The notes under the pieces: generated by a model | Seen by the model: the letters and a program-made list of their open reading frames with translations, nothing else | Told to the model about the DNA's origin: nothing | The model's database searches: none | Part shown: positions 1-64,000 of the stretch, piece by piece | How positions within the stretch are numbered: the first letter of the stretch is position 1 | How the letters are laid out: each line of letters opens with the position of its first letter | Assembly: GCF_032460525.1 (NCBI RefSeq) | Contig: NZ_CP135963.1 | Location: forward strand, 620,001-684,000 | DNA from: Geodermatophilus sp. DSM 44513 | GTDB taxonomy: Bacteria > Actinomycetota > Actinomycetes > Mycobacteriales > Geodermatophilaceae | Direction of reading: 5' to 3' | DNA length: 64,000 nucleotides | Made by a program: the position numbers and the translations under genes

Positions 1-260
1 GTTCGCTGGTCGGGGGTCGGCTCAGGACGGGCCGGGTCGGGCGGAGGCCCGCTGAGCCGCTTGACCAGCTCGGCGTGCTCGACCGCCAGCTGGTACCGGA
101 CCGTGTGGCCGTCCTGGCTGATCTTGGACTGGCCGAGCGAGACGCCGTGCGCCCAGGCCGGTTGCGCTACCAGGCAGAGCGTCAGCACCGCGAGAGCGGT
201 GACGAGCGCTCGTCGTCGCGCCAGGCCGCCGCCCCCTGCCCCGGGGCCGCAGGAGGGCAT
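1..260 (-). CDS. Exported protein, N-terminal part (cut by window edge)
   Basis: Open minus-strand frame of 86 codons running off the left edge. It begins MPSCGPG, then has an arginine-rich n-region (LARRRALV), a hydrophobic core and an AWA-H signal peptidase site near residues 41-44, so the product is very probably secreted. The mature part starts HGVSLGQSKI and continues with beta-strand-like polar sequence. A short exported segment of this kind precedes the membrane domain in some HupE/UreJ-type metal permeases, but too little is visible to name it. It follows the broken phosphoesterase gene by 32 bases on the same strand, so the two could be co-transcribed. The ATG at 260 was chosen because the signal peptide follows it directly. 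Confidence 0.7.
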   Translation of the reverse strand, partial: MPSCGPGAGGGGLARRRALVTALAVLTLCLVAQPAWAHGVSLGQSKISQDGHTVRYQLAVEHAELVKRLSGPPPDPARPEPTPDQR

Positions 261-292
261 CGGGTACAGGGGACGGCGGCCGATCCGGCGGG

Positions 293-2050
293 TCAGCCTC
301 TCGGGGAGTCGGGGCGACCGGCGACGACCTTGAACTCCTGGGACGTCTCCGACACCTGGCCGTAGGGGTCGGTGCTGCGCACCGTCAAGGTGTGCCACCC
401 CGGCCGCAGACCACCCGGCAGCTCCACGGTCCACAGGTGGGACGAGGGCTGGGGCTCGGCCGGGGCTTCCGGCGTCCCCTGGAGCTGCTCGAAGAGTGCC
501 GCGATGTACGGGTCCAGGTTGGCGTTGGGGTCTCCGTCGGTCTCGCCCTTGAACGGCGGGTCGTAGTTCATCGCGGCGAACTCGCCGTCGTCGACGCGGG
601 CCTCCACCGTGTGTCGCTCACCGCCGTCGAAGACGTTGACCGTGGCGGTCGGGACGTCGTCCCCGGCCCAGTCCCGCGGGTGGAACCGCGGCGCGGGGGT
701 GATGCCCTCCGATCCGCTGGGACCCGAGGGGAGGAAGAGCTGACCGGGCCGCCCGCCCTCGAAGGTCAGGCGCATCTGGAAGTCGGCCGGCAGGCTCGCC
801 GCCTTGAACCGGGGCCGGGCCTCGTTGCCGTCGAAGGCGACGGTGTAGTAGCCGTTCGGGTTGCCGTCGGACATGTCGGCCGCCTGCACTCCCCGCTCGT
901 CCAGCGGGCCCGTCGTCCAGCCGCTTCCCCGCACCTCGGCGAGGGTCTGGTTGAGGAACGGCTCGTCGCCGGTTCAGCCGCCCTCGGCCCCGATGTACTT
1001 CTGCCAGCTGTTGCTGGTGTCGTGCCCGGAGACGCTGTACAGGTGCTCGCGCCCCTCGAGCACCTCGAAGAGCTCCTCCAGGTTCACCGTGTTGACGTTG
1101 TCGCCGCCGATGGCGTCGGTGCGCAGCGGGATGTGCGTGGAGATCATGATCAGCTTGTCCGCGGGCACGTGCGCCAGGTCGTTGCGCAGCCACTCGAGCT
1201 GCTCGGGGTTCAGGTAGCCCCGGTACCGGCCGTTCTCGCCGTCGGGGGTCTGGCCGAAGTAGTCGACGTTGTCCATGTTGACGAAGTGGACCTGGCCGTA
1301 GTCGGCGGAGTAGGTGGTCGGCCCGTACACCCGCTTGTAGGTCTCCGTGGCGTACCGGTCGTCCGCGGCGTCGTAGTTCATGTCGTGGTTGCCGGGCATG
1401 TTCCACCACGGCACGCCGATCTCCGCGACGATCTCGTTGTGCCTCGGGAAGAGGTCCAGCGGGTCGTTGACGAGGTCGCCCACCGTCATGCCGAACTCCG
1501 CGTCCGATCCCTTCAGCTCCTGCACGACGTCGGTGCGGAAGTCCTCCAGCTCGCCGAGGTTGCGCGTCTGGGGGTCCGCGAAGACCAGTGCCTCGAACTC
1601 GTCGGACTCCTCCTGCTCGTGCAGGGCGAAGTCCACCGAGTCCGGCAGCGGCCCGGTCGGCTCGATGCCGCCGTACTCGAGCTCGACCGGCGTCCCGTTG
1701 GGGTAGTGGAGGTAGTAGAACTGAGGCAGCTGGACGTCGTTGACCGGCACCATGTAGCCGGCGGGCTTGGTGACGAACAGGATGGTCTCGTCGGTCACGC
1801 CCAGGCTGTAGCGCCCGTCGTCGTCGGTCCGGACCACCTCGCGGCCGTTGGAGACCGACACGCCCGACACGCCGGGCTCGCCCTCGTCGTGCTCGTCGTC
1901 CTGGTCCAGGTCCTCGTAGACGATGCCCGTGGCGGTGTCGGTGTACTGCGGTGCGTCTCCGGCGTTCGCCGACGAGGGGAGGACCAGCGGGCTGAGGATC
2001 ACCAGGCAGACGCCCGCTCCCATACCGGCCGGTGAGTGCTTTCTGGGCAT
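293..2050 (-). pseudogene. Secreted calcineurin-like phosphoesterase, interrupted by in-frame TGA
   Basis: One continuous frame of 585 codons apart from a TGA at 976-974. The N-terminus is a signal peptide (MPRKHSPAG..., cleavage near SANA-G). Next comes a beta-sandwich domain of the MetallophosN type (about residues 38-105), then a metallophosphatase domain with FADPQ, GDLVND, GNHD, STHIPL and SGHD metal-binding blocks, and after the TGA the MetallophosC-type domain (ADMSDGNPNGYY). The reading frame is unbroken on both sides of the stop (GAEGG-stop-TGDEP), and from memory of this family a tryptophan (TGG) sits there, so a single G-to-A change would explain it. A 358-residue product with all metal ligands but no C-terminal domain could still be made. 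RBS AAGGAG lies 7 bases before the ATG. Confidence 0.8.
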
Positions 2051-2568
2051 GGACGTTCTCCTTCGACGAGCCGACCGCGGGGACGGCCCGACGCTAGGCA
2101 GGCACGTCCTGCGCGTCGCGAAGCGAGCGTGAACGGTCGCGGAACAGGGGCCCGGCCGCAGCGTGCCACGCGGGAGCGGGGCGCCGACCCGAGAGGTGCC
2201 GAGAGCGACACCGTCCTCTCGGCGCCGCGTTCGACCATCTGCAGGTGGTCAGACGCGGGCCAGCCGGGGGTCGCGCTCGCGGATGTGGTCGGCGGCGCAG
2301 GTGGACGTGCTGCGCACTCGTCTGCGACACCGACGGCCACCCCGGGCCGGCGCTCCCGATCGCAGCTGAGCTGGAGCAACGACGCCGCGCGGTGGTGGGT
2401 GACGGTGTCTGGCCAGCCCCCTGCGGTTCCTGATGAGGAGTTCGCCGGTTCGATCCCGACAGGCGGCTCGTGCTCCCCTCGGTCCGTCCACGCGGACGGG
2501 TCCGTCGTCGTCTCCGGACGGTGGAAAAGAGGGTGACCGGAGCCCGCCCGGCGCGCCAGGGTGCGCGC
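2051..2568. other. Gap without a supported gene
   Basis: 518 bases between the divergently placed phosphoesterase and methyltransferase. Frames here are short, arginine-rich and overlap each other, as expected for shadows in high-GC DNA. The part next to 2050 must hold the phosphoesterase promoter and RBS. A GGTTCGATCC stretch near 2449 resembles a tRNA T-arm but has no matching D-arm or anticodon arm. Confidence 0.5.
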
Positions 2569-3312
2569 GTGGACCGGTCACTGATCAGCGCCGTGGCGCA
2601 CCGCTGGCACCCCGTCGCCGCCCCCGTCTCCGACGACTCGCTGCGCCGGCTGCTCACCCGGCTGGTGCCGCCCGGCGCGCGCGAGGCGCTCGACCTCGGC
2701 TGCGGCTCCGGAGCGTGGCTGCTCCGGCTGCTGGAGGCGGCCACCGGCTGCACCGGCGTCGGGGTCGACACGTCGGCGCCCGCGCTGGACGCCGCCCGTG
2801 CCGAGGCCCGCCGGCGTGGGCTCACCGACCGGGTGGCGTTCGTCCACGGCGACGCGGCCGCCCACACCGGGGAGCCCGTCGACGTCGTGCTCTGCGTGGG
2901 CGCCACCCACGCGTTCGGTGGGTTCGCCGGCACGCTGACCGCCGTCCGCCGCCACCTGCGTCCCGGCGGGCGGGTGCTCCTCGGCGACGCCTTCTGGGAG
3001 CACGGCCCCGGCCCGGCGGCGCTGGCCGCCCTCGGCGCCGTCCCGGGGGAGCTGCCGGACCTGGCCGGGCTGCTGGCCGAGGTGGACGAGGCCGGCTTCG
3101 AACCCGGCTACGGCCACCTGAGCACCGCCGCCGAGTGGGACGAGTACGAGTGGTGCTGGACCGGTGCGTTCACCGAGTGGGCGCTGACCGAGGCCCCGGC
3201 CGACGACCGCGCCGCCGCCCTGGAGCTGGCCCGCACGCACCGCTCCCAGTGGCTGGCCGGGTACCGCGGACAGCTGGGCTTCCTCACCGCCGTCCTGCAC
3301 GACGTGCGCTGA
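2569..3312 (+). CDS. Class I SAM-dependent methyltransferase
   Basis: 247 residues. Motif I of the Rossmann-like SAM site is clear (LDLGCGSGAWLL, about residues 44-55), followed by an acidic motif after strand 2 (GVGVDTSAPALDAA) and VAFVHGDAA. The C-terminal part has WLAGYRGQLGF. The acceptor substrate cannot be read from the sequence; the fold is that of small-molecule methyltransferases rather than rRNA or DNA enzymes. The GTG at 2569 was preferred over an upstream start at 2470 because the extra 33 residues are low-complexity and basic. It stands alone and converges on ppa, with a palindromic repeat between them. Confidence 0.75.
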   Translation: MDRSLISAVAHRWHPVAAPVSDDSLRRLLTRLVPPGAREALDLGCGSGAWLLRLLEAATGCTGVGVDTSAPALDAARAEARRRGLTDRVAFVHGDAAAHTGEPVDVVLCVGATHAFGGFAGTLTAVRRHLRPGGRVLLGDAFWEHGPGPAALAALGAVPGELPDLAGLLAEVDEAGFEPGYGHLSTAAEWDEYEWCWTGAFTEWALTEAPADDRAAALELARTHRSQWLAGYRGQLGFLTAVLHDVR

Positions 3313-3373
3313 GCACGCCGACGGCGGCACACCCGTGCGGGTGCGCCGCCGTCCGGGTCCGGTCGCGCCCGGT

Positions 3374-3446
3374 GACGTGCTGGAACGGCCACCCTCCAGG
3401 GTCCCGCGCCGAGCTGGCGAGGCGTGGGGGAGAGGGTGGTCCTTCC
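3374..3446 (-). repeat. Stop-abutting palindromic repeat, copy 1
   Basis: On the minus strand it begins directly after the ppa stop codon (TGA-GGAAGGACC) and ends GGAACGT...-type, i.e. CCGTTCCAGCACGTC. An outer stem (ACCCTC with GAGGGT, extendable with few mismatches to about 14 pairs) encloses an inner stem (CCCGCGCC with GGCGTGGG) and a loop containing GAGCTGGCGA. No U-run follows. It sits between convergent genes and may act as a terminator. Member of a seven-copy family in this window. Confidence 0.8.
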
Positions 3447-3941
3447 TCAGTGGTGGGGTCCGGCCTCCTCGGCCCGCGCCAGCGAGGCGTGGATCTCGGC
3501 CTCGGCCTCCTCGCGGCCGACCCACTCCGCCCCCTCGACCGACTTGCCCGGCTCCAGGTCCTTGTAGGTCTCGAAGAAGTGCTGGATCTCCAGCCGGTCG
3601 AACTCCGACACGTCGGTGATGTCGACCAGGTGGGCCATGCGGGGGTCCGTCGCCGGGACGCAGAGGACCTTGTCGTCCCCCCCGGCCTCGTCGGTCATCC
3701 GGAACATCCCGATCGCACGGCAGGTGATCAGGCACCCGGGGAAGGTCGGCTCCTCGAGGAGGACGAGGGCGTCCAGCGGGTCGCTGTCCATGCCGAGGGT
3801 GTTCTCGATGTACCCGTAGTCGGCCGGGTAGCGGGTGGAGGTGAAGAGCATCCGGTCCAAGCGGATGCGTCCGGTGGCGTGGTCCAGCTCGTACTTGTTC
3901 CGCTGGCCCTTCGGGATCTCGATCGTCACGTCGAACTGCAC
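3447..3941 (-). CDS. ppa: Inorganic pyrophosphatase
   Basis: 164 residues, the usual size of a family I soluble pyrophosphatase (about 160-175). It hydrolyses pyrophosphate to phosphate, pulling biosynthetic reactions forward in the cytoplasm. Visible signatures: [12 protein letters not shown] at 7-18, the DYGYIENT block at 41-48, and the metal-binding DSDPLD at 52-57 followed by [14 protein letters not shown] at 3941 fits the family N-terminus ([12 protein letters not shown]); the frame stays open far upstream only because of GC bias. It is divergent from dacB, with 54 bases between the start codons that must hold both promoters. The same ppa/dacB arrangement is known from mycobacteria. Confidence 0.97.
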
Positions 3942-3995
3942 GGACGTAGTGTGGCGGATCGGACCCCGGAGGACCGCCGGAGGTCGTTCCAGGGG

Positions 3996-5414
3996 GTGGG
4001 CACCATCGCGTCCAGCGGGTCGGCGACCGTCACGCCCAGGTACTCCCGGCTCCGCCGACGCCTCCTGCTCGCCGTCCTGGCGCTGCTGCTCGTGGTGGCC
4101 GCCGGCGCCTGGTACGTGCTCGCCCCGGACGGCGCGGAGTCGGCCAGCGAGGTCGCCGCGGCCGAGGCCCGGCTGCCCGACGTGGCGCCGGCCGGGCCGG
4201 TGCTCGCGGCCCTGTCGGCGCAGGCACCCGCACCCGACGCCGCCGTCCTCGCCGGTGAGCTCGGGCCGCTGCTGGCCGACCGGGCCCTCGGCGCCGGCGT
4301 CGAGGCCCGGGTCGTCGACGTCGTCTCCGGGGAGGTCCTGTTCGACCAGGGCTCGCAGACCCCCTCCACGCCGGCGTCCACCACCAAGCTGCTCACCGCG
4401 TTCGCCGCGCTGACCGCCCTCGGCCCCGACACCACCCTGGCGACCACCGTCGTCACCGGGGCCGCACCCGGCGAGGTGGTGCTCGTCGGCGGCGGCGACC
4501 CCACCCTGTCGCGCACCGCGCCCTCGCTGACCTACCCCGGCGCCCCGACCGTCGCCGATCTCGCCGCCCAGGTGCGCGCCGCCCTCCCCGCCGGCACGGA
4601 GGTCAGCCGCGTCGTCGTCGACGGCTCGCTGTTCGAGGGCCCGCTCACCGCCACCGGCTGGGGGCCCGGCGACGCGCCGTCCACCTACGCCGCCCCGGTC
4701 ACCGCCGCCGCCGTCGACGGTGCGCGGGTGCGTCCCGGCGAGGCGCCCCGCAGCGGCCGGCCCGGCACCGACGCCGGCACCGCGCTGGCCGTCGCCCTCG
4801 GCGTCCCGGACGCCACCGTGGCGCTGGGCGAGGCGCCGCCGGGTGCGCAGACCCTGGGCACGGTGCGCTCGGCGCCGGTCTCCCGCCTGGTCGAGCAGGC
4901 GCTGTCCCAGTCGGACAACCTGCTGACGGAGTCGCTGGCCCGCCACGTGGCGCTGGCCCGCGACCTGCCGGCCACCTTCGACGGCGCCGGCGCGGCGGTC
5001 ACCGGTGTCCTGGCCGGCGCGGGTCTCGACGTCACCGGTGTGACCCTGTCCGACGCCAGCGGGCTGTCCGCCGGTGACCGGGTGCCGGTCGCGGTGCTCA
5101 CCGGACTGCTCGCCGGCGCCGCCGACGGCACGCTGCCCGGGGCCTCCGCGCTGCTCTCCGGACTGCCCGTCGCCGGCTACGACGGCACCCTGTTCGACCG
5201 CGGGGACGAGGACCCGGCCACCGCGCCGGGCGCCGTCCGGGCCAAGACCGGCACGCTGCTCGGCGTGCACGGCCTGGCCGGCACCGTGGTCACCGCCGAC
5301 GGCCGCTTGCTCGCCTTCGCCGTGGTGGCCGACTCTGCGCCCGCCGACCGCACGGCTGCGGAGGCCGCCCTGGACGACGTCGCCGCGGCGCTGGCCGCCT
5401 GCGGCTGCCGCTGA
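3996..5414 (+). CDS. dacB: D-alanyl-D-alanine carboxypeptidase/endopeptidase (PBP4 type, S13)
   Basis: 472 residues. An N-terminal membrane anchor or signal (basic RLRRR, then a hydrophobic stretch at about 24-44) exports it to the cell wall side, where S13 enzymes trim or cleave peptidoglycan cross-links. The three penicillin-binding motifs are present in order: S128-T-T-K131, S306-D-N308 and K417-T-G419. The GTG at 3996 is the only start that keeps the anchor without a long shadow extension. Downstream a composite repeat begins at the stop codon. Synteny matches mycobacterial Rv3627c. Confidence 0.93.
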
Positions 5415-5522
5415 AGAAGGAACCTCCTGCCCCCCACCGTGGAAGGACCCCGTCCTCCTCACCACTCGCGAGCTCGCGCCGAGCCTCTGGACGGGGCCAG
5501 CGGCGGGCCCCTGCAGGAGGGC
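5415..5522 (+). repeat. Stop-abutting palindromic repeat, copy 2, with another copy nested in its loop
   Basis: Starts at the dacB stop codon (TGA-AGAAGGAACC). Outer arms CCTCCTGCCCCCCACCG (from 5423) and CGGCGGGCCCCTGCAGGAGG (to 5520) match the arms of the disA-linked copy at 32259-32321. Where that copy has a loop of about a dozen bases, this one has about 61 bases (5440-5500) that form a second unit: GGAAGGACCCCGTCC, then ACTCGCGAGCTCGCGC, then GGACGGGGCC, with its own CCCCGTCC/GGACGGGG stem. Confidence 0.8.
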
Positions 5523-5535
5523 CTACCGTGAGCTG

Positions 5536-6621
5536 GTGAGCAGCCCTGCACGGATGGTCGACTGGGACCTCGCCGGACGCACCGCCCGACGCCTGGCCGG
5601 GCCCGGCCCGCAGACCACCCGCGAGGAGGCCGCGGCCGTCGTCCGGGAGCTGCACGAGGCCGCCGCCGCCGCCGTCGCGCACGTCGAGGGCCTCACCGGG
5701 CTGCGCCCGGTCCCCGGCGGGCCCGTGCCGGAGGTCGCCGTCGTCGACCGGCCCGGCTGGGTCGACGCCAACACCCGCGGCATGTCCGCGCTGCTCGACC
5801 CTCTGGTCGACACCCTCGCCGCCAAGCAGGACAAGCGCCCCGGCCCGCTGGCCACCGCCGTCGGCTCCCGGGTCACCGGCGCGCAGGCCGGCGGCGTGCT
5901 GGCCTTCCTCTCCTCCCGCGTGCTCGGCCAGTACGAGGTCTTCGGCACCGGCGGGCGGCTGCTGCTGGTCGCGCCGAACATCGTCGACGCCGAGCGCAAG
6001 CTGGGCGTCGACCCGAGCGACTTCCGGCTCTGGGTGTGCCTGCACGAGGTCACCCACCAGCTGCAGTTCACCGCCTTCCCCTGGCTCAAGGACCACCTCG
6101 AGGCCCAGATGGCCGAGTTCGTCGAGGTCACCGACCTGGACCCCGACGTGCTCCGCGACCGGCTGCGCGACGTCCTGCGCAGCATCACCGACGCCGCCCG
6201 CGGCGCCGATGGCGGCGACGACGCCGGCCTGATGGCGCTGGTGCAGGACCCCGCGCAGCGCGCCGTCCTCGACCGGGTCACCGCCGTCATGAGCCTGGTC
6301 GAGGGGCACGCCGAGTTCGTGATGGACGGCGTCGGCCCGGACGTCGTCCCGTCGGTGCGCACGCTGCGCAAGCGGTTCGCCCAGCGGCGCAAGGGCCGCA
6401 GCCCGGTCGACCGCGTGCTGCGGCGGCTGCTCGGCCTGGAGCAGAAGATGCGGCAGTACGCCGAGGGCCGGGTGTTCGTCGGCGGCGTCGTCGAGCAGGT
6501 CGGCATGGCCGGGTTCAACCGCGTGTGGGAGGGGCCGGAGAACCTGCCGCACGTCGAGGAGCTCACCGACCCGGCCCGCTGGGTCGAGCGCGTGCACGGC
6601 CGGCCCGCCGTCCCCGCCTAG
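5536..6621 (+). CDS. Zinc-dependent metalloprotease-like protein, DUF2342 family
   Basis: 361 residues. The family is actinobacterial, sometimes labelled coenzyme F420 biosynthesis-associated on the basis of context. A metallopeptidase HExxH motif is visible as HEVTH at 170-174, in LWVCLHEVTHQLQF, and a second conserved helix carries SLVEGHAEFVMD (about 253-264), whose glutamate/histidine may complete the zinc site. No signal peptide or membrane segment is seen, so a cytoplasmic protein. The substrate is unknown. GTG at 5536 precedes SSPARMVDWDLA; the frame upstream is an antisense shadow of dacB. It lies head-to-tail with tilS (0-base gap). Equivalent of mycobacterial Rv3626c. Confidence 0.85.
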   Translation: MSSPARMVDWDLAGRTARRLAGPGPQTTREEAAAVVRELHEAAAAAVAHVEGLTGLRPVPGGPVPEVAVVDRPGWVDANTRGMSALLDPLVDTLAAKQDKRPGPLATAVGSRVTGAQAGGVLAFLSSRVLGQYEVFGTGGRLLLVAPNIVDAERKLGVDPSDFRLWVCLHEVTHQLQFTAFPWLKDHLEAQMAEFVEVTDLDPDVLRDRLRDVLRSITDAARGADGGDDAGLMALVQDPAQRAVLDRVTAVMSLVEGHAEFVMDGVGPDVVPSVRTLRKRFAQRRKGRSPVDRVLRRLLGLEQKMRQYAEGRVFVGGVVEQVGMAGFNRVWEGPENLPHVEELTDPARWVERVHGRPAVPA

Positions 6622-7647
6622 GTGGTCGGCCCCCCGCGGGCCGTCGCCCTGCTGCGGACCGCCGTCCGGCCCGGGCTGCGGGCGGGGGAGCGGCCGGTCC
6701 TCGCGGCGGTCAGCGGGGGAGCGGACTCGGTCGCCCTGGCGGCGGCGCTGGCCTTCGAGGCGCGGTCCGCCGGCGTCCCCGTCGGGGGCGTCACCGTCGA
6801 TCACGGCCTGCAGCCGGGCTCCGCGGACCGCGCGGAGCGGACCGCGCAGCTGCTGCGCGGGCTGGGCCTGGACCCGGTCCTCGTCCGCCGGGTGACGGTC
6901 GGTGCCGACGGCGGGCCCGAGGGGGCCGCCCGCACCGCCCGCCACCGCGCGCTGGCCGCCGCGGCCGGTGAGCTCGGCGCGCGCGTCGCGCTCGGGCACA
7001 CCCTCGACGACCAGGCCGAGACCGTGCTGCTGGGCCTGGGTCGCGGCTCGGGTCCGCGCTCGGTCGCCGGCATGGTGCCCGAGCGGACGGCGGACGGCGT
7101 GACCTGGTGGCGCCCGCTGCTCGCCGTCCGGCGGGCCACCACCCGCCAGGCCTGCCTGGACCAGGGGCTCCCGGTGTGGGACGACCCGTGGAACGTCGAC
7201 CCGGCGCACACCCGCGCCCGCCTGCGCGGTGAGGTGCTGCCGCTGGTGGAGGAGGTCCTCGGCGGGGGGGTCGCCCCCGCGCTGGCCCGGACCGCCGAGC
7301 TGCTCCGGGAGGACCTCGACGCGCTCGACGCGCTCGCCGCCGCCGAGCTGGCCCGGCTGGCCGGCGCCGGGGACCTGCCCGCCCGCGAGCTGGCGGAGCT
7401 GCCCGCGGCGCTGCGCCGCCGGGTGCTGCGCCGGTGGCTGCGCGACGGCGGCGTCCCGGACCTGCAGGCGGTGCACCTCCTGGCGGTCGAGGCGCTGGTC
7501 ACACGGTGGCGCGGGCAGGGCCGGGTGGACCTCCCCGGCGGTGCGGGGACCACCCGCACGTCTGGCAGGCTGGTGCTGTCGCCCCCCGCAGCGCGGGGCG
7601 CCCTGCCCCAGGACGCACCCCAGACCCGCGAGGAGTCCCGCCCGTGA
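6622..7647 (+). CDS. tilS: tRNA(Ile)-lysidine synthase
   Basis: 341 residues. TilS converts C34 of tRNA-Ile(CAU) to lysidine using ATP and lysine, changing both charging and codon recognition from Met to Ile. The N-type PP-loop SGGADS is at 31-36, and further conserved blocks are VDHGLQPGS and [17 protein letters not shown]. The C-terminal third is shorter and more divergent than in E. coli, as is typical for actinobacterial forms that lack the long C-terminal domains. The GTG start follows immediately after the upstream TAG; the stop overlaps the hpt start by 4 bases (GTGA), so translational coupling is likely. Confidence 0.93.
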
Positions 7648-8228
7648 GCGAGTCCGCCAGCGCTCCCGCAGAGCTCGGCAACGACCACGGCTACGGCCCC
7701 GACATCGACCACGTCCTGCTCACCGAGGCGCAGATCACCGAGAAGATCACCGAGCTGGCCGGCCAGGTGGCCCGCGACTACGCCGGGCGCGAGGTGCTGC
7801 TGGTCGGCGTCCTCAAGGGTGCGGTGCTGTTCATGAGCGACTTCGCCCGCGCCCTTCGGCTGCCCACCCAGATGGAGTTCATGGCCGTCTCCTCCTACGG
7901 CTCGGCCACCAGCTCCTCCGGCGTCGTGCGCATCCTCAAGGACCTCGACCGGGACATCAGCGACCGCCACGTCCTGGTCATCGAGGACATCATCGACTCC
8001 GGGCTGACGCTGTCCTGGCTGCTGAAGAACCTCGGCGGCCGGCGTCCGGCGTCCCTGGAGGTGTGCGCGCTGCTGCGCAAGCCCGACGCGGTCCAGGTCG
8101 ACGTGCCGGTGCGCTACGTCGGGTTCGACATCCCGAACGAGTTCGTCGTCGGCTACGGCCTGGACTACGCCGAGCGCTACCGCGACCTGCCCTACATCGC
8201 CACCCTCAAGCCCGAGGTGTACACCTGA
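7644..8228 (+). CDS. hpt: Hypoxanthine phosphoribosyltransferase
   Basis: 194 residues. Salvages hypoxanthine (and usually guanine) with PRPP to IMP or GMP. The PRPP-binding signature is [14 protein letters not shown] (about 110-123), and [15 protein letters not shown] and [14 protein letters not shown] mark the pyrophosphate loop and flexible loop. [23 protein letters not shown] near the C-terminus is diagnostic for the Hpt group. The GTG at 7644 overlaps the tilS stop. The hpt-then-ftsH order is conserved in many Gram-positive bacteria; here 340 bases separate them. Confidence 0.96.
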
Positions 8229-8568
8229 TCACCTCCTGAGGTGAGCCGCCCTGCGAGGCGTCCTGACGAGTGGGGCCCGGAGGGTCCCGCGAGGAGGGAC
8301 GGGCGGGGCTCCACGCAGCAGGGGGACGGCACCTGGTCGCGGTGCGGTCCGGTAGGACCGCGGTGTACCCGCACGGCCCCACCCGCCAGGGGGTTGTCAG
8401 CCGGCACCCGGTCGCTGCACAGCTGTCGCGCAGACTCCCCGGTGTACCGTCGATCCAACGACGCTGCACCGAGCGCCTGGGTGCCCACCCGCGCCGCAGG
8501 GAGCGTCTCCCGGACGATCAGGAGGGTGGACGGGACCGGCTGGACCCCCGGCCGCCCGGCATCGGTGT
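8229..8568. other. hpt-ftsH intergenic region
   Basis: 340 bases without a supported gene. A short hairpin (CACCTC-CT-GAGGTG, near 8231-8244) follows the hpt stop. The strongest Shine-Dalgarno-like sequence (CAGGAGGG, near 8519) is about 45 bases before the ftsH ATG, too far to serve it, so ftsH initiation may not depend on a classical RBS. I see no convincing small gene here. Confidence 0.4.
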
Positions 8569-10551
8569 ATGGAACGTAAGAAGCTCTTCCGCTCCGTGTG
8601 GTTCTGGGTCGTCCTCGTCGTCATCCTGGCGCTGGCCTTCTCCTCCCTGTTCCGTGGGAACGGGAACCTCCAGGAGGTCAGCACGGCGACCGCGCTCCAG
8701 CAGATCGAGAGCGGCAACGTCGAGAGCCTCACGATCAACGACCGTGAGCAGACCGTCGACCTGATCCTCACCGACCCGGTCGACGGGAACGAGGAGATCA
8801 CCGCCTCCTACCCGATCGGTGCCGAGGACGAGGTCTTCGACCTGGCCCGGGGCCTGGGCGGTGACGCCGAGTTCGACACGAACGTCTCGCAGGACAGCGT
8901 CCTGGTCAGCCTGCTGATCAGCTTCCTGCCGTTCGTGATCCTCCTGCTCCTGCTGTTCTGGCTGTTCAACTCCATGCAGGGCGGCGGCCGCGGGGTCATG
9001 GCCTTCGGCAAGTCCAAGGCCAAGCAGGTCACCAAGGACACGCCCAAGACGACGTTCGCCGACGTCGCCGGCGCCGACGAGGCGATCGAGGAGCTGCACG
9101 AGATCAAGGACTTCCTCGCCAACCCGGTGAAGTTCCAGGCCGTGGGCGCGAAGATCCCCAAGGGCGTGCTGCTGTTCGGCCCGCCCGGCACCGGCAAGAC
9201 CCTGCTGGCCCGCGCCGTCGCCGGCGAGGCCGGGGTGCCGTTCTTCTCCATCTCCGGCTCGGACTTCGTCGAGATGTTCGTCGGTGTCGGCGCCAGCCGC
9301 GTCCGGGACCTGTTCACCCAGGCCAAGGAGAACGCGCCGGCGATCATCTTCGTCGACGAGATCGACGCCGTGGGCCGGCACCGCGGCGCGGGCATGGGCG
9401 GCGGGCACGACGAGCGCGAGCAGACGCTCAACCAGATGCTCGTCGAGATGGACGGCTTCGACGTCAAGGGCGGCGTCATCATGATCGCCGCCACCAACCG
9501 GCCGGACATCCTGGACCCCGCACTGCTGCGCCCCGGCCGCTTCGACCGGCAGATCGCCGTCGACCGTCCCGACCTGGAGGGCCGCAAGCGGATCCTCGAG
9601 GTGCACGCCAAGGGCAAGCCGCTGGCACCGGACGTCGACCTGGAGACCGTGGCCCGCCGGACGCCGGGCTTCACCGGTGCCGACCTGGCCAACGTGCTCA
9701 ACGAGGGCGCGCTGCTCACCGCGCGCAACAACGGCACGGTCGTCACCGACGAGGTCCTCGAGGAGGCCATCGACCGGGTCATCGCCGGCCCCGAGCGCAA
9801 GACGCGGGCGATGAGCGAGAAGGAGAAGAAGGTCACCGCCTACCACGAGGGCGGGCACGCCCTGGTGGCGCACGCGCTGCCCAACCTGGACCCGGTGCAC
9901 AAGGTGACGATCCTGCCGCGCGGCCGCTCCCTCGGGCACACGCTGGTGCTGCCGACCGAGGACAAGTACACCCAGACCCGGTCGGAGATGATCGACACGC
10001 TCGCCTACGCCCTCGGTGGCCGGGCGGCCGAGGAGCTCGTCTTCCACGAGCCGACCACCGGCGCCGGCAACGACATCGAGAAGGCCACCGCGATGGCCCG
10101 GGCGATGGTCACCCAGTACGGCATGAGCGCCAAGCTCGGGGCGGTCAAGTACGGCAGCACCGACGCCGAGCCCTTCCTCGGCCGCGACATGGGCTCCCGG
10201 CCGGACTACTCCGAGGCCGTGGCCGCCGACATCGACGCCGAGATCCGCGCCCTGATCGAGGCCGCGCACGACGAGGCGTGGGAGATCCTGGTCGAGCACC
10301 GGGGCGTCCTGGACCAGCTCGTGCTCGAGCTGATGGCCAAGGAGACGCTGTCCAAGGAGGACATGGCGCGCATCTGCGCGCCGGTGACCAAGCGGCCCTC
10401 GCTGGCGCCCTACAACGGCTTCGGCAAGCGCACCCCGTCGGACCAGCCGCCGGTGCTGACCCCCGCGGAGCACGCCGCCCGCAACGGCAACGGCCGCCTC
10501 CCCCAGGAGAGCGACCCCGTCGGGGACGTCGGAGCCCCCGTCCAGCGGTGA
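8569..10551 (+). CDS. ftsH: ATP-dependent zinc metalloprotease FtsH
   Basis: 660 residues. Membrane-anchored AAA+ protease that degrades misfolded membrane proteins and regulatory substrates. Order of parts: first transmembrane helix at about 9-25 ([17 protein letters not shown]), an extracytoplasmic segment to about 110, second helix near 111-135, AAA module with Walker A GPPGTGKT at 204-211 and Walker B DE at 263-264 (IIFVDEID), the second region of homology ([19 protein letters not shown]), and the M41 zinc site HEGGH at 426-430. The start MERKKL fits the family, although no SD sequence precedes it. The stop overlaps folE. Confidence 0.98.
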
Positions 10552-11180
10552 CCGGTCGCCTCGGGGGGCAGGAGGACGCCGGCCCGGCGGCACCCCCCGG
10601 CCGGCCGGGGACCGGGGTGGACCACGCCCGCGCCGTGGCCGCCGTCCGCGAGCTGCTGCTCGCCGTCGGCGAGGACCCGGACCGGCCGGGCCTGCAGGCC
10701 ACCCCCGACCGGGTGGCGCGGGCCTACGCGGAGACCTTCGCCGGGCTCTGGCAGGACCCGGCCGAGGTCCTGGCGACCACCTTCGACGAGGACCACGACG
10801 AGCTGGTCCTGGTCAAGGACATCCCCCTGTACTCCACGTGCGAGCACCACCTGGTGCCCTTCCACGGGGTCGCCCACATCGGCTACGTCCCGGGCCCGGA
10901 CGGCAAGGTCACCGGGCTGTCCAAGCTCGCCCGGCTGGTCGAGGTGTACGCCCGGCGTCCGCAGGTGCAGGAGCGGATGACCAGCCAGATCGCCAACGCG
11001 CTGACCGACGTCCTCAAGCCCAGCGGCGTGCTGGTCGTCATCGAGGCCGAGCACCTGTGCATGGCGATGCGCGGCATCCGCAAGCCCGGCACCAGCACGG
11101 TCACCTCGGCGGTGCGCGGGGTGTTCAAGGACAGCATCGCGTCCCGCAACGAGGCCATGAGCCTCATCCTGGGCCGGTGA
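10548..11180 (+). CDS. folE: GTP cyclohydrolase I
   Basis: 210 residues. Converts GTP to 7,8-dihydroneopterin triphosphate, the first step of folate synthesis. Zinc ligand Cys98 lies in [20 protein letters not shown], and the conserved [19 protein letters not shown] and [16 protein letters not shown] blocks (second zinc cysteine) follow. The first 25 residues are Gly/Pro-rich and variable, as in relatives. GTG at 10548 overlaps the ftsH stop (GTGA) and the gene overlaps folP by 4 bases, so ftsH-folE-folP-folB-folK reads as one coupled operon. Confidence 0.97.
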
Positions 11181-12037
11181 GCCCCACCCCGCTGCCGCGG
11201 CCCGGCCACTGCGTGGTCATGGGCGTCCTCAACGTCACGCCCGACTCGTTCTCCGACGGCGGCTGCTTCGCCGACACCGGCTCGGCCGTCGCGCACGGCC
11301 TGGCGATGCACGCCGCCGGTGCCGACTACGTCGACGTCGGCGGTGAGTCCACCCGTCCAGGCGCCGACCGGGTGGACGCCGCCGAGGAGTGCCGCCGGGT
11401 GCTGCCGGTGGTCCGCGAACTGGCCGCCGCCGGCGTGCGCACCAGCGTCGACACCACCCGCGCCGAGGTCGCCGAGGCGGCGCTGGGGGCCGGCGCCGTG
11501 CTGGTCAACGACGTGAGCGGTGGCCTGGCCGACGAGGGCATGGCCGAGCTGGTGGCCGCGGCCGGCGTGCCCTGGGTGCTCATGCACTGGCGCGGGCACA
11601 GCCGGGAGATGTACGCCGCCGCGCAGTACGGCGACGTGGTGACCGAGGTGTGCGCCGAGCTCACCGCCCGGGCGGAGGACGTCGTCGCCGCCGGCGTCGC
11701 GCCGGAGCAGCTGGTCCTGGACCCCGGGCTGGGCTTCGCCAAGCGGGCCGAGCACAACTGGAGGCTGCTCGCCGGCCTGGACCGGCTGGTCGGCCTGGGC
11801 CTGCCGGTGCTCGTCGGCGCCTCCCGCAAGTCCTTCCTCGGCCGCCTGCTGGCCGGTGCCGACGGCGCCCTGCGCCCGGCCGAGCAGCGCGACGCGGCGA
11901 GCCTGGCCACCACCGTGCTGGCCGCGGAGGCCGGCGCCTGGGGGGTCCGGGTGCACGACGCCGCGGCCTCGGCCGACGCCGTCCGCACCGTCGCCGCCGT
12001 CCGGGCGGCCCGGCGCGAGGGCGCCCGCGGTGCCTGA
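11177..12037 (+). CDS. folP: Dihydropteroate synthase
   Basis: 286 residues. Joins dihydropterin pyrophosphate to p-aminobenzoate; the target of sulfonamides. TIM-barrel signatures: [15 protein letters not shown] (about 15-29), [11 protein letters not shown] (about 54-64), [16 protein letters not shown] and GASRKSFLG. The pterin and pABA loops look intact, so it is probably the functional enzyme rather than the FolP2-type paralogue. Overlaps folE by 4 bases and folB by 8. Confidence 0.97.
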
Positions 12038-12392
12038 CCGCATCGCCCTGCGCGGGCTGGTCGGGCACGCCTTCCACGGCGTGTACGAGGCCGAGCGGCG
12101 GCTGGGTCAGACCTTCCGCGCCGACGCCGTGCTCGAGCTGGACACCGCCCCGGCCGCCGCCGGGGACGACCTCGCGCGCACCGTCGACTACGCCGAGCTG
12201 GCCCGGGCGCTGCACGGCGTCCTGACCGGTGAGCCGGTCGACTTGCTGGAGACCCTCGCGCAGCGGCTGGCCGACGTCTGCCTCGCCGACCCGCTGGTCG
12301 ACGCCGTGGAGATCACCGTGCACAAGCCGCAGGCCGACCTCGGCGTCCCCTTCGACGACGTCACGGTCACCATCCGGAGAACCCGCCGGTGA
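12030..12392 (+). CDS. folB: Dihydroneopterin aldolase
   Basis: 120 residues, the normal length. Cleaves 7,8-dihydroneopterin to 6-hydroxymethyl-dihydropterin and glycolaldehyde. Recognised by the N-terminal IALRGLVGHAFHGVYEAER, the catalytic-region TVDYAELARALH and the C-terminal ITVHKPQADLGVPFDDVTVTI. GTG at 12030 gives the compact family start VPDRIAL. Lies in the fol operon with overlaps on both sides. Confidence 0.96.
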   Translation: MPDRIALRGLVGHAFHGVYEAERRLGQTFRADAVLELDTAPAAAGDDLARTVDYAELARALHGVLTGEPVDLLETLAQRLADVCLADPLVDAVEITVHKPQADLGVPFDDVTVTIRRTRR

Positions 12393-12895
12393 GCCGCGCG
12401 GTCCTGTCGCTGGGCGCCAACCTGGGGGACCGCGCCGCCGCGCTGCGGGCCGCGGTCACCGCGCTGGCCGACGACGGCGTGCTGGTGGCCCGCTCGACGC
12501 TGTACGAGACGCCGCCGTGGGGGCCGGTCGAGCAGCCGCCCTACCTCAACGCGGTGGTCGTCGTCCGCGGCGACCGTGACGCCGCCGGCTGGCTCACCCG
12601 CGCGCACGAGCTCGAGCAGGCGGCCGGGCGCACCCGCGACGTGCGGTGGGGGCCACGGACCCTCGACGTCGACGTCGTCACCGTCACCGGGGACGACGGC
12701 CGGCCGGTGCTCTCCGACGACCCCGCCCTCACCCTCCCGCACCCCCGCGCGCACGAGCGGGCCTTCGTCCTCGTGCCGTGGGCGGCTCTCGACCCGACCG
12801 CGGTGCTGCCGGGGCGCGGCCGGGTCCGGGACCTGCTCGCCGCGCTGCCCGCGGAGGACGTCGCGGCCGTCGTCCGCTGGGAGCACCTGGGGTGA
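12389..12895 (+). CDS. folK: 6-hydroxymethyl-7,8-dihydropterin pyrophosphokinase
   Basis: 168 residues. Transfers pyrophosphate from ATP to the pterin hydroxymethyl group just before FolP. Family blocks: LSLGANLGDR at the N-terminus, TLYETPPWGPVEQPPYLNAVV, LEQAAGRTRDVRWGPRTLDVDVV (magnesium and ATP site) and LTLPHPRAHERAFVLVPW. Start and folB stop overlap (GTGA). Last enzyme gene of the operon. Confidence 0.97.
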   Translation: MSRAVLSLGANLGDRAAALRAAVTALADDGVLVARSTLYETPPWGPVEQPPYLNAVVVVRGDRDAAGWLTRAHELEQAAGRTRDVRWGPRTLDVDVVTVTGDDGRPVLSDDPALTLPHPRAHERAFVLVPWAALDPTAVLPGRGRVRDLLAALPAEDVAAVVRWEHLG

Positions 12896-12941
12896 GCGGG
12901 CCGAGCCCGACGACGGGTGCAGCAGGCCGCGGGACGTGGCC

Positions 12942-12962
12942 GACGAGCGCCGGCGAGGAGGT
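12942..12962 (+). promoter_or_regulatory. Leader motif with SD, shared with the coaX leader
   Basis: GACGAGCGCCG followed by GCGAGGAGGT, ending in a Shine-Dalgarno sequence 3 bases before the DUF3180 GTG. The same 21-base word, with one A/G difference, precedes coaX at 24256-24276, and a related stretch lies inside the 3' end of ispD (42531-42544). Confidence 0.5.
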
Positions 12963-12965
12963 CTC

Positions 12966-13472
12966 GTGAAGCCGGTGCAGCGGCGCGACCTGGGAGTGCT
13001 CGCCGGGGGGCTGGCGGTCGCGACGTGGCTGGTGGTGGGGGCCGCCTACGGCTCCCTGCCCGAGCTGCACTGGTGGCTGGGCGTGCCGCTCGGCGTCCTC
13101 GCCGTCGCCGAGGCCCTGGGTGCCCGCACGCTGCAGGCGCGGCTGGCCGCCCAGCGGGACCGCCGCCCGATGGCCCAGCGCGGCCCGGCACCGGTCCGGC
13201 CGGTCGAGCCGATGCTCGTCGCGCGGCTCGCGGTCCTGGCCCAGGCCAGCGCCTACGTCGGCGCGGCCCTGCTCGGCGTCTGGGTCGGGCTGCTGCTCTA
13301 CGTCGGGCCGGCGGTGTCCCGCCTGCAGGCCGCCGGCTCCGACACCGTCACCGCGGTGGTCGGCGTGGCCTGCTCCGCGGCGCTGGTCGCGGCCGCGCTG
13401 TGGCTGGAGTCGGTGTGCCGCGTCCCGCCGTCCTCGGACGACGAGACCCCGCCCGGGGCCGTCCGGGGTTGA
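12966..13472 (+). CDS. DUF3180 membrane protein
   Basis: 168 residues with about four hydrophobic helices (near 8-27, 33-50, 79-103 and 116-140) and a cytoplasmic basic loop (QRDRRPMAQRG). Function unknown; the family is actinobacterial and almost always sits just after folK (Rv3605c in M. tuberculosis). That conserved position suggests it travels with the fol operon, but no role in folate synthesis can be read from the sequence. GTG at 12966 is followed by KPVQRRDLGVLAGG and preceded by AGGAGGT. Confidence 0.85.
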   Translation: MKPVQRRDLGVLAGGLAVATWLVVGAAYGSLPELHWWLGVPLGVLAVAEALGARTLQARLAAQRDRRPMAQRGPAPVRPVEPMLVARLAVLAQASAYVGAALLGVWVGLLLYVGPAVSRLQAAGSDTVTAVVGVACSAALVAAALWLESVCRVPPSSDDETPPGAVRG

Positions 13473-13537
13473 CCACCGCCGGGTGGTGGTCCGGCGCGCC
13501 GACGGGAGCAGCCACCCGCCGATGACCACGGCGGTCA
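13470..13537. repeat. Inverted repeat between convergent genes, family B copy 1
   Basis: Spans exactly from the DUF3180 stop to the opuCA stop. Left arm ACCGCCGGGTGGTGG and right arm CAGCCACCCGCCGATGACC share GGGTGG/CCACCC pairing with an asymmetric bulge, then CCGCC/GGCGG outside it. The right-hand word AGCCACCCGCCGATGA recurs at 30546-30560. A bidirectional terminator is plausible. Confidence 0.5.
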
Positions 13538-14704
13538 CCCGGCCCCGGCGACCGACCGGCGCAGCGCGGCGTGCACGGCGGCCGGGGTGAGCACGCCGAG
13601 GTAGTGGCCGCTGTCGAGCACCGGCACCCACCCGGCGTCGGACTGCAGGATCGCGGCCAGCGCCGCCCGCAGCGAGGCCTGCAGCGGCACGGCGGCGTCG
13701 TCCCGGACCGCCGCCGCCGCGACCGTCCCCGCCCCGCTGGCCCGGCCGGCGGGCAGCCACCCGGCCGGGCGGCCGGCGCGGTCGAGCACCACGGCCCCGC
13801 GGGCGCCGGCGCGGTCGAGCACCGCGCCGGCCTCGGCCAGCCCGTCGTCCAGGCCGACCACCGGCGGGTGCTCCAGGCCGGCCGGGTCGACCGGGGTGAC
13901 GGCCAGCCGCTTGAGCCCGCGGTCGGCGCCGACGAAGTCGGCCACGGTCGCGTTGGCCGGCCGGCCGAGCAGCTCGGCGGGCGGGGCGAACTGCTCGACG
14001 TGCCCGCCGTCGCTCATCACCGCGATGCGGTCGCCGAGCCGCACCGCCTCCTCGATGTCGTGGGTGACGAAGACGATCGTCTTGCGCACCGTCTCCTGCA
14101 GCCGGAGGAATTCCGCCTGCAGCCGCTCGCGCACCACCGGGTCGACGGCGGAGAACGGCTCGTCCATCAGCAGCACGCCGGGGTCCGCGGCCAGCGCCCG
14201 GGCCACGCCGGCGCGCTGCCGCTGCCCGCCGGAGAGCTGGGCGGGGTAGCGGTCCCCGTGGACGGCGGGGTCCAGGCCCACCAGGGTGAGCAGCTCCTCG
14301 ACCCGGTCGCGGGTGCGCCGGCGGTCCCAGCCCAGCAGCCGGGGCACGGTGGCCACGTTGGTCCGCACCGTCTGGTGCGGGAACAGGCCCACGCTCTGGA
14401 TGACGTAGCCGATCCGCCGCCGCAGCCGGTCGGCGTCGACCCGGGTGACGTCCTCGCCGTCGAGCAGGATGCGTCCGGTGGTCGGCTCGATGACCCGGTT
14501 GACCATCTTCATGGTCGTCGTCTTGCCGCAGCCGGACGGGCCGACCAGCACCGACAGCTCCCCGGCGGCGAAGGCCAGGTCCAGCTCGGCCACGCCCACG
14601 GTGCCGTCGGGGTAGACCTTGCTGACGCCCTCCAGCCGGATCTCCGGGGCACTCCCGCCGGGGTCGGGTACGCGCAGCGACGCGGCGGCAGCAGTAGCGT
14701 CCAC
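13535..14704 (-). CDS. opuCA: Osmoprotectant ABC transporter, ATP-binding subunit with CBS domains
   Basis: 389 residues. Energises uptake of glycine betaine, choline or carnitine-type solutes. ABC module at about 20-250: Walker A GPSGCGKTTT, Q-loop YVIQSVGLFPHQTV (the VIQ-GLFPH form typical of OpuA/ProV), signature LSGGQRQRAGVARAL, Walker B VLLMDEPFSAVD and the switch His in FVTHDIEEA. The C-terminal third (about 265-385) is a degenerate CBS pair, which in OpuA-type transporters senses ionic strength or nucleotides. It is divergent from the permease genes, with only 3 bases between assigned start codons; a start further inside is possible for either. Confidence 0.9.
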   Translation of the reverse strand: MDATAAAASLRVPDPGGSAPEIRLEGVSKVYPDGTVGVAELDLAFAAGELSVLVGPSGCGKTTTMKMVNRVIEPTTGRILLDGEDVTRVDADRLRRRIGYVIQSVGLFPHQTVRTNVATVPRLLGWDRRRTRDRVEELLTLVGLDPAVHGDRYPAQLSGGQRQRAGVARALAADPGVLLMDEPFSAVDPVVRERLQAEFLRLQETVRKTIVFVTHDIEEAVRLGDRIAVMSDGGHVEQFAPPAELLGRPANATVADFVGADRGLKRLAVTPVDPAGLEHPPVVGLDDGLAEAGAVLDRAGARGAVVLDRAGRPAGWLPAGRASGAGTVAAAAVRDDAAVPLQASLRAALAAILQSDAGWVPVLDSGHYLGVLTPAAVHAALRRSVAGAG

Positions 14705-14707
14705 GGG

Positions 14708-15439
14708 GTGGCCTCCCTGGGTGTGCGCCCCCTGCTGGGCGCTCGGAGCGACCCCGGTGGAGGGGTGCTCGCGGCGGACGGGGCGCCGAACCCGTGGTTC
14801 GACGCGTCGTACGTGACCGGCAACTGGGACACCATCGTGGTGCACCTGCGCCAGCACGTCACGCTGACGGTCGCGGCGGTGCTGCTCGGGGCCCTGATCG
14901 CGCTGCCACTGGCGCTGCTCGCCCGGCGGGTGCGGCCGCTGGCCGGCCCGGTGCTGGGCCTCAGCTCGGTCGTCTACACGATCCCGTCGCTGGCGATGTT
15001 CGCCTTCCTCGCCCCGTTCACCGGGCCGCTGTCGGCGACCACGGTGCTGGTCGGGCTGACGCTGTACACGCTGGTGGTCCTGGTGCGGAACTTCCTGGCC
15101 GGGCTGCAGGGCGTGCCCGACGACGTGCGCGAGGCGGCCCGCGGCATGGGCTACGGCTCCGCGCGGCTGTTCTGGCAGGTCGACCTCCCGCTGGCGCTGC
15201 CGGCGTTCATGGCCGGCCTGCGCATCGCCACCGTCTCGACGGTCGCCCTGGTGACCGTCGGAGTGATCACCGGCAACGGCGGGCTGGGGCAGCTGATCGT
15301 CGGCGGCTTCAACGCCAACTTCTACCGCGCCGAGATCGTCACCGGCGCGGTCGGCTGCGTGCTGCTCGCGCTGGTCGCCGACGTGCTGCTGGCCGGGGTG
15401 GAGCGGGTGCTGACCCCCTGGACGCGGGCCGTCGCATGA
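14708..15439 (+). CDS. opuCB: Osmoprotectant ABC transporter permease (first)
   Basis: 243 residues, five to six transmembrane helices and the EAA-loop signature (DVREAARGMGYGSARLFWQVDLPLALP split over 125-155). Forms the membrane channel with the next gene product. The N-terminus is uncertain: GTG at 14708 was taken, but GTG at 14765 leaves the conserved part (NWDTIVVHLRQHVTLTV) intact and would open a more normal divergent promoter gap with opuCA. Its stop overlaps the start of the second permease by 4 bases (ATGA). Confidence 0.85.
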   Translation: MASLGVRPLLGARSDPGGGVLAADGAPNPWFDASYVTGNWDTIVVHLRQHVTLTVAAVLLGALIALPLALLARRVRPLAGPVLGLSSVVYTIPSLAMFAFLAPFTGPLSATTVLVGLTLYTLVVLVRNFLAGLQGVPDDVREAARGMGYGSARLFWQVDLPLALPAFMAGLRIATVSTVALVTVGVITGNGGLGQLIVGGFNANFYRAEIVTGAVGCVLLALVADVLLAGVERVLTPWTRAVA

Positions 15440-16167
15440 GCGCGTTCGGTGACGCCTTCGCCTACCTCAACGACCCGCTGGTCTGGACCCGGACCGGCGG
15501 TGTCCTCGACCTGCTGGTGCAGCACCTGCGCATCTCGGCCCTGGCCGTGCTGCTCGCCGCCGTCCTGGCCCTCCCGGCCGGGGTGCTGCTGGGCCGCAGC
15601 GGCCGCGGGGCCGGGGCCGTCGTCGTGCTGTCCAACGTGAGCCGGGCGGTGCCCACCCTCGCCCTGCTCACCGTGCTGGCGGTGACCCCGCTGGGGTTCA
15701 GCGAGACCGGCACCGTGCTGGCGCTGGCCGTCTTCGCCGTCCCCCCGGTGCTGACCAACACCTTCGTCGGGTTCCGCGAGGTGGACCGGGACGTGCGCGA
15801 GGCGGCCCGGGCGATGGGGATGAGCCGCGGCCAGCTGCTCACCCGGGTGGAGCTCCCGCTGGCCCTGCCGCTGGTCATGACCGGCCTGCGGACGGCGGCG
15901 GTGCAGGTCGTCGCGACCGCCACCCTGGCCGCGCTGGTCGGCGGGGGAGGGCTCGGGCGGATCATCAACCTCGGCTTCGGCCAGCAGGACTACGGCCAGA
16001 TCCTCGCCGGCGCCGTCCTCGTGGCCGCCCTCGCGCTGCTCACCGAGCTGCTGCTGGTCGTCGTCTCCGCCGTGCTGACCCCGGGCCCGCGCCGGTGGCC
16101 GCTGGGCCGTCGGCCCGCCGCCCGGGCGGACCGGCCGGAGCCCGCCGCGTCCGGCGTCTCCCTGTAG
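15436..16167 (+). CDS. opuCD: Osmoprotectant ABC transporter permease (second)
   Basis: 243 residues, same fold and length as its neighbour: a periplasmic N-terminus, then helices from about 25 on, the EAA loop in VREAARAMGMSRGQLLTRVE, and GGGGLGRIINLGF near the C-terminus, as in OpuCD/YehW types. The last 30 residues are a basic Pro/Arg tail. Start ATG at 15436 overlaps the previous stop. Followed by a perfect palindrome and then the binding-protein gene. Confidence 0.88.
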   Translation: MSAFGDAFAYLNDPLVWTRTGGVLDLLVQHLRISALAVLLAAVLALPAGVLLGRSGRGAGAVVVLSNVSRAVPTLALLTVLAVTPLGFSETGTVLALAVFAVPPVLTNTFVGFREVDRDVREAARAMGMSRGQLLTRVELPLALPLVMTGLRTAAVQVVATATLAALVGGGGLGRIINLGFGQQDYGQILAGAVLVAALALLTELLLVVVSAVLTPGPRRWPLGRRPAARADRPEPAASGVSL

Positions 16168-16169
16168 TC

Positions 16170-16193
16170 CGGACCCCTCTGCAGAGGGGTCCG
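16170..16193 (+). terminator. Perfect 24-base palindrome after opuCD
   Basis: Arms GGACCCCTCT and AGAGGGGTCC meet at TGCA and are extended by one C-G pair, giving up to 10 pairs with a TGCA tetraloop, followed by CTTCGTAAC. Three bases downstream of the opuCD stop and 135 bases before the binding-protein gene. Probably an intrinsic terminator or attenuator; an operator cannot be excluded because it is fully symmetric. Confidence 0.65.
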
Positions 16194-16328
16194 CTTCGTA
16201 ACAACCGGGCAACACCTGGGCCGTGTCCGTGGTCGGGCGGGGCGGTGCGCGGTTCCATGGCCACGCGGGATCTCCCGCCAGACACGCGCCGCGGCCTCCG
16301 GCCGCGCGGGACACAGAAGGCGGGCCAC

Positions 16329-17336
16329 ATGCGCAGCCGTGCACGCACACTCCTCCCCCTGGCCCTCACCGGGCTGCTCCTCACCGCCTGCGGTGAGTCC
16401 GGGTCCTCCGGCAGCGGCGGGTCCGCCGCCAGCGGTGGCGCCGCCGCCGGTGACGCCTGCGCCCCGGTCGCCGGTGACCAGCTCGTCGTGCTGGAGGACG
16501 ACCAGCAGCTGCAGAACGCCGACAACATCGTCCCGGCGGTCAACGCGGCCACCGCGCAGGCCAACCCGGCGCTGCTGCCCGCGCTCGACGCGGTGTCGGC
16601 GGCCATGACCACCCAGGAGCTGATCGAGCTCAACGGCGCCGTCGACCTCCAGCGGCAGGGTGCCGAGGACGTCGCCGCGGCCTGGGTCGAGGAGAACGTC
16701 GACACCGCCACGCTGCAGCAGGGCAGTGGCCCGGTCGTCGTCGGCGGGGCCAACTTCACCGAGTCGACCATCCTGGCCAACGTGTACGCCAACGTCCTGG
16801 ACGCGGCCGGCTTCGACGCCTCGGTCCGGGAGGTGGGCAACCGGGAGCTGTACCTGCCGGCGCTCATCTCCGGCGCGGACATCCAGGTCTTCCCCGAGTA
16901 CCTGGCCACCGTGACCGAGACGCTCAACCGGCAGGCCAACGGTCCCGATGCCGAGCCGGTCGCCAGTGGCGACGTGCAGGAGACGCTGACCGCGCTGCGG
17001 CCGCTGGCCGAGCAGGTCGGGCTGGTGTTCGGCCAGCCGTCCGAGGCCGCCGACCAGAACGCCTTCGCCGTCACCCGCGCCTTCGCCGACGGGCTCGGTG
17101 TGTCCACCCTGTCCGAGCTCGCCGACGCCTGCGGGGACGGCTCGCTCGTCCTCGGCGGTCCGACCGAGTGCCCGACCCGACCGTTCTGCCAGCCCGGCCT
17201 GGAGGAGACCTACGGCCTGCAGTTCGCCGAGTTCCGCGAGCTGGACAGCGGCGGCCCGCTGACCAAGGCCGCGCTGCAGCAGGGCGAGGTGTCGATCGGC
17301 CTGGTCTTCAGCTCCGACGGGGCCCTCGCGCAGTAG
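16329..17336 (+). CDS. opuCC: Osmoprotectant-binding lipoprotein, OpuAC domain in permuted order
   Basis: 335 residues. Signal peptide with lipobox LLLTAC (Cys about 22) and a Gly/Ser linker, so a membrane-tethered solute receptor for the OpuC transporter. The domain order is unusual: residues about 48-120 (VVLEDDQQLQNADNIVP ... ELNGAVDLQ) match what is normally the C-terminal end of OpuAC domains, while 134-335 start with the usual N-terminal strand (VVVGGANFTESTILANVYAN) and finish with GGPLTKAALQQGEVSIGLVF, which normally leads straight into VVLEDD. The protein therefore reads as a circular permutation with both halves present. ATG at 16329 precedes RSRARTLLPLAL. Confidence 0.88.
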   Translation: MRSRARTLLPLALTGLLLTACGESGSSGSGGSAASGGAAAGDACAPVAGDQLVVLEDDQQLQNADNIVPAVNAATAQANPALLPALDAVSAAMTTQELIELNGAVDLQRQGAEDVAAAWVEENVDTATLQQGSGPVVVGGANFTESTILANVYANVLDAAGFDASVREVGNRELYLPALISGADIQVFPEYLATVTETLNRQANGPDAEPVASGDVQETLTALRPLAEQVGLVFGQPSEAADQNAFAVTRAFADGLGVSTLSELADACGDGSLVLGGPTECPTRPFCQPGLEETYGLQFAEFRELDSGGPLTKAALQQGEVSIGLVFSSDGALAQ

Positions 17337-17400
17337 GAGCAGGTCTCTCCCCGGTCACCGTCGGCGCTCCTCCCCGGTCAGGGGCCTGCGGGGCGCCAGC

Positions 17401-18390
17401 ATGGGCACCGTGCGTGGCGACGGGGACGACGGCGGACCGGTGTCCCCGGCGCTGCGGGTCGTGGGCCTGGCCGCCGGGTGCGTCCTGACCGCCGGTGCCA
17501 CGGCGGGCGTCCTGCTCACCGACGACCCGCAGCTGCTCCGGCTGGCCGTCCTCGCCGCGGCCTGGGCGTTCGTGGTCGCGGCACTGCTCGCCGCCCGCCG
17601 GGCCGCGCCCGACGGGCCGGGCGCCACCGAGCTCACGCGGCTCGCGGAGCTCCAGCGGGCGGCCGCCGAGCGGGAGGCCGCGGTGACCGAGCAGCTCCGG
17701 CACGAGGTCGCGGCCCGGCAGGCGGACGACGTGCGGCGGCCCGCGGAGGAGCCGCTGCGGGCCGAGGTCGCGGCGCTGCGCGCCCAGCTGTCCGCGCTGG
17801 GGGGCGAGCTGGCCCACGTCGCGGAGCTGCGGCGGGAGGTCGCCCGGCTGGTCGAGCTGCGCGGCGAGGTGGCCGAGGTCGCCGGCCTGCGCGGACACCT
17901 CGCCGAGCTCGCCGGCCTGCGGCAGGACCTCGCCGAGCTCGCCGGCTCGCGGCGGGACCTCGCGGAGTTCGCCGGCCTGCGGGAGGACCTCGCCGAGCTG
18001 CGCGCCGACGTCGGCCGGCTGTCCGCCGGGCCGGCGGTCGAGCCGGTGGCGCCGGGCACGCCGTCCCCCCACCCGGGACCGGCCGCCGAGGTGGCCGTCG
18101 GGGCACGTCCGCCGGCTCCGCCACCGCCCCGGCGTCCGCAGCCGGTGCTGCCCCCGGTCGAGGCCCGGCCCCCTCGCCGTCCGCCCCTCCCCGCCGTCCC
18201 CGTGCCGGCCGCGCAGCGCCCGCTCGCCCCGCGGCTGCGACCGCCGGTCCCCGCACCGGCCGCGGCCGTGCCGGCGGCGGCGCCCGGTGACCGCGGCCCG
18301 ACCCCGTCGTCCGGTGCCCGCCGGCGGCGGCGCTACCGGGAGGACGGCGAGAGCGACGACGTCCTCGCCCGGGTGCTCGGCCGGGACTGA
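17401..18390 (+). CDS. Membrane-anchored coiled-coil protein, DUF6779-like (Rv3604c position)
   Basis: 329 residues. Two hydrophobic helices near 18-38 and 45-65 are followed by a long alpha-helical, probably coiled-coil region (about 78-205) and a Pro/Ala/Arg-rich disordered tail ending in a short conserved stretch (RRRRYREDGESDDVLARVLGRD). Inside the helix four 10-residue units (AGLRGHLAEL, AGLRQDLAEL, AGSRRDLAEF, AGLREDLAEL) are encoded by 30-base tandem repeats at 17881-18000. Function unknown. Its place near the DUF3180 and DUF2520 genes matches mycobacterial Rv3604c; the DUF number is from memory and should be confirmed. Confidence 0.75.
   Translation: MGTVRGDGDDGGPVSPALRVVGLAAGCVLTAGATAGVLLTDDPQLLRLAVLAAAWAFVVAALLAARRAAPDGPGATELTRLAELQRAAAEREAAVTEQLRHEVAARQADDVRRPAEEPLRAEVAALRAQLSALGGELAHVAELRREVARLVELRGEVAEVAGLRGHLAELAGLRQDLAELAGSRRDLAEFAGLREDLAELRADVGRLSAGPAVEPVAPGTPSPHPGPAAEVAVGARPPAPPPPRRPQPVLPPVEARPPRRPPLPAVPVPAAQRPLAPRLRPPVPAPAAAVPAAAPGDRGPTPSSGARRRRRYREDGESDDVLARVLGRD
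17881..18000 (+). repeat. Four in-frame 30-base tandem repeats
   Basis: Units start GCCGGCCTGC or GCCGGCTCGC and end GCCGAGCT or GCGGAGTT, exactly 30 bases apart at 17881, 17911, 17941 and 17971. They encode 10-residue coiled-coil units, so slippage would lengthen or shorten the rod without a frameshift. Confidence 0.85.
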
Positions 18391-18400
18391 GCACGGGCCC

Positions 18401-19153
18401 TCAGGCGGGGCCGCGGGAGAGCGCACCCCCGTCGAGCACCAGCGTCTGGCCGGTGACCCAGCCCGCGCCGTCGCCGAGCAGGTAGGCCGCGGCCTCGCCG
18501 ACGTCCTCGGGCTCGCCGAGCCGGCCCACCGGGTACTGCGCCGCGGCCTCGGCCTCCCGGCCCTCGTACAGCGCCCCGGCGAAGCGGGTCCGCACCACGG
18601 CCGGGGCGACCGCGTTGACCCGCACCCGCGGCGCCAGCTCCACGGCCAACTGGGTGACCAGGTTGACCAGGGCAGCCTTGCTCACCCCGTAGCCGCCGAT
18701 CATCGGCGAGGCCTTGAGTGCGGCCACCGAGGCGACGAGCAGCACCGATCCGCCGTGCTCGGCCATCCAGGCGCGCCAGGCCTCCTGCACCAGGCCCAGC
18801 GTGCCGACGACGTTGGTGTCGAGGATCTTGCGGAAGGCACCGAGGTCCAGGTCGACCAGCGGACCGTGCACCGGGTTGATGCCGACGTTGCCGACGAGCA
18901 CGTCCAGGCTGCCGAAGGAGTCCACGGCGGTGCGCACCGCCTCCGCGCGGTGCGCGGCGTCCCCCGCGTTGCCGGCGACCCCCACGGCCACCCCCGGTCC
19001 GCCGAGCGCGGTCACCGCCTCGGCTAGCGCGTCGGGCCTGCGGCCGGTGACGACGACGCGGGCGCCGCGCGCCACCAGGCCGTGCGCGATGGCCAGGCCG
19101 ATGCCCCGGCTCGCGCCGGTGACCAGCGCCGTCCGTCCCTCGAAACCGCCCAC
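18401..19153 (-). CDS. SDR family oxidoreductase
   Basis: 250 residues, classical short-chain dehydrogenase/reductase. Cofactor motif TGASRGIG (about 12-19), adenine-site VVVTGRR (NADP preference suggested by the arginines), NVGIN in place of NNAG, catalytic Ser in VASVAAL, and YGVSK for Tyr/Lys; C-terminal RLGEPEDVGEAAAYLLGDGAGWVTGQTLVLDGG is typical of 3-ketoacyl-ACP reductase-like members. Substrate unknown. GTG at 19153 has GGAGG upstream, and a TACGGT -10-like hexamer lies at 19191-19196 on the minus strand. Converges on the coiled-coil gene with a 10-base gap. Confidence 0.88.
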   Translation of the reverse strand: MGGFEGRTALVTGASRGIGLAIAHGLVARGARVVVTGRRPDALAEAVTALGGPGVAVGVAGNAGDAAHRAEAVRTAVDSFGSLDVLVGNVGINPVHGPLVDLDLGAFRKILDTNVVGTLGLVQEAWRAWMAEHGGSVLLVASVAALKASPMIGGYGVSKAALVNLVTQLAVELAPRVRVNAVAPAVVRTRFAGALYEGREAEAAAQYPVGRLGEPEDVGEAAAYLLGDGAGWVTGQTLVLDGGALSRGPA

Positions 19154-19316
19154 CGGTGTCCTCCCGCCGTCCGTGTCGCTGCCGCCGGCCACCGTAGGTC
19201 CGGGCAGGGTGAGCCAGCCCACAGGGGGAGGCGTTGCACGCGTCCCGAACCGGACACACACTCGCCTTCGGCGCGCCACCCGCGTGACACCTCCGGTCGC
19301 AGCGGGGCGCGCGCCG

Positions 19317-19348
19317 GCACCACCGCACCACCGCAGCACCGCACCACC
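19317..19348. repeat. Short 8-base tandem repeat (GCACCACC-like, four units)
   Basis: GCACCACC, GCACCACC, GCAGCACC, GCACCACC in the 268-base gap between the divergent SDR and DUF2520 genes. No clear regulatory role; may simply be slippage. Confidence 0.5.
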
Positions 19349-19421
19349 CGACGGGCTCCAACGGCGGAGCCCGCGACCGCGAGTCCGGTACCCGTGAGGG
19401 ACTGGAACGAGAGGTGTACCG

Positions 19422-20366
19422 ATGCCTGCTGCCCGCAGGACGCCCCGCGCGGCCGGGTTGCCCCCCGCTGCGGCCGCCCCCGCCCGCCTCCGCGTCGGCA
19501 TCGTCGGTGCCGGGCGCGTCGGCGCCGTCCTCGGCGCCGCCCTCGCCGCCGCCGGCCACGACGTGGTCGCCGCCGCCGGCCTGTCCGCCGCCTCCTCCCT
19601 GCGCGCCGCCCGGCTGCTGCCCGGCGTCCCGCTGCTGCCCACCGACCAGGTCGTCGCCGCCGCGGACCTGGTCGTCCTCGCCGTCCCTGACGACAGCCTG
19701 CCCGGCCTGGTCTCCGGCCTGGCGGAGACCGGCGTGTGGCGGGCCGGTCAGCTGGCCTTCCACACCTCCGGGGCGCACGGCCTGGCCGTCCTGGACCCGG
19801 CCGCACGGGCCGGCGTCCTGCCCCTGGCCCTGCACCCGGCGATGAGCTTCACCGGCGCGCCCGAGGACGCCGACCGGCTCGCCGGCGCGCCCTTCGGCGT
19901 CACCAGCGCACCGGAGCACCGGCCGGTGGCCGAGACCCTGGTCCTGGAGATGGGCGGCGAGCCGTTCTCCGTCGCCGAGGCCGACCGCGGGCTCTACCAC
20001 GCCGCGCTGGTGACCGGCGCCAACCACCTGGTCACGCTGGTCGCCGAGGCCGCGGACCTGCTGCGCACCGCGGGCGTCGCCGACCCCGGCCGGGTGCTCG
20101 CCCCGCTGCTCACCGCGGCCCTGGACAACGGGCTGCGCCGCGGCGACCGGGCGCTCACCGGCCCGGTCAGCCGCGGCGACGTGGGCACCGTGCGCCACCA
20201 CCTGGACACCCTCGCCGACCGGGCGCCGGACGCCGTCGCCGCCTACGTGGCGCTGGCCCGGCGGACCACCGAGCGGGCGCTGGCCAGCGGCCGGCTCAAG
20301 CGGCACGAGGGCGCGCCCCTGGTCGACCTGCTCGCGGCGGCCGGTGACCCGGCCGGCTCCCGGTGA
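19422..20366 (+). CDS. Rossmann-like and DUF2520 domain protein
   Basis: 314 residues. N-terminal NAD(P)-type Rossmann fold ([21 protein letters not shown], about 25-45) with [11 protein letters not shown] after strand 4, and a helical DUF2520 C-terminal domain ([20 protein letters not shown], about 190-209), a layout resembling NADP oxidoreductases of the ketopantoate reductase type. Enzymatic role unproven, but it is consistently next to panC in actinobacteria (Rv3603c), which suggests a link to pantothenate supply. ATG at 19422 has GAGAGG upstream. Overlaps panC by 4 bases. Confidence 0.87.
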
Positions 20367-21211
20367 GCAGCCGGCCGGTGGTCGCCGAGACCGCCGCCGG
20401 GCTGCGCGAGCTGGTCGCGGAGCTGCCCGGCCCGGTCGCGCTGGTGCCCACGATGGGCGCCCTGCACGCGGGGCACCGCGCGCTGGTCCGCGCCGCGCGG
20501 GAGCGGGCCGGCAGCGTCGTCGTGTCGGTGTTCGTCAACCCGACGCAGTTCGGCCCCGGCGAGGACTTCGACCGCTACCCGCGCACCTGGGACGCCGACC
20601 TGGCCGCGCTGGCCACCGAGGGCGTCGAGGTGGTCTTCCACCCGGCGGTCGAGGAGGTCTACCCGCCGGGCGCGGCCGGCGTGACCGTGCACCCCGGCCC
20701 GCTGGGCGACGTGCTGGAGGGCGCCGTCCGCCCCGGGCACTTCGCCGGCGTGCTGACCGTCGTCGCGACGCTGTTCGGCCTGGTCCGCCCGGACGTCGCG
20801 CTGTTCGGCGAGAAGGACTACCAGCAGCTCACGCTCATCCGGGCCATGGCCCGCGAGCTGGCCCTCGGCGTGGCGGTCGTCGGCGTGCCGACGGTCCGGG
20901 AGGACGACGGCATGGCGCTGTCCTCCCGCAACCGCTACCTCTCCCCGGAGCAGCGGGCCACCGCGGCCACCCTGTCCCGCGCGCTGCGCGCCGGCGCGGA
21001 CGCCGGCCCGCGGGGTGCCGACGCCGTGCTCGCCGCGGCACGCGCGGAGCTGGCCACCGCCCCCGGGCTGACCCTCGACTACCTCGAGCTCACCGGGCCC
21101 GGCCTCGGCCCGCCGCCGGCCGCCGGCCCGGCCCGCCTGCTGCTGGCCGCCCGCGCCGGCAGCACCCGACTCATCGACAACACCGAGATCCAGCTGGGAG
21201 ACCCGCGATGA
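20363..21211 (+). CDS. panC: Pantoate-beta-alanine ligase
   Basis: 282 residues. Makes pantothenate from pantoate, beta-alanine and ATP. Signatures: [20 protein letters not shown] with the HxGH nucleotide motif, [35 protein letters not shown] and [19 protein letters not shown] (KMSKS equivalent). GTG at 20363 overlaps the upstream stop and the 3' end overlaps panD, so both pantothenate genes are coupled. No panB is visible in the window. Confidence 0.97.
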
Positions 21212-21633
21212 TGCGCACGATGCTCAAGTCCAAGATCCACCGGGCGACGGTCACCCAGGCCGACCTGCACTACGTCGGCTCGGTGACCGTCGACGAGGAC
21301 CTCCTGGACGCCGCGGACCTCATCCCCGGCGAGCAGGTGGCGATCGTCGACGTGACCAACGGCGCCCGGCTGGAGACCTACGTCATCCCCGGGGAGCGCG
21401 GCAGTGGCGTCATCGGCATCAACGGCGCCGCCGCCCACCTCGTGCACCCCGGCGACCTGGTCATCCTGATCAGCTACGGCGTCATGGACGAGACCGAGGC
21501 GAAGGCCCACCTCCCGCGGGTCGTGCACGTCGACGCCGCCAACCGGGTCGTCGAGCTCGGCGGGGACCCCTCCGCCCCGGTCCCCGGCGCGGCCGGGCAG
21601 GCCCGGAGCCCGCTCGGCGTGCCGGTCCGGTGA
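21208..21633 (+). CDS. panD: Aspartate 1-decarboxylase
   Basis: 141 residues. Supplies beta-alanine to PanC. The self-cleavage site is G24-S25 in [10 protein letters not shown]; the serine becomes the pyruvoyl cofactor after processing. The rest of the barrel ([24 protein letters not shown] split by conserved [12 protein letters not shown]) is intact, and the tail after about 115 is a variable extension seen in actinobacterial forms. Two consecutive ATGs; the first keeps the canonical S25 numbering. Overlaps panC and nadB by 4 bases each. Confidence 0.97.
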
Positions 21634-23306
21634 CGGCGGTCACGGCCGGGACGGTCACCGGGCTCCCGCGGCGGCTGGCCGCGCCGGCACCCGGCTGGGA
21701 GCTGTCCGCCGACGTCTGCGTCGTCGGCTCCGGCATCGCCGGGCTGTGCGTGGCCCTGCACGCCCGGGCGGCCGGGCTGTCGGTCGCCGTCGTCACCAAG
21801 GTCCGGGTGGACGACGGGTCGACCCGCTGGGCGCAGGGCGGCATCGCCGCCGTCCTCGACCCGGCCGACACCCCCGGGGCGCACGCGCGGGACACCGAGG
21901 TGGCCGGCGTCGGGCTGTGCGAGCCCGACGCCGTCTCGGTGCTCGTGCACGAGGGCCCCGGGCGGCTGCGTCAGCTCATCGACTGGGGCGCCGCCTTCGA
22001 CCGCGACCGCGCCGGGACGCTGCTGCTCACCCGCGAGGGCGGGCACTCCGCGCGGCGGATCGTGCACGCCGGCGGCGACGCCACCGGCTCGGAGGTGCAG
22101 CGCGCCCTCACCGACGCCGTCCGCGCCGACCCCGGCGTCACCCTCGTCGAGCACGCGATGGTCCTCGACCTGCTCACCGACGCCGCCGGCCGCGCCGCCG
22201 GGGTCACCCTGCACGTGCTGGGCGAGGGCAGCGCGGACGGCGTGGGGGCGGTGCGCGCCCGCGCGGTCGTGCTCGCCACCGGGGGCATGGGGCAGGTCTA
22301 CGCCGCCACCACCAACCCGCCGGTCTCCACCGGCGACGGCGTGGCGCTGGGCCTGCGCGCCGGCGCGGTGGCCACCGACCTGGAGTTCGTCCAGTTCCAC
22401 CCCACCGCGCTGTACCTGGGTCCGGGCGCGCGCGGCCAGCAGCCGCTGGTCAGCGAGGCGCTGCGCGGCGAGGGCGCGGTGCTGCGCGACGGGGCGGGGC
22501 AGCGGTTCATGGCCGGGGCGCACCCGCTGGCCGAGCTCGCCCCCCGCGACGTCGTCGCCAAGGCCATCACCCGCGTGCAGCTGCGCGACGGCGTCGACCA
22601 CGTCTGGCTCGACGCGCGCGCGGTGCCCGGCCTGGCGGCGCGCTTCCCGACCATCGTGGCCAGCTGCCGGGCGGCCGGCGTCGACCCGGTCGCCGACCTG
22701 GTGCCGGTCACCCCGGCCGCGCACTACGCCTCCGGTGGGCTGGCCACCGACCTGGTGGGGCGGACGACGGTGCGCGGGCTCTACGCCTGCGGCGAGGTGG
22801 CGTGCACCGGCGTGCACGGGGCCAACCGGCTGGCGTCGAACTCGCTGCTGGAGGGGCTGGTGTTCGCCGCCCGCATCGGCGCGGAGCTCGCCGCCCACCT
22901 CCCGCCGTCCGCGCCCGCGGTGGCCCCGGGGGCCGCGCCGGCCGGGCTGCTCGATCCCGCCGGCCGCCGGGAGGTCACCGAGACCATGTCCGCCCGGGTG
23001 GGTGCGCTGCGCACCGGCAGCGGGCTGGCCGAGGCGACCGGGCGGCTGGCCGCGCTGGCGGCCGGGCTGGACGGACACACCGCACCCGGCGTCGCCGGCT
23101 GGGAGGCCACCGACCTGCTCACCGTCGCGAGCGCCCTGACCACCGCGGCCGCGGCCCGCGAGGAGACCCGCGGCTGCCACTGGCGCGAGGACCACCCCGG
23201 ACCCGCGGAGGACTGGCGGGTGCACCTGGACCTGCGGCTGGACGCCGACGGCGCCGTGCGGGTGACCCGCCGCCCGGTCGGGACGCCGGTGGTGCCGCCG
23301 TGGTGA
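21630..23306 (+). CDS. nadB: L-aspartate oxidase
   Basis: 558 residues. FAD enzyme that oxidises aspartate to iminoaspartate, first step of NAD synthesis. The FAD fold begins [17 protein letters not shown] (about 29-45), followed by [12 protein letters not shown], the succinate-dehydrogenase-like HPTALY and the [24 protein letters not shown] flavin block. The C-terminal helical domain is present ([12 protein letters not shown]). GTG at 21630 overlaps panD and the stop overlaps nadC. The quinolinate synthase gene nadA, the usual partner, is not in the window. Confidence 0.95.
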
Positions 23307-24208
23307 GCGACCCGCGCTCGCTGGAGGGCACCGGGCTGGACGAGGCGTGGGTGACCGAGCTGGTCGAGCGGACCCTGGCCGAGGACCTGACCGGCGGAGC
23401 CCCGCTGCCCGGCGCCCCCGACCTCGCCGTCGCCCACGACGTCACCAGCGCGGCCACCGTGCCGCCCGGGCAGCTGGGCACCGCCGACCTCGTCGCCCGC
23501 GCGGACGGCGTGCTCGCGGGCCTCCCGGTGGCCGCCCGGGTGATCACCCGGTTGGCCCCCGGAGCCGCCCTGACCGCCGGGGCCGCCGACGGCGACCGGG
23601 TCACCCGCGGCGACGTGCTGCTCACCGTGCGCGGGCCGGTGCGGGCGCTGCTGGCCGCCGAGCGCAGCGCGCTGAACGTCGCCAGCCGGGCCAGCGGCAT
23701 CGCCACGCTCACCCGCCGGTGGGTCGACGCGGTCGCCGGTACCGGCGCGGTCGTCCTGGACACCCGCAAGACCACCCCGGGCCTGCGTCCGCTGGAGAAG
23801 TACGCCGTCCGGTGCGGCGGCGGGTCCAACAAGCGCATGGGCCTCTACGACGTCGCCATGGTCAAGGACAACCACGTGGCCGCCGCCGGCTCGGTGGCCG
23901 CGGCCGTCGCCGCGGTGCGCGAGCGGGCGCCGCGGGTGACGGTGCAGGTCGAGGTGGACCTGCCCGAGCAGGCGGTCGAGGCCGTCGAGGCCGGCGCGGA
24001 CTTCCTGCTCTGCGACAACATGCCGCCCGACGTCCTGCGCGAGGTGGTGGCCCTGGTCGCCGGCCGCGCGGAGCTGGAGGCGACCGGTGGGCTGACCCTC
24101 GAGGTGGCCCGCGCGGTGGCCGAGACCGGCGTGGACTACCTGTCGGTCGGGGGGCTCACGCACTCCGCGCCGATCCTCGACCTCGCCCTCGACCTGCGGG
24201 CGGAGTGA
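23303..24208 (+). CDS. nadC: Nicotinate-nucleotide pyrophosphorylase (carboxylating)
   Basis: 301 residues. Converts quinolinate and PRPP to nicotinate mononucleotide. Recognised by ERSALNVASRASGIATLTRR, LDTRKTTPGLRPLEKYAVRCGGG, the MGLYDVAMVKDNH block and EVDLPEQAVEAVEAGADFLLCDNM. Two adjacent GTG codons (23300 and 23303) could start; the second gives the 4-base overlap pattern. Stop lies within a short hairpin that starts the leader of coaX. Confidence 0.96.
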   Translation: MSDPRSLEGTGLDEAWVTELVERTLAEDLTGGAPLPGAPDLAVAHDVTSAATVPPGQLGTADLVARADGVLAGLPVAARVITRLAPGAALTAGAADGDRVTRGDVLLTVRGPVRALLAAERSALNVASRASGIATLTRRWVDAVAGTGAVVLDTRKTTPGLRPLEKYAVRCGGGSNKRMGLYDVAMVKDNHVAAAGSVAAAVAAVRERAPRVTVQVEVDLPEQAVEAVEAGADFLLCDNMPPDVLREVVALVAGRAELEATGGLTLEVARAVAETGVDYLSVGGLTHSAPILDLALDLRAE

Positions 24209-24285
24209 GCGAGCTTGCGAGCTCACCATGGGCGCAGGGGCGCGGCGAAGCCGTCGACGAGCGCCAGCGAGGAGGTGGTGTAGCC
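24206..24285 (+). promoter_or_regulatory. coaX leader with hairpin and repeated SD-bearing word
   Basis: A hairpin GTGAGC/GCTCAC with a GAGCTTGCGA loop covers the nadC stop. The segment 24256-24276 (GACGAGCGCCA then GCGAGGAGGT) repeats the leader in front of the DUF3180 gene and ends in a strong SD sequence 9 bases before the coaX start. The loop resembles the inner loop of the stop-abutting repeats (GAGCTCGCGA). Confidence 0.5.
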
Positions 24286-25071
24286 GTGCTGCTCACCGTC
24301 GACGTCGGCAACAGCCAGACCGTGCTGGCCACCTTCGACGGCGCGCGGCGGGTGGGCAGCTGGCGGGTGACGACGGCGGCCCGCGCCACCTCCGACGAGC
24401 TGCGGATGGTCTGGCGCGGGCTGCTGCGCGGCACCGAGGTCACCGGGGTGGCGGCCTGCTCCACGGTGCCCGCGCTGCTGCCGGCGCTGCGCGCGCTGCT
24501 GGACTCCCTGGAGGTGCCGGTCGTCCTCATCGGCCCCGGCGTCCGGACCGGCGTCCCGCTGCACGTGGACAACCCGCGCGAGGTCGGCGCCGACCGGGTG
24601 GTCACCGCCCTGGCCGCGCACGAGCTGTTCGGCCGCGCCCCCGACGGCCGCGGGCGACCGGTCGTGGTGGTCGACTTCGGCACGTCGACCAACGTGGACG
24701 CGGTCGGCCCCGACGGGCAGTTCCTCGGCGGGGCGCTGGCACCCGGGGTGGAGGTGAGCCTGGAGGCGCTGGCCACCCGGGCGGCGCAGCTGCGCTCGGT
24801 GGAGCTCACCGTGCCGCCGCAGGCCATCGGGAAGAACACCGTCGCGGCCCTGCAGTCCGGCCTGGTGCTCGGCTTCGCCGGGCTGGTCGACGGGCTGGTC
24901 GCCCGGATCGCCGCCGAGCTGGCCGGGCAGTTCGGCACCACCCCGGTGGTCGTGGCCACCGGGGGCCTGGCCCCGCTCGTCGCCGACAGCTGCCGGTCGA
25001 TCGGCGCGCGGGAGCCCGACCTCACCGTGCACGGGCTGCGGCTGGCCTTCGAACGGCACCAGGGACGCTGA
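24286..25071 (+). CDS. coaX: Type III pantothenate kinase
   Basis: 261 residues. Phosphorylates pantothenate, committing it to CoA. ASKHA-fold phosphate motif DVGNSQT at 6-12, the [11 protein letters not shown] block (about 97-107), [11 protein letters not shown] (adenosine/cation site) and [15 protein letters not shown] are present. GTG at 24286 starts the family N-terminus LLTVDVGN. Its position after panC-panD places two successive pathway stages in one transcriptional direction. Confidence 0.96.
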
Positions 25072-25082
25072 CCGCCTCCCCG

Positions 25083-25088
25083 TAGGCT
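25083..25088 (+). promoter_or_regulatory. -10 element TAGGCT, leaderless lysS
   Basis: TAGGCT ends 8 bases before the lysS GTG with no SD sequence between, the geometry of a leaderless transcript. The same pattern is seen before seven other GTG-start genes in this window. Confidence 0.55.
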
Positions 25089-25096
25089 CGCTGCCC

Positions 25097-26602
25097 GTGA
25101 GTGAGCAACCCCCGGGTCCGCCCGACGACGAACTCCCCGAACAGCTGCGGGTGCGCCGGGCGAAGCTGGACCGGATGCGCGAGGCCGGCATCGACCCCTA
25201 CCCGGTCGCCGTGCCGCGCACGACCACGCTGGCCGCGGTGCGAGAACGGCACCCCGACCTGGAGCCGGACACCACGACCGGTGAGCGGGCCGGCGTCACC
25301 GGCCGGGTCATCTTCGTGCGCAACACCGGCAAGCTGTGCTTCGCGACGCTGCGGGAGGGCGACGCCGAGCTGCAGGTCATGCTCTCCCTCGACCGCGTCG
25401 GCGCCGACGCCCTCGGCGCGTGGAAGTCCGACGTCGACCTCGGCGACCACGTCTTCGTCGAGGGCGAGGTCGGGACGTCCCGCCGCGGGGAGCTGTCGGT
25501 CTTCGCCGACTCCTGGCAGATGGCCGCCAAGGCGCTGCGGCCCCTGCCCGTGGCGCACAAGCCGATGAGCGAGGAACTGCGGGTGCGGCGCCGCTACGTC
25601 GACCTCATCGTGCGCGACGAGGCCCGGCGCACCGTGCGCCAGCGCGCGACCGTCGTGTCCACGCTGCGGTCCTCGATGGCCGCGCGCGGTTTCCTCGAGG
25701 TCGAGACACCGATGTTGCAGACGGTGCACGGCGGTGCCGCGGCGCGGCCGTTCCGCACGCACATGAACGCGTTCGACCTCGACCTGTACCTGCGCATCGC
25801 GCCGGAGCTGTTCCTGAAGCGCTGCATCGTCGGCGGCCTGGAACGGGTCTTCGAGATCAACCGGAACTTCCGCAACGAGGGAGCCGACAGCACGCACTCA
25901 CCGGAGTTCGCGATGCTGGAGGCCTACCAGGCCCACGCCGACTACCAGGTGATGGCCACCCTCACCCGGGAGCTGACACAGGAGTGCTGCGCCGCGGTGT
26001 TCGGCGACCACGTGGCGCGGCACAACGACGGCACCGAGATCGACCTGTCGGGGGAGTGGCGGCAGGTGCCGCTGTACGCCGCGGTCTCCGACGCCGTCGG
26101 CGAGGAGGTCACCCCGCAGACGCCGGTGGCCGACCTGCGGGCGCTCGCCGAGCGGCACGACGTGGGCGTGGACCCGGCCTGGCTGCCGGGCAAGGTGGTC
26201 GAGGAGCTGTTCGAGGCGCTGGTGCAGGACACGCTGCAGGAGCCGACCTTCGTCGTCGACTACCCCCTGGACACCTCCCCGCTGACCCGGGCGCACCGGT
26301 CGCAGCCCGGGCTGGCCGAGAAGTGGGACCTCTACATCGCCGGGGTGGAGCGGGCCACGGCCTACTCCGAGCTGGTCGACCCGGTGGCGCAGCGCGAGCG
26401 CCTGGTCGCGCAGTCCCGCCTGGCCGCCCAGGGCGACCCGGAGGCGATGGCCTTCGACGAGGACTTCCTCGAGGCACTGGAGTACGGCATGCCGCCCACC
26501 GGTGGCGTGGGGATGGGCATGGACCGGCTGATGATGACGCTCACCGGGTCGGGCATCCGCGAGACCATCTTGTTCCCACTGGTGCGGCCGCTGTCCAGCT
26601 GA
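25097..26602 (+). CDS. lysS: Lysyl-tRNA synthetase, class II
   Basis: 501 residues. OB-fold anticodon-binding domain at about 60-160 ([23 protein letters not shown]), then the class II core: motif 1 region [19 protein letters not shown], motif 2 [20 protein letters not shown] and motif 3 [15 protein letters not shown]. Charges tRNA-Lys in the cytoplasm. Length and ends match the single-domain bacterial enzyme, not the fused mprF-type LysX. Followed by a relatively A+T-rich gap before lsr2. Confidence 0.97.
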
Positions 26603-26750
26603 ACGCCGCGGTGCCCTTTCTCACTCAATTGTGCGTGATGCGTCCATCCTTTCCGCGAATGGTCTATGGTCGTTCTCGACAGTGAGTTCAACCCGGTTCG
26701 GTCCGATTCGGGCCCGGATCGCGCGAGCAGTGTGGGAGCGGATCAGACGA

Positions 26751-27104
26751 ATGGCACGCAAGGTGCAGGTCATCCTCAGTGACGACCTCGACGAGAACGT
26801 GCCCGCGGACGAGACGGTGAGTTTCTCGCTCGACGGCACCAGCTACGAGATCGACCTCTCGGAGAAGAACGCGCAGGAACTGCGGGACACGTTCTCCCGT
26901 TACGTGCAGGCCGCCCGCAAGGTCGGTCGCGGCGGCGGCCGGGCCTCCGGTGGCGGTCGCTCCCGGGCCACCGGCGGCGGCGGGCGCATGGACCGTGAGC
27001 AGGCCGGCGCCATCCGTGACTGGGCGCGCAAGAACGGCCACGCGGTCAGCGACCGCGGACGCATCCCGAGCAGCGTCGTCGAGGCCTACGAGGCCGCCCA
27101 CTAG
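26751..27104 (+). CDS. lsr2: Nucleoid-associated protein Lsr2
   Basis: 117 residues. Actinobacterial H-NS-like silencer that bridges A+T-rich and foreign DNA. The N-terminal dimerisation domain begins [15 protein letters not shown], and the C-terminal DNA-binding domain ends [26 protein letters not shown], in which the RGR AT-hook-like loop inserts in the minor groove. The linker (about 62-80) is Gly/Arg-rich. The upstream 148 bases are visibly less G+C-rich than their surroundings, with TATGGT at 26664-26669 as a possible -10. Followed at once by repeat copy 3. Confidence 0.96.
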
Positions 27105-27178
27105 ACGAAGGACCCCCTCGCCCCCCGCCACTCGCAGGCTCGCGGCGGGACCCTGCAGCGGGGCCGTTCCAGCACGTC
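27105..27178 (+). repeat. Stop-abutting palindromic repeat, copy 3
   Basis: Begins right after the lsr2 TAG (ACGAAGGACCCCCTCGCC) and ends GGGGCCGTTCCAGCACGTC. Inner stem CCCGCC/GGCGGG around an ACTCGCAGGCTCGC loop. The most complete copy, showing both ends of the unit. Confidence 0.8.
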
Positions 27179-27301
27179 GCCACGGCCCGGCACCTCGGTG
27201 AGGTGCCGGGCCGTCGTCGTCCCGTCACAAGAGGTCACCGGCGGCCGGGCAGGGACCTTCGACCCTGGGGAGTCCCCGGACGGTCCGGCGACGGTCTGGG
27301 C

Positions 27302-27664
27302 ATGAGCCAGGACGCGGCCGAGACGACCACCCGTCACGACCCGGCGCCCGCCGCGGGCGTCGCCGCACCACGGCCCCGCACGCCGGCCGCGGTGCAGGGG
27401 CCGTGGCGAGCGGCCGGACGGCGCCGGGTGGCCGCCTCCGGGCGGGACCACTGGACCGCCGGCGTGGACGCCGCGGCGCCCCGCTCGCCGTGGGGCGGGA
27501 CGGCGCCCAGCCGGCTGCACGCGGTCGGGGACGAGGGGCTCGTCGCCGGGCGGGCGCTGTGCCTGGCCCCGGTGACCCTGCTCGACCCGGCCGTCTGGGC
27601 CTGGCCGGAGGACGCCGACGACGACGGGCCGCTGTGCTGGGTGTGCCTGGCCCTGACCCGCTGA
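27302..27664 (+). CDS. Hypothetical protein with C-terminal Cys pair
   Basis: 120 residues, no recognised family. N-terminal half is Ala/Pro/Arg-rich and probably disordered; the C-terminal half has a compact sequence (RLHAVGDEGLVAGRALCLAPVTLLDP) ending CWVCLALTR. The cysteines at LCLAP and CWVC could bind a metal or form a disulfide. No signal peptide. ATG at 27302 is the only plausible start; no strong RBS. A gene of this size is not in the mycobacterial order between lsr2 and clpC1. Confidence 0.5.
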   Translation: MSQDAAETTTRHDPAPAAGVAAPRPRTPAAVQGPWRAAGRRRVAASGRDHWTAGVDAAAPRSPWGGTAPSRLHAVGDEGLVAGRALCLAPVTLLDPAVWAWPEDADDDGPLCWVCLALTR

Positions 27665-27884
27665 CGCCGCGTCTGCTCTGGGCGTAACCGGCGCGGAACA
27701 CCGGTCGGCGACCATCGGTTGGACCGAACAGCTCCCCTCCTCCGCACCGGCCGCGTGCCGACGGGGGGACGGAGACCGCGACTACAGTGGAAAGACCGGT
27801 GCCCCGCGCGCCGACGGACGTCGGGTGCTCCTCCCCACCAGGGGAGGGCAGCGCCGGACCAGCCGGTCAGAGGAGAAGCAGCAG

Positions 27885-30410
<2,526 letters not shown>

Positions 30411-30426
30411 GCTGAGCGCACGACCC

Positions 30427-30462
30427 GGAGGGGCCGTCTCCCGCGAGGGAGGCGGCCCCTCC
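30427..30462 (+). terminator. 16-pair hairpin after clpC
   Basis: GGAGGGGCCG pairs with CGGCCCCTCC, and inside TCTCCC pairs with GGGAGG (one T-G wobble), closed by a GCGA tetraloop. Begins 17 bases after the clpC stop and is followed by TTC. Probably the clpC intrinsic terminator. Confidence 0.85.
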
Positions 30463-30501
30463 TTCGCCTGGGGGGCCCCGACCCGCCCCCGCTGGGCCCG
30501 C

Positions 30502-30566
30502 CGTGATCATCGGCGGGTGGTCGCCGCATCCCGGCGTGTCGGGCAGCCACCCGCCGATGATCGCGG
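30502..30566. repeat. Long inverted repeat between convergent clpC and mutY, family B copy 2
   Basis: GATCATCGGCGGGTGG (30505-30520) is exactly complementary to CCACCCGCCGATGATC (30547-30562), with four more outer pairs including one wobble; the loop is 26 bases. Likely terminates mutY and backs up the clpC terminator. Its right arm recurs in the gap between DUF3180 and opuCA. Confidence 0.75.
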
Positions 30567-30588
30567 CCTGACTGGCGCGGCGGGTGGG

Positions 30589-31536
30589 TCAGGCGGGCAG
30601 CCGGAACCGACCGTCGGCGGTCTGCTCGACCAGCCCGTCGGCGAGGAGGGAGTCCAGGCAGCGCGAGCGCTGCACGGCCTCCGCCCAGGCCGGCTCCAGC
30701 GCCGGTGCGGCCACCGGCCCCTCAGCGGCCCGCAGGACGTCCAGCAGCCGCCCGCGGACCTGCCGGTCCGTGCCGGCGAACCGCTGCACCCTGCGCGGCG
30801 GTCCCTCGGCCGCCGGGGACCCGGCCAGCCGCCACGCGCAGGCCGTCCGCACCGGGCACACCGCGCAGCGCGGCGTGCGGGCCACGCACACCAGCGCGCC
30901 GAGCTCCATGACCGCCACGGAGAACCGCACCGCCCGCTCCGGGTCTGCGGGGGCCAGCGCCGCGACGTCGGTGAGGTCGGCCGCCCGCGCGGGCGCGGCG
31001 TCGGCCCGGCCGTGCACCAGCCGGGCCACCACCCGACGCACGTTCGTGTCGACCACCGGCTGCGGCTGCCCGTGGCCGAAGCAGGCGACGGCACGGGCGG
31101 TGTAGGTCCCGACACCGGGCAGCGCCTCGAGGGCGGCCACGTCGGACGGCACGACGCCGCCGTGCCGCTCGGTCAGGGCGACCGCGGTCTCCCGCAGCCG
31201 CAGCGCCCGCCGCGGGTAGCCGAGCTTGCCCCAGGCGCGGATCACCTCGGCCGGGGACGCGGCGGCCAGCGCTGCCGGGGTGGGCCAGCGCGCCACCCAC
31301 TCCCGCCACACCGGCTCGACGCGGGCCACCGGCGTCTGCTGCAGCATCACCTCGCTGACCAGCACCGCCCACGGGTCGGTGTCCGGGCGGCGCCACGGCA
31401 GGTCGCGGGCGGCGGAGGCGAACCAGTCGACGAGGGTGTCGCCGACGGCGTCGGGCGACGGCGGGAAGGCGCGGGCCGGGCTGTCCACGGGGTCCCAGTG
31501 TGCCGCCCCCAGGGGACGGCGTGCCGCCGTGGGCAC
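30589..31536 (-). CDS. mutY: A/G-specific adenine glycosylase
   Basis: 315 residues. Removes adenine mispaired with 8-oxoguanine. Catalytic glutamate lies in SEVMLQQTPVARV, the helix-hairpin-helix is LPGVGTYTARAVACF with the downstream aspartate in VVDTNVRRVVARL, and the iron-sulfur loop shows the C-x6-C-x2-C-x5-C spacing (CVARTPRCAVCPVRTAC). The C-terminal MutT-like recognition domain is short, as in actinobacterial MutY. GTG at 31536 gives a basic/Pro-rich N-terminus; a GTG further in (VDSPARAF) is also possible. Divergent from the next gene with a 29-base gap. Confidence 0.94.
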   Translation of the reverse strand: MPTAARRPLGAAHWDPVDSPARAFPPSPDAVGDTLVDWFASAARDLPWRRPDTDPWAVLVSEVMLQQTPVARVEPVWREWVARWPTPAALAAASPAEVIRAWGKLGYPRRALRLRETAVALTERHGGVVPSDVAALEALPGVGTYTARAVACFGHGQPQPVVDTNVRRVVARLVHGRADAAPARAADLTDVAALAPADPERAVRFSVAVMELGALVCVARTPRCAVCPVRTACAWRLAGSPAAEGPPRRVQRFAGTDRQVRGRLLDVLRAAEGPVAAPALEPAWAEAVQRSRCLDSLLADGLVEQTADGRFRLPA

Positions 31537-31552
31537 GCCTCCGGGCGCGCAC

Positions 31553-31558
31553 TACCGT
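31553..31558 (+). promoter_or_regulatory. -10 element TACCGT, leaderless downstream gene
   Basis: TACCGT ends 7 bases before the GTG at 31566 with no SD sequence. It lies in the 29-base gap shared with the divergent mutY. Confidence 0.5.
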
Positions 31559-31565
31559 TCTCGGG

Positions 31566-32258
31566 GTGCTGCACCCGGTCGGCCCCCTGCCCACGGCGGT
31601 CTACTGGCGGCGGCGGCTGCTGGTCCTGCTGCTGGTCGTGGCGGTCCTGGGCGGCGGGGGGTGGCTGCTCGTGGCCGCCCTCGGCGGTGCTCCCGGGCGG
31701 ACGTCGACGGCCACGGCCGCGGCGACCTCCGCGGCCGCGGCCACCGAGCCGCCCGCTCTGGAGCGGGTGCTGCCCCCGGTGACCGGCGTCCGGACGCCCA
31801 CCCCGGCGCCCGAGCCACCCGCCGAGCCGGAGCCGTCCGCCGAGCCGCCCGCGGCGACCCAGGCCCCCGGGGGCCCCTGCGGGGACGACGCGGTCGAGCT
31901 CGTGGTGCGCAGCCCGGGCAGCGCACCGGCCGGCAGCAAGCCGACGTTCGAGCTGGTGGTCACCAACGTCTCGCCGGTGCCGTGCGTGCGGGTCCTCGAC
32001 GAGCGCCTGCAGGAGGTGCTGCTGCTGGACGAAGCCGGCAACCGGGTGTGGGGCAGCAACGACTGCTTCCCCGGGGACGGCACCCAGACCCGCACCCTGG
32101 CGCCGGGGGAGTCGGTGACCGCCTCCCTGGTGTGGGGCGGGCTGACCAGCGAGCCGTCCTGCACCGCCCCGCGGACGACGCCGGCGCCGGGGGAGTACGT
32201 GCTGCGCGGCCGGCTGGACACCGAGGTCAGCCCCGACGTGCCCTTCACCGTCTCCTGA
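31566..32258 (+). CDS. Membrane-anchored extracytoplasmic protein (Rv3587c position)
   Basis: 230 residues. One transmembrane helix (about 17-40, RRRLLVLLLVVAVLGGGGWLLV), an Ala/Pro/Glu-rich stalk to about 98, then a globular domain of about 130 residues with four cysteines (GPCGDDAVELVV, VPCVRVLDE, NDCFPGDG, PSCTAPRT) that probably form two disulfides outside the membrane. The domain has an immunoglobulin-like beta pattern (FELVVTNVSPVPC, RTLAPGESVTASLVW, GEYVLRGRLDTE) reminiscent of BsuPI/DUF4232-type folds. Function unknown. The position between mutY and disA matches Rv3587c. Confidence 0.75.
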   Translation: MLHPVGPLPTAVYWRRRLLVLLLVVAVLGGGGWLLVAALGGAPGRTSTATAAATSAAAATEPPALERVLPPVTGVRTPTPAPEPPAEPEPSAEPPAATQAPGGPCGDDAVELVVRSPGSAPAGSKPTFELVVTNVSPVPCVRVLDERLQEVLLLDEAGNRVWGSNDCFPGDGTQTRTLAPGESVTASLVWGGLTSEPSCTAPRTTPAPGEYVLRGRLDTEVSPDVPFTVS

Positions 32259-32321
32259 GCCGGCCCTCCTGCAGGGTCCCGCCGCGAGCTTGCGAGCGGT
32301 GGGGGGCAGGAGGGTCCTCCT
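32259..32321 (-). repeat. Stop-abutting palindromic repeat, copy 4
   Basis: On the minus strand it starts at the disA stop (TAG-AGGAGGACCCTCC) and reads TGCCCCCCACCG, CTCGCAAGCTCG, CGGCGGGACCCTGCAGG. Stem CCTCCTGC/GCAGGAGG with an inner CACCG/CGGCG-type stem. It fills the whole gap between two convergent genes, so it can end both transcripts. Confidence 0.8.
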
Positions 32322-33407
32322 CTAGCTGTAGCGGTCGAGGATCGAGGTCTCGGCCAGCCGGGAGAGGCCCTCGCGGATGCCGCGGGCCCGGGCCTCCCCG
32401 ACGCCCTCGACGGCCAGCAGGTCCTCGATGGTGGCGGCGAGCAGCTTCTGCAGGCCGCCGAAGTGGTCGACCAGGCGGTCGATGATGCTCGCGGGCAGCC
32501 GCGGGACGCGGGCCAGCAGGCGGTAGCCCCGCGGGCTGACCGGGGAGTCCAGCGCGTCGGCGGACGTCGGCAGCCCGTAGCAGCGGGCCACCGCGGACAG
32601 GTCGAGCAGCTCGGTGGCCGACAGCGCGCGCAGGTCGGCGAGGACCTCCTCGATGCCCCGCGGCCGGCGCAGCCCCGAGGGCAGGTAGTCGCGCACGAGC
32701 AGCGCGCGGTCCTCCTCGACGCCGGCGAGCATCTCGTCCAGCTGCAGCGCGAGCAGCCGCCCGTCGGTGCCCAGCTCGACGACGAAGCCCTCAATCTCGT
32801 CGGCGATCCGGCGGACCATCTCCAGCCGCTGGCTCACGCTCATGGCGTCGCGGACGGTGACGAGGTCCTCGATCTCCAGCGCCGACAGCGTGCTGGCCAC
32901 CTCGTCCAGGCGCAGCTTGTACCGCTCGAGGGCGGCCAGGGCCTGGTTGGCGCGGGCCAGGATGGTGGTCGGGTGCTCCAGCGTGTAGCGCCGTCCGGCG
33001 ACGTAGACGCTGATGATGAGCATCGACTGGCTGACCGAGATCACCGGGAAGCCGCTCTGGATGGCGACCCGCTCGGCGGTGCGGTGCCGGGTGCCGGACT
33101 CCTCGGTGGGCACGGTGGGGTCGGGCATCAGGTGCACGCCGGCCCGCACGATGCGGGTGCCGTCGTAGGAGACGATCACCGCGCCGTCCATCTTGGCCAG
33201 CTCCCGCAGCCGGGTGGCCGACAGCGCGACGTCGAGGGCGAAGCCACCGGTGCAGATGGACTCGACCACCCGGTCGTACCCCAGCACGATCAACGCGCCG
33301 GTGCGCCCGGCCAGGATGCGCTCCAGACCGTCCCGCAGCGCCGTGCCCGGTGCGATGCGGCCGAGCAGTTCGCGGAGCGCGACCTCGGAGTCCACAGCGG
33401 GGGGCAC
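32322..33407 (-). CDS. disA: DNA integrity scanning diadenylate cyclase
   Basis: 361 residues. Makes c-di-AMP from two ATP, linking DNA status to signalling. N-terminal DAC domain (about 10-145) carries the DGA motif in [14 protein letters not shown] and the RHR motif in [12 protein letters not shown]; a helical linker follows, then a C-terminal helix-hairpin-helix DNA-binding region ([19 protein letters not shown]). Octameric in the family. GTG at 33407 has AGGAGC upstream, and TAGACT at 33441-33446 (minus strand) is a candidate -10. Directly downstream of radA in gene order, as in mycobacteria. Confidence 0.97.
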
Positions 33408-33505
33408 GAGCGCTCCTGACGTTCGAGGTGGTGGCGGCTGAGTCTACGTGGCGCGGGGCGTCCCGGCGGTCGCCGGTGAACCCCCGGAAACGAAACGGTA
33501 GCGCC

Positions 33506-34873
33506 TCAGAACAGCCGGGTGAAGGCGGCTCCGAGGTCGGGCACCTCGACCAGCCGCATGCCCCGGGGCGCGCTGCCGGCGTCCTCGGGGACGAACGCGA
33601 CCTTGTAGCCCTGCCGGGCCGCCTCGGCCAGCCGCCGGCCGGTGCCGCCGACGCGGCGGATCTCCCCGGACAGGCCCACCTCGCCCACCGCGACCAGGCC
33701 GCGAGGGAGGGGGACGTCCTTGGCCGCCGAGGCGATGGCCAGGGCCAGGGCCAGGTCGGCCGCGGGCTCGGCGATGCGCACCCCGCCCACGGAGGCGGCG
33801 AACACGTCGGCGTCGGCCAGCTTGACCCGCCCGCGCCGCTCCACCACGGCGTTGACCATCGCGACGCGTTGGGAGTCCAGGCCGCTGACCGCCCGGCGGG
33901 GCGAGCCGCCGCCGCCGGTGCCGGCGACGAGGGCCTGCACCTCGGCCAGCAGCGGCCGGCTGCCCTCCAGCGTGACGGTGACGCAGCTGCCGGGGACCGG
34001 TGCGCTGCGCCGGGACACGAACAGCGACGACGGGTCGGGGACGCCGACGACGCCGGTGTCGCCGATCTCGAAGCAGCCGATCTCGTCGGCCGGGCCGAAG
34101 CGGTTCTTCATCGCCCGCACCAGCCGCAGCGTGGAGTGCCGCTCCCCGTCGAAGGAGACCACCACGTCGACGAGGTGCTCCAGGGTGCGCGGCCCGGCGA
34201 TGGCGCCGTCCTTGGTGACGTGGCCGACCAGGATGGTGGTCATCCCGCGGCTCTTGGCGACGGCGGTGAGCGCGCTGGCCACCGCCCGCACCTGGGTGGC
34301 CCCGCCGTCGGTGCCCTCCACCGCGGGGGAGCGCACCGTCTGCACGCTGTCGAGCACGAGCAGGGAGGGTGCGACGTCCTCGACGTGGGCGAGGACGGCG
34401 GACAGCTCGGTCTCCGCGGCGAGGTAGAGCCGGTCGTGCAGCGCGCCGATCCGCTCGGCGCGCAGCCGCACCTGGGCCGCGGACTCCTCCCCGGAGACGA
34501 CGAGGGCCGGGCCGTTCGTGGCGGCCACCCGGTGGGCGACCTCGAGCAGCAGCGTGGACTTGCCGACCCCGGGCTCGCCGGCGACCAGCAGGACCGCGCC
34601 GGGGACCAGCCCGCCGCCGAGGACGCGGTCGAACTCGTCGATGCCGGTGGGCACCGCACGGGCGGCGGCCAGTTCCACCTGGGCGATCGGCACCGCCGGT
34701 GCGGTCACCGGGCCGGCGGCCACGGCGCGCAGTGGTGAGGCGGGGGCGCCGACCTCCTGCAGCGTGCCCCAGGCCTGGCACTCGGGGCACCGGCCGACCC
34801 ACTTGGCCGAGGCGTGGCCGCACTCGGTGCAGCGGTGGGCGGGACGGGTGGACCTCACTCCGGCAGGTGGCAC
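33506..34873 (-). CDS. radA: DNA repair protein RadA
   Basis: 455 residues. RecA-like branch-migration helicase. N-terminal zinc finger CTECG...CPEC (about 15-33), Walker A GEPGVGKST (about 93-101), the RadA-specific KNRFG motif (in RAMKNRFGPADEIG) and a C-terminal Lon-protease-like domain without catalytic residues (RVAMVNAVVERRGRVKLAD ... VGEVGLSGEIRRVG). GTG at 34873 sits 6 bases after a TAGCGT hexamer (34885-34880), so translation may be leaderless. A gap of 98 bases leads to disA. Confidence 0.96.
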   Translation of the reverse strand: MPPAGVRSTRPAHRCTECGHASAKWVGRCPECQAWGTLQEVGAPASPLRAVAAGPVTAPAVPIAQVELAAARAVPTGIDEFDRVLGGGLVPGAVLLVAGEPGVGKSTLLLEVAHRVAATNGPALVVSGEESAAQVRLRAERIGALHDRLYLAAETELSAVLAHVEDVAPSLLVLDSVQTVRSPAVEGTDGGATQVRAVASALTAVAKSRGMTTILVGHVTKDGAIAGPRTLEHLVDVVVSFDGERHSTLRLVRAMKNRFGPADEIGCFEIGDTGVVGVPDPSSLFVSRRSAPVPGSCVTVTLEGSRPLLAEVQALVAGTGGGGSPRRAVSGLDSQRVAMVNAVVERRGRVKLADADVFAASVGGVRIAEPAADLALALAIASAAKDVPLPRGLVAVGEVGLSGEIRRVGGTGRRLAEAARQGYKVAFVPEDAGSAPRGMRLVEVPDLGAAFTRLF

Positions 34874-34879
34874 TCCCCG

Positions 34880-34885
34880 ACGCTA
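34880..34885 (-). promoter_or_regulatory. -10 element TAGCGT, leaderless radA
   Basis: TAGCGT on the minus strand ends 6 bases before the radA GTG, with no SD sequence in between. Confidence 0.5.
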
Positions 34886-34911
34886 ACCGCGGGGGGTGAC
34901 GTTCCTGAGGC

Positions 34912-34984
34912 GACGTGCTGGAACGGCCCCCGTCCAGGGGCCCGCCCTGAGCTCGCGAAGGGCAGGGGGGACGGGGGTCCTCCT
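34912..34984 (-). repeat. Stop-abutting palindromic repeat, copy 5
   Basis: Starts at the lpqE stop on the minus strand (TGA-AGGAGGACCCCCGTCC) and ends GGGGGCCGTTCCAGCACGTC. CCCCCGTCC/GGACGGGGG outer stem, GCCC/GGGC inner stem, loop TTCGCGAGCTCAG. Lies between lpqE and the radA promoter. Confidence 0.8.
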
Positions 34985-35746
34985 TCAGTCGCCGTCCCCG
35001 CCGCCGGCCTCGGCCTCGCGCTCGCGGGCGACGTCCTCGGCGCCGTCGGTGCCGCTCTCCTCGCCCTCCTCGTGGTGGAAGTCGAAGGGCTCCTCGCGCG
35101 GGACCACCCGGGTGGGCGTGCCGACCAGCGCCTGCACGGTGATCTCACCGGCGCGCTCGAAGGTCAGGGTGGCCTCGATGCTCTGGCCGGCGGTCAGCTC
35201 CTCGGTCAGGCCGACCAGCTGGACCGTCGCCCCGCTGTCGCCCCCGAGGAAGACCGTGGACTGCGCAGGGAGGGGGATGTCGACGGTGGAGCTCGCCGTC
35301 GGCGTGGCCGGGGCGCTCGACGACGGGAGCGCACCGGGGGACGGCGTCGCCGCGGGGTCCGTGGGCGCCGGTTCCGGCGCGCTGGGGGAGGCGGCCACCG
35401 GCTCGGCCGACGGCGAGCCCGGGACGGCGGGGACCGGCGTGGCCTGTCCGGACACCAGGACGCCCTCGAACGCCTCGCCCTCGATGGACACGAGCCGGTC
35501 GGGCTCGTTGTCGGTGTTGACGACCGCCATCTCCAGCTCGGCGTCCTCGCCCTCCTCGTACAGGCCGTCCGGGGGGTAGGCGAGGGTGATCGCGCGCAGC
35601 TCGACGTCGCCGACCGCGGCCTGCGGGCCGACCTTGTCCCGGTTCTGGGTGGCCGTCTGGGCGACCTGACCGGCGCTGCAGGCGGTGAGCGCGATCGGGC
35701 TGAGCAGCAGGGCGCCCATCGTGGCGGCGCGCAGTGCGCGGTTCAC
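34985..35746 (-). CDS. lpqE: Lipoprotein, LpqE-like
   Basis: 253 residues. Signal peptide with lipobox ALTAC (Cys about 23) at 1-23, so anchored on the outer face of the membrane. The mature protein begins SAGQVAQTATQ, then beta-rich sequence (VELRAITLAYPPDGLYEEGEDAELEMAVVN split around 45-80) like the copper-chaperone-type fold of LpqE, interrupted by a 50-residue Pro/Ser/Ala insert (about 105-160), and an acidic tail. GTG at 35746 was chosen over ATG at 35779 because GGAGG lies 8 bases upstream of it. Position next to radA and near carD matches Rv3584. Function unknown. Confidence 0.8.
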   Translation of the reverse strand: MNRALRAATMGALLLSPIALTACSAGQVAQTATQNRDKVGPQAAVGDVELRAITLAYPPDGLYEEGEDAELEMAVVNTDNEPDRLVSIEGEAFEGVLVSGQATPVPAVPGSPSAEPVAASPSAPEPAPTDPAATPSPGALPSSSAPATPTASSTVDIPLPAQSTVFLGGDSGATVQLVGLTEELTAGQSIEATLTFERAGEITVQALVGTPTRVVPREEPFDFHHEEGEESGTDGAEDVAREREAEAGGGDGD

Positions 35747-35848
35747 GGCCGTCGACCTCCAGGGGAGCGTGCCGGCCACCGCAGGTCGATGGCCCGGCTC
35801 GCGCCGAGCCTAACTCGCGCTCCAGGATGGGCGCCTGGAGGTGAGGCC

Positions 35849-37414
35849 GTGCCGCAGGAGCCGCGCACGCCGCGGCGGCCGGGGGAGGACCCCGCGCTGG
35901 CCGCCTTCCCGGCCCGCGCGCCGGACACCCGGCGCTGGTGCTTCGCCGACCAGCTGGGGCCGCACTTCCTCGACGCCCCGGACCAGCCGGTGCTGCTCGT
36001 CGAGTCCAAGGCGGTGTTCGCCCGCCGCCGCTTCCACCGCCAGAAGGCCCACCTGGTGCTGTCGGCGCTGCGGCACCGCGCCGCCGAGCTGGGCGAGCAG
36101 GCGCAGCTGCACCGCGTGCAGGGCTACGCCGAGGCGCTGGACCGGGTGCGCGAGCCGGTGAGCGTGTGCGCACCCACCACCTGGAGCAGCCGCGACCACG
36201 TGCTGCGCCGTCCCGGCCTCACCGTCCTCGCCGCCCGGGGGTTCGTCGCCACGCAGGAGGAGTTCGCGGCCTGGGCCGGGGGCAGGGGCCGGGGCCGGCT
36301 GCTCATGGAGGACTTCTACCGGCACAACCGCCGCCGGCACGACGTGCTGATGGACGGCGCCGAGCCGGTCGGCGGGCGCTGGAACCTCGACCACGACAAC
36401 CGCGAGCCCCCGCCCCGGGACGGGCGGATCGGCGTCCCCGAGCCGTGGTGGCCGGAGGAGGACGACATCGACGCCCAGGTGCGCGCCGACCTGGACCGCT
36501 GGGCGGCCGACGGCGAGGTGGCCTTCGTGGGGGACGACGGCCCGCGGCTGTTCCCCGCGACCCGGGCCGAGGCGCTGCACCGGCTGCGCGACTTCCTGGA
36601 CACGCGGCTGGGCGCGTTCGGCCCGCACGAGGACGCGATGCTGGCCGGTGAGCGGTGGATGGCGCACTCGCTGCTGTCCCCGGCGCTGAACCTCGGCCTG
36701 CTCGACCCGGTCGAGGTGGTGCAGGCAGCCGAGCAGCGCTACCGGGACTCGGTGGCCGAGGGCGACCCGCTGCCGCTGAACAGCGTCGAGGGGTTCATCC
36801 GCCAGGTGATGGGCTGGCGGGACTACATCTGGCACACCTACTGGCACCTCGGCCGCGACTTCCGGCACGGCAACGCCCTGGCAGCGCACGAGGCCGTGCC
36901 CGACTGGCTGGCCGACCTCGACGACGGCGCGGTCGACGCGGCCTGCATGTCCGACGTCCTCGGCGACCTGCGCCGCGACGGCTGGGTGCACCACATCCCC
37001 CGGTTGATGGTGCTGGGCAACTACGCGCTGCAGCGCGGCATCGACCCGCTGGCGATGACCGACTGGTTCCACCGCAGCTTCGTCGACGGCTACGACTGGG
37101 TGATGGTCGCCAACGTCGTCGGCATGAGCCAGCACGCCGACGGCGGGCGGGTGGCCACCAGGCCCTACGCCTCCGGCGGGGCCTACATCGACCGGATGAG
37201 CGACTACTGCCGCGGCTGCCGCTACGACCCGCGCAAGCGGCTGGGGGAGGACGCCTGCCCGTTCACCGCCGGCTACTGGGCCTTCCTGGAGCGCAACCGA
37301 GAGCGGCTGGCGCCCAACCTGCGGATGCGCCGGGCGCTGCAGGGCCTGGACCGGCTCAAGGGCCTGGAGGAGGTCGTCGAGCAGGAGCGTCTGCGCGGCA
37401 CCGGCCCGATCTGA
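35849..37414 (+). CDS. FeS-type prokaryotic cryptochrome/(6-4) photolyase
   Basis: 521 residues, the size of the FeS-BCP group (deoxyribodipyrimidine photolyase-related, PhrB-like). N-terminal Rossmann part binds an antenna chromophore (RRWCFADQLGPHFLD, LVESKAVF); the C-terminal helical part binds FAD. The four cysteines expected for the [4Fe-4S] cluster are visible: DAACMSDVLG, and DYCRGCRYDP with DACPF near the C-terminus. RQVMGWRDYIWHTYW and YDWVMVANVVGMSQHADG are diagnostic. It repairs UV lesions or acts as a blue-light sensor. GTG at 35849 has GGAGGTG upstream. Not part of the conserved mycobacterial block. Confidence 0.93.
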   Translation: MPQEPRTPRRPGEDPALAAFPARAPDTRRWCFADQLGPHFLDAPDQPVLLVESKAVFARRRFHRQKAHLVLSALRHRAAELGEQAQLHRVQGYAEALDRVREPVSVCAPTTWSSRDHVLRRPGLTVLAARGFVATQEEFAAWAGGRGRGRLLMEDFYRHNRRRHDVLMDGAEPVGGRWNLDHDNREPPPRDGRIGVPEPWWPEEDDIDAQVRADLDRWAADGEVAFVGDDGPRLFPATRAEALHRLRDFLDTRLGAFGPHEDAMLAGERWMAHSLLSPALNLGLLDPVEVVQAAEQRYRDSVAEGDPLPLNSVEGFIRQVMGWRDYIWHTYWHLGRDFRHGNALAAHEAVPDWLADLDDGAVDAACMSDVLGDLRRDGWVHHIPRLMVLGNYALQRGIDPLAMTDWFHRSFVDGYDWVMVANVVGMSQHADGGRVATRPYASGGAYIDRMSDYCRGCRYDPRKRLGEDACPFTAGYWAFLERNRERLAPNLRMRRALQGLDRLKGLEEVVEQERLRGTGPI

Positions 37415-37452
37415 CCCCGCCCGACCGGGTGACCGTGGTCCGGTCCGCCCCC

Positions 37453-37497
37453 GCACCTGCCGATCCCAGGGACGACGGGATCGGCGGCGGGAGGTGC
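37453..37497 (+). promoter_or_regulatory. Hairpin covering the RBS and start of the sigma-factor gene
   Basis: Inner stem CCGATCCC (37460-37467) with GGGATCGG (37477-37484); outer stem GCACCT (37453-37458) with AGGTGC (37492-37497), which includes the SD sequence and the GTG start. Could terminate photolyase transcription, or mask initiation of the sigma factor. Confidence 0.45.
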
Positions 37498-38093
37498 AGG
37501 TGCGGACGGGGGTGGCCTTCGACGACGTCCTGGCCGGGGCGCAGGCCGGGGCCGCCTGGGCGTTCGAGGTGCTCTACCGGGAGCTGTCGCCGGCCGTCAC
37601 CGGTTACCTGCGGCTGCACGGCGCGGCCGAGCCCGACGACCTGGCCAGCGAGACCTTCATCAGCGTGCTGACCGGCCTGGCCCGTTTCCGGGGCGACGAG
37701 GAGGCGCTGCGTGCGTGGGTGTTCACCATCGCCCACCGACGGCTGGTCGACGACTGGCGCCGCCGCGGTCGCCGTCCGCAGGTCGCCGACGACGACGCGT
37801 CGTTCGACGCACGCTGCGGGGGCGACGTGGAGGACGACGTCCTGGTGCGGGTCGGCACCGACGACGTGCACCGGCTGTGCGCGACGCTGCCGGCCGACCA
37901 GCGGGCGGTGCTGCTGCTGCGGGTGCTCGCCGACCTGACCGTGGAGCAGGTCGCGCAGGTGATGGGCCGGTCGGTCGGCTCGGTCAAGGCGCTGCAGCGG
38001 CGGGGGCTGGCCAGCCTGCGGACCGCCCTCGACGCCGCCTCACCCGCAGGGGTGACGGCCGGCGCGCACCCTTCTGCGGCCCTCCGGCGATGA
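37494..38093 (+). CDS. RNA polymerase ECF-type sigma factor
   Basis: 199 residues. Region 2 at about 20-90 (FEVLYRELSPAVTGYLRLHG, DDLASETFISVLTGLARFRG, RAWVFTIAHRRLVDDWRRR) and region 4 at about 122-180 (LCATLPADQRAVLLLRVLADLTVEQVAQVMGRSVGSVKALQRRGLASL split), the standard two-domain ECF layout without region 1 or 3. Directs RNA polymerase to a stress regulon that cannot be read here. Start GTG at 37494 or 37500. The next gene, 10 bases on, encodes a membrane protein that may regulate it. Confidence 0.92.
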   Translation: MQVRTGVAFDDVLAGAQAGAAWAFEVLYRELSPAVTGYLRLHGAAEPDDLASETFISVLTGLARFRGDEEALRAWVFTIAHRRLVDDWRRRGRRPQVADDDASFDARCGGDVEDDVLVRVGTDDVHRLCATLPADQRAVLLLRVLADLTVEQVAQVMGRSVGSVKALQRRGLASLRTALDAASPAGVTAGAHPSAALRR

Positions 38094-38103
38094 CGGGGAC
38101 GAG

Positions 38104-38994
38104 ATGACCACACCAGCCGACGCCACCGCCGACGAGCGGGCCCTCGCGGCCTGCCTCGCCGGCCGCCCCGTGCCCGGCGCCGCCGGCCTGGCCGCGTTCA
38201 CCGACGCGGTCCGGGCGAGCGCGACGGCGCCCGGGCGGCCGAACGCGGCGCTGGCCGAGCTGCTGGTGACCGGTCTGCTCGTCCCCACCCAGGAACCGTC
38301 CGCACGGACGGCCGGGCGACCCGCCCGGAGCTCACGGAAGAGGCCCCGCATGCTGATCTCCACCCTCGTCGCCAAGTTCGCCGCCGCCGGCGCCGTCGCC
38401 AAGGCGGCCGCCGGCACCGGCGCGGTCGTCGTGGCGCTGACCGGTACGGCGACCACCGTCGCCCTGACCACCCCGGAGGAGCCGGCCCCCGTCGTGCAGA
38501 CCACGACCGGGGACGCCACCACCACGGACGAGCCCGCGACCGACGAGCCGACCCCGGCCGGGGACGGGACCGAGCCCGAGCCCGAGCAGGACGACGCCGA
38601 GCAGGACGGCGCCGAGCCCGTCCAGGAGCCGGCTGCCGAGCCGCTGCCGGCGGGGACGGGGACGGCCCCCGAGGCGGGCGGGGCCCCGCAGGTCACCGAG
38701 GAGCAGTGGGCGGAGGGGCCGGCCGAGGGCCAGTCCCACGGCAGCTGGGTCAGCGAGGGCGCCCGGCAGGGCTGGGTCGACGGCGGCACCGTCAGCCGCG
38801 AGGCCCACGAGCGCAATGAGGCCCGGAAGGCCGGGCGCGTCGCCGTGCCTGCGCCGGTCGCCGACGAGCCGGTCGCCGAGCAGCCGGTCGCCGAGGAGCC
38901 GGTCGCCGAGCAGCCGGCGGCCGAGGAGCCGGCGGCGGTCGAGCCGGCCGGGCAGCCGGGCAACGGCAACGGCAACGGCCGGAACGGGAGGTGA
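38104..38994 (+). CDS. Single-pass membrane protein linked to the ECF sigma factor
   Basis: 296 residues. A short N-terminal cytoplasmic domain (about 1-75, ADERALAACLAGRPVPGAAG ... ALAELLVTGLLVP), a basic stretch (RKRPR), an Ala/Val-rich hydrophobic segment (about 86-120), then an acidic Thr/Pro/Glu-rich extracytoplasmic region with PVAEQPVAEEPVAEQP repeats. No zinc anti-sigma motif (HxxxCxxC) is present, so a role as anti-sigma factor is inferred only from the adjacency and topology. A similar arrangement of ECF gene plus short Ala-rich membrane protein is common in high-GC actinobacteria. Confidence 0.7.
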   Translation: MTTPADATADERALAACLAGRPVPGAAGLAAFTDAVRASATAPGRPNAALAELLVTGLLVPTQEPSARTAGRPARSSRKRPRMLISTLVAKFAAAGAVAKAAAGTGAVVVALTGTATTVALTTPEEPAPVVQTTTGDATTTDEPATDEPTPAGDGTEPEPEQDDAEQDGAEPVQEPAAEPLPAGTGTAPEAGGAPQVTEEQWAEGPAEGQSHGSWVSEGARQGWVDGGTVSREAHERNEARKAGRVAVPAPVADEPVAEQPVAEEPVAEQPAAEEPAAVEPAGQPGNGNGNGRNGR

Positions 38995-39000
38995 TCCGCG

Positions 39001-39031
39001 GCGGCCCCTGCCGGACCCCGGCAGGGGCCGC
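39001..39031. terminator. 14-pair hairpin between convergent genes
   Basis: GCGGCCCCTGCCGG pairs perfectly with CCGGCAGGGGCCGC around a 3-base ACC loop. Six bases after the stop of the sigma-linked gene and 11 before the 3' end of the convergent prenyltransferase gene, so it probably serves both. Confidence 0.85.
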
Positions 39032-39042
39032 CCGGTCCCCGC

Positions 39043-39894
39043 TCAGGTGACCGCCGCCCCACCGGCCAGGAGCAACGCCACGTCGAGGACGGTCAGCAGC
39101 ATCACGGCGGGGAATGCCGCCCGGCGGAAGCGCACGGTCCCCGCCACGGCAGCGACGGCGACGGCCGGCACGGCCAGCGCGAGCACCGCCCAGCCGGTGG
39201 CCGACGGCCTCCCGGCGGGACCGGCGACCAGGAGCAGGGACGCCGCGCCGAGCAGCGCCGCGCAGCCGACGGCCGAGCCGCCGGCGCCGAGCCGGTGCGG
39301 CAGCCCGCGGACGCCGGTGGCCAGGTCGTCCTCCAGGTCCGGGGCGGCGTTGGCCAGGTGCGCCGCGGCGCCGAGCGCGGCCCCGGCCGCGACCAGCCAC
39401 CACGGCGCGGCCGGCGTCCCCGGCGCCGCGGCGACCACCCCGGCCGGCAGCGCGCCGAAGCCGGTCGCGTAGGGCAGCACCGAGACCGCCGTGCGCTTGA
39501 GCCCCGCGTTGTAGGCCCAGCCGCTGGCGACGAGGACGAGCAGCAGCAGGCCCGGGACGGCCCCGAGCAGCAGGGACAGGACGACGGCCGCGGCGGCGGA
39601 CGCGGTGGCCAGCGTGCGCAGCAGGGCGGGGGTGACCGCGCCCTGCGCGACCGGCTTGTCGCCGCGGGCCACCGCGCGGTCGCGGTCGGCGTCCAGCCAG
39701 TCGTTGCTCCAGCCGATGGACACCTGACCGGCGATGACGGCCAGCGCGAGCAGCACCACCCGGCCCGGCGGCAGGCCCGCGGTCAGCGCCAGCAGGGTGG
39801 CCGTGGTGGTGACCGCGACGGTCGGCCCGGCGTGCGTGGCCACCACCAGCGCGCGCAACGGGGGCGCCGTCCGTCGGCCCGGGGCGTGCACCAC
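39043..39894 (-). CDS. UbiA family prenyltransferase
   Basis: 283 residues, about eight to nine transmembrane helices. The first Asp-rich motif is NDWLDADRD (about 64-72), with DKPVAQGAVTP just after it; the second is degenerate around LANAAPDLEDDLATGVRGLPHRLG (about 180-203). Such enzymes transfer a polyprenyl chain to an aromatic acceptor in menaquinone, heme or related pathways; the precise acceptor is not evident and this subgroup (SCO6045-like) is uncharacterised. GTG at 39894 lies 6 bases after TAGGTT (39906-39901, minus), a leaderless arrangement. Confidence 0.85.
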   Translation of the reverse strand: MVHAPGRRTAPPLRALVVATHAGPTVAVTTTATLLALTAGLPPGRVVLLALAVIAGQVSIGWSNDWLDADRDRAVARGDKPVAQGAVTPALLRTLATASAAAAVVLSLLLGAVPGLLLLVLVASGWAYNAGLKRTAVSVLPYATGFGALPAGVVAAAPGTPAAPWWLVAAGAALGAAAHLANAAPDLEDDLATGVRGLPHRLGAGGSAVGCAALLGAASLLLVAGPAGRPSATGWAVLALAVPAVAVAAVAGTVRFRRAAFPAVMLLTVLDVALLLAGGAAVT

Positions 39895-39900
39895 GCGACG

Positions 39901-39906
39901 AACCTA
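39901..39906 (-). promoter_or_regulatory. -10 element TAGGTT, leaderless prenyltransferase gene
   Basis: On the minus strand TAGGTT ends 6 bases before the GTG at 39894, with no SD sequence. Confidence 0.5.
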
Positions 39907-40038
39907 GGGGGACCGAGGGCGGCCGGGTCGCCGCGGCATCTGTTCACCCGATCCGGTGAACGCGGCCGGCGTGCCCGACGTATGCCCTACCGCCGCAGCC
40001 CGGCCGGGCACCGCGGCCGCCCAGCACCTGGAGGAACC

Positions 40039-40965
40039 ATGCGCACCACCCTTCGCAGGACGACGCTCGTCGTGGCAGCCGCGCTGCTGACCGGCGCGGT
40101 GGCCGCCCCGGCGACCGCCGGCGCGACCGGCGGGTACCGCGGCGGCGACAGCAGCCACTCCGACGGCCGCGGCGGGAGCGGCGACGGCCTCCGCGCGGTC
40201 GGCCTGGCCCAGGACGGACGGACGCTCGTCGCCTTCCGCACCTCCGGGGCCCGCGACGCCCAGCAGCTCGGCAAGGTCAGCCTGCAGGGCGACACCCGCC
40301 TGGTCGGCATCGACTACCGGGTGCAGAACGGCAAGCTCTACGGGGTCGGCGACAAGGGCGGCATCTACGTCCTCGACGCCGCCAAGGCCGGCGCGACCAA
40401 GGTCGGCCAGCTCAGCGTGGCCCTGGAGGGGCAGTTCTTCGGCGTGGACTTCAACCCCGCGGCCAACGCCCTGCGGGTCGTCAGCAACACCGGCCAGAAC
40501 CTGCGGCAGCCCTTCGCCGGTGCGACCAACCCGGACGCACCCAACGGCGCGACCGTCGTCGACGGCGACCTGGCCTACCCGGCGACCACGGCCGGCGGCA
40601 TGCCCACGCCGGCCACCGGGGTCAGCGCGGCGGCCTACACCAACAACGACCTGAACGCCGACACCAGCACGGTGCTGCACGACATCGACACGGCCCTGGA
40701 CCAGCTCGACATCCAGTCGCCGGCCAACGCCGGCACGCTGGCCGCAGTCGGCAAGCTGGGCGTCGACGCCGGACCGGACGCCGGCTTCGACATCTACAGC
40801 ACCGTGCGCGACGGCCGCTCGGTCGCCGTGCAGGGCTTCGCGACCCTCACCGTGGGCGGCCAGAGCCGGCTGTACTCGATCAACCTGGCGACCGGCCAGG
40901 CGGCCGAGCGCGGTGCCTTCCAGGTGCCGGTCACCGACCTCGCCATCGGGCTCAACCAGCTCTGA
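40039..40965 (+). CDS. Secreted DUF4394 domain protein
   Basis: 308 residues. Signal peptide (MRTTLRRTTLVVAAALLTG, cleavage near ATAGA). After a Gly/Ser/Asp linker the DUF4394 domain repeats beta-propeller-like strands: LVGIDYRVQNGKLYGVGDKG, FFGVDFNPAANALRVVSNTG, NNDLNADTSTVLHDIDTALD and a C-terminal RLYSINLATGQAAERG. The family is found in secreted proteins of many bacteria with no known activity. ATG at 40039 has GGAGGA 4 bases upstream. It stands alone; a strong hairpin follows. Confidence 0.88.
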   Translation: MRTTLRRTTLVVAAALLTGAVAAPATAGATGGYRGGDSSHSDGRGGSGDGLRAVGLAQDGRTLVAFRTSGARDAQQLGKVSLQGDTRLVGIDYRVQNGKLYGVGDKGGIYVLDAAKAGATKVGQLSVALEGQFFGVDFNPAANALRVVSNTGQNLRQPFAGATNPDAPNGATVVDGDLAYPATTAGGMPTPATGVSAAAYTNNDLNADTSTVLHDIDTALDQLDIQSPANAGTLAAVGKLGVDAGPDAGFDIYSTVRDGRSVAVQGFATLTVGGQSRLYSINLATGQAAERGAFQVPVTDLAIGLNQL

Positions 40966-40972
40966 GCCGAGG

Positions 40973-41013
40973 CACCGGGCCCGCGCCGGGACACTCCGGC
41001 GCGGGCCCCGGTG
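40973..41013 (+). terminator. 17-pair hairpin after the DUF4394 gene
   Basis: CACCGGGCCCGCGCCGG pairs with CCGGCGCGGGCCC-CGGTG (one bulged C) around a GACACT loop, 8 bases after the stop codon. The remaining 260 bases to carD contain no gene I can support and must hold the carD promoter. Confidence 0.8.
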
Positions 41014-41240
41014 CGCCACCACCCCACCGTCCCCGGCCCGTCGCCCGGCGCGTCCCCACCGGGCGGCTGACCTGCGTGGATGCCGCTGACCGGGGCCCTG
41101 ACCCCGCCCCCCGGCAGCGGCGCCGCGTGGGCCCGGACGCACACCGACCGGGCTCCTGTCAACCCCTCGTGGACACTCCGTCGGGCCGCTGACCTGCGGG
41201 TTTACGGATCTGCGGGGTCCCGTCCGCCGGGCTGCCGTGG

Positions 41241-41246
41241 TAGCCT
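41241..41246 (+). promoter_or_regulatory. Candidate -10 (TAGCCT) of carD
   Basis: TAGCCT lies 27 bases before the carD ATG, leaving room for a short leader with GAAAGGGG as RBS. The -35 region is not clear. Confidence 0.4.
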
Positions 41247-41273
41247 GTGGACAGCGAAAGGGGTCACACACAC

Positions 41274-41756
41274 ATGGGCTTCACTGTCGGCGAGACCGTT
41301 GTCTACCCGCACCACGGAGCCGCTCTCATCGAGGCGATCGAGACGCGGACGGTCAAGGGTGGGGAGAGGGCCTACCTCGTGCTGAAGGTCGCCCAGGGCG
41401 ACCTGACCGTGCGCGTGCCGGCCGACAACGCAGAGATCGTCGGTGTCCGGGACGTCGTCGGTCAGGACGGACTCAACCGGGTCTTCGAGGTGCTGCGTGC
41501 CCCGCACACCGAGGAGCCGACCAACTGGTCGCGCCGCTACAAGGCCAACCTCGAGAAGCTCGCCTCCGGCGACGTGAACAAGGTCGCCGAGGTCGTGCGC
41601 GACCTCTGGCGCCGCGACAAGGACCGCGGGCTGTCCGCCGGTGAGAAGCGCATGCTGTCCAAGGCGCGCCAGATCCTGGTGAGCGAGCTCGCGCTCGCCG
41701 AGGGCACCAACGAGGACAAGGCCGAGGTCCTCCTCGACGAGGTCCTCGCCAGCTGA
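41274..41756 (+). CDS. carD: RNA polymerase-binding transcription factor CarD
   Basis: 160 residues, the standard length. Stabilises open complexes at rRNA and many housekeeping promoters. The N-terminal Tudor-like domain binds the RNA polymerase beta subunit ([20 protein letters not shown]), and the helical C-terminal domain contacts the upstream edge of the bubble ([17 protein letters not shown] ... [20 protein letters not shown]). ATG at 41274 matches the family start (MGFTVGE); a GTG at 41247 in the same frame lies too close to the -10. The carD-ispD-ispF-cysS order is conserved in actinobacteria. Confidence 0.97.
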
Positions 41757-41797
41757 GCTCGGCCACCGAGCCTCTCCCGCACCCCCGGACCACTCCC

Positions 41798-42637
41798 GTG
41801 CACGCTGCCGGCATCGTCGCAGCGGCCGGGAGTGGTTCGCGTCTGGGGGCCGTCGTGGGTGGGCGGGCGACACCGAAGGCGCTGGTCCCGCTCGGCGGCC
41901 GGCCGCTGGTCCACTGGTCGGTGCAGGCCCTGCTGGACGGCGGGGTGGCCGAGGTCGTCGTGGCCGTGCCGCCCGACGAGCTCGCCGCCTTCGCCGCCGT
42001 CCTGCCGGACCGGGTCCGGCTGGTCGCCGGCGGCAGCAGCCGGACGGCGTCGGTCCGCGCCGCCCTCGCCGCGGTCAGGGAGCACGCCGAGGCGGTCCTG
42101 GTGCACGACGCGGCCCGCCCGCTGACCCCGCCGGAGGTGGTGGCCCGCGTGCTCGCCGCGCTGGCCGGCGGTGCCCCGGCCGTCGTCCCGGTGCTGCCGG
42201 TGGTCGACACCACGGTGAGCGTGGCCGGCGACGGCGTGGTCACCGGCACCCTGCCGCGGGAGACGCTGCGCCGCGTGCAGACCCCGCAGGGCTTCGCGCG
42301 CGCCGTCCTCACCGACGCCTACGGCCGGCTGTCCCCCGGCGTGGAGCTGACCGACGACGCGGCGGTCGTGCGCGCCGCCGGGGTCGCGGTGACGACGGTG
42401 CCCGGCGACGAGCGCTCGGCCAAGGTGACGGTGGCGCACGACCTCGCGCTGGCCGAGCTGACCGTGGGTGCGACGGGCGAGCGAGCACCGCACGGAGATG
42501 CCGGGAGCGGACAGGCCGTGGGCATCGCAGCGAGCGCCAGCGAGCGAGAGGCGGAGCGGCCGCGTGAGCGACCCGTGTCACGAGCCGGGGAGCCGACCGA
42601 GCCCGGAGTCGAACCGTGGGCACCGGCGACCCGGTGA
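41798..42637 (+). CDS. ispD: 2-C-methyl-D-erythritol 4-phosphate cytidylyltransferase with extra C-terminal tail
   Basis: 279 residues. MEP-pathway enzyme that makes CDP-methylerythritol for isoprenoids. CTP-binding loop [10 protein letters not shown] (8-17) with the [10 protein letters not shown] lysine, [13 protein letters not shown], and the catalytic-region [14 protein letters not shown]. The usual enzyme ends near DLALAEL (about 224); here about 55 further residues follow (Arg/Glu/Ala-rich), encoded by DNA that contains CGAGCGCCAGCGAG (42531-42544), a piece of the leader word found before coaX and the DUF3180 gene. The tail is probably not needed for catalysis. Overlaps ispF by 4 bases. 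Confidence 0.92.
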
Positions 42638-43134
42638 GCGAGCTGCCCCGGGTCGGGATCGGCGTCGACGTGCACCCGGTCGAGGCCGGCCGCCCCTGCT
42701 GGCTGGCCGGCCTGGAGTGGCCCGGTGCCGACGGCTGTGCCGGGCACTCCGACGGCGACGTCGTGGCGCACGCCCTCACCGACGCCGTCCTGTCCGCCGC
42801 CGGGCTGGGCGACATCGGCGGCCTGCTCGGCACCGACGACCCCCGGTGGGCCGGCGCGCGCGGGGCCGCCGTCCTCGGTCACGTCCGCGAGGTCCTGGAG
42901 ACGGCCGGGTGGCGGGTCGGCAACGCCGCCGTCCAGCTGGTCGGCACCACCCCCCGGGTGGGCGCCCGCCGCGCGGAGGCCGAGCGGGTGCTCGGCGAGG
43001 CGCTGGGCGCCCCGGTGAGCGTCACCGCCACCACCACCGACGGCCTGGGGCTCACCGGCCGCGGTGAGGGCCGGGCGGCGGTGGCGACGGCGCTGGTGGT
43101 CCGGACGGCGGCCGTGGACTCTGCGCCGGGCTGA
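42634..43134 (+). CDS. ispF: 2-C-methyl-D-erythritol 2,4-cyclodiphosphate synthase
   Basis: 166 residues. Cyclises CDP-methylerythritol 2-phosphate. Zinc and substrate residues are in [12 protein letters not shown] (Asp, His at about 12-14) and [19 protein letters not shown]; the C-terminal [14 protein letters not shown] is typical. GTG at 42634 overlaps the ispD stop; GTG at 42616 would add six residues. IspE is not linked, as usual in actinobacteria. Confidence 0.96.
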
Positions 43135-43146
43135 TGCTGCGCTCCG

Positions 43147-43152
43147 TAGACT
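43147..43152 (+). promoter_or_regulatory. -10 element TAGACT, leaderless cysS
   Basis: TAGACT ends 7 bases before the cysS GTG; no SD sequence between. Confidence 0.55.
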
Positions 43153-43159
43153 CCGCGCA

Positions 43160-44563
43160 GTGAGCCTCCGCCTGTACGACACGGCCGCCCGTGCGGTCCG
43201 CGACTTCACGCCCCTGCGTGCCGGGCAGGCCTCCGTCTACGTCTGTGGGCTCACCGTGCAGGGGAAGCCGCACGTCGGGCACGTCCGCGCCGCGCTGTCC
43301 TTCGACGTGCTGCGCCGCTGGCTGGCCGCGTCCGGCCTCGAGGTCACCTACGTCCGCAACGTCACCGACATCGACGACAAGATCCTCGCCCGGGCCGCCG
43401 AGCGGGGCGTGCCGTGGTGGGCCTGGGCGTACACCAACGAGCTGGCCTGCACCCGCGCCTACGACGCCCTGGGCGTGCTGCCGCCGACCTACGAGCCGCG
43501 CGCCACCGGGCACGTCCCGGACATGGTCGAGCTGATCGGGCGGCTGGTCGAGCGCGGCCACGCCTACGCCGTCGACGGCGACGTCTACTTCGACGTCCGC
43601 TCCTTCCCCGACTACGGCACGCTCACCCGCCAGCCGGTGGAGGACCTGGAGCCCGCCGCCGACACCGACACCGACGAGCGCAAGCGCGACCCCCGCGACT
43701 TCGCGCTGTGGAAGGCGCACAAGCCCGGCGAGCCGGACACCGCGTCCTGGCCCACCCCCTGGGGCCGCGGCCGGCCGGGCTGGCACCTGGAGTGCTCGGC
43801 CATGGCCAGGCGCTACCTCGGGGCGGAGTTCGACGTCCACGGGGGCGGGCTGGACCTGCGCTTCCCGCACCACGAGAACGAGCAGGCGCAGTCGCGCGCC
43901 GCCGGTGACGGGTTCGCCCAGTACTGGCTGCACAACGGCTGGGTGACCCTCGGCGGGGAGAAGATGAGCAAGTCGCTGGGCAACACCGCCCTGGTCGACG
44001 AGGTCGTGCAGCGGGCCCGGCCGGTCGAGCTGCGCTACTACCTGGTCGCCCCGCACTACCGCTCGACGATCGAATTCACCGACGCCGCGCTGGCCGAGGC
44101 CGGGGCCGCCTACCGGCGCATCGAGTCGTTCGTGACCCGCGCTGCCGAGCGGGTGGGGGCGGACGCGGGGAGCCCGGTGCTCTGCGCGGACTTCAGCGCC
44201 GCCCTGGACGACGACCTGGCCACCCCGGCCGCGGTCGCCGCCGTCCACGAGACGGTCCGGCAGGGCAACACCGCGCTGGCCGAGGGCGACGAGAAGGCGG
44301 TCGCCGGCGCGCTGGGCTCGGTGCGCGCGATGCTCGGCGTCCTGGGCCTGGACCCGCTGGACCCGCACTGGGCCGGCGGGCGCAGCGACGACCGGCTGTC
44401 GGCGGTGGCCGACGGGCTCGTGGCGCTGGCGCTGGAGCAGCGGCAGGCCGCCCGCGCGCGCCGGGACTACGCCGCCGCCGACGCCGTCCGCGACTCCCTG
44501 GCCGCCCTCGGTGTCCAGGTCGAGGACACCCCCTCCGGACCGCGATGGGAGCTGAGCCGCTGA
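43160..44563 (+). CDS. cysS: Cysteinyl-tRNA synthetase
   Basis: 467 residues, class I synthetase. Zinc and cysteine site [17 protein letters not shown] with the HIGH equivalent [18 protein letters not shown] (zinc ligand Cys), [10 protein letters not shown], and [11 protein letters not shown] for KMSKS. The C-terminal DALR-type helical domain is complete ([24 protein letters not shown], which marks it as CysS rather than the mycothiol ligase MshC). GTG at 43160 starts [11 protein letters not shown]. Overlaps the next gene by one base. Confidence 0.97.
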
Positions 44564-45522
44564 TGGCCGGCAACAGCCAGCGCCGGGGCCGCTCCGGCGG
44601 CGCGGGCAAGAAGACCGCGACCGCGGGCACCGGCGGCAAGAACCGGCGCTCGCTGGCCGGGCGGGGTGCCACCCCGCCGGCCGAGATGCGCCCGGGGCAC
44701 CCCGCCCAGCGCCGCGCCGCCGCCGACGTCCGGCGGCGGACCGAGCGCGACCGCAGCCGCCAGCGCGCCGAGGAGGCCCCCGAGCTGCTGCTGGGCCGCA
44801 ACCCGGTGGTGGAGGCGCTGCGGGCACGGATCCCGGCGACCGCGCTGTACGTGGTCACCGGGGACTCGCGGGCCCAGACCGACGAGCGGATCACCGAGGC
44901 GCTGCACCTGGCCAACGACCGGGGTCTGCCGCTGCTCGAGGTGGGCCGGGCCGAGTTCGACCGGATGTCCAACGGCGCACTGCACCAGGGCATCGGCCTG
45001 CAGGTCCCGCCCTACCAGTACGCGCACCCCGACGACCTCCTCGACCTCGCCCGCGACTCCGGCCGCCCGCCCCTGGTGGTCGCCATGGACGGCGTCACCG
45101 ACCCGCGCAACCTCGGCGCCGTCGTCCGCTCGGCCGCCGCCTTCGACGCGCACGGCGTCGTGGTGCCCCAGCGCCGGTCGGTCGGCATGACCGCGTCGGC
45201 CTGGCGCACCAGCGCCGGCGCCGCCGCGCGGCTGCCGGTGGCCCGCGCGGTCAACCTGGCCCGTGCGCTGGGCTCCTACGCCGACGCCGGGCTGGTGACC
45301 GTCGGGTTGGCCGGCGACGGCGACGTCGACGTGCACGACTTCGACGGCTTCGCCGACCCGGTCGCCCTGGTGGTGGGCGCCGAGGGGACGGGGCTGTCCC
45401 GGCTGGTGCGCGAGCGCTGCGACCTCGTCGTCCGGATCCCCATCGCCCGGGACACCGAGTCGCTCAACGTCAGCGTCGCCGCCGGCATCGCCCTCCACGC
45501 CGCGGCGGCCGCACGCCGCTGA
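44563..45522 (+). CDS. rlmB: SpoU-family 23S rRNA 2'-O-ribose methyltransferase (TrmH/RlmB type)
   Basis: 319 residues. A basic, probably disordered N-terminus (1-75, [20 protein letters not shown]) precedes the substrate-binding domain ([23 protein letters not shown]) and the knotted SPOUT methyltransferase domain: [15 protein letters not shown] (motif 1), [14 protein letters not shown] (motif 2) and [20 protein letters not shown] (motif 3, SAM knot). The RlmB-like Gm2251 position is inferred from family similarity; the exact nucleotide is unproven. ATG at 44563 overlaps the cysS stop by one base. Matches Rv3579c by synteny. Confidence 0.9.
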
Positions 45523-45604
45523 CCCGCCCGGCGACGGTCGGGGGCGGGCGGCGACGGCCCGGCGGCCGGTGGCGGGGCCGGGACGGCGCTGCTCGGATGG
45601 TCCG

Positions 45605-45964
45605 GTGCGCTCGCTGACCTCGCTGCACGGTGCCGCCACCGCTGCCTACGCCCTGGCCCTCGTCGTCGCCCCCGGGCTGCTCGTCCGGCCCAGCGGGCTG
45701 CCCGACACCGCCGCCACGCGCACACTGGTGCGCGCCCTCGGCGCCCGGGACGCCGTGCTCGGTGCGGCGGTGGCCGTGGCGCCCCGCGGGCGGCCGCGGG
45801 AGCTGGCCGCCGCCGCGCGGGTCCTGTGCGACGTCACCGACGCGGCGGTCTTCCCGCTGGCGGTGCCGGGCCCGGCGCGGGCGGCTGCCGTGGCCGCCTC
45901 GGCGGCGACCTGGGGCGCACTCGCGCTGGCGGCCGCCGTCCTCGACCGGCGCGCCGGCCGCTGA
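45605..45964 (+). CDS. Small membrane protein (DUF4267-like topology)
   Basis: 119 residues with three to four hydrophobic helices (about 5-22, 40-57, 66-83 and 90-113) and short basic loops. The pattern RTLVRALGARDAVLGAAVAVAP resembles small integral proteins of the DUF4267 type, but the match is weak. Function unknown. GTG at 45605 was chosen because hydrophobic sequence follows it directly. Converges on the DUF445 gene. Confidence 0.6.
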   Translation: MRSLTSLHGAATAAYALALVVAPGLLVRPSGLPDTAATRTLVRALGARDAVLGAAVAVAPRGRPRELAAAARVLCDVTDAAVFPLAVPGPARAAAVAASAATWGALALAAAVLDRRAGR

Positions 45965-45977
45965 CGGGGCGCGCCGG

Positions 45978-45993
45978 CGGCAGGACCCTGCCG
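45978..45993. terminator. Short hairpin between convergent genes
   Basis: CGGCAGGACCCTGCCG, a 6-7 pair stem with a 2-4 base loop in the 37-base gap between the small membrane protein gene and the 3' end of the DUF445 gene. Confidence 0.5.
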
Positions 45994-46001
45994 GAGGCCG
46001 C

Positions 46002-47282
46002 TCAGCCCAGCAGCTGGGCGACGGTGTAGATCACCAGGCCGGCCAGGCCGCCGACCACGGTGCCGTTGATCCGGATGAACTGCAGGTCCCGGCCGACCTG
46101 CAACTCGATGCGGCGGCTGGTCTCCTCGGTGTCCCAGCGGGCCACGGTGCTGCCCACCAGGTCGGCGAGGTCGCCGGAGAACCGCTCCACCAGGTAGCCG
46201 GCGGCCCCGTGCGCCTGCCGCTGCACCAGCTCCCGCACCCGCGGGTCGGTCTGCAGCAGCTCGGCGCCCTCGCGGACCATCCCGGCCAGCCGGGCCCGCA
46301 GCGCCGACCCGGGGTCGGCGGCGGCGGCCAGCGCGGCGTCCTTGAGCGTCGTCCACAGCGACCCCGACCAGGTCCGGACGGCGGGGTGGTCGAGCAGCTC
46401 GGCCTTGAGGTCCTCGACGCGGGCCGCGGTGGCCGGGTCGGTGCGCAGCGCGTGCACGTAGCGGCGCAGCCGGGCGTCGTACACCCGGCGCAGCTCGTGG
46501 CGGGGGTCGTCGCCGACCTCCGCGAGGAAGACCTGCACCCCGGAGAAGACGCGGTCGAACACCCGGTCGTCGACCCAGTCGGGTACCCACGCGGGGGAGG
46601 CGTCGCCCAGCTGGGCGCGGAAGACCACCCGGTTGTCCTCGAGGAAGCGGGCCAGCCCGCGCAGCGCGGCGGACAGCACCTCCTGGTGCCGGTCGCCGTC
46701 GACGACCAGCTCCAGCGTGCGTGCCACCACCGGGGCGGCCGGGGTGGCGTGCAGCCTGCGGTCCACGAGGTCGGCGACGGCGGGGCGCAGGTCGTCGTCC
46801 TTGAGCAGCCCGGCGACCGAGTGCAGCAGCGCCCCGGCGTCCCCGGCCAGGCGCTCGGCCCGGCCCGGCGCGGCGAGGAAGACACCCAGCCGGCCGGGGA
46901 CGTCGATGGTGGCCAGCTTCTCCTCGACCACGCTGCGGGTCAGGAAGTTCTGCTGCACGAAGGTGCCCAGGCTGGCGCCGATCTGGTCCTTCTTGCGCGG
47001 GATGATCGCGGTGTGCGGGATCGGTATCCGCAGGGGGTGCCGGAAGATCGCGGTGACGGCGAACCAGTCGGCCAGCGCCCCGACCATGGAGGCCTCCGCG
47101 GTGGCCCGCACGTATCCGACCCAGGCGCCGGTCTCCTCGCCGAGCAGCACGCAGCCGAGGAAGACGGCGGCGGCGAGCAGGAACAGCCCGGTGGCCAGCC
47201 GCTTCATCCGGGCCAGGTCGCGGGCCCGCTCCGGGTCGTCCAGGGAGGCGGCCAGCGGAGCGGGCGGCGGGCTGGACGACAC
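46002..47282 (-). CDS. DUF445 membrane protein
   Basis: 426 residues. An N-terminal helix (about 29-46, MKRLATGLFLLAAAVFLGCVL), then the conserved ATAEASMVGALADWFAVTAIFRHPL (about 60-84) that marks the DUF445/YjiN family, a long helical middle, and a C-terminal hydrophobic helix (INGTVVGGLAGLVIYTVAQLLG). Function unknown; some members are linked to membrane structure or heat stress. GTG at 47282 or 47291 could start. It is encoded 62 bases downstream of htrA on the same strand. Confidence 0.85.
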   Translation of the reverse strand: MSSSPPPAPLAASLDDPERARDLARMKRLATGLFLLAAAVFLGCVLLGEETGAWVGYVRATAEASMVGALADWFAVTAIFRHPLRIPIPHTAIIPRKKDQIGASLGTFVQQNFLTRSVVEEKLATIDVPGRLGVFLAAPGRAERLAGDAGALLHSVAGLLKDDDLRPAVADLVDRRLHATPAAPVVARTLELVVDGDRHQEVLSAALRGLARFLEDNRVVFRAQLGDASPAWVPDWVDDRVFDRVFSGVQVFLAEVGDDPRHELRRVYDARLRRYVHALRTDPATAARVEDLKAELLDHPAVRTWSGSLWTTLKDAALAAAADPGSALRARLAGMVREGAELLQTDPRVRELVQRQAHGAAGYLVERFSGDLADLVGSTVARWDTEETSRRIELQVGRDLQFIRINGTVVGGLAGLVIYTVAQLLG

Positions 47283-47344
47283 CCCGCCCACCTTATGAGA
47301 GCGGCCTGGTCGCGAGGCTCGCCGCGGGCCCGGACGGGGGCCGC

Positions 47345-48622
<1,278 letters not shown>

Positions 48623-48728
48623 GTGTCCTCGTCCTCCTCGTGGGCGGCCCTGCACCGCCCTCGGGTCCCCACTGTCGTCCGTGCGACTTGCCTGACCCTG
48701 ACGGTCCCCTGTGAGGTCCCTGGACGCA

Positions 48729-49505
48729 TCAGCGGGGGACGTCGGGGAGCAGCCGGCCGCGCGCCGCCAGCTCCACCGTCGTCCACACGGCCGTCACCTG
48801 CGCCGCCAGCAGGCCGAGCAGCACCAGCAGCTGGGTCGCGCCGGCCTGCACCGGCGTCCCGCCGCCCAGCAGCACCCCGACGAAGGCGCCGGGGAGCGTG
48901 ACCAGGCCGACGGTGCGGGTCTGGTCCAGCGGCGGCACCAGCGCGGTGGCCGCGGCCGGCCGCAGCACCTCGTGGACGGCGTCGCGGCGCACCAGCCCGA
49001 GCGCGAGGGCGGCCTCCACCTCGCCGCGCCGGACGGCCAGCTCCTCCCGCAGGCGGCGGCCGGCCAGCGAGGTCGCGGTCATCGCCCCGCCGACGAGGAT
49101 CCCGGCGACCGGGACCACCGCCTCCCCGCGCAGCGGCACCGTGCCGCCGGCCAGCACCAGGCCCACCACCGGGACGGCCCCGACCAGCACGGGCACCGCG
49201 GCGGTGCCCACGCGACGGGCCGCGCCGGCGCTGCGCAGCGCCAGCCCGGTGGCCCGCCCGGCCGCGGTCACGGCGGCCACACCGACCATGAGCAGCACGA
49301 ACAGCGCCGAGAGGACCAGCGAGCGCACCACGACGAGCAGGACGGCCGAGACCGCGGCCAGTTGGACGGTGGCCCGCACGGCGGCCACCGCGACCGGGCG
49401 GTCCTGGCCGAGGCCGGACAGCCGGCCGGCCGCGGCGGCGAGCACGGTCAGCGCGGCCAGTGCCACGGCCAGCCGGGGCCCGAGGTCGACGGCGGAGGTA
49501 CCCAC
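48729..49505 (-). CDS. FetB-type (UPF0014) ABC transporter permease
   Basis: 258 residues, about seven hydrophobic helices. Family signature LDQTRTVGLVTLPGAFVGVLLGG near 190-212, plus ATVQLAAVSAVLLVVV and LVGGAMTATSLAGRRL. FetAB exports iron under oxidative stress in E. coli. The ATP-binding partner (FetA) is not adjacent in this window, so the subunit must pair in trans or serve alone. ATG at 49505 was taken. Confidence 0.85.
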   Translation of the reverse strand: MGTSAVDLGPRLAVALAALTVLAAAAGRLSGLGQDRPVAVAAVRATVQLAAVSAVLLVVVRSLVLSALFVLLMVGVAAVTAAGRATGLALRSAGAARRVGTAAVPVLVGAVPVVGLVLAGGTVPLRGEAVVPVAGILVGGAMTATSLAGRRLREELAVRRGEVEAALALGLVRRDAVHEVLRPAAATALVPPLDQTRTVGLVTLPGAFVGVLLGGGTPVQAGATQLLVLLGLLAAQVTAVWTTVELAARGRLLPDVPR

Positions 49506-49574
49506 GGGCGGCGATCATCCCCCGCCCCGGTGCCGTCCTCCGAACGGCCCCTCTGCCGGGACCCGGCCCGTCGT

Positions 49575-49626
49575 GACGTGCTGGAACGGCCGCCCTCCAG
49601 GGGCCCGTGGGGAGGAGGGCGGTCCT
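49575..49626 (-). repeat. Stop-abutting palindromic repeat, copy 6 (short form)
   Basis: Starts at the stop of the universal stress gene (TGA-AGGACCGCCCTCCTCC) and ends GGCGGCCGTTCCAGCACGTC. It has only the outer stem (CCGCCCTCC/GGAGGGCGG) with a short CCCACGGGCCCC-type loop and lacks the GAGCTCGCGA core. Confidence 0.75.
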
Positions 49627-50535
49627 TCACCCGAGGGCGACGATCTCCTCCCGTGGCTCGGTCCCGGTCCGCCGGTGCACCGGGGGCACGAAGGCCATCG
49701 GTGAGGTGCAGTGCCGCAGCAGCCAGCGGTGCAGACCGTCCAGCGGCCGGTGCAGCAGACCGCCGTGCCCGGCGGTCATCACCAGCAGCGGCGTCGGGCA
49801 CGCGGCGGCCAGCACCCGGCCACCGGTCGGGGAGGGCACCGGCGCGTGCGTCACCTGCAGGCCGGGCCAGCGCTCGGCCCACCGCGGGGAGTCCGCGGCC
49901 CAGGCGCCTCCGTCGTCGGGCCGGGCGTGCAGCACGAGCAGGGGGGTGCGGCTGCGCAGCGCGGCGTCGGCGGCGAACACGGCCACCGGCTCGTCGTCCT
50001 CCCGCTCGCCGAGGCCGAGCACCGCCACGTCCGGGCGGGAGCCGGTGCCGCCGGGCCGCGACCGGGGGACGACGACCACCGGGCGGGGGGAGCGGGCCGC
50101 GACCCGCTGGGCGACCGAGGCGAGCACCAGCTCGTCGGCCGCGCCGGTCGTGGTGATCCCCAGCACCACGAGCTGCGCCTCCTCGGCGGCGCGCAGCAGC
50201 GCGGCCACCGGGTCACCGGGCACCACCTCGGTGGAGACCGGGACCGACGGGGCGGTGTGGACGGCGGCCGTGTACGCCTGGGCCGTGGCGCCGCGGGCGC
50301 GCGGCAGCCCGGCGGCGGGGGAGCCGGCGACGCCGCGGTGCCCGAGGTGGGGCGTGGCGTGCACGACCCGCAGCGGGGCACCGCGGCGGGCGGCGTCCTC
50401 GGCCGCCCACCGGACGGCGCGCAGCCCGCACTCGCTGCCGTCGGCGCCGACCACGACCGGCGCCGCGGGCGGGCCGTCGCCGGGCGGGCGCGGCACGGGG
50501 GTCGTCCCGACTGGGGTGGGGGTCGTCGTGGACAC
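49627..50535 (-). CDS. Universal stress protein with tandem Usp domains
   Basis: 302 residues. First UspA domain at about 28-165 (PVVVGADGSECGLRAVRWAAEDA and the C-terminal nucleotide loop GAADELVLASVAQRVAARS with PVVVVP); the second (about 175-300) is more degenerate and lacks a full G-x2-G-x9-S/T motif. ATP-binding stress proteins of this kind are linked to dormancy and hypoxia in actinobacteria. GTG at 50535 was preferred because GGAGG lies 5 bases upstream; the frame is open further up only as shadow. Confidence 0.85.
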   Translation of the reverse strand: MSTTTPTPVGTTPVPRPPGDGPPAAPVVVGADGSECGLRAVRWAAEDAARRGAPLRVVHATPHLGHRGVAGSPAAGLPRARGATAQAYTAAVHTAPSVPVSTEVVPGDPVAALLRAAEEAQLVVLGITTTGAADELVLASVAQRVAARSPRPVVVVPRSRPGGTGSRPDVAVLGLGEREDDEPVAVFAADAALRSRTPLLVLHARPDDGGAWAADSPRWAERWPGLQVTHAPVPSPTGGRVLAAACPTPLLVMTAGHGGLLHRPLDGLHRWLLRHCTSPMAFVPPVHRRTGTEPREEIVALG

Positions 50536-50722
50536 GGGCACCTCCGGATGACGGTCGTCCCCCGTGGTCGCCGTCGAGGGTCCTCGCCCGGGCCGCCGCT
50601 GTGAAGCCGTCCGGCCACGGAGGGTGCAACGGCGTGGCGGGTTGGGTAGGGGTGGAACCGGCCCCCGCTCGCCGGTGGCGCCCGGTCCCTCGTGTCCGCC
50701 CCCGCCCCTGGAGGGTGCCCTC

Positions 50723-51349
50723 GTGTCCACCCGCGGTCTGCTCCACCGCCTCCTGCTCGGCCTCGGTGCCGTCACCGTCGGCGTGTTCGTCGTCGCCGGC
50801 GGCCTGGCGCTGCGCCCGCCCGGCCTGGTCGCGGTGGGGATGGCCGGGGTGGTGGCCGCCTCGCTGGTCGCCGGCGTCTCCCGCGACTCCCTGCCCGGGC
50901 CGGCGGAGGTCCTCGACGTGGCCTGGAAGGCCGGGACGGCGGCGGTCGTGGCGCTGCTGGCCCTCTCCGGTGCCGTCGTCCTCGGTGGGGCAGTGCTCAC
51001 CCTCCTGCTGGCCGGCACCGCCGTGCTGGCCGGCACCGTCACCTGGCTGGTCCGCGCGCGCCGGGCGCCGGCGACGTCCGCGCCCGCCGCGGCCGGCCGG
51101 CCGTCGTCCCCGCGGCCGGTGTCCGCGCTGGCCACCGCCGAGTTGGGCCGGGAGTGGACGCGCACGACGGCGGCGCTGACCGGCCGGCTGGACGCGGCCA
51201 CCCGCGCGGCGATCGTCGCCCGCCGCGAGGCGACCCTCGACGAGCTCGAGCGGCGCGACCCGGAGGGCTTCGCGCGGTGGATCGCCGCCCTGCCGCTGGC
51301 CAGCAGCGACCCCGGCGGCGAGCTGCGGCACGGCGACCCGGCCCCGTAG
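50723..51349 (+). CDS. Hypothetical membrane protein
   Basis: 208 residues. Four hydrophobic helices in the first half (about 8-27, 32-50, 70-90 and 93-110), then a Pro/Ser/Ala linker and a cytoplasmic helical tail (TAELGREWTRTTAALTGRLD, RREATLDELERRDPEGFARW) that has clear conserved-looking aromatic and charged residues. No family recognised. GTG at 50723 follows CTGGAGGGTGCCCTC. It runs divergently from the stress gene and head-to-tail with hen1 (52-base gap). Confidence 0.65.
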   Translation: MSTRGLLHRLLLGLGAVTVGVFVVAGGLALRPPGLVAVGMAGVVAASLVAGVSRDSLPGPAEVLDVAWKAGTAAVVALLALSGAVVLGGAVLTLLLAGTAVLAGTVTWLVRARRAPATSAPAAAGRPSSPRPVSALATAELGREWTRTTAALTGRLDAATRAAIVARREATLDELERRDPEGFARWIAALPLASSDPGGELRHGDPAP

Positions 51350-51401
51350 CCGGGCCCGCCAAACCGGTCGACCGGGCGCGGCCGGGCGGGCACACTGCGG
51401 C

Positions 51402-52901
51402 GTGCTCGTCACCCTGTCCACCACGCACGTGCCCGCCACCGACCTCGGCTTCCTGCTGCACAAGAACCCGGCGCGGGCGCAGCGGGTCGAGGTCTCCACC
51501 GGCACCGCGCACGTGTTCTACCCGGAGGCCGGCGAGGACCGCTGCACCGTCGCGCTGCTGCTCGAGGTGGACCCGGTCGGCCTGGTGCGGACCGCGCGCG
51601 CCGGTGGCGCGGAGGGACCCCTGGCGCAGTACGTCAACGACCGCCCGTACGCCGCGTCCAGCCTGCTGGCCGTCGCGCTGGGGCGGGCCTTCGCCAGCGC
51701 CCGCCGCGGGGTCAGCCGGGAGCGGCCCGAGCTGGTCGACCGCGCGCTGCCGCTGGAGGTGCACGTACCCGCGCTGTCCTGCCGCGGCGGCGCGGAGGTG
51801 GCGCGCCGCTTCTTCGCCCCGCTCGGCTGGTGGGTCGAGGCAGGCATGATGCCGCTGGACGAGGCGTTCCCCGAGTGGGGCGACTCCCGGTACGTGGACC
51901 TGCGGCTGACCGGGCAGCTGCGGCTGGCCGACGCGCTCAACCACCTCTACGTCGCGCTGCCCGTGCTCGACGACGCCCGCCACCACTGGGTCGGGGAGGA
52001 CGAGGTGGACAAGCTGCTGCGCGCCGGCAGCGGCTGGCTGGCCGCCCACCCGGAGCGGGAGCTGATCACCCGCCGGTGGCTGCGCCACCGCACGGTGCTG
52101 GCCCGCCGCGCCATCGAGCGGCTGGCCGAGGTCGACGACGCCGAGGTCGAGGCGGTGGACGACGCCACCGCGCCGCCGGTCGCCGCCGCCGGGGGGCCGC
52201 CGTCCCCGGACGGCGATGCGCACGGCGATGCGCACGGCGATGCGCACGGCGATGCGCACGGCGACACCGACGACCACCCGCTGCCCCTCGCGCGGCAGCG
52301 GCACGCGGCGGTGCTGGCCGAGCTGCGCGCGGCCGGGGCGGGCCGGGTGGTGGACCTCGGCTGCGGTGACGGGGCGCTGCTCCGGGCGCTGCTGGCCGAC
52401 CCGGCGTTCACCGAGGTCGTCGGCGTCGACGTCAGCGCCCGGGCGCTGGAGGTCGCCGCCCGGCGCCTGGGCCTGGACCGGCTGCCGGAGCGGCAGCGAG
52501 CGCGGGTCCGGCTGCTGCAGAGCGGCCTGACCTACACCGACGCGAGGCTGCGCGGCTTCGACGCGGCGGTGCTGGTGGAGGTCGTCGAGCACCTCGACCC
52601 CGACCGGCTGCCCGCCCTGGAGCACGCGGTCTTCGCCGCCGCCGCACCGGGCACCGTGGTGGTCACCACGCCCAACGTCGAGTACAACGTCCGCTTCCCG
52701 GGCCTGCCGGCCGGCGCGTTCCGGCACCGCGACCACCGCTTCGAGTGGACCCGGGCGGAGTTCGCCGGCTGGGCGGCCGCGGTGGGGCAGCGGCACGGGT
52801 ACGGCGTCCGCCTCGCCGGGGTGGGCGAGGAGGACCCGGAGGTCGGGCCCCCGACGCAGCTGGCCGTGTTCACCCACGGGGCCGCCGGGGCCGCGGCGTG
52901 A
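51402..52901 (+). CDS. hen1: 3'-terminal RNA ribose 2'-O-methyltransferase Hen1
   Basis: 499 residues. Bacterial Hen1 protects repaired RNA ends by 2'-O-methylation before Pnkp seals them. The N-terminal half (about 1-250; TTHVPATDLGFLLHKNPARA, FFAPLGWWVEA) is the ligase-activating domain, and the C-terminal half is the methyltransferase with VVDLGCGDGALLRALL (SAM), EVVEHLDPDRL (metal-binding Glu and His) and HRDHRFEWTRAEF (two further His). The linker holds four GDAH units from a 12-base tandem repeat (52212-52259). GTG at 51402; the stop overlaps pnkp (GTGA). Confidence 0.95.
   Translation: MLVTLSTTHVPATDLGFLLHKNPARAQRVEVSTGTAHVFYPEAGEDRCTVALLLEVDPVGLVRTARAGGAEGPLAQYVNDRPYAASSLLAVALGRAFASARRGVSRERPELVDRALPLEVHVPALSCRGGAEVARRFFAPLGWWVEAGMMPLDEAFPEWGDSRYVDLRLTGQLRLADALNHLYVALPVLDDARHHWVGEDEVDKLLRAGSGWLAAHPERELITRRWLRHRTVLARRAIERLAEVDDAEVEAVDDATAPPVAAAGGPPSPDGDAHGDAHGDAHGDAHGDTDDHPLPLARQRHAAVLAELRAAGAGRVVDLGCGDGALLRALLADPAFTEVVGVDVSARALEVAARRLGLDRLPERQRARVRLLQSGLTYTDARLRGFDAAVLVEVVEHLDPDRLPALEHAVFAAAAPGTVVVTTPNVEYNVRFPGLPAGAFRHRDHRFEWTRAEFAGWAAAVGQRHGYGVRLAGVGEEDPEVGPPTQLAVFTHGAAGAAA
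52212..52259 (+). repeat. Four exact 12-base tandem repeats in hen1
   Basis: GGCGATGCGCAC repeated four times without mismatch, followed by a fifth degenerate unit (GGCGACACCGAC). Encodes Gly-Asp-Ala-His repeats in the interdomain linker; copy number may vary between strains by slippage. Confidence 0.95.
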
Positions 52902-55423
52902 GCGGCGCACCGCGCGAGGTCGTCGTCCCCGACCTGTCCCTGGTCGTGCTGGTCGGGGCGAGCGGCTCGGGCAAGAGCACCTTCGCGCGCCGGCACTTCC
53001 GGTCCACCCAGGTGCTCTCCAGCGACGCCTGCCGCGGCCTGGTGGCCGACGACGAGGACGACCAGTCGGCGACGCCGGCCGCCTTCGCGCTGCTGCACCA
53101 CATCGCCGGCGTCCGGCTGCGCGCCGGTCGGCTGACGGTGGTGGACGCGACCAACGTCAAGCGCGAGGACCGGGCCTCCCTCGTGCGGCTGGCCCGCGAG
53201 CACGACGTGCTGCCCGTCGCGGTCGTGCTCGACGTGCCCGAGCGCGAGTGCCTGGCCCGCAACGCCGCCCGGCCCGACCGCGACCTCCCGCCCGGCGTCG
53301 TCCACCGCCAGCAGGCCGACCTGCGCCGCGGGCTGCGCGGGCTGGGCCGGGAGGGCTTCCGCAAGGTGCACGTGCTGTCCCCGGAGGACGTCGAGCGCGC
53401 CGTCGTCACCTACGAGAAGCAGTACAACGACCGGCGCGAGGACACCGGCCCGTTCGACGTGGTCGGCGACGTGCACGGCTGCCGCGCCGAGCTCGAGACA
53501 CTGCTCGGGGAGCTCGGCTACACGCTGCGCCGCGACGAGCGGGGCCGCCCCGTGGACGCCGCGCACCCGGCCGGGCGCCGGGCGGTCTTCGTCGGCGACC
53601 TGGTCGACCGCGGCCCGGACTCACCCGGCGTGCTGCGGCTGGTGATGGGCATGGTCGCCGCCGGGCACGCGCTGTGCGTGCCGGGCAACCACGAGGCCAA
53701 GCTGGTGCGCGCCCTGCGGGGGAGGGACGTGCAGGTCACCCACGGCCTGGACCGCACGCTGGCCCAGCTGGAGGCCGAGGACGACGACTTCCGGCGCCGG
53801 GTCGAGGCGTTCTGCGACGGCCTGGTCAGCCACTACGTGCTCGACGGCGGGGCGCTGGTGGTCGCGCACGCCGGGCTCCCGGAGGTGCTGCAGGGCCGGT
53901 CCAGCGGGCGGGTGCGCAGCTTCGCGCTCTACGGCGACACCACCGGCGAGACCGACGAGTTCGGCCTGCCGGTGCGCTACCCGTGGGCGCAGGAGTACCG
54001 CGGCCGGGCGACGGTCCTCTACGGGCACACGCCCGTGCCGGAGCCGGAGTGGGTCAACGGCACCCTGTGTCTGGACACCGGCTGCGTGTTCGGCGGGCGG
54101 CTCACCGCGCTGCGCTGGCCCGAGCGCGAGCTGGTCGCCGTCCCGGCCGAGCGGGTCCACCACGAGCCGGTCCGGCCGTTCCCGCCGGCCGCTCCGGCCG
54201 TTGCACCCGCGACCCGCCCGGACGGCGTCCTGGACGTCACCGACGTGCTCGGCAAGCGGGTCGTGGAGACCCGCCTGGCCGGGCGGGTGACGGTGCGGGA
54301 GGAGAACGCCGCCGCGGCGATCGAGGTGGTGAGCCGGTTCGCGGTCGCACCCGAGCAGCTGCTGTACCTGCCGCCGACGATGAGCCCCTCGGCCAGCTCC
54401 ACCCGGCCGGGGCTGCTCGAGCACCCGGCGGAGGCGTTCGCGTACTACCGCGGCGAGGGCGTGACCGACGTCGTCTGCCAGGAGAAGCACATGGGCTCGC
54501 GGGCGGTCGCGCTGGTGCGCCGGAACGGCGGCGGCGTGCTGCACACCCGCACCGGCCGGTCCCTCCTCGCCGCCGACCCCACCGCCGCGCTGCTGGCCCG
54601 CCTCGCCGCGGCCACCGAGCGCGCCGGGCTGTTCGGCGAGCTGGGCACCGACTGGCTGCTCCTGGACGCCGAGCTGCTGCCGTGGTCGGCCAAGGCCGCA
54701 GACCTGATCCGCAACCAGTACGCCGCGGTCGGCGCGGCCGCGCGCACGGCCCTGCCCCCGGCCGTCGCGGCGCTGGAACGGGCCGCGGGCCGGGGTCTGG
54801 AGGTCACCGACCTGCTGGACCGCCAGCGCCGGCGGGTGGCCGACGCCGAGGCCTTCACGCGGGCCTACCGCAGGTACTGCTGGCCCACCGACGGGCTGAC
54901 CGGCATCTCCCTGGCGCCCTTCCAGCTGCTCGCCACGGCGGGGACGACGTACGCCGACCGGCCGCACGCCTGGCACCTGTCCGTCGCCGACCGGCTGGCG
55001 CAGGCCGACCCGGAGCTGGTCCGCGGCACCCGGGCGCAGGCCGTCGACCTGACCGACCCGGACGGCGAGGCCGCGGCGACCCGGTGGTGGGAGGAGCTGA
55101 CCGCCGCTGGGGGAGAGGGGGTGGTGGTCAAGCCCGCGGCCAACCTCAGCCGCGGGCGGCGCGGGTACGTGCAGCCGGGGCTCAAGGTCCGCGGCCGGGA
55201 GTACCTGCGGCTGGTCTACGGCCCGGACCACACCGAGCCGCAGCACCTCGACCGGCTGCGCGAGCGCTCGCTGGGCCGCAAGCGGGGGCTGGCCCTGCGG
55301 GAGTACGCGCTCGGCGTGGAGGGGCTGGAGCGGCTGGCCCGGGGCGAGCCGCTGTGGCGGGTGCACGAGTGCGTGTTCGCCGTTCTGGCCCTGGAGTCCG
55401 AGCCGGTCGACCCGCGGCTGTGA
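52898..55423 (+). CDS. pnkp: Polynucleotide kinase-phosphatase-ligase Pnkp
   Basis: 841 residues, the normal size for bacterial Pnkp. Three modules in order: P-loop 5'-kinase (about 1-170; VGASGSGKSTFARRHF), metallophosphoesterase 2',3'-phosphatase (about 185-450; DVVGDVHGCRAELE, FVGDLVDRGPDSPG, VPGNHEAKL) and a C-terminal ligase with nucleotidyl lysine in EKHMGSRAVAL. Together with Hen1 it repairs RNAs cleaved by ribotoxins such as colicin E5 or anticodon nucleases. GTG at 52898 overlaps the hen1 stop. The gene ends 67 bases before tRNA-Thr, itself a typical ribotoxin target class. Confidence 0.97.
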   Translation: MSGAPREVVVPDLSLVVLVGASGSGKSTFARRHFRSTQVLSSDACRGLVADDEDDQSATPAAFALLHHIAGVRLRAGRLTVVDATNVKREDRASLVRLAREHDVLPVAVVLDVPERECLARNAARPDRDLPPGVVHRQQADLRRGLRGLGREGFRKVHVLSPEDVERAVVTYEKQYNDRREDTGPFDVVGDVHGCRAELETLLGELGYTLRRDERGRPVDAAHPAGRRAVFVGDLVDRGPDSPGVLRLVMGMVAAGHALCVPGNHEAKLVRALRGRDVQVTHGLDRTLAQLEAEDDDFRRRVEAFCDGLVSHYVLDGGALVVAHAGLPEVLQGRSSGRVRSFALYGDTTGETDEFGLPVRYPWAQEYRGRATVLYGHTPVPEPEWVNGTLCLDTGCVFGGRLTALRWPERELVAVPAERVHHEPVRPFPPAAPAVAPATRPDGVLDVTDVLGKRVVETRLAGRVTVREENAAAAIEVVSRFAVAPEQLLYLPPTMSPSASSTRPGLLEHPAEAFAYYRGEGVTDVVCQEKHMGSRAVALVRRNGGGVLHTRTGRSLLAADPTAALLARLAAATERAGLFGELGTDWLLLDAELLPWSAKAADLIRNQYAAVGAAARTALPPAVAALERAAGRGLEVTDLLDRQRRRVADAEAFTRAYRRYCWPTDGLTGISLAPFQLLATAGTTYADRPHAWHLSVADRLAQADPELVRGTRAQAVDLTDPDGEAAATRWWEELTAAGGEGVVVKPAANLSRGRRGYVQPGLKVRGREYLRLVYGPDHTEPQHLDRLRERSLGRKRGLALREYALGVEGLERLARGEPLWRVHECVFAVLALESEPVDPRL

Positions 55424-55470
55424 CGGCGCCCGCGGACGCCGCCGCCGGACCGGCACCCAGGCGGGGTCCC

Positions 55471-55476
55471 TAGACT
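55471..55476 (+). promoter_or_regulatory. -10 element TAGACT before tRNA-Thr
   Basis: TAGACT ends 14 bases upstream of the mature tRNA 5' end, a typical spacing for a tRNA promoter with a short leader. Confidence 0.55.
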
Positions 55477-55490
55477 CGTCCCCGTGGTCC

Positions 55491-55563
55491 GCCGGCGTGG
55501 CGCAACTGGTAGCGCACCCGACTTGTAATCGGGCGGTTGGGGGTTCGAGTCCCCCCGTCGGCT
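55491..55563 (+). tRNA. tRNA-Thr (anticodon TGT)
   Basis: Folds as a complete cloverleaf: acceptor GCCGGCG/CGTCGGC (one G-T), D stem GCGC/GCGC with an AACTGGTA loop, anticodon stem CCCGA/TCGGG with loop CTTGTAA (anticodon TGT, reading ACA), variable loop CGGTT, T stem GGGGG/CCCCC with loop TTCGAGT, discriminator T. No encoded CCA. Its 3' half is repeated at 59411-59453, marking it as the integration site of the following island. Confidence 0.95.
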
Positions 55564-55733
55564 CAAGCTCCAGCTCAGTGCGGAGTCGTGGTGCCCAGAG
55601 GGCGCGGGTTGTGTGACTGAGCCCTACTTAACCCCCATTTTGGCTGAGGCTCGAAATGCGCCGTCGGTTGCAGACGCTCGCCCGCCTCTCCTCGACGGGC
55701 AGACCCTCACGGGACACCTCGTGGAGCGCCAGC

Positions 55734-55910
55734 TCACTCGCTGGGGACGCGGACCGCCTCGATGAAGGCGTCGAGAGAGGACTGCTGCAGGCGCACGTAC
55801 TTGCCGAGCTTGATGTAGGGGATGCGGCGCTGGGCGACGAGCCGGCGGATGCATCGCTCGCCGGTCCCGAGTTACCCCCCGGCTTGACCGATGGTCAGCA
55901 GCTCATCCTG
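55734..55910 (-). pseudogene. Excisionase/AlpA-like DNA-binding protein, broken by TAA
   Basis: The minus-strand frame reads DELLTIGQAGG, then a TAA (55874-55872), then LGTGERCIRRLVAQRRIP and YIKLGKYVRLQQSSLDAFIEA, ending VRVPSE before TGA at 55734. This is the winged-helix excisionase pattern (helix-turn-helix, then the R-x-P-x-x-K/R-x-G strand and a C-terminal helix). No start codon is clear upstream, and the reading frame is broken at the recognition-helix side, so the product is unlikely to work. Orientation, tail toward the tRNA, is usual for xis in such islands. Confidence 0.75.
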
Positions 55911-56341
55911 AGGGGCGTGGCCCGTACAGCGCGGCAACTCCTTGCTGAAGACCAGCTTTAGGGCGCTGCGCCGGGTCAGCCTGTGCCCCTGGCGCATCGG
56001 CATCATCACCGCCGCCCTCGTCCTGCTCCACCACATGCACGACCGCACCACGTGATCAACAGGCAGACGGATCCACTACAGGGAGGCTCAGTGACCGTCA
56101 CCGTGGATGACGCACGGTAACAGTCACTGCCGCCATGGCTGAGACCTGACTCACAGTGACCGACCTGCCACGCCCACCTGCCGCCACGCACCCCGAGTCA
56201 CGGCGAGCGATGGAGTCGTGCCGGCCCTCGTTGCAGGAACGCCGCACTACCCGCTATGAAGCAGGCCAGCGCGGGGGGCGAGAGCGTCGATTTGACGGCT
56301 CAAGAGGCCTGGCGCTTGCCGTCCCTTGAGAGGTCGAAAGC
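55911..56341. other. Island segment without a supported gene
   Basis: About 430 bases of mixed composition. A fragment CPWRIGIITAALVLLHHMHD is encoded on the plus strand at about 55986-56045 before a stop, possibly a remnant of a membrane protein. The rest shows nothing I can name; the segment before 56342 holds the RBS GAGAGG of the CHAP gene. Confidence 0.4.
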
Positions 56342-57829
56342 ATGCGCAACGCTGTTCCATGCCGTTCCTCGTCGGCACGCGCCGGTACTCTGCTCCGGCG
56401 TGTGGGGCTGCTTCGTCAGTTGGTCGTATCATTGGCCGCGCTCGCGGTCGTCCTAATTGGCGTGATCCTCGCACCTATCGCACAGGGGACGACGGGATTT
56501 ATCGGTAGCTATTGTCACGACCGCGGCTATGCTTGCGTAACTGGCGGATACGCAGCGACGGCTGCAAGCACCGGCAACAGTTGGGCCTGGCGGTACTACG
56601 GCGAGCAGGGCGCTGGCGGCATCGGAACGCCTTCCGGGCCGCACAACTGCACCCTCTACGTTGCCTGGCGCCTTCAGCAAGCGGGAATGGTCGACCCTAA
56701 GCGCGCGTGGGGGAATGCCTCCGAGTGGGGCAACGTATTTTCCTCTGACCGTCGACCAGCCGTTGGCTCGGTGGCTTGGTGGAAAAGCGGGAATCACGTC
56801 GCCTACGTCGAGCAAGTGAGCGCTGACGGAGCCCAAGTGTATGTGCGTGCGGACAATTATGTCCCTAGCGGCGCGGGCGGATACACCGACGCAGGGTGGA
56901 TATCAGTCAACGCGCCCACCGGCTTTCTGCACATCCACGACGTAGGCGCTGGCGCCCCCGGTGGAAGTGTTACCACTCCGACCGCCGGCATTGCGTTTGA
57001 GGCCAACACTAGCCACCTGTGGACGGCGGGGGGCGCTGGCACTGCTGATCGAGGCCTGGGCATGATGCCCGGCACCAGCCCGGCCATCGCGGCCGTGTCC
57101 GGCGGGTACCAGGTCGCTTTTCAAGCGAATACTGGTAATTTGTGGACTACGGGCCCGCTCGGGACTCGAGACTTTGGCCTCGGCATGATGGCCGGGACGA
57201 GCCCGGCAATAGCTGCCGTGCCCGGCGGTTACCAAATCGCCTTCCAAGCTAACACTGGCAACCTCTGGGTTGCGGGGACCCAGGGAACAGGCGACTTCCA
57301 CCTTGGCATGATGCGGGGCACAAGCCCGGCGATCGCCTCCCATAACGGCGGGTATGGCATCGCCTTCCAAGCTAACACCGGCAACTTGTGGACGGCTGGC
57401 GCCGCCGGGACGGCCGACCGCGGATTAGGCATGATGGCTGGCACGAGCCCTGCTATCGCCGCAAACTCCGCTGGCTACGGCATCGCCTTTCAAGCCAACA
57501 CGGGCAACCTGTGGACGACCGGCGCCGGCGGGACCGCTGACCGTGGCCTGGGCATGATGCGCGGAACCAGCCCTAGTATCGCCGCGGGCGCCGGCGGTTT
57601 CGGCATTGCCTTTCAATCGAACACGGGGAATTTGTGGACGACTGGTGCGGCTGGGACTGCCGACTTGCAATTGGGCATGATGGCCCGTACCAGCCCGAGC
57701 ATAGCCGGAGGCTCCAGCTACTCGTTGGCCTTCCAAGCGAACACCGGAAGCCTTTGGACGGCAGGCGGTGTCGGAACTACCGACTTGCGGCTTGGCATGG
57801 CGGGGGGCACTAGCCCGGCTATTGCCTAG
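56342..57829 (+). CDS. Secreted CHAP-domain protein with seven propeller-like repeats
   Basis: 495 residues. N-terminal signal or anchor (basic LLRRVGLLRQ then LVVSLAALAVVLIGVILAP, about 27-47). CHAP domain at about 75-200 with candidate catalytic Cys103 in GPHNCTLYVAWRL and His152 in GNHVAYVEQV, as in peptidoglycan amidases/endopeptidases. From about residue 215 seven units of about 41 residues follow (xxAFQANTGNLWT, GTADRGLGMM, GTSPAIA), probably a seven-bladed beta-propeller that binds sugar or cell wall. Lower G+C and A/T-ending codons show it is foreign cargo of the island. RBS GAGAGG 9 bases before ATG. Biochemical role is inferred from the domains only. Confidence 0.85.
   Translation: MRNAVPCRSSSARAGTLLRRVGLLRQLVVSLAALAVVLIGVILAPIAQGTTGFIGSYCHDRGYACVTGGYAATAASTGNSWAWRYYGEQGAGGIGTPSGPHNCTLYVAWRLQQAGMVDPKRAWGNASEWGNVFSSDRRPAVGSVAWWKSGNHVAYVEQVSADGAQVYVRADNYVPSGAGGYTDAGWISVNAPTGFLHIHDVGAGAPGGSVTTPTAGIAFEANTSHLWTAGGAGTADRGLGMMPGTSPAIAAVSGGYQVAFQANTGNLWTTGPLGTRDFGLGMMAGTSPAIAAVPGGYQIAFQANTGNLWVAGTQGTGDFHLGMMRGTSPAIASHNGGYGIAFQANTGNLWTAGAAGTADRGLGMMAGTSPAIAANSAGYGIAFQANTGNLWTTGAGGTADRGLGMMRGTSPSIAAGAGGFGIAFQSNTGNLWTTGAAGTADLQLGMMARTSPSIAGGSSYSLAFQANTGSLWTAGGVGTTDLRLGMAGGTSPAIA
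56984..57829 (+). repeat. Seven in-frame repeats of about 123 bases
   Basis: Encode the seven AFQANTGNLWT-type blades of the CHAP protein. Units are 35-41 codons long and diverged at the DNA level (synonymous differences throughout), so the duplication is old and selection is on protein. Confidence 0.85.
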
Positions 57830-58051
57830 ACAAGCCTTCCGCGGCATTTCGGCCTCCCGTACCAATTGAGCAGCCGGAAGCCGCGCCTAGGGACTCGGCA
57901 AAATCGTCGAAGTCAGCCCGGTGGTCAGCAACGGGAGCGGTGTTCGGGCGTGTCTCCACAGAGCGACGGTCACTGCCGTGATGATCACGACGGCGGGACA
58001 CCGGCAAGTTCTTCGGAGGTGGATCTCGATGCCCATCCCGGTGCGCGAAAC

Positions 58052-59172
58052 CGACTAGATGATCGATTCCAAGGGGTGGTGACGTTCCCGCGGAGGGTCG
58101 TCAAGCCGCCGTCCTTCACCGCGTTCCCGCGGGAACGTCTCGGGCGGTGCTTCGGCGTGCCTTGATCGCCTGATGGGCGAGGGTGCCCAGGCTCGGCGTT
58201 GCTGATCCAACGTCGAACCTCGGAGGTCCTCGTGGACGCCGATCTGGACACCCTCGCCACGGCACTCTATGTACGCACCGATGATCTGCTGAAGGCTTCG
58301 CCCGACCGCGCCCCGGCCCGCCCGGCGGTTGGGGGATCGCACCGCGGATCACTGACGCCGAGCTGGTCACCCTCGCGGTGATGCAGGCCCTACTGGGCCG
58401 CACCAGCGAGGCCAGCTGGCTGCGGTTCGCCCACGCCTAGCTGCGGCACCTATTCCCGTATCTGCCCCAACAGCCGGGCTACAACAAGCGGCTGCGCCGG
58501 CTGGCCGACACGCTCCGCTGGCTGATCGCCGTGCTGGCCCGCGACACGCATCTGTGGTTTGACGACGTGTGGGTGGTCGACTCCACCCCGGTGGAATGCG
58601 CCCGCTCCCGAGAGGCAGCACACAGCTCGGAGCTGGCCGGCTGGGCCGAGTACGGCTACTGCGCCAGCCACTCCCGCTACTTCTGGGGACTGCGACTACA
58701 CCTGTTCCGCACCCTGCACGGACTGCCCGTCGGCTTCGCCGTCTCCGGCGCCAAGGCCGACGAGCGTGAGGTGCTGCTCGGTCCGCTGGAAGCCGACCCG
58801 ACGCTGACCTGCGGCCGAACGGGACAGGCGGTGATCGCCGACCGGCACTACTACGGCCGCCAGTTCGAAGCCACGCTGCACGGCCACGGCATCACGTTGT
58901 TGCGCCCTGCCCGCGCCGGCGAGACACCGCGGCCCCGAGCGGCCCTGTTCAAGCCGCTGCGGCAAGTGATCGAGTCGATCAACGACACCTTCAAGGGACA
59001 GCTCGACCTCGAACACGACGGCGGACACACCCCGCTCGGCGTCTGGGTTCGCGTCCTGCGACGTGTCCTGGCCCTCACCGCCGCCATCTGGCACAACGAC
59101 CACATCGGCGCGCCGACCCCACGATCACTGATCGCCTACGACCACTGACCCTTGAAATCAATCCTCTAGGCG
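58052..59172 (+). mobile_element. IS982-family insertion sequence, degenerate
   Basis: About 1.1 kb with imperfect terminal inverted repeats: left CGACTAGATGATCGATTCC then AAGGG (58052-58075), right, read inward on the opposite strand, CGCCTAGAGGATTGATTTC then AAGGG (59172-59149), 20 of 24 matching. An internal inverted repeat GACGTTCCCGCGG (58081-58093) with CCGCGGGAACGTC (58127-58139) precedes the transposase. No target-site duplication was recognised. Confidence 0.7.
58232..59148 (+). pseudogene. IS982-family transposase, frameshifted and interrupted
   Basis: Begins VDADLDTLATALYVRTDDLL, shifts frame within a G-run near 58329-58334 (ARPAVGG to GIAPRITDAELVTLAVMQAL), meets a TAG at 58438-58440 (FAHA-stop-LRHLFPYLPQQPGYN) and then stays open to 59148. 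The intact C-terminal part has the IS982 DDE core: WVVDSTPVE, ISG-type FAVSGAKADEREV, VIADRHYYG and the Glu in RQVIESINDTFKGQLDLE. Two independent lesions mean it cannot make a full transposase. Confidence 0.85.
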
Positions 59173-59410
59173 AAGCCCGATGCGGTGCCGGTCACCGGCC
59201 CGGCCGCTGATTGGCTCCGTCCGTTGGACCCGCAGGAGGAGCCAGCGCCAGCGAAAGACGTCCCACAGCTGCACCCCAGCCCTGATCCCACTCACCGAAG
59301 ACCATGGCGATCAAGAGGCTGCAGCAGGGCGCTGCGGTCCGTTAGTGGCACGGATGTACAGCTAAGCGGCTGGTGAGGGACACCTGCGGCCACCCCACAG
59401 CTACATGCAA

Positions 59411-59453
59411 CCCGACAATCGGGCGGTTGGGGGTTCGAGTCCCCCCTTCGGCT
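59411..59453 (+). repeat. Partial tRNA-Thr copy, attR of the island
   Basis: CCCGAC followed directly by the 30 bases AATCGGGCGG ... TTCGAGTCCCCCC and TTCGGCTC. Compared with the tRNA it lacks the TTGT of the anticodon loop and has T for G after the T stem. It cannot fold as a tRNA; it marks the far end of the island. Confidence 0.85.
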
Positions 59454-59572
59454 CCCCTCCTGGCCCCGTCGCCGGGCGTAGCGGCGCGGGGACGGGGTAG
59501 TCCGCCGCGGCGGACGAGGCGAGCCCCGGTCGCCGCCCGTACCCCCGTGCACGTCCGACGACGAGGAACCCC

Positions 59573-60766
59573 GTGGCCACGGACACCGACACCGACCATC
59601 CGGCTCCGCTGGTCAGCCCGCCCCGGCTGCGCACCGACGAGGACCGCACCGCCTCGCGCCTGGAGCTGTTCCTCGACCTGGTCTACGTGCTCGTCGTGGC
59701 CCAGCTGGCCTCCGCGCTGGCCGAGGACCTGACCTGGCACGGCGCGGCGGTGTTCGCCGGGCTGTTCACGGTCACCTGGTGGTCGTGGGTGACGATCACC
59801 CTCTACGCCAACCGGTTCGACACCAACGACGTGCTCTACCGCGTCGCGAAGCTGGCGATGATGTTCGGGGTGGCGGTGATGGCCGCCAGCGCCACCGAGG
59901 CGGTCGGCCCGCAGTCCGGCGTCTTCGCCCTCGGCTACCTGGCCACCCGGGCCCTGCTGCTCCTGCTCTACGCCCGCGCGTGGCGGCACGTCACCGAGGC
60001 CCGCGGCACCATCGCGGTCTACCTGACGGCCACCGGTGTCGGCGCCGCGCTGTGGGTGGTGTCGCTGGCCGTTCCCACGCCGGCGCGGTACTGGCTGTGG
60101 GCCGCGGGCATCCTGCTGGAGGCGGCCGGCCCGCTGGTCGCCACGCGGTACGGCCGCGACGTCCCCCTGCACCTGGAGCACCTGCCCGAGCGGTTCGGCC
60201 TCTTCGTCATCCTGGTGCTCGGCGAGTCCGTCGCCTCGGTGGTCAAGGGCATGTACGAGACGCAGTGGCAGACGGCGTCGGTCGTCGTGGCGGCCGTCGG
60301 GTTCGTCGTCACCGCCGCGCTGTGGTGGAGCTACTTCGACCTCGGCGGCGCGGCCGGCAAGCAGCACCTGGTCGAGGACGGCGGCGGGCAGGAGAGCGGC
60401 ACCGCGGACCGCTACGTGTACGGCCACCTCCCGCTCACGCTGGGGCTGGCCGCCGTCGGGGTCGGCATCGAGCAGTACGTCGTCCACCCGGTCGGTGAGC
60501 TCTCGACCGGGGGACGGTGGGCACTGTGTGCCGGGACGGCGCTGTTCCTGACCGGCACCGCGGCCCTCGTCGCCGGCACGGCCGGCTCGTGGCGGGCGGC
60601 GTGGCCCTGGCCCACCGTCGCGATCCCGGTGGTCGTGGCCATCGGTGTCCTCGACGAGGTCCTGCCGGTGGTCAGCGTGAGCGCCGTCGGCGTCGCGTTG
60701 CTGCTCGTGGTGCTCGCCGGCATCCGCGAGCAGCGCCGCGGCCGGATCGCGACCACCGAGACCTAG
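59573..60766 (+). CDS. Low temperature requirement protein A (LtrA) family
   Basis: 397 residues with about ten to twelve transmembrane helices. Family start RTASRLELFLDLVYVLVVAQLA (about 24-45), WWSWVTITLYANRFDTNDV, HLPERFGLFVILVLGESVASVV and WWSYFDLGGAAG are diagnostic. Named after a Listeria gene required for growth in the cold; the biochemical activity is unknown. GTG at 59573 has CGAGGAACCCC upstream. Its TAG and the stop of the convergent gene share the palindrome CTAG, so the two genes overlap by four bases. Confidence 0.9.
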   Translation: MATDTDTDHPAPLVSPPRLRTDEDRTASRLELFLDLVYVLVVAQLASALAEDLTWHGAAVFAGLFTVTWWSWVTITLYANRFDTNDVLYRVAKLAMMFGVAVMAASATEAVGPQSGVFALGYLATRALLLLLYARAWRHVTEARGTIAVYLTATGVGAALWVVSLAVPTPARYWLWAAGILLEAAGPLVATRYGRDVPLHLEHLPERFGLFVILVLGESVASVVKGMYETQWQTASVVVAAVGFVVTAALWWSYFDLGGAAGKQHLVEDGGGQESGTADRYVYGHLPLTLGLAAVGVGIEQYVVHPVGELSTGGRWALCAGTALFLTGTAALVAGTAGSWRAAWPWPTVAIPVVVAIGVLDEVLPVVSVSAVGVALLLVVLAGIREQRRGRIATTET

Positions 60767-61173
60767 TCGAAGCTGCCCGCGCCGTCCCGCCGGTAGGCCG
60801 AGCGGCGCTCCACCTGCGCCCGCTCGGTCCGCTCGGCCCGCACCCGGGCCGCGGTGCCCGGCGGGTAGCCCGCCTTGGCCACCCGGTGCTCGGTCGTCTC
60901 CACCATGAACGCCAGCGAGAAGACCAGCCCCATGAACAGCCCGCCGGCCGCGGCGGACAGCCGGTAGACCAGCGGCACGGGGACGACGGTCACGCAGAGC
61001 ACCAGCACCGGCAGCAGCTGGACCACCGCACGGGTCAGGTGCCGGCGCGCCCACCCCGGCCCGGTGGTGTCGGCCAGCACCCAGGGCGACAGGTCGCGCG
61101 GCAGCCGGCCGCCGAGTGCGTAGCGGGTCCACTGCAGCGGCGTCGGCCGGTGCGCGGCACCGTGGGTTCGCAC
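60763..61173 (-). CDS. DUF5313 membrane protein
   Basis: 136 residues. N-terminal cytoplasmic part with PTPLQWTRYALGGRLPRDLS and WVLADTTGPGWARRHLTRA, two transmembrane helices (about 50-68 and 74-92), and a basic Arg/Glu-rich C-terminus. The family is actinobacterial and uncharacterised. GTG at 61173 lies 7 bases after TACCGT (61186-61181, minus strand), another leaderless arrangement. Confidence 0.8.
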   Translation of the reverse strand: MRTHGAAHRPTPLQWTRYALGGRLPRDLSPWVLADTTGPGWARRHLTRAVVQLLPVLVLCVTVVPVPLVYRLSAAAGGLFMGLVFSLAFMVETTEHRVAKAGYPPGTAARVRAERTERAQVERRSAYRRDGAGSFD

Positions 61174-61180
61174 GACTCCG

Positions 61181-61186
61181 ACGGTA
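61181..61186 (-). promoter_or_regulatory. -10 element TACCGT, leaderless DUF5313 gene
   Basis: TACCGT on the minus strand ends 7 bases before the GTG at 61173; no SD sequence between. Confidence 0.45.
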
Positions 61187-61263
61187 GGCCGTTCGGGGCA
61201 TTGCCGGCGGGCTGTGAGCCGGAGCACACTCTGCCGCGCACCCGACGGCGAGGAGGTCCGGCA

Positions 61264-61695
61264 ATGCACATCCGTCAGCTGCTGCGGCGCAAGGGAACGG
61301 ACGTCGCCACGGTCGAGGCCACGGCCAGCGTCCGCACCGCCCTGGCGCTGCTCAGCGAGCGCCGCGTCGGCGCCCTGGTCGTCTCCGCCGACGGCCGCGG
61401 CGTCGAGGGCATCGTCTCCGAGCGCGATGTCGTCCGGGCGCTGCACGACCGCGGCGCCGACCTGCTGGACGCGCCGGTGTCGACGGTCATGACCGCGCAG
61501 GTGCACACCTGCGTGCCGGCCGCCGGTGTCGAGGAGCTGGCCCGGACGATGACCGAGCACCGGGTGCGGCACGTGCCGGTGGTCGAGGACGGCGTGCTGG
61601 TCGGCATCGTGTCCATCGGCGACGTGGTCAAGGCCCGGCTCGACGAGCTGGAGGAGGAGCGCGCGCAGCTGGTCGGCTACATCCAGGCGGGGTGA
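61264..61695 (+). CDS. CBS-pair domain protein
   Basis: 143 residues made of two CBS motifs (about 8-62 with VGALVVSADGRGVEGIVSER, and 73-130 with HRVRHVPVVEDGVLVGIVS, IGDVVK), close in form to stand-alone CBS proteins with a conserved LLRRKGTDVATVEATASVRTA start. Such proteins bind adenine nucleotides and regulate a partner; the partner is unknown. ATG at 61264 has GAGGAGGTCCGGCA upstream. Confidence 0.88.
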   Translation: MHIRQLLRRKGTDVATVEATASVRTALALLSERRVGALVVSADGRGVEGIVSERDVVRALHDRGADLLDAPVSTVMTAQVHTCVPAAGVEELARTMTEHRVRHVPVVEDGVLVGIVSIGDVVKARLDELEEERAQLVGYIQAG

Positions 61696-61718
61696 CGGGG
61701 GCCGGCGTCGTGCCGGCG

Positions 61719-61724
61719 TAGGTT
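61719..61724 (+). promoter_or_regulatory. -10 element TAGGTT, leaderless rarD
   Basis: TAGGTT ends 6 bases before the rarD GTG; no SD sequence between. Confidence 0.5.
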
Positions 61725-61730
61725 GCCGGC

Positions 61731-62651
61731 GTGGACGAGCGGCGCACCGGGATCCTGTGCGGCCTGGGCGCCTACGGCCTGTGGGGCCTGTTCCCCCTGT
61801 ACTTCCCGCTGCTGGAGCCGGCCGGCGGGCTGGAGATCGTGGCCCACCGGGTCGTGTGGTCGCTGTTGTTCATCGCCGTCCTGCTCACCGTCCTGCGTGC
61901 CTGGCCGCAGGTGCGCGCCACGGTCGCCGACCGCCGCTCCGCGCTGGTCCTGCTCGGCGCCGCCGTGCTCATCGCGGCCAACTGGCTGGTCTTCGTGTAC
62001 GGGGTCAACTCCGGGCACGTGGTGGAGACCTCGCTCGGCTACTTCATCAACCCCCTGGTGAGCGTGCTGCTCGGGGTGGTGGTCTTCGCCGAGCGGCTGC
62101 GCCGGCTGCAGTGGGTGGCCGTCGGGATCGCCGCCGTCGCGGTGGCCGTGCTGACCGTCGACTACGGCCGGCCGCCGTGGATCGCCCTGTCGCTGGCGGC
62201 GACCTTCGGCCTGTACGGGCTGATGAAGAAGCTGGTCCGGGTCGAGGCGGCTCCGGGTCTGTTCGTGGAGACCGCGCTGGTCGTCGTCCCCGCGGTGGTG
62301 GTGCTGGCCGTGCTGCACGCCGGCGGCGAGGGGACGGCGGGCACCGCCGGGACCGGCCACCTGCTGCTGCTGGCGAGCGCCGGTGTGGCGACCGCTGTGC
62401 CCCTGCTGCTGTTCGCCGGCGCCACCCGGCGCGTCCCGCTGTCCACGGTGGGGCTGCTGCAGTACCTCACCCCGCTCATGCAGCTGGCGATCGGGGTCTT
62501 CGTCAACCAGGAGCCCATGCCGCCGGCCCGGCTGGCCGGGTTCGTCATCGTGTGGGTCGCCCTGGCCGTGTTCACCGTCGACGGCCTGCGGACCGCCCGG
62601 GACGGCGCCCGTCGGCGGGCGGCGGAGACCGCGCCCGCACCGGCCCGTTGA
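61731..62651 (+). CDS. rarD: EamA family transporter RarD
   Basis: 306 residues, ten hydrophobic helices in the EamA pattern. RarD signature near the N-terminus (GLGAYGLWGLFPLYFPLLEP, EIVAHRVVWSLLFI), NWLVFVYGVNSGHVVETSLG, YFINPLVSVLLGVVVF, and VGLLQYLTPLMQLAIGVFV. Drug/metabolite transporter superfamily; named for chloramphenicol resistance but substrate unknown. GTG at 61731. The TGA stop is part of repeat copy 7. Confidence 0.93.
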   Translation: MDERRTGILCGLGAYGLWGLFPLYFPLLEPAGGLEIVAHRVVWSLLFIAVLLTVLRAWPQVRATVADRRSALVLLGAAVLIAANWLVFVYGVNSGHVVETSLGYFINPLVSVLLGVVVFAERLRRLQWVAVGIAAVAVAVLTVDYGRPPWIALSLAATFGLYGLMKKLVRVEAAPGLFVETALVVVPAVVVLAVLHAGGEGTAGTAGTGHLLLLASAGVATAVPLLLFAGATRRVPLSTVGLLQYLTPLMQLAIGVFVNQEPMPPARLAGFVIVWVALAVFTVDGLRTARDGARRRAAETAPAPAR

Positions 62652-62748
62652 AGGACCCCCTCGCCCCCCGCCACTCGCAGGCTCGCGCCAGGCCCCGTCC
62701 AGAGGCTCGCTGCGAGCGTGCGAGCGGTGAGGGGGACGGGGTCATCAT
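62650..62748 (+). repeat. Stop-abutting palindromic repeat, copy 7 (composite)
   Basis: Starts within the rarD stop (TGAAGGACCCCCTCGCC) and has the usual first half (CCGCCACTCGCAGGCTCGC), but then continues into what looks like a second unit in the opposite orientation (GGCCCCGTCC ... GCGAGCGTGCGAGCGG ... GGACGGGGTC). CCCCGTCC/GGACGGGG forms the second stem. Confidence 0.75.
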
Positions 62749-62804
62749 GCCCACGAGGGGGCCGCACGGCGGCCGGGTGGCCCGGGGATGTCGGTGGGCG
62801 GGTC

Positions 62805-62810
62805 TAGCGT
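62805..62810 (+). promoter_or_regulatory. -10 element TAGCGT before the DUF3263 gene
   Basis: TAGCGT 28 bases upstream of the GTG at 62839; the leader contains the SD sequence GAGGAAGGA. Confidence 0.4.
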
Positions 62811-62838
62811 CGGTGCCGTCCCCGAGGAAGGAAGTCCC

Positions 62839-63207
62839 GTGTCCGCCGAACCAGCTCCCGCGGTCTCCCCGCCGGGGGGCGAGGTGCCCCGTCCCCCCGC
62901 CGCCGAGCCGCCGCCCGCGCCCGTCCCCGAGCCGGCCATCCGTCCCGGTGGCCTGACCCGCCGCGAGCACGAGGTGCTCGCCTTCGAGCGGCAGTGGTGG
63001 CGCCGGCCCGGCGCCAAGGAGACGGCCATCCGCGACCGCTTCGGCCTGGCGCCGATCCGCTATTACCAGGCGCTCAACGCCCTGGTCGACCGGCCGGCGG
63101 CGCTGGAGGTCGACCCCCTGCTGGTGCGCCGGCTGCGGCGGCTGCGCGCCGCGCGCGGGCAGCGGCGAACCTCGCAGATCCTGGGCAACGGGGGCCGCGG
63201 CATCTAG
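62839..63207 (+). CDS. DUF3263 protein
   Basis: 122 residues. A Pro/Ala/Glu-rich N-terminus (1-40) and a compact helical C-terminal domain: LTRREHEVLAFERQWWRRPG, AKETAIRDRFGLAPIRYYQAL and NALVDRPAALEVDPLLVRRL, the DUF3263 signature, which looks like a helix-turn-helix unit (ETAIRDRFGLAPIRYYQ). Possibly DNA-binding; role unknown. GTG at 62839 was chosen over ATG at 62788 because GAGGAAGGA lies 6 bases upstream and the -10-like TAGCGT lies between the two. Confidence 0.87.
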   Translation: MSAEPAPAVSPPGGEVPRPPAAEPPPAPVPEPAIRPGGLTRREHEVLAFERQWWRRPGAKETAIRDRFGLAPIRYYQALNALVDRPAALEVDPLLVRRLRRLRAARGQRRTSQILGNGGRGI

Positions 63208-63210
63208 ATT
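63205..63210 (+). promoter_or_regulatory. -10 element TAGATT, leaderless last gene
   Basis: TAGATT overlaps the DUF3263 stop and ends 8 bases before the GTG at 63219. Confidence 0.4.
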
Positions 63211-63218
63211 TGCTCACC

Positions 63219-64000
63219 GTGGGCAGGCACATGGCATCAGGCGGTGACGGACCGGACGCCGCGATCACCCCTGTCCCGCACGGTCGTCGTCGCACCGACG
63301 GGCCGCCCAGCCCGGTCCCGCCCGGCCTGAGCGACCACCCCACCACCCCCGGCCCCAGCCGCGCGGACCGCCGGCGCGACGGTCTGCTCGAGGCCGGCGA
63401 GGACCCGGGTCGCCGGCGTCCCCCGCCGGGCCGGCCGTCCCCGCCCGCCGCCGCACCCCGTGCCGGCGCGCCCGCGCGCCCCGCCGCGCCGGCCGCCCCC
63501 CAGGCTGTCGTCGGCGCCCGGGCCGGCGGGACCGGCCGGCCCGGCGCGGGGGCCACCCGCGTCGCCGCCCCCCCGGCGGCTGCCGCCGCCCGCACGGCGG
63601 CACCCGCCCCGCCCGTGCGCGCTCCCGCGCCCCAGGCGGTGCGCGCGGTGGCGCCCGCCCCACCGCGCCCCGTACCGGCGCCGGTCCCGGCCCGACCCTC
63701 GCCGGCCCCCGTCGCCGTCCCGGCCCGCCCCTCCCCGTCCCCGGCGGGCGCCCGCGCCGCGGAGCCGCCGCGGACCCGCGTGCGGCTCCCGGTCCCGCCG
63801 TCCGCCGCGGCCACCCCGGCGCCGGCCCCCGTGGCCGGCCCGCGCACCACCGTCGCCCCCTTCCAGGCCGTGCCCGCTCCCGACCCCGGCGACGGGCCGC
63901 CGGCACAGGCGCCGACCCCGACGCCTCGCCGCCGCGCCGCGGACCGGGTCCGTCCGGTGCCCGCCGCACCGGTGCCGGCCGAGGAACCGGCCCGTGCCGC
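63219..64000 (+). CDS. Pro/Ala/Arg-rich protein, N-terminal part (cut by window edge)
   Basis: Open frame of 260 codons to the right edge, starting GTG (VGRHMASGGDGPDAAITPVP) or ATG at 63231. Composition is Pro, Ala, Arg and Val with no hydrophobic helix in the visible part, so it is a disordered cytoplasmic N-terminus. In many actinobacteria a gene with such an N-terminus, a membrane helix and a LytR C-terminal domain follows the DUF3263 gene; that identity is an inference from position. The long antisense frames in this stretch are GC-bias shadows. Confidence 0.6.
   Translation, partial: MGRHMASGGDGPDAAITPVPHGRRRTDGPPSPVPPGLSDHPTTPGPSRADRRRDGLLEAGEDPGRRRPPPGRPSPPAAAPRAGAPARPAAPAAPQAVVGARAGGTGRPGAGATRVAAPPAAAAARTAAPAPPVRAPAPQAVRAVAPAPPRPVPAPVPARPSPAPVAVPARPSPSPAGARAAEPPRTRVRLPVPPSAAATPAPAPVAGPRTTVAPFQAVPAPDPGDGPPAQAPTPTPRRRAADRVRPVPAAPVPAEEPARA

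Follow-up and report, generated by a model that had tools for sequence, protein, structure and literature searches.

The window, meaning the whole stretch of 64,000 nucleotides that was analysed, shows seven sites at which a hairpin repeat is located at the stop codon of a gene: ppa, dacB, lsr2, disA, an lpqE-like PCuAC gene, usp and a rarD-like gene. The gene labels of the original prediction, or their families, agree with Pfam (pyrophosphatase, S13 D-Ala carboxypeptidase, Lsr2, DisA, PCuAC chaperone, Usp and EamA, respectively), and re-reading confirms the seven sites, all of which belong to the same kind. The elements, and a separate inverted repeat behind one of them, are the following:

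3374..3446, minus strand: ppa element, full, with tail; stop TGA at 3447-3449, foot AGGAC 3 nt past the TGA; model match 95.3 bits
5415..5522, plus strand: dacB outer element, without tail; stop at 5412-5414, variant foot AGGAAC at 3 nt (from sequence and fold)
about 5441..5498, plus strand: dacB inner element, in the loop of the outer one and in the same orientation; model match 5444-5509, 36.4 bits
27106..27178, plus strand: lsr2 element, full, with tail; stop TAG at 27102-27104, foot 4 nt past the stop; model match 84.3 bits
27182..27214, plus strand: GC-rich inverted repeat distinct from the lsr2 element and behind it, found in relatives too (orthologues read by eye), probably the ordinary 3' hairpin of lsr2
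32259..32321, minus strand: disA element, without tail; disA stop TAG at 32322-32324, foot at 3 nt; model match 32250-32321, 79.2 bits
34912..34984, minus strand: element of the lpqE-like PCuAC gene, full, with tail; stop at 34985-34987, foot at 3 nt; model match 93.1 bits
49575..49629, minus strand: usp element, short, with tail; the GA at its 5' end is that of the stop TGA at 49627-49629, foot at 0 nt; model match 64.7 bits
62650..62764, plus strand: outer element of the rarD-like gene, overlapping the stop at 62649-62651, foot at 0 nt (read from the sequence)
62693..62741, minus strand: rarD inner element, nested in opposite orientation to the outer one; model match on the minus strand, 44.7 bits

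The predicted start at the stop codon holds for the outer elements, with offsets of 0, 3 or 4 nt, while the predicted AGGAC foot is AGGAAC in dacB. The sites are not all single copies as had been proposed: dacB contains two elements, and rarD is nested too, with a right arm beyond the end first assigned (arms at 62653-62663 and 62754-62763, pairing read by eye). A common polarity with respect to the upstream gene is likewise found in the outer elements but not in the inner rarD unit, which is on the other strand. The tail CCGTTCCAGCACGTC, expected at several copies, is carried by four of the seven (ppa, lsr2, lpqE and usp). The disA element fills the whole gap between disA and the convergent gene ending at 32258. 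AGGACC occurs 79 times in the window and in six cases follows a called stop by 0-7 nt (by 3 nt in three, 0 nt in two and 4 nt in one). Two other repeats are present in the window: a 123-nt periodic repeat of five copies at 56986-57705, in a gene-poor stretch behind the tRNA gene 55491-55563, and five imperfect 15-nt tandem repeats at 38838-38942, inside a reading frame (Pro-Val-Ala-Glu-like units).

The alignment of 17 copies shows, from 5' to 3', the stop codon, a spacer that is usually a single free nucleotide, GR-AGGACC, an arm of variable sequence, a run of C and an inner stem, which in the consensus holds the loop TCGCNNGCTC and then GGGNCCCTG; the 3' side shows the complementary arm and GGCC-GTTCC, followed in some copies only by the tail AGCACGTC. 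The fold has 22 pairs in two helices (14 + 8) around internal loops and an apical loop of 12 nt. Two-sided pair changes number 46 against 15.3 in shuffles for 17 hand-picked copies, and 179 against 49.4 for 70 model-fitted copies, a fit which leans towards the model. Independently of any model, the complement of a copy's own arm is present in 52 of 58 copies of the window's genome and 28 of 30 copies of other genera, against 22% and 30%, respectively, when arms are swapped between copies. Folding of single sequences is weak, with z from -1.2 to -2.3 for five window copies and -6.3 for the rarD copy, and for the lsr2 copy shuffled versions fold at least as well (z +0.96). The seven copies of the window are one hairpin repeat family with covarying arms. 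The Rfam scan of the window gives a tRNA as sole match above the gathering score and none for the element. Tandem 3'-half units, from loop to tail and with a period of 44-46 nt, are located behind some elements (L015-L017, G000:C1:1393389-1393493; L027/L028, 3362492-3362552). A subfamily whose arms are CCCCGTCC…GGACGGGG and GAGCCTC (window 5441-5498 and L085:6039 are examples) abuts a stop in two of 10 copies of the window's genome and 12 of 19 copies of relatives, the main subtype doing so in 29 of 41 and 24 of 33, respectively (word pattern).

The genome of the window has 4.63 Mb. A sample of 864 kb, composed of the window and 40 evenly spread 20-kb stretches of this genome, contains 63 copies at E<=0.01 in the model search (seven of 70 matches, with E>0.01, were left out; in two further match sets, four of 50 were left out for E>0.01 and all 42 were used, respectively), which extrapolates to about 340 copies per genome; at least 153 matches were found in the genome by the model search. 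The tail word occurs there 73 times with at most one mismatch and 36 times exactly (reversed control, 11), and a pattern match finds the tail stretch in 17 of the 63 sampled copies. The element is detected in 66 of 76 genomes and in nine of 12 genera of the family, by inference Geodermatophilaceae, and in none of 16 genomes from other families of the same order, in agreement with the predicted lineage specificity. The family name follows from DisA, whose closest hits are in Blastococcus, Geodermatophilus and Modestobacter. G057, a species of a carrier genus, shows no model matches, with none at E<=0.01 in 320 kb (one at 0.059), and its pattern count equals the control count (two and two). Carriage by phages or plasmids was rejected: the exact element pattern occurs 0 times in viral_contigs, and blastn of one element copy against plasmids gives no match.

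The spacing between element and stop codon is fixed to the nucleotide. With gene ends taken from our own codon-score caller and not from annotation, AGGACC, the 5' foot of the hairpin, is found at exactly +3 nt of the stop 34 times in the 864-kb sample against 0.42 expected, and the maximum among 89 permuted words at +3 is two; the distance to the stop is non-random in this sample. In 852 3' flanks from 21 species (stops with at least 40 nt of 3' flank), AGGACC is at +3 in 78 cases, at +4 in 11, at +1 in eight and at 0 in six, most of the other offsets having 0-4 cases each, and the antisense word GGTCCT shows no offset peak. When every 6-mer was counted, with no word chosen beforehand, in 410 flanks from the window's genome, AGGACC at +3 came first (33 occurrences), and the same scan shows no comparable stop-locked 6-mer in G057, G025 and G036; in the last two, which belong to other families, none reached four in 96 and 69 flanks only. 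By copies, the foot is located from -3 to +8 nt of a same-strand stop in 41 of 63 in the window's genome and 52 of 88 in relatives, being exactly at +3 in 26 and 31 of all copies, and 22 and 36 copies, respectively, are away from any called stop. Two other genera (G050, G064 and G076; 30 loci of 107 pattern matches) show the foot exactly at +3 in 17 of 30 copies and from -1 to +4 in 26, and G080, from another genus, has one copy at +3 in 90 flanks of a small 160-kb sample. Pairing in the hairpin usually begins at the second nucleotide past the stop. TGA stops have the foot at +3 in 75 of 91 cases and TAG stops in only three of 20, the other 17 showing -2, +1, +4 or +7, so the register tracks the G of the stop codon. 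Insertion of a single A, converting TGA into TAGA, may account for the TAG offsets; lsr2 of the window's genome and of G013 looks like such a pair.

The gene directly upstream of the 63 sampled copies is on the same strand in 49 and on the opposite strand in nine, and five copies are inside called genes. Between co-directional genes, 23 copies are in the sense of the gene and five antisense (864-kb sample), which agrees with the orientation first proposed. A replication-strand bias was rejected as cause, since 22 copies are on the leading and 19 on the lagging strand, the genes numbering 495 and 309 (origin assumed near base 1). The orientation of the element follows the gene and not the fork.

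Element-free relatives use the same stop codon for lsr2, disA, ppa, usp and the gene at 39043-39846; the stop therefore preceded the element at these five genes, and the suggestion that some copies supply the stop codon does not stand for them. Occupancy varies: among 21 species, 13 have an element at the lsr2 stop and 11 at the disA stop, as expected of a repeat that spreads or turns over. The six arm letters are identical in 10% of pairs of orthologous copies and in 3% of the remaining pairs. Six of the seven nested copies inspected share the orientation of the outer one, and the rarD one is reversed. Short GC-rich gaps are found at some sites that relatives have filled. A MITE would have terminal inverted repeats and a target-site duplication; the ends of the element are imperfect, and no duplication was recognised between species 83-99% identical in proteins, a range of identity that leaves the insertion borders blurred. 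A RAYT/Y1 transposase was rejected as mover because Y1_Tnp (PF01797) is found in none of 76 genomes (control genomes positive in five of 14), and a reverse transcriptase because PF00078, found in 37 of 76, is patchy, with none in carriers such as G014 and G008. The window's genome has two PF00078 domains (G000:C1:1563798-1564451 and 4018667-4019200).

We favour a non-autonomous, REP-like palindromic repeat that is copied around the genome and arrives in sense directly behind existing stops, a reading that we hold to be evenly balanced between right and wrong. The register would be set by targeting on arrival of the copy and not by later selection; we infer targeting from a spacing that stays fixed to one nucleotide despite strong turnover of the occupied stops, and from the fact that a species may do without the element. 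The mechanism is assumed to be strand-specific, with a single strand, and to act where translation ends, and the element, once transcribed, would act, if at all, as a 3' UTR hairpin near the terminating ribosome. Against this reading stand the 22 and 36 copies away from called stops, the different offsets at TAG, the non-stop TGA and TAG sites that have the element, the patchy reverse transcriptases and the single +3 copy in the G080 sample.

A somewhat unlikely alternative is that copies land anywhere in 3' UTRs and that those right at the stop are kept, since a hairpin there helps. The benefit could concern the transcript 3' end, Rho access, ribosome release or a damping of translation as proposed for E. 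coli REPs. The 3' location, the sense orientation and the arms kept complementary agree with selection, which also has a precedent in E. coli in the available part of PMC12306157, where proximity of a REP to a stop (within 15 nt) defines a recognised class; by analogy with these, an effect of the element on the terminating ribosome is possible. A terminator, as proposed in the original prediction, is not borne out, since the tail GTTCCAGCAC that follows the hairpin contains no U-run, a T-run terminator scan of window positions 26-36 kb gives two sites, neither at an element, and ppa and lsr2 show a second inverted repeat downstream of the element, common to element-free relatives (by eye). From the sequence, a role in termination appears unproven and without evident need. 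The distance from the stop to the start of ordinary 3' hairpins has a median of 17 nt, 10 of 104 falling at 0-4 nt, and such hairpins occur equally often with the element (three of 13 flanks) and without it (53 of 198), although cases are few; both results speak against selection. So does the turnover of occupied stops, and G057, in which no copy reaches E<=0.01 in 320 kb and no other 6-mer is stop-locked in its place, indicates that the function would be dispensable. A precision of one nucleotide is also hard to motivate for a hairpin covered by the terminating ribosome.

If the register is instead set on arrival, what is recognised could be DNA or translation. In the pooled set, which includes orthologous loci, the element is at +3 of 64 of 768 real CTGA stops and of none of 1044 non-stop intergenic CTGA (198 in same-strand 3' flanks and 846 elsewhere), and a DNA motif alone is therefore insufficient for placement; in the window's genome alone the counts are 26 of 394 and none of 581 (p 4e-11). 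Non-stop TGA with AGGACC at +3 is found at six sites, all in relatives, among 3303 non-stop TGA of both sets. A plain stop-triplet target was rejected, as 419 3' flanks contain 440 extra same-strand stop triplets, and yet none of the 47 non-stop copies with a recognised foot has a stop triplet at the +3 register and none of the 1044 CTGA is occupied. A preference for ACTGA was also discarded: the pooled 18 of 68 is inflated by orthologous lsr2 sites, and the window's genome alone gives six of 32. Four elements of two species (L091:9669, L085:17050, L155:1334 and L167:5106) are in the same non-stop context, …CGTGCCC or AGGTGCCC after a GGACCGCACC- or CGACACCG-like stretch, as if in a larger repeat or behind an unannotated RNA. 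In three relatives, at an orthologous place in a promoter-like region, a reversed element abuts a non-stop TAG (L159:4337, L164:15066 and L160:15430).

Arrival coupled to translation termination, in which a factor at terminating ribosomes, or a strand exposed behind them, would set the insertion point in sense at the first nucleotide after a genuine stop and with no DNA motif, is an unlikely form of the favoured reading. One point against any placement by codon counting is that TAG offsets differ from those of TGA, which a purely codon-counting mechanism would not give. We know of no other bacterial repeat that chooses its integration site through translation termination, which, if true here, would be new.

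Quite unlikely is a target in the DNA itself, for example (C)TGA/TAGR, 3' of which an unrecognised transposase would insert the element strand-specifically, in the manner of IS200/IS605 or REPs, with loss of the insertions made elsewhere. The C before the stop is enriched at elements (29 of 33 against 280 of 413, p 0.011, window's genome), the register tracks the G of TGA or TAG, and copies abutting TAG are also found at non-stop sites. Single-strand transposition is expected to give polarity to one strand and insertion into hairpin loops, and both are seen. This target is opposed by the empty CTGA of flanks and other intergenic DNA, where loss should not exceed that at the stop, and by the 47 non-stop copies without a stop triplet. 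Very improbable is growth in place without jumping, in which short hairpins behind stops would be enlarged and homogenised by template switching or conversion between copies: the tandem 3'-half units, the internally matched arms and the short GC-rich gaps at sites filled in relatives fit it, but unrelated genes gain near-identical copies in the same 5' register and intact copies are found inside the loops of others.

A register fixed to the nucleotide, seen in several genera with no RAYT, separates two questions that are usually mixed, how repeats arrive and whether the hairpin acts on the terminating ribosome, and both are testable. A lock set at insertion would imply a mobilising route not yet known, and one set by selection a 3' UTR function that depends on exact position, in hundreds of genes. 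Species that carry about 340 copies can be set against a congener-level one with essentially none.

Among known systems, the MIRU of mycobacteria, reportedly described by Supply et al. in 1997, follow the direction of transcription and abut both stop and start codons, and are reportedly tandem repeats with a small reading frame between translationally coupled genes; the element differs in being a hairpin at operon ends and in convergent gaps. Factor-independent terminators lacking a U-run, with a GC-rich hairpin soon after the stop, have been proposed for actinobacteria. The element shares such a hairpin soon behind the stop and differs in being a repeated sequence family with exact register and conserved arms, the median for ordinary hairpins here being 17 nt. 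A description of this repeat was not found in the open-licence literature searched and may exist elsewhere; as judged from sequence, it appears to be a REP-like family, new as far as that literature goes, with a nucleotide-exact register to real stops. REP-like repeats near stops are already known, and what is added here is a register fixed to the nucleotide and independent of a DNA motif at non-stop sites, in several genera and with no RAYT.

In the available parts of PMC3733652, REPs lie for the most part on the 3' side of genes, with many no more than 20 bp from the stop, and the ends of GTAG-REPs often provide a TAG stop. The original claim that ordinary REP elements lack this relation to genes is thus only partly right, since REPs are also stop-proximal in what is available of PMC3733652 and PMC12306157; the nucleotide-locked spacing has no parallel in those parts. 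The element resembles the CGTC-REPs (Di Nocera et al. 2013, PMC3733652) as far as these are described there: both are intergenic palindromes, mostly 3' of genes near stops, with no dedicated transposase. CGTC-REPs have an unpaired CGTC at one end; the 36 exact tails of the window's genome end in CACGTC, and thus in a terminal CGTC, but the tail stretch is in 17 of the 63 sampled copies. The same portion of that paper gives CGTC-REPs a stem of 8-9 bp, a loop of 4-5 nt and a 3-nt tail at the other end, mostly as head-to-head dimers, in five named phyla from which Actinobacteria are absent, whereas the element has 14 + 8 pairs and a 12-nt loop, is mostly a single unit or nested in the same orientation (no formal count), is often without tail and has the exact stop register. 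With the GTAG-REP/RAYT repeats, including the REP/BIME of E. coli, it shares hairpins, hundreds of copies and a 3' UTR location, some of those repeats being within 15-20 nt of stops and some giving the stop (accessible portions of PMC3733652 and PMC12306157). It differs from them, as portrayed there, by a 17-copy consensus without GTAG, no Y1 transposase in 76 genomes, a polarity tied to the gene and the +3 spacing.
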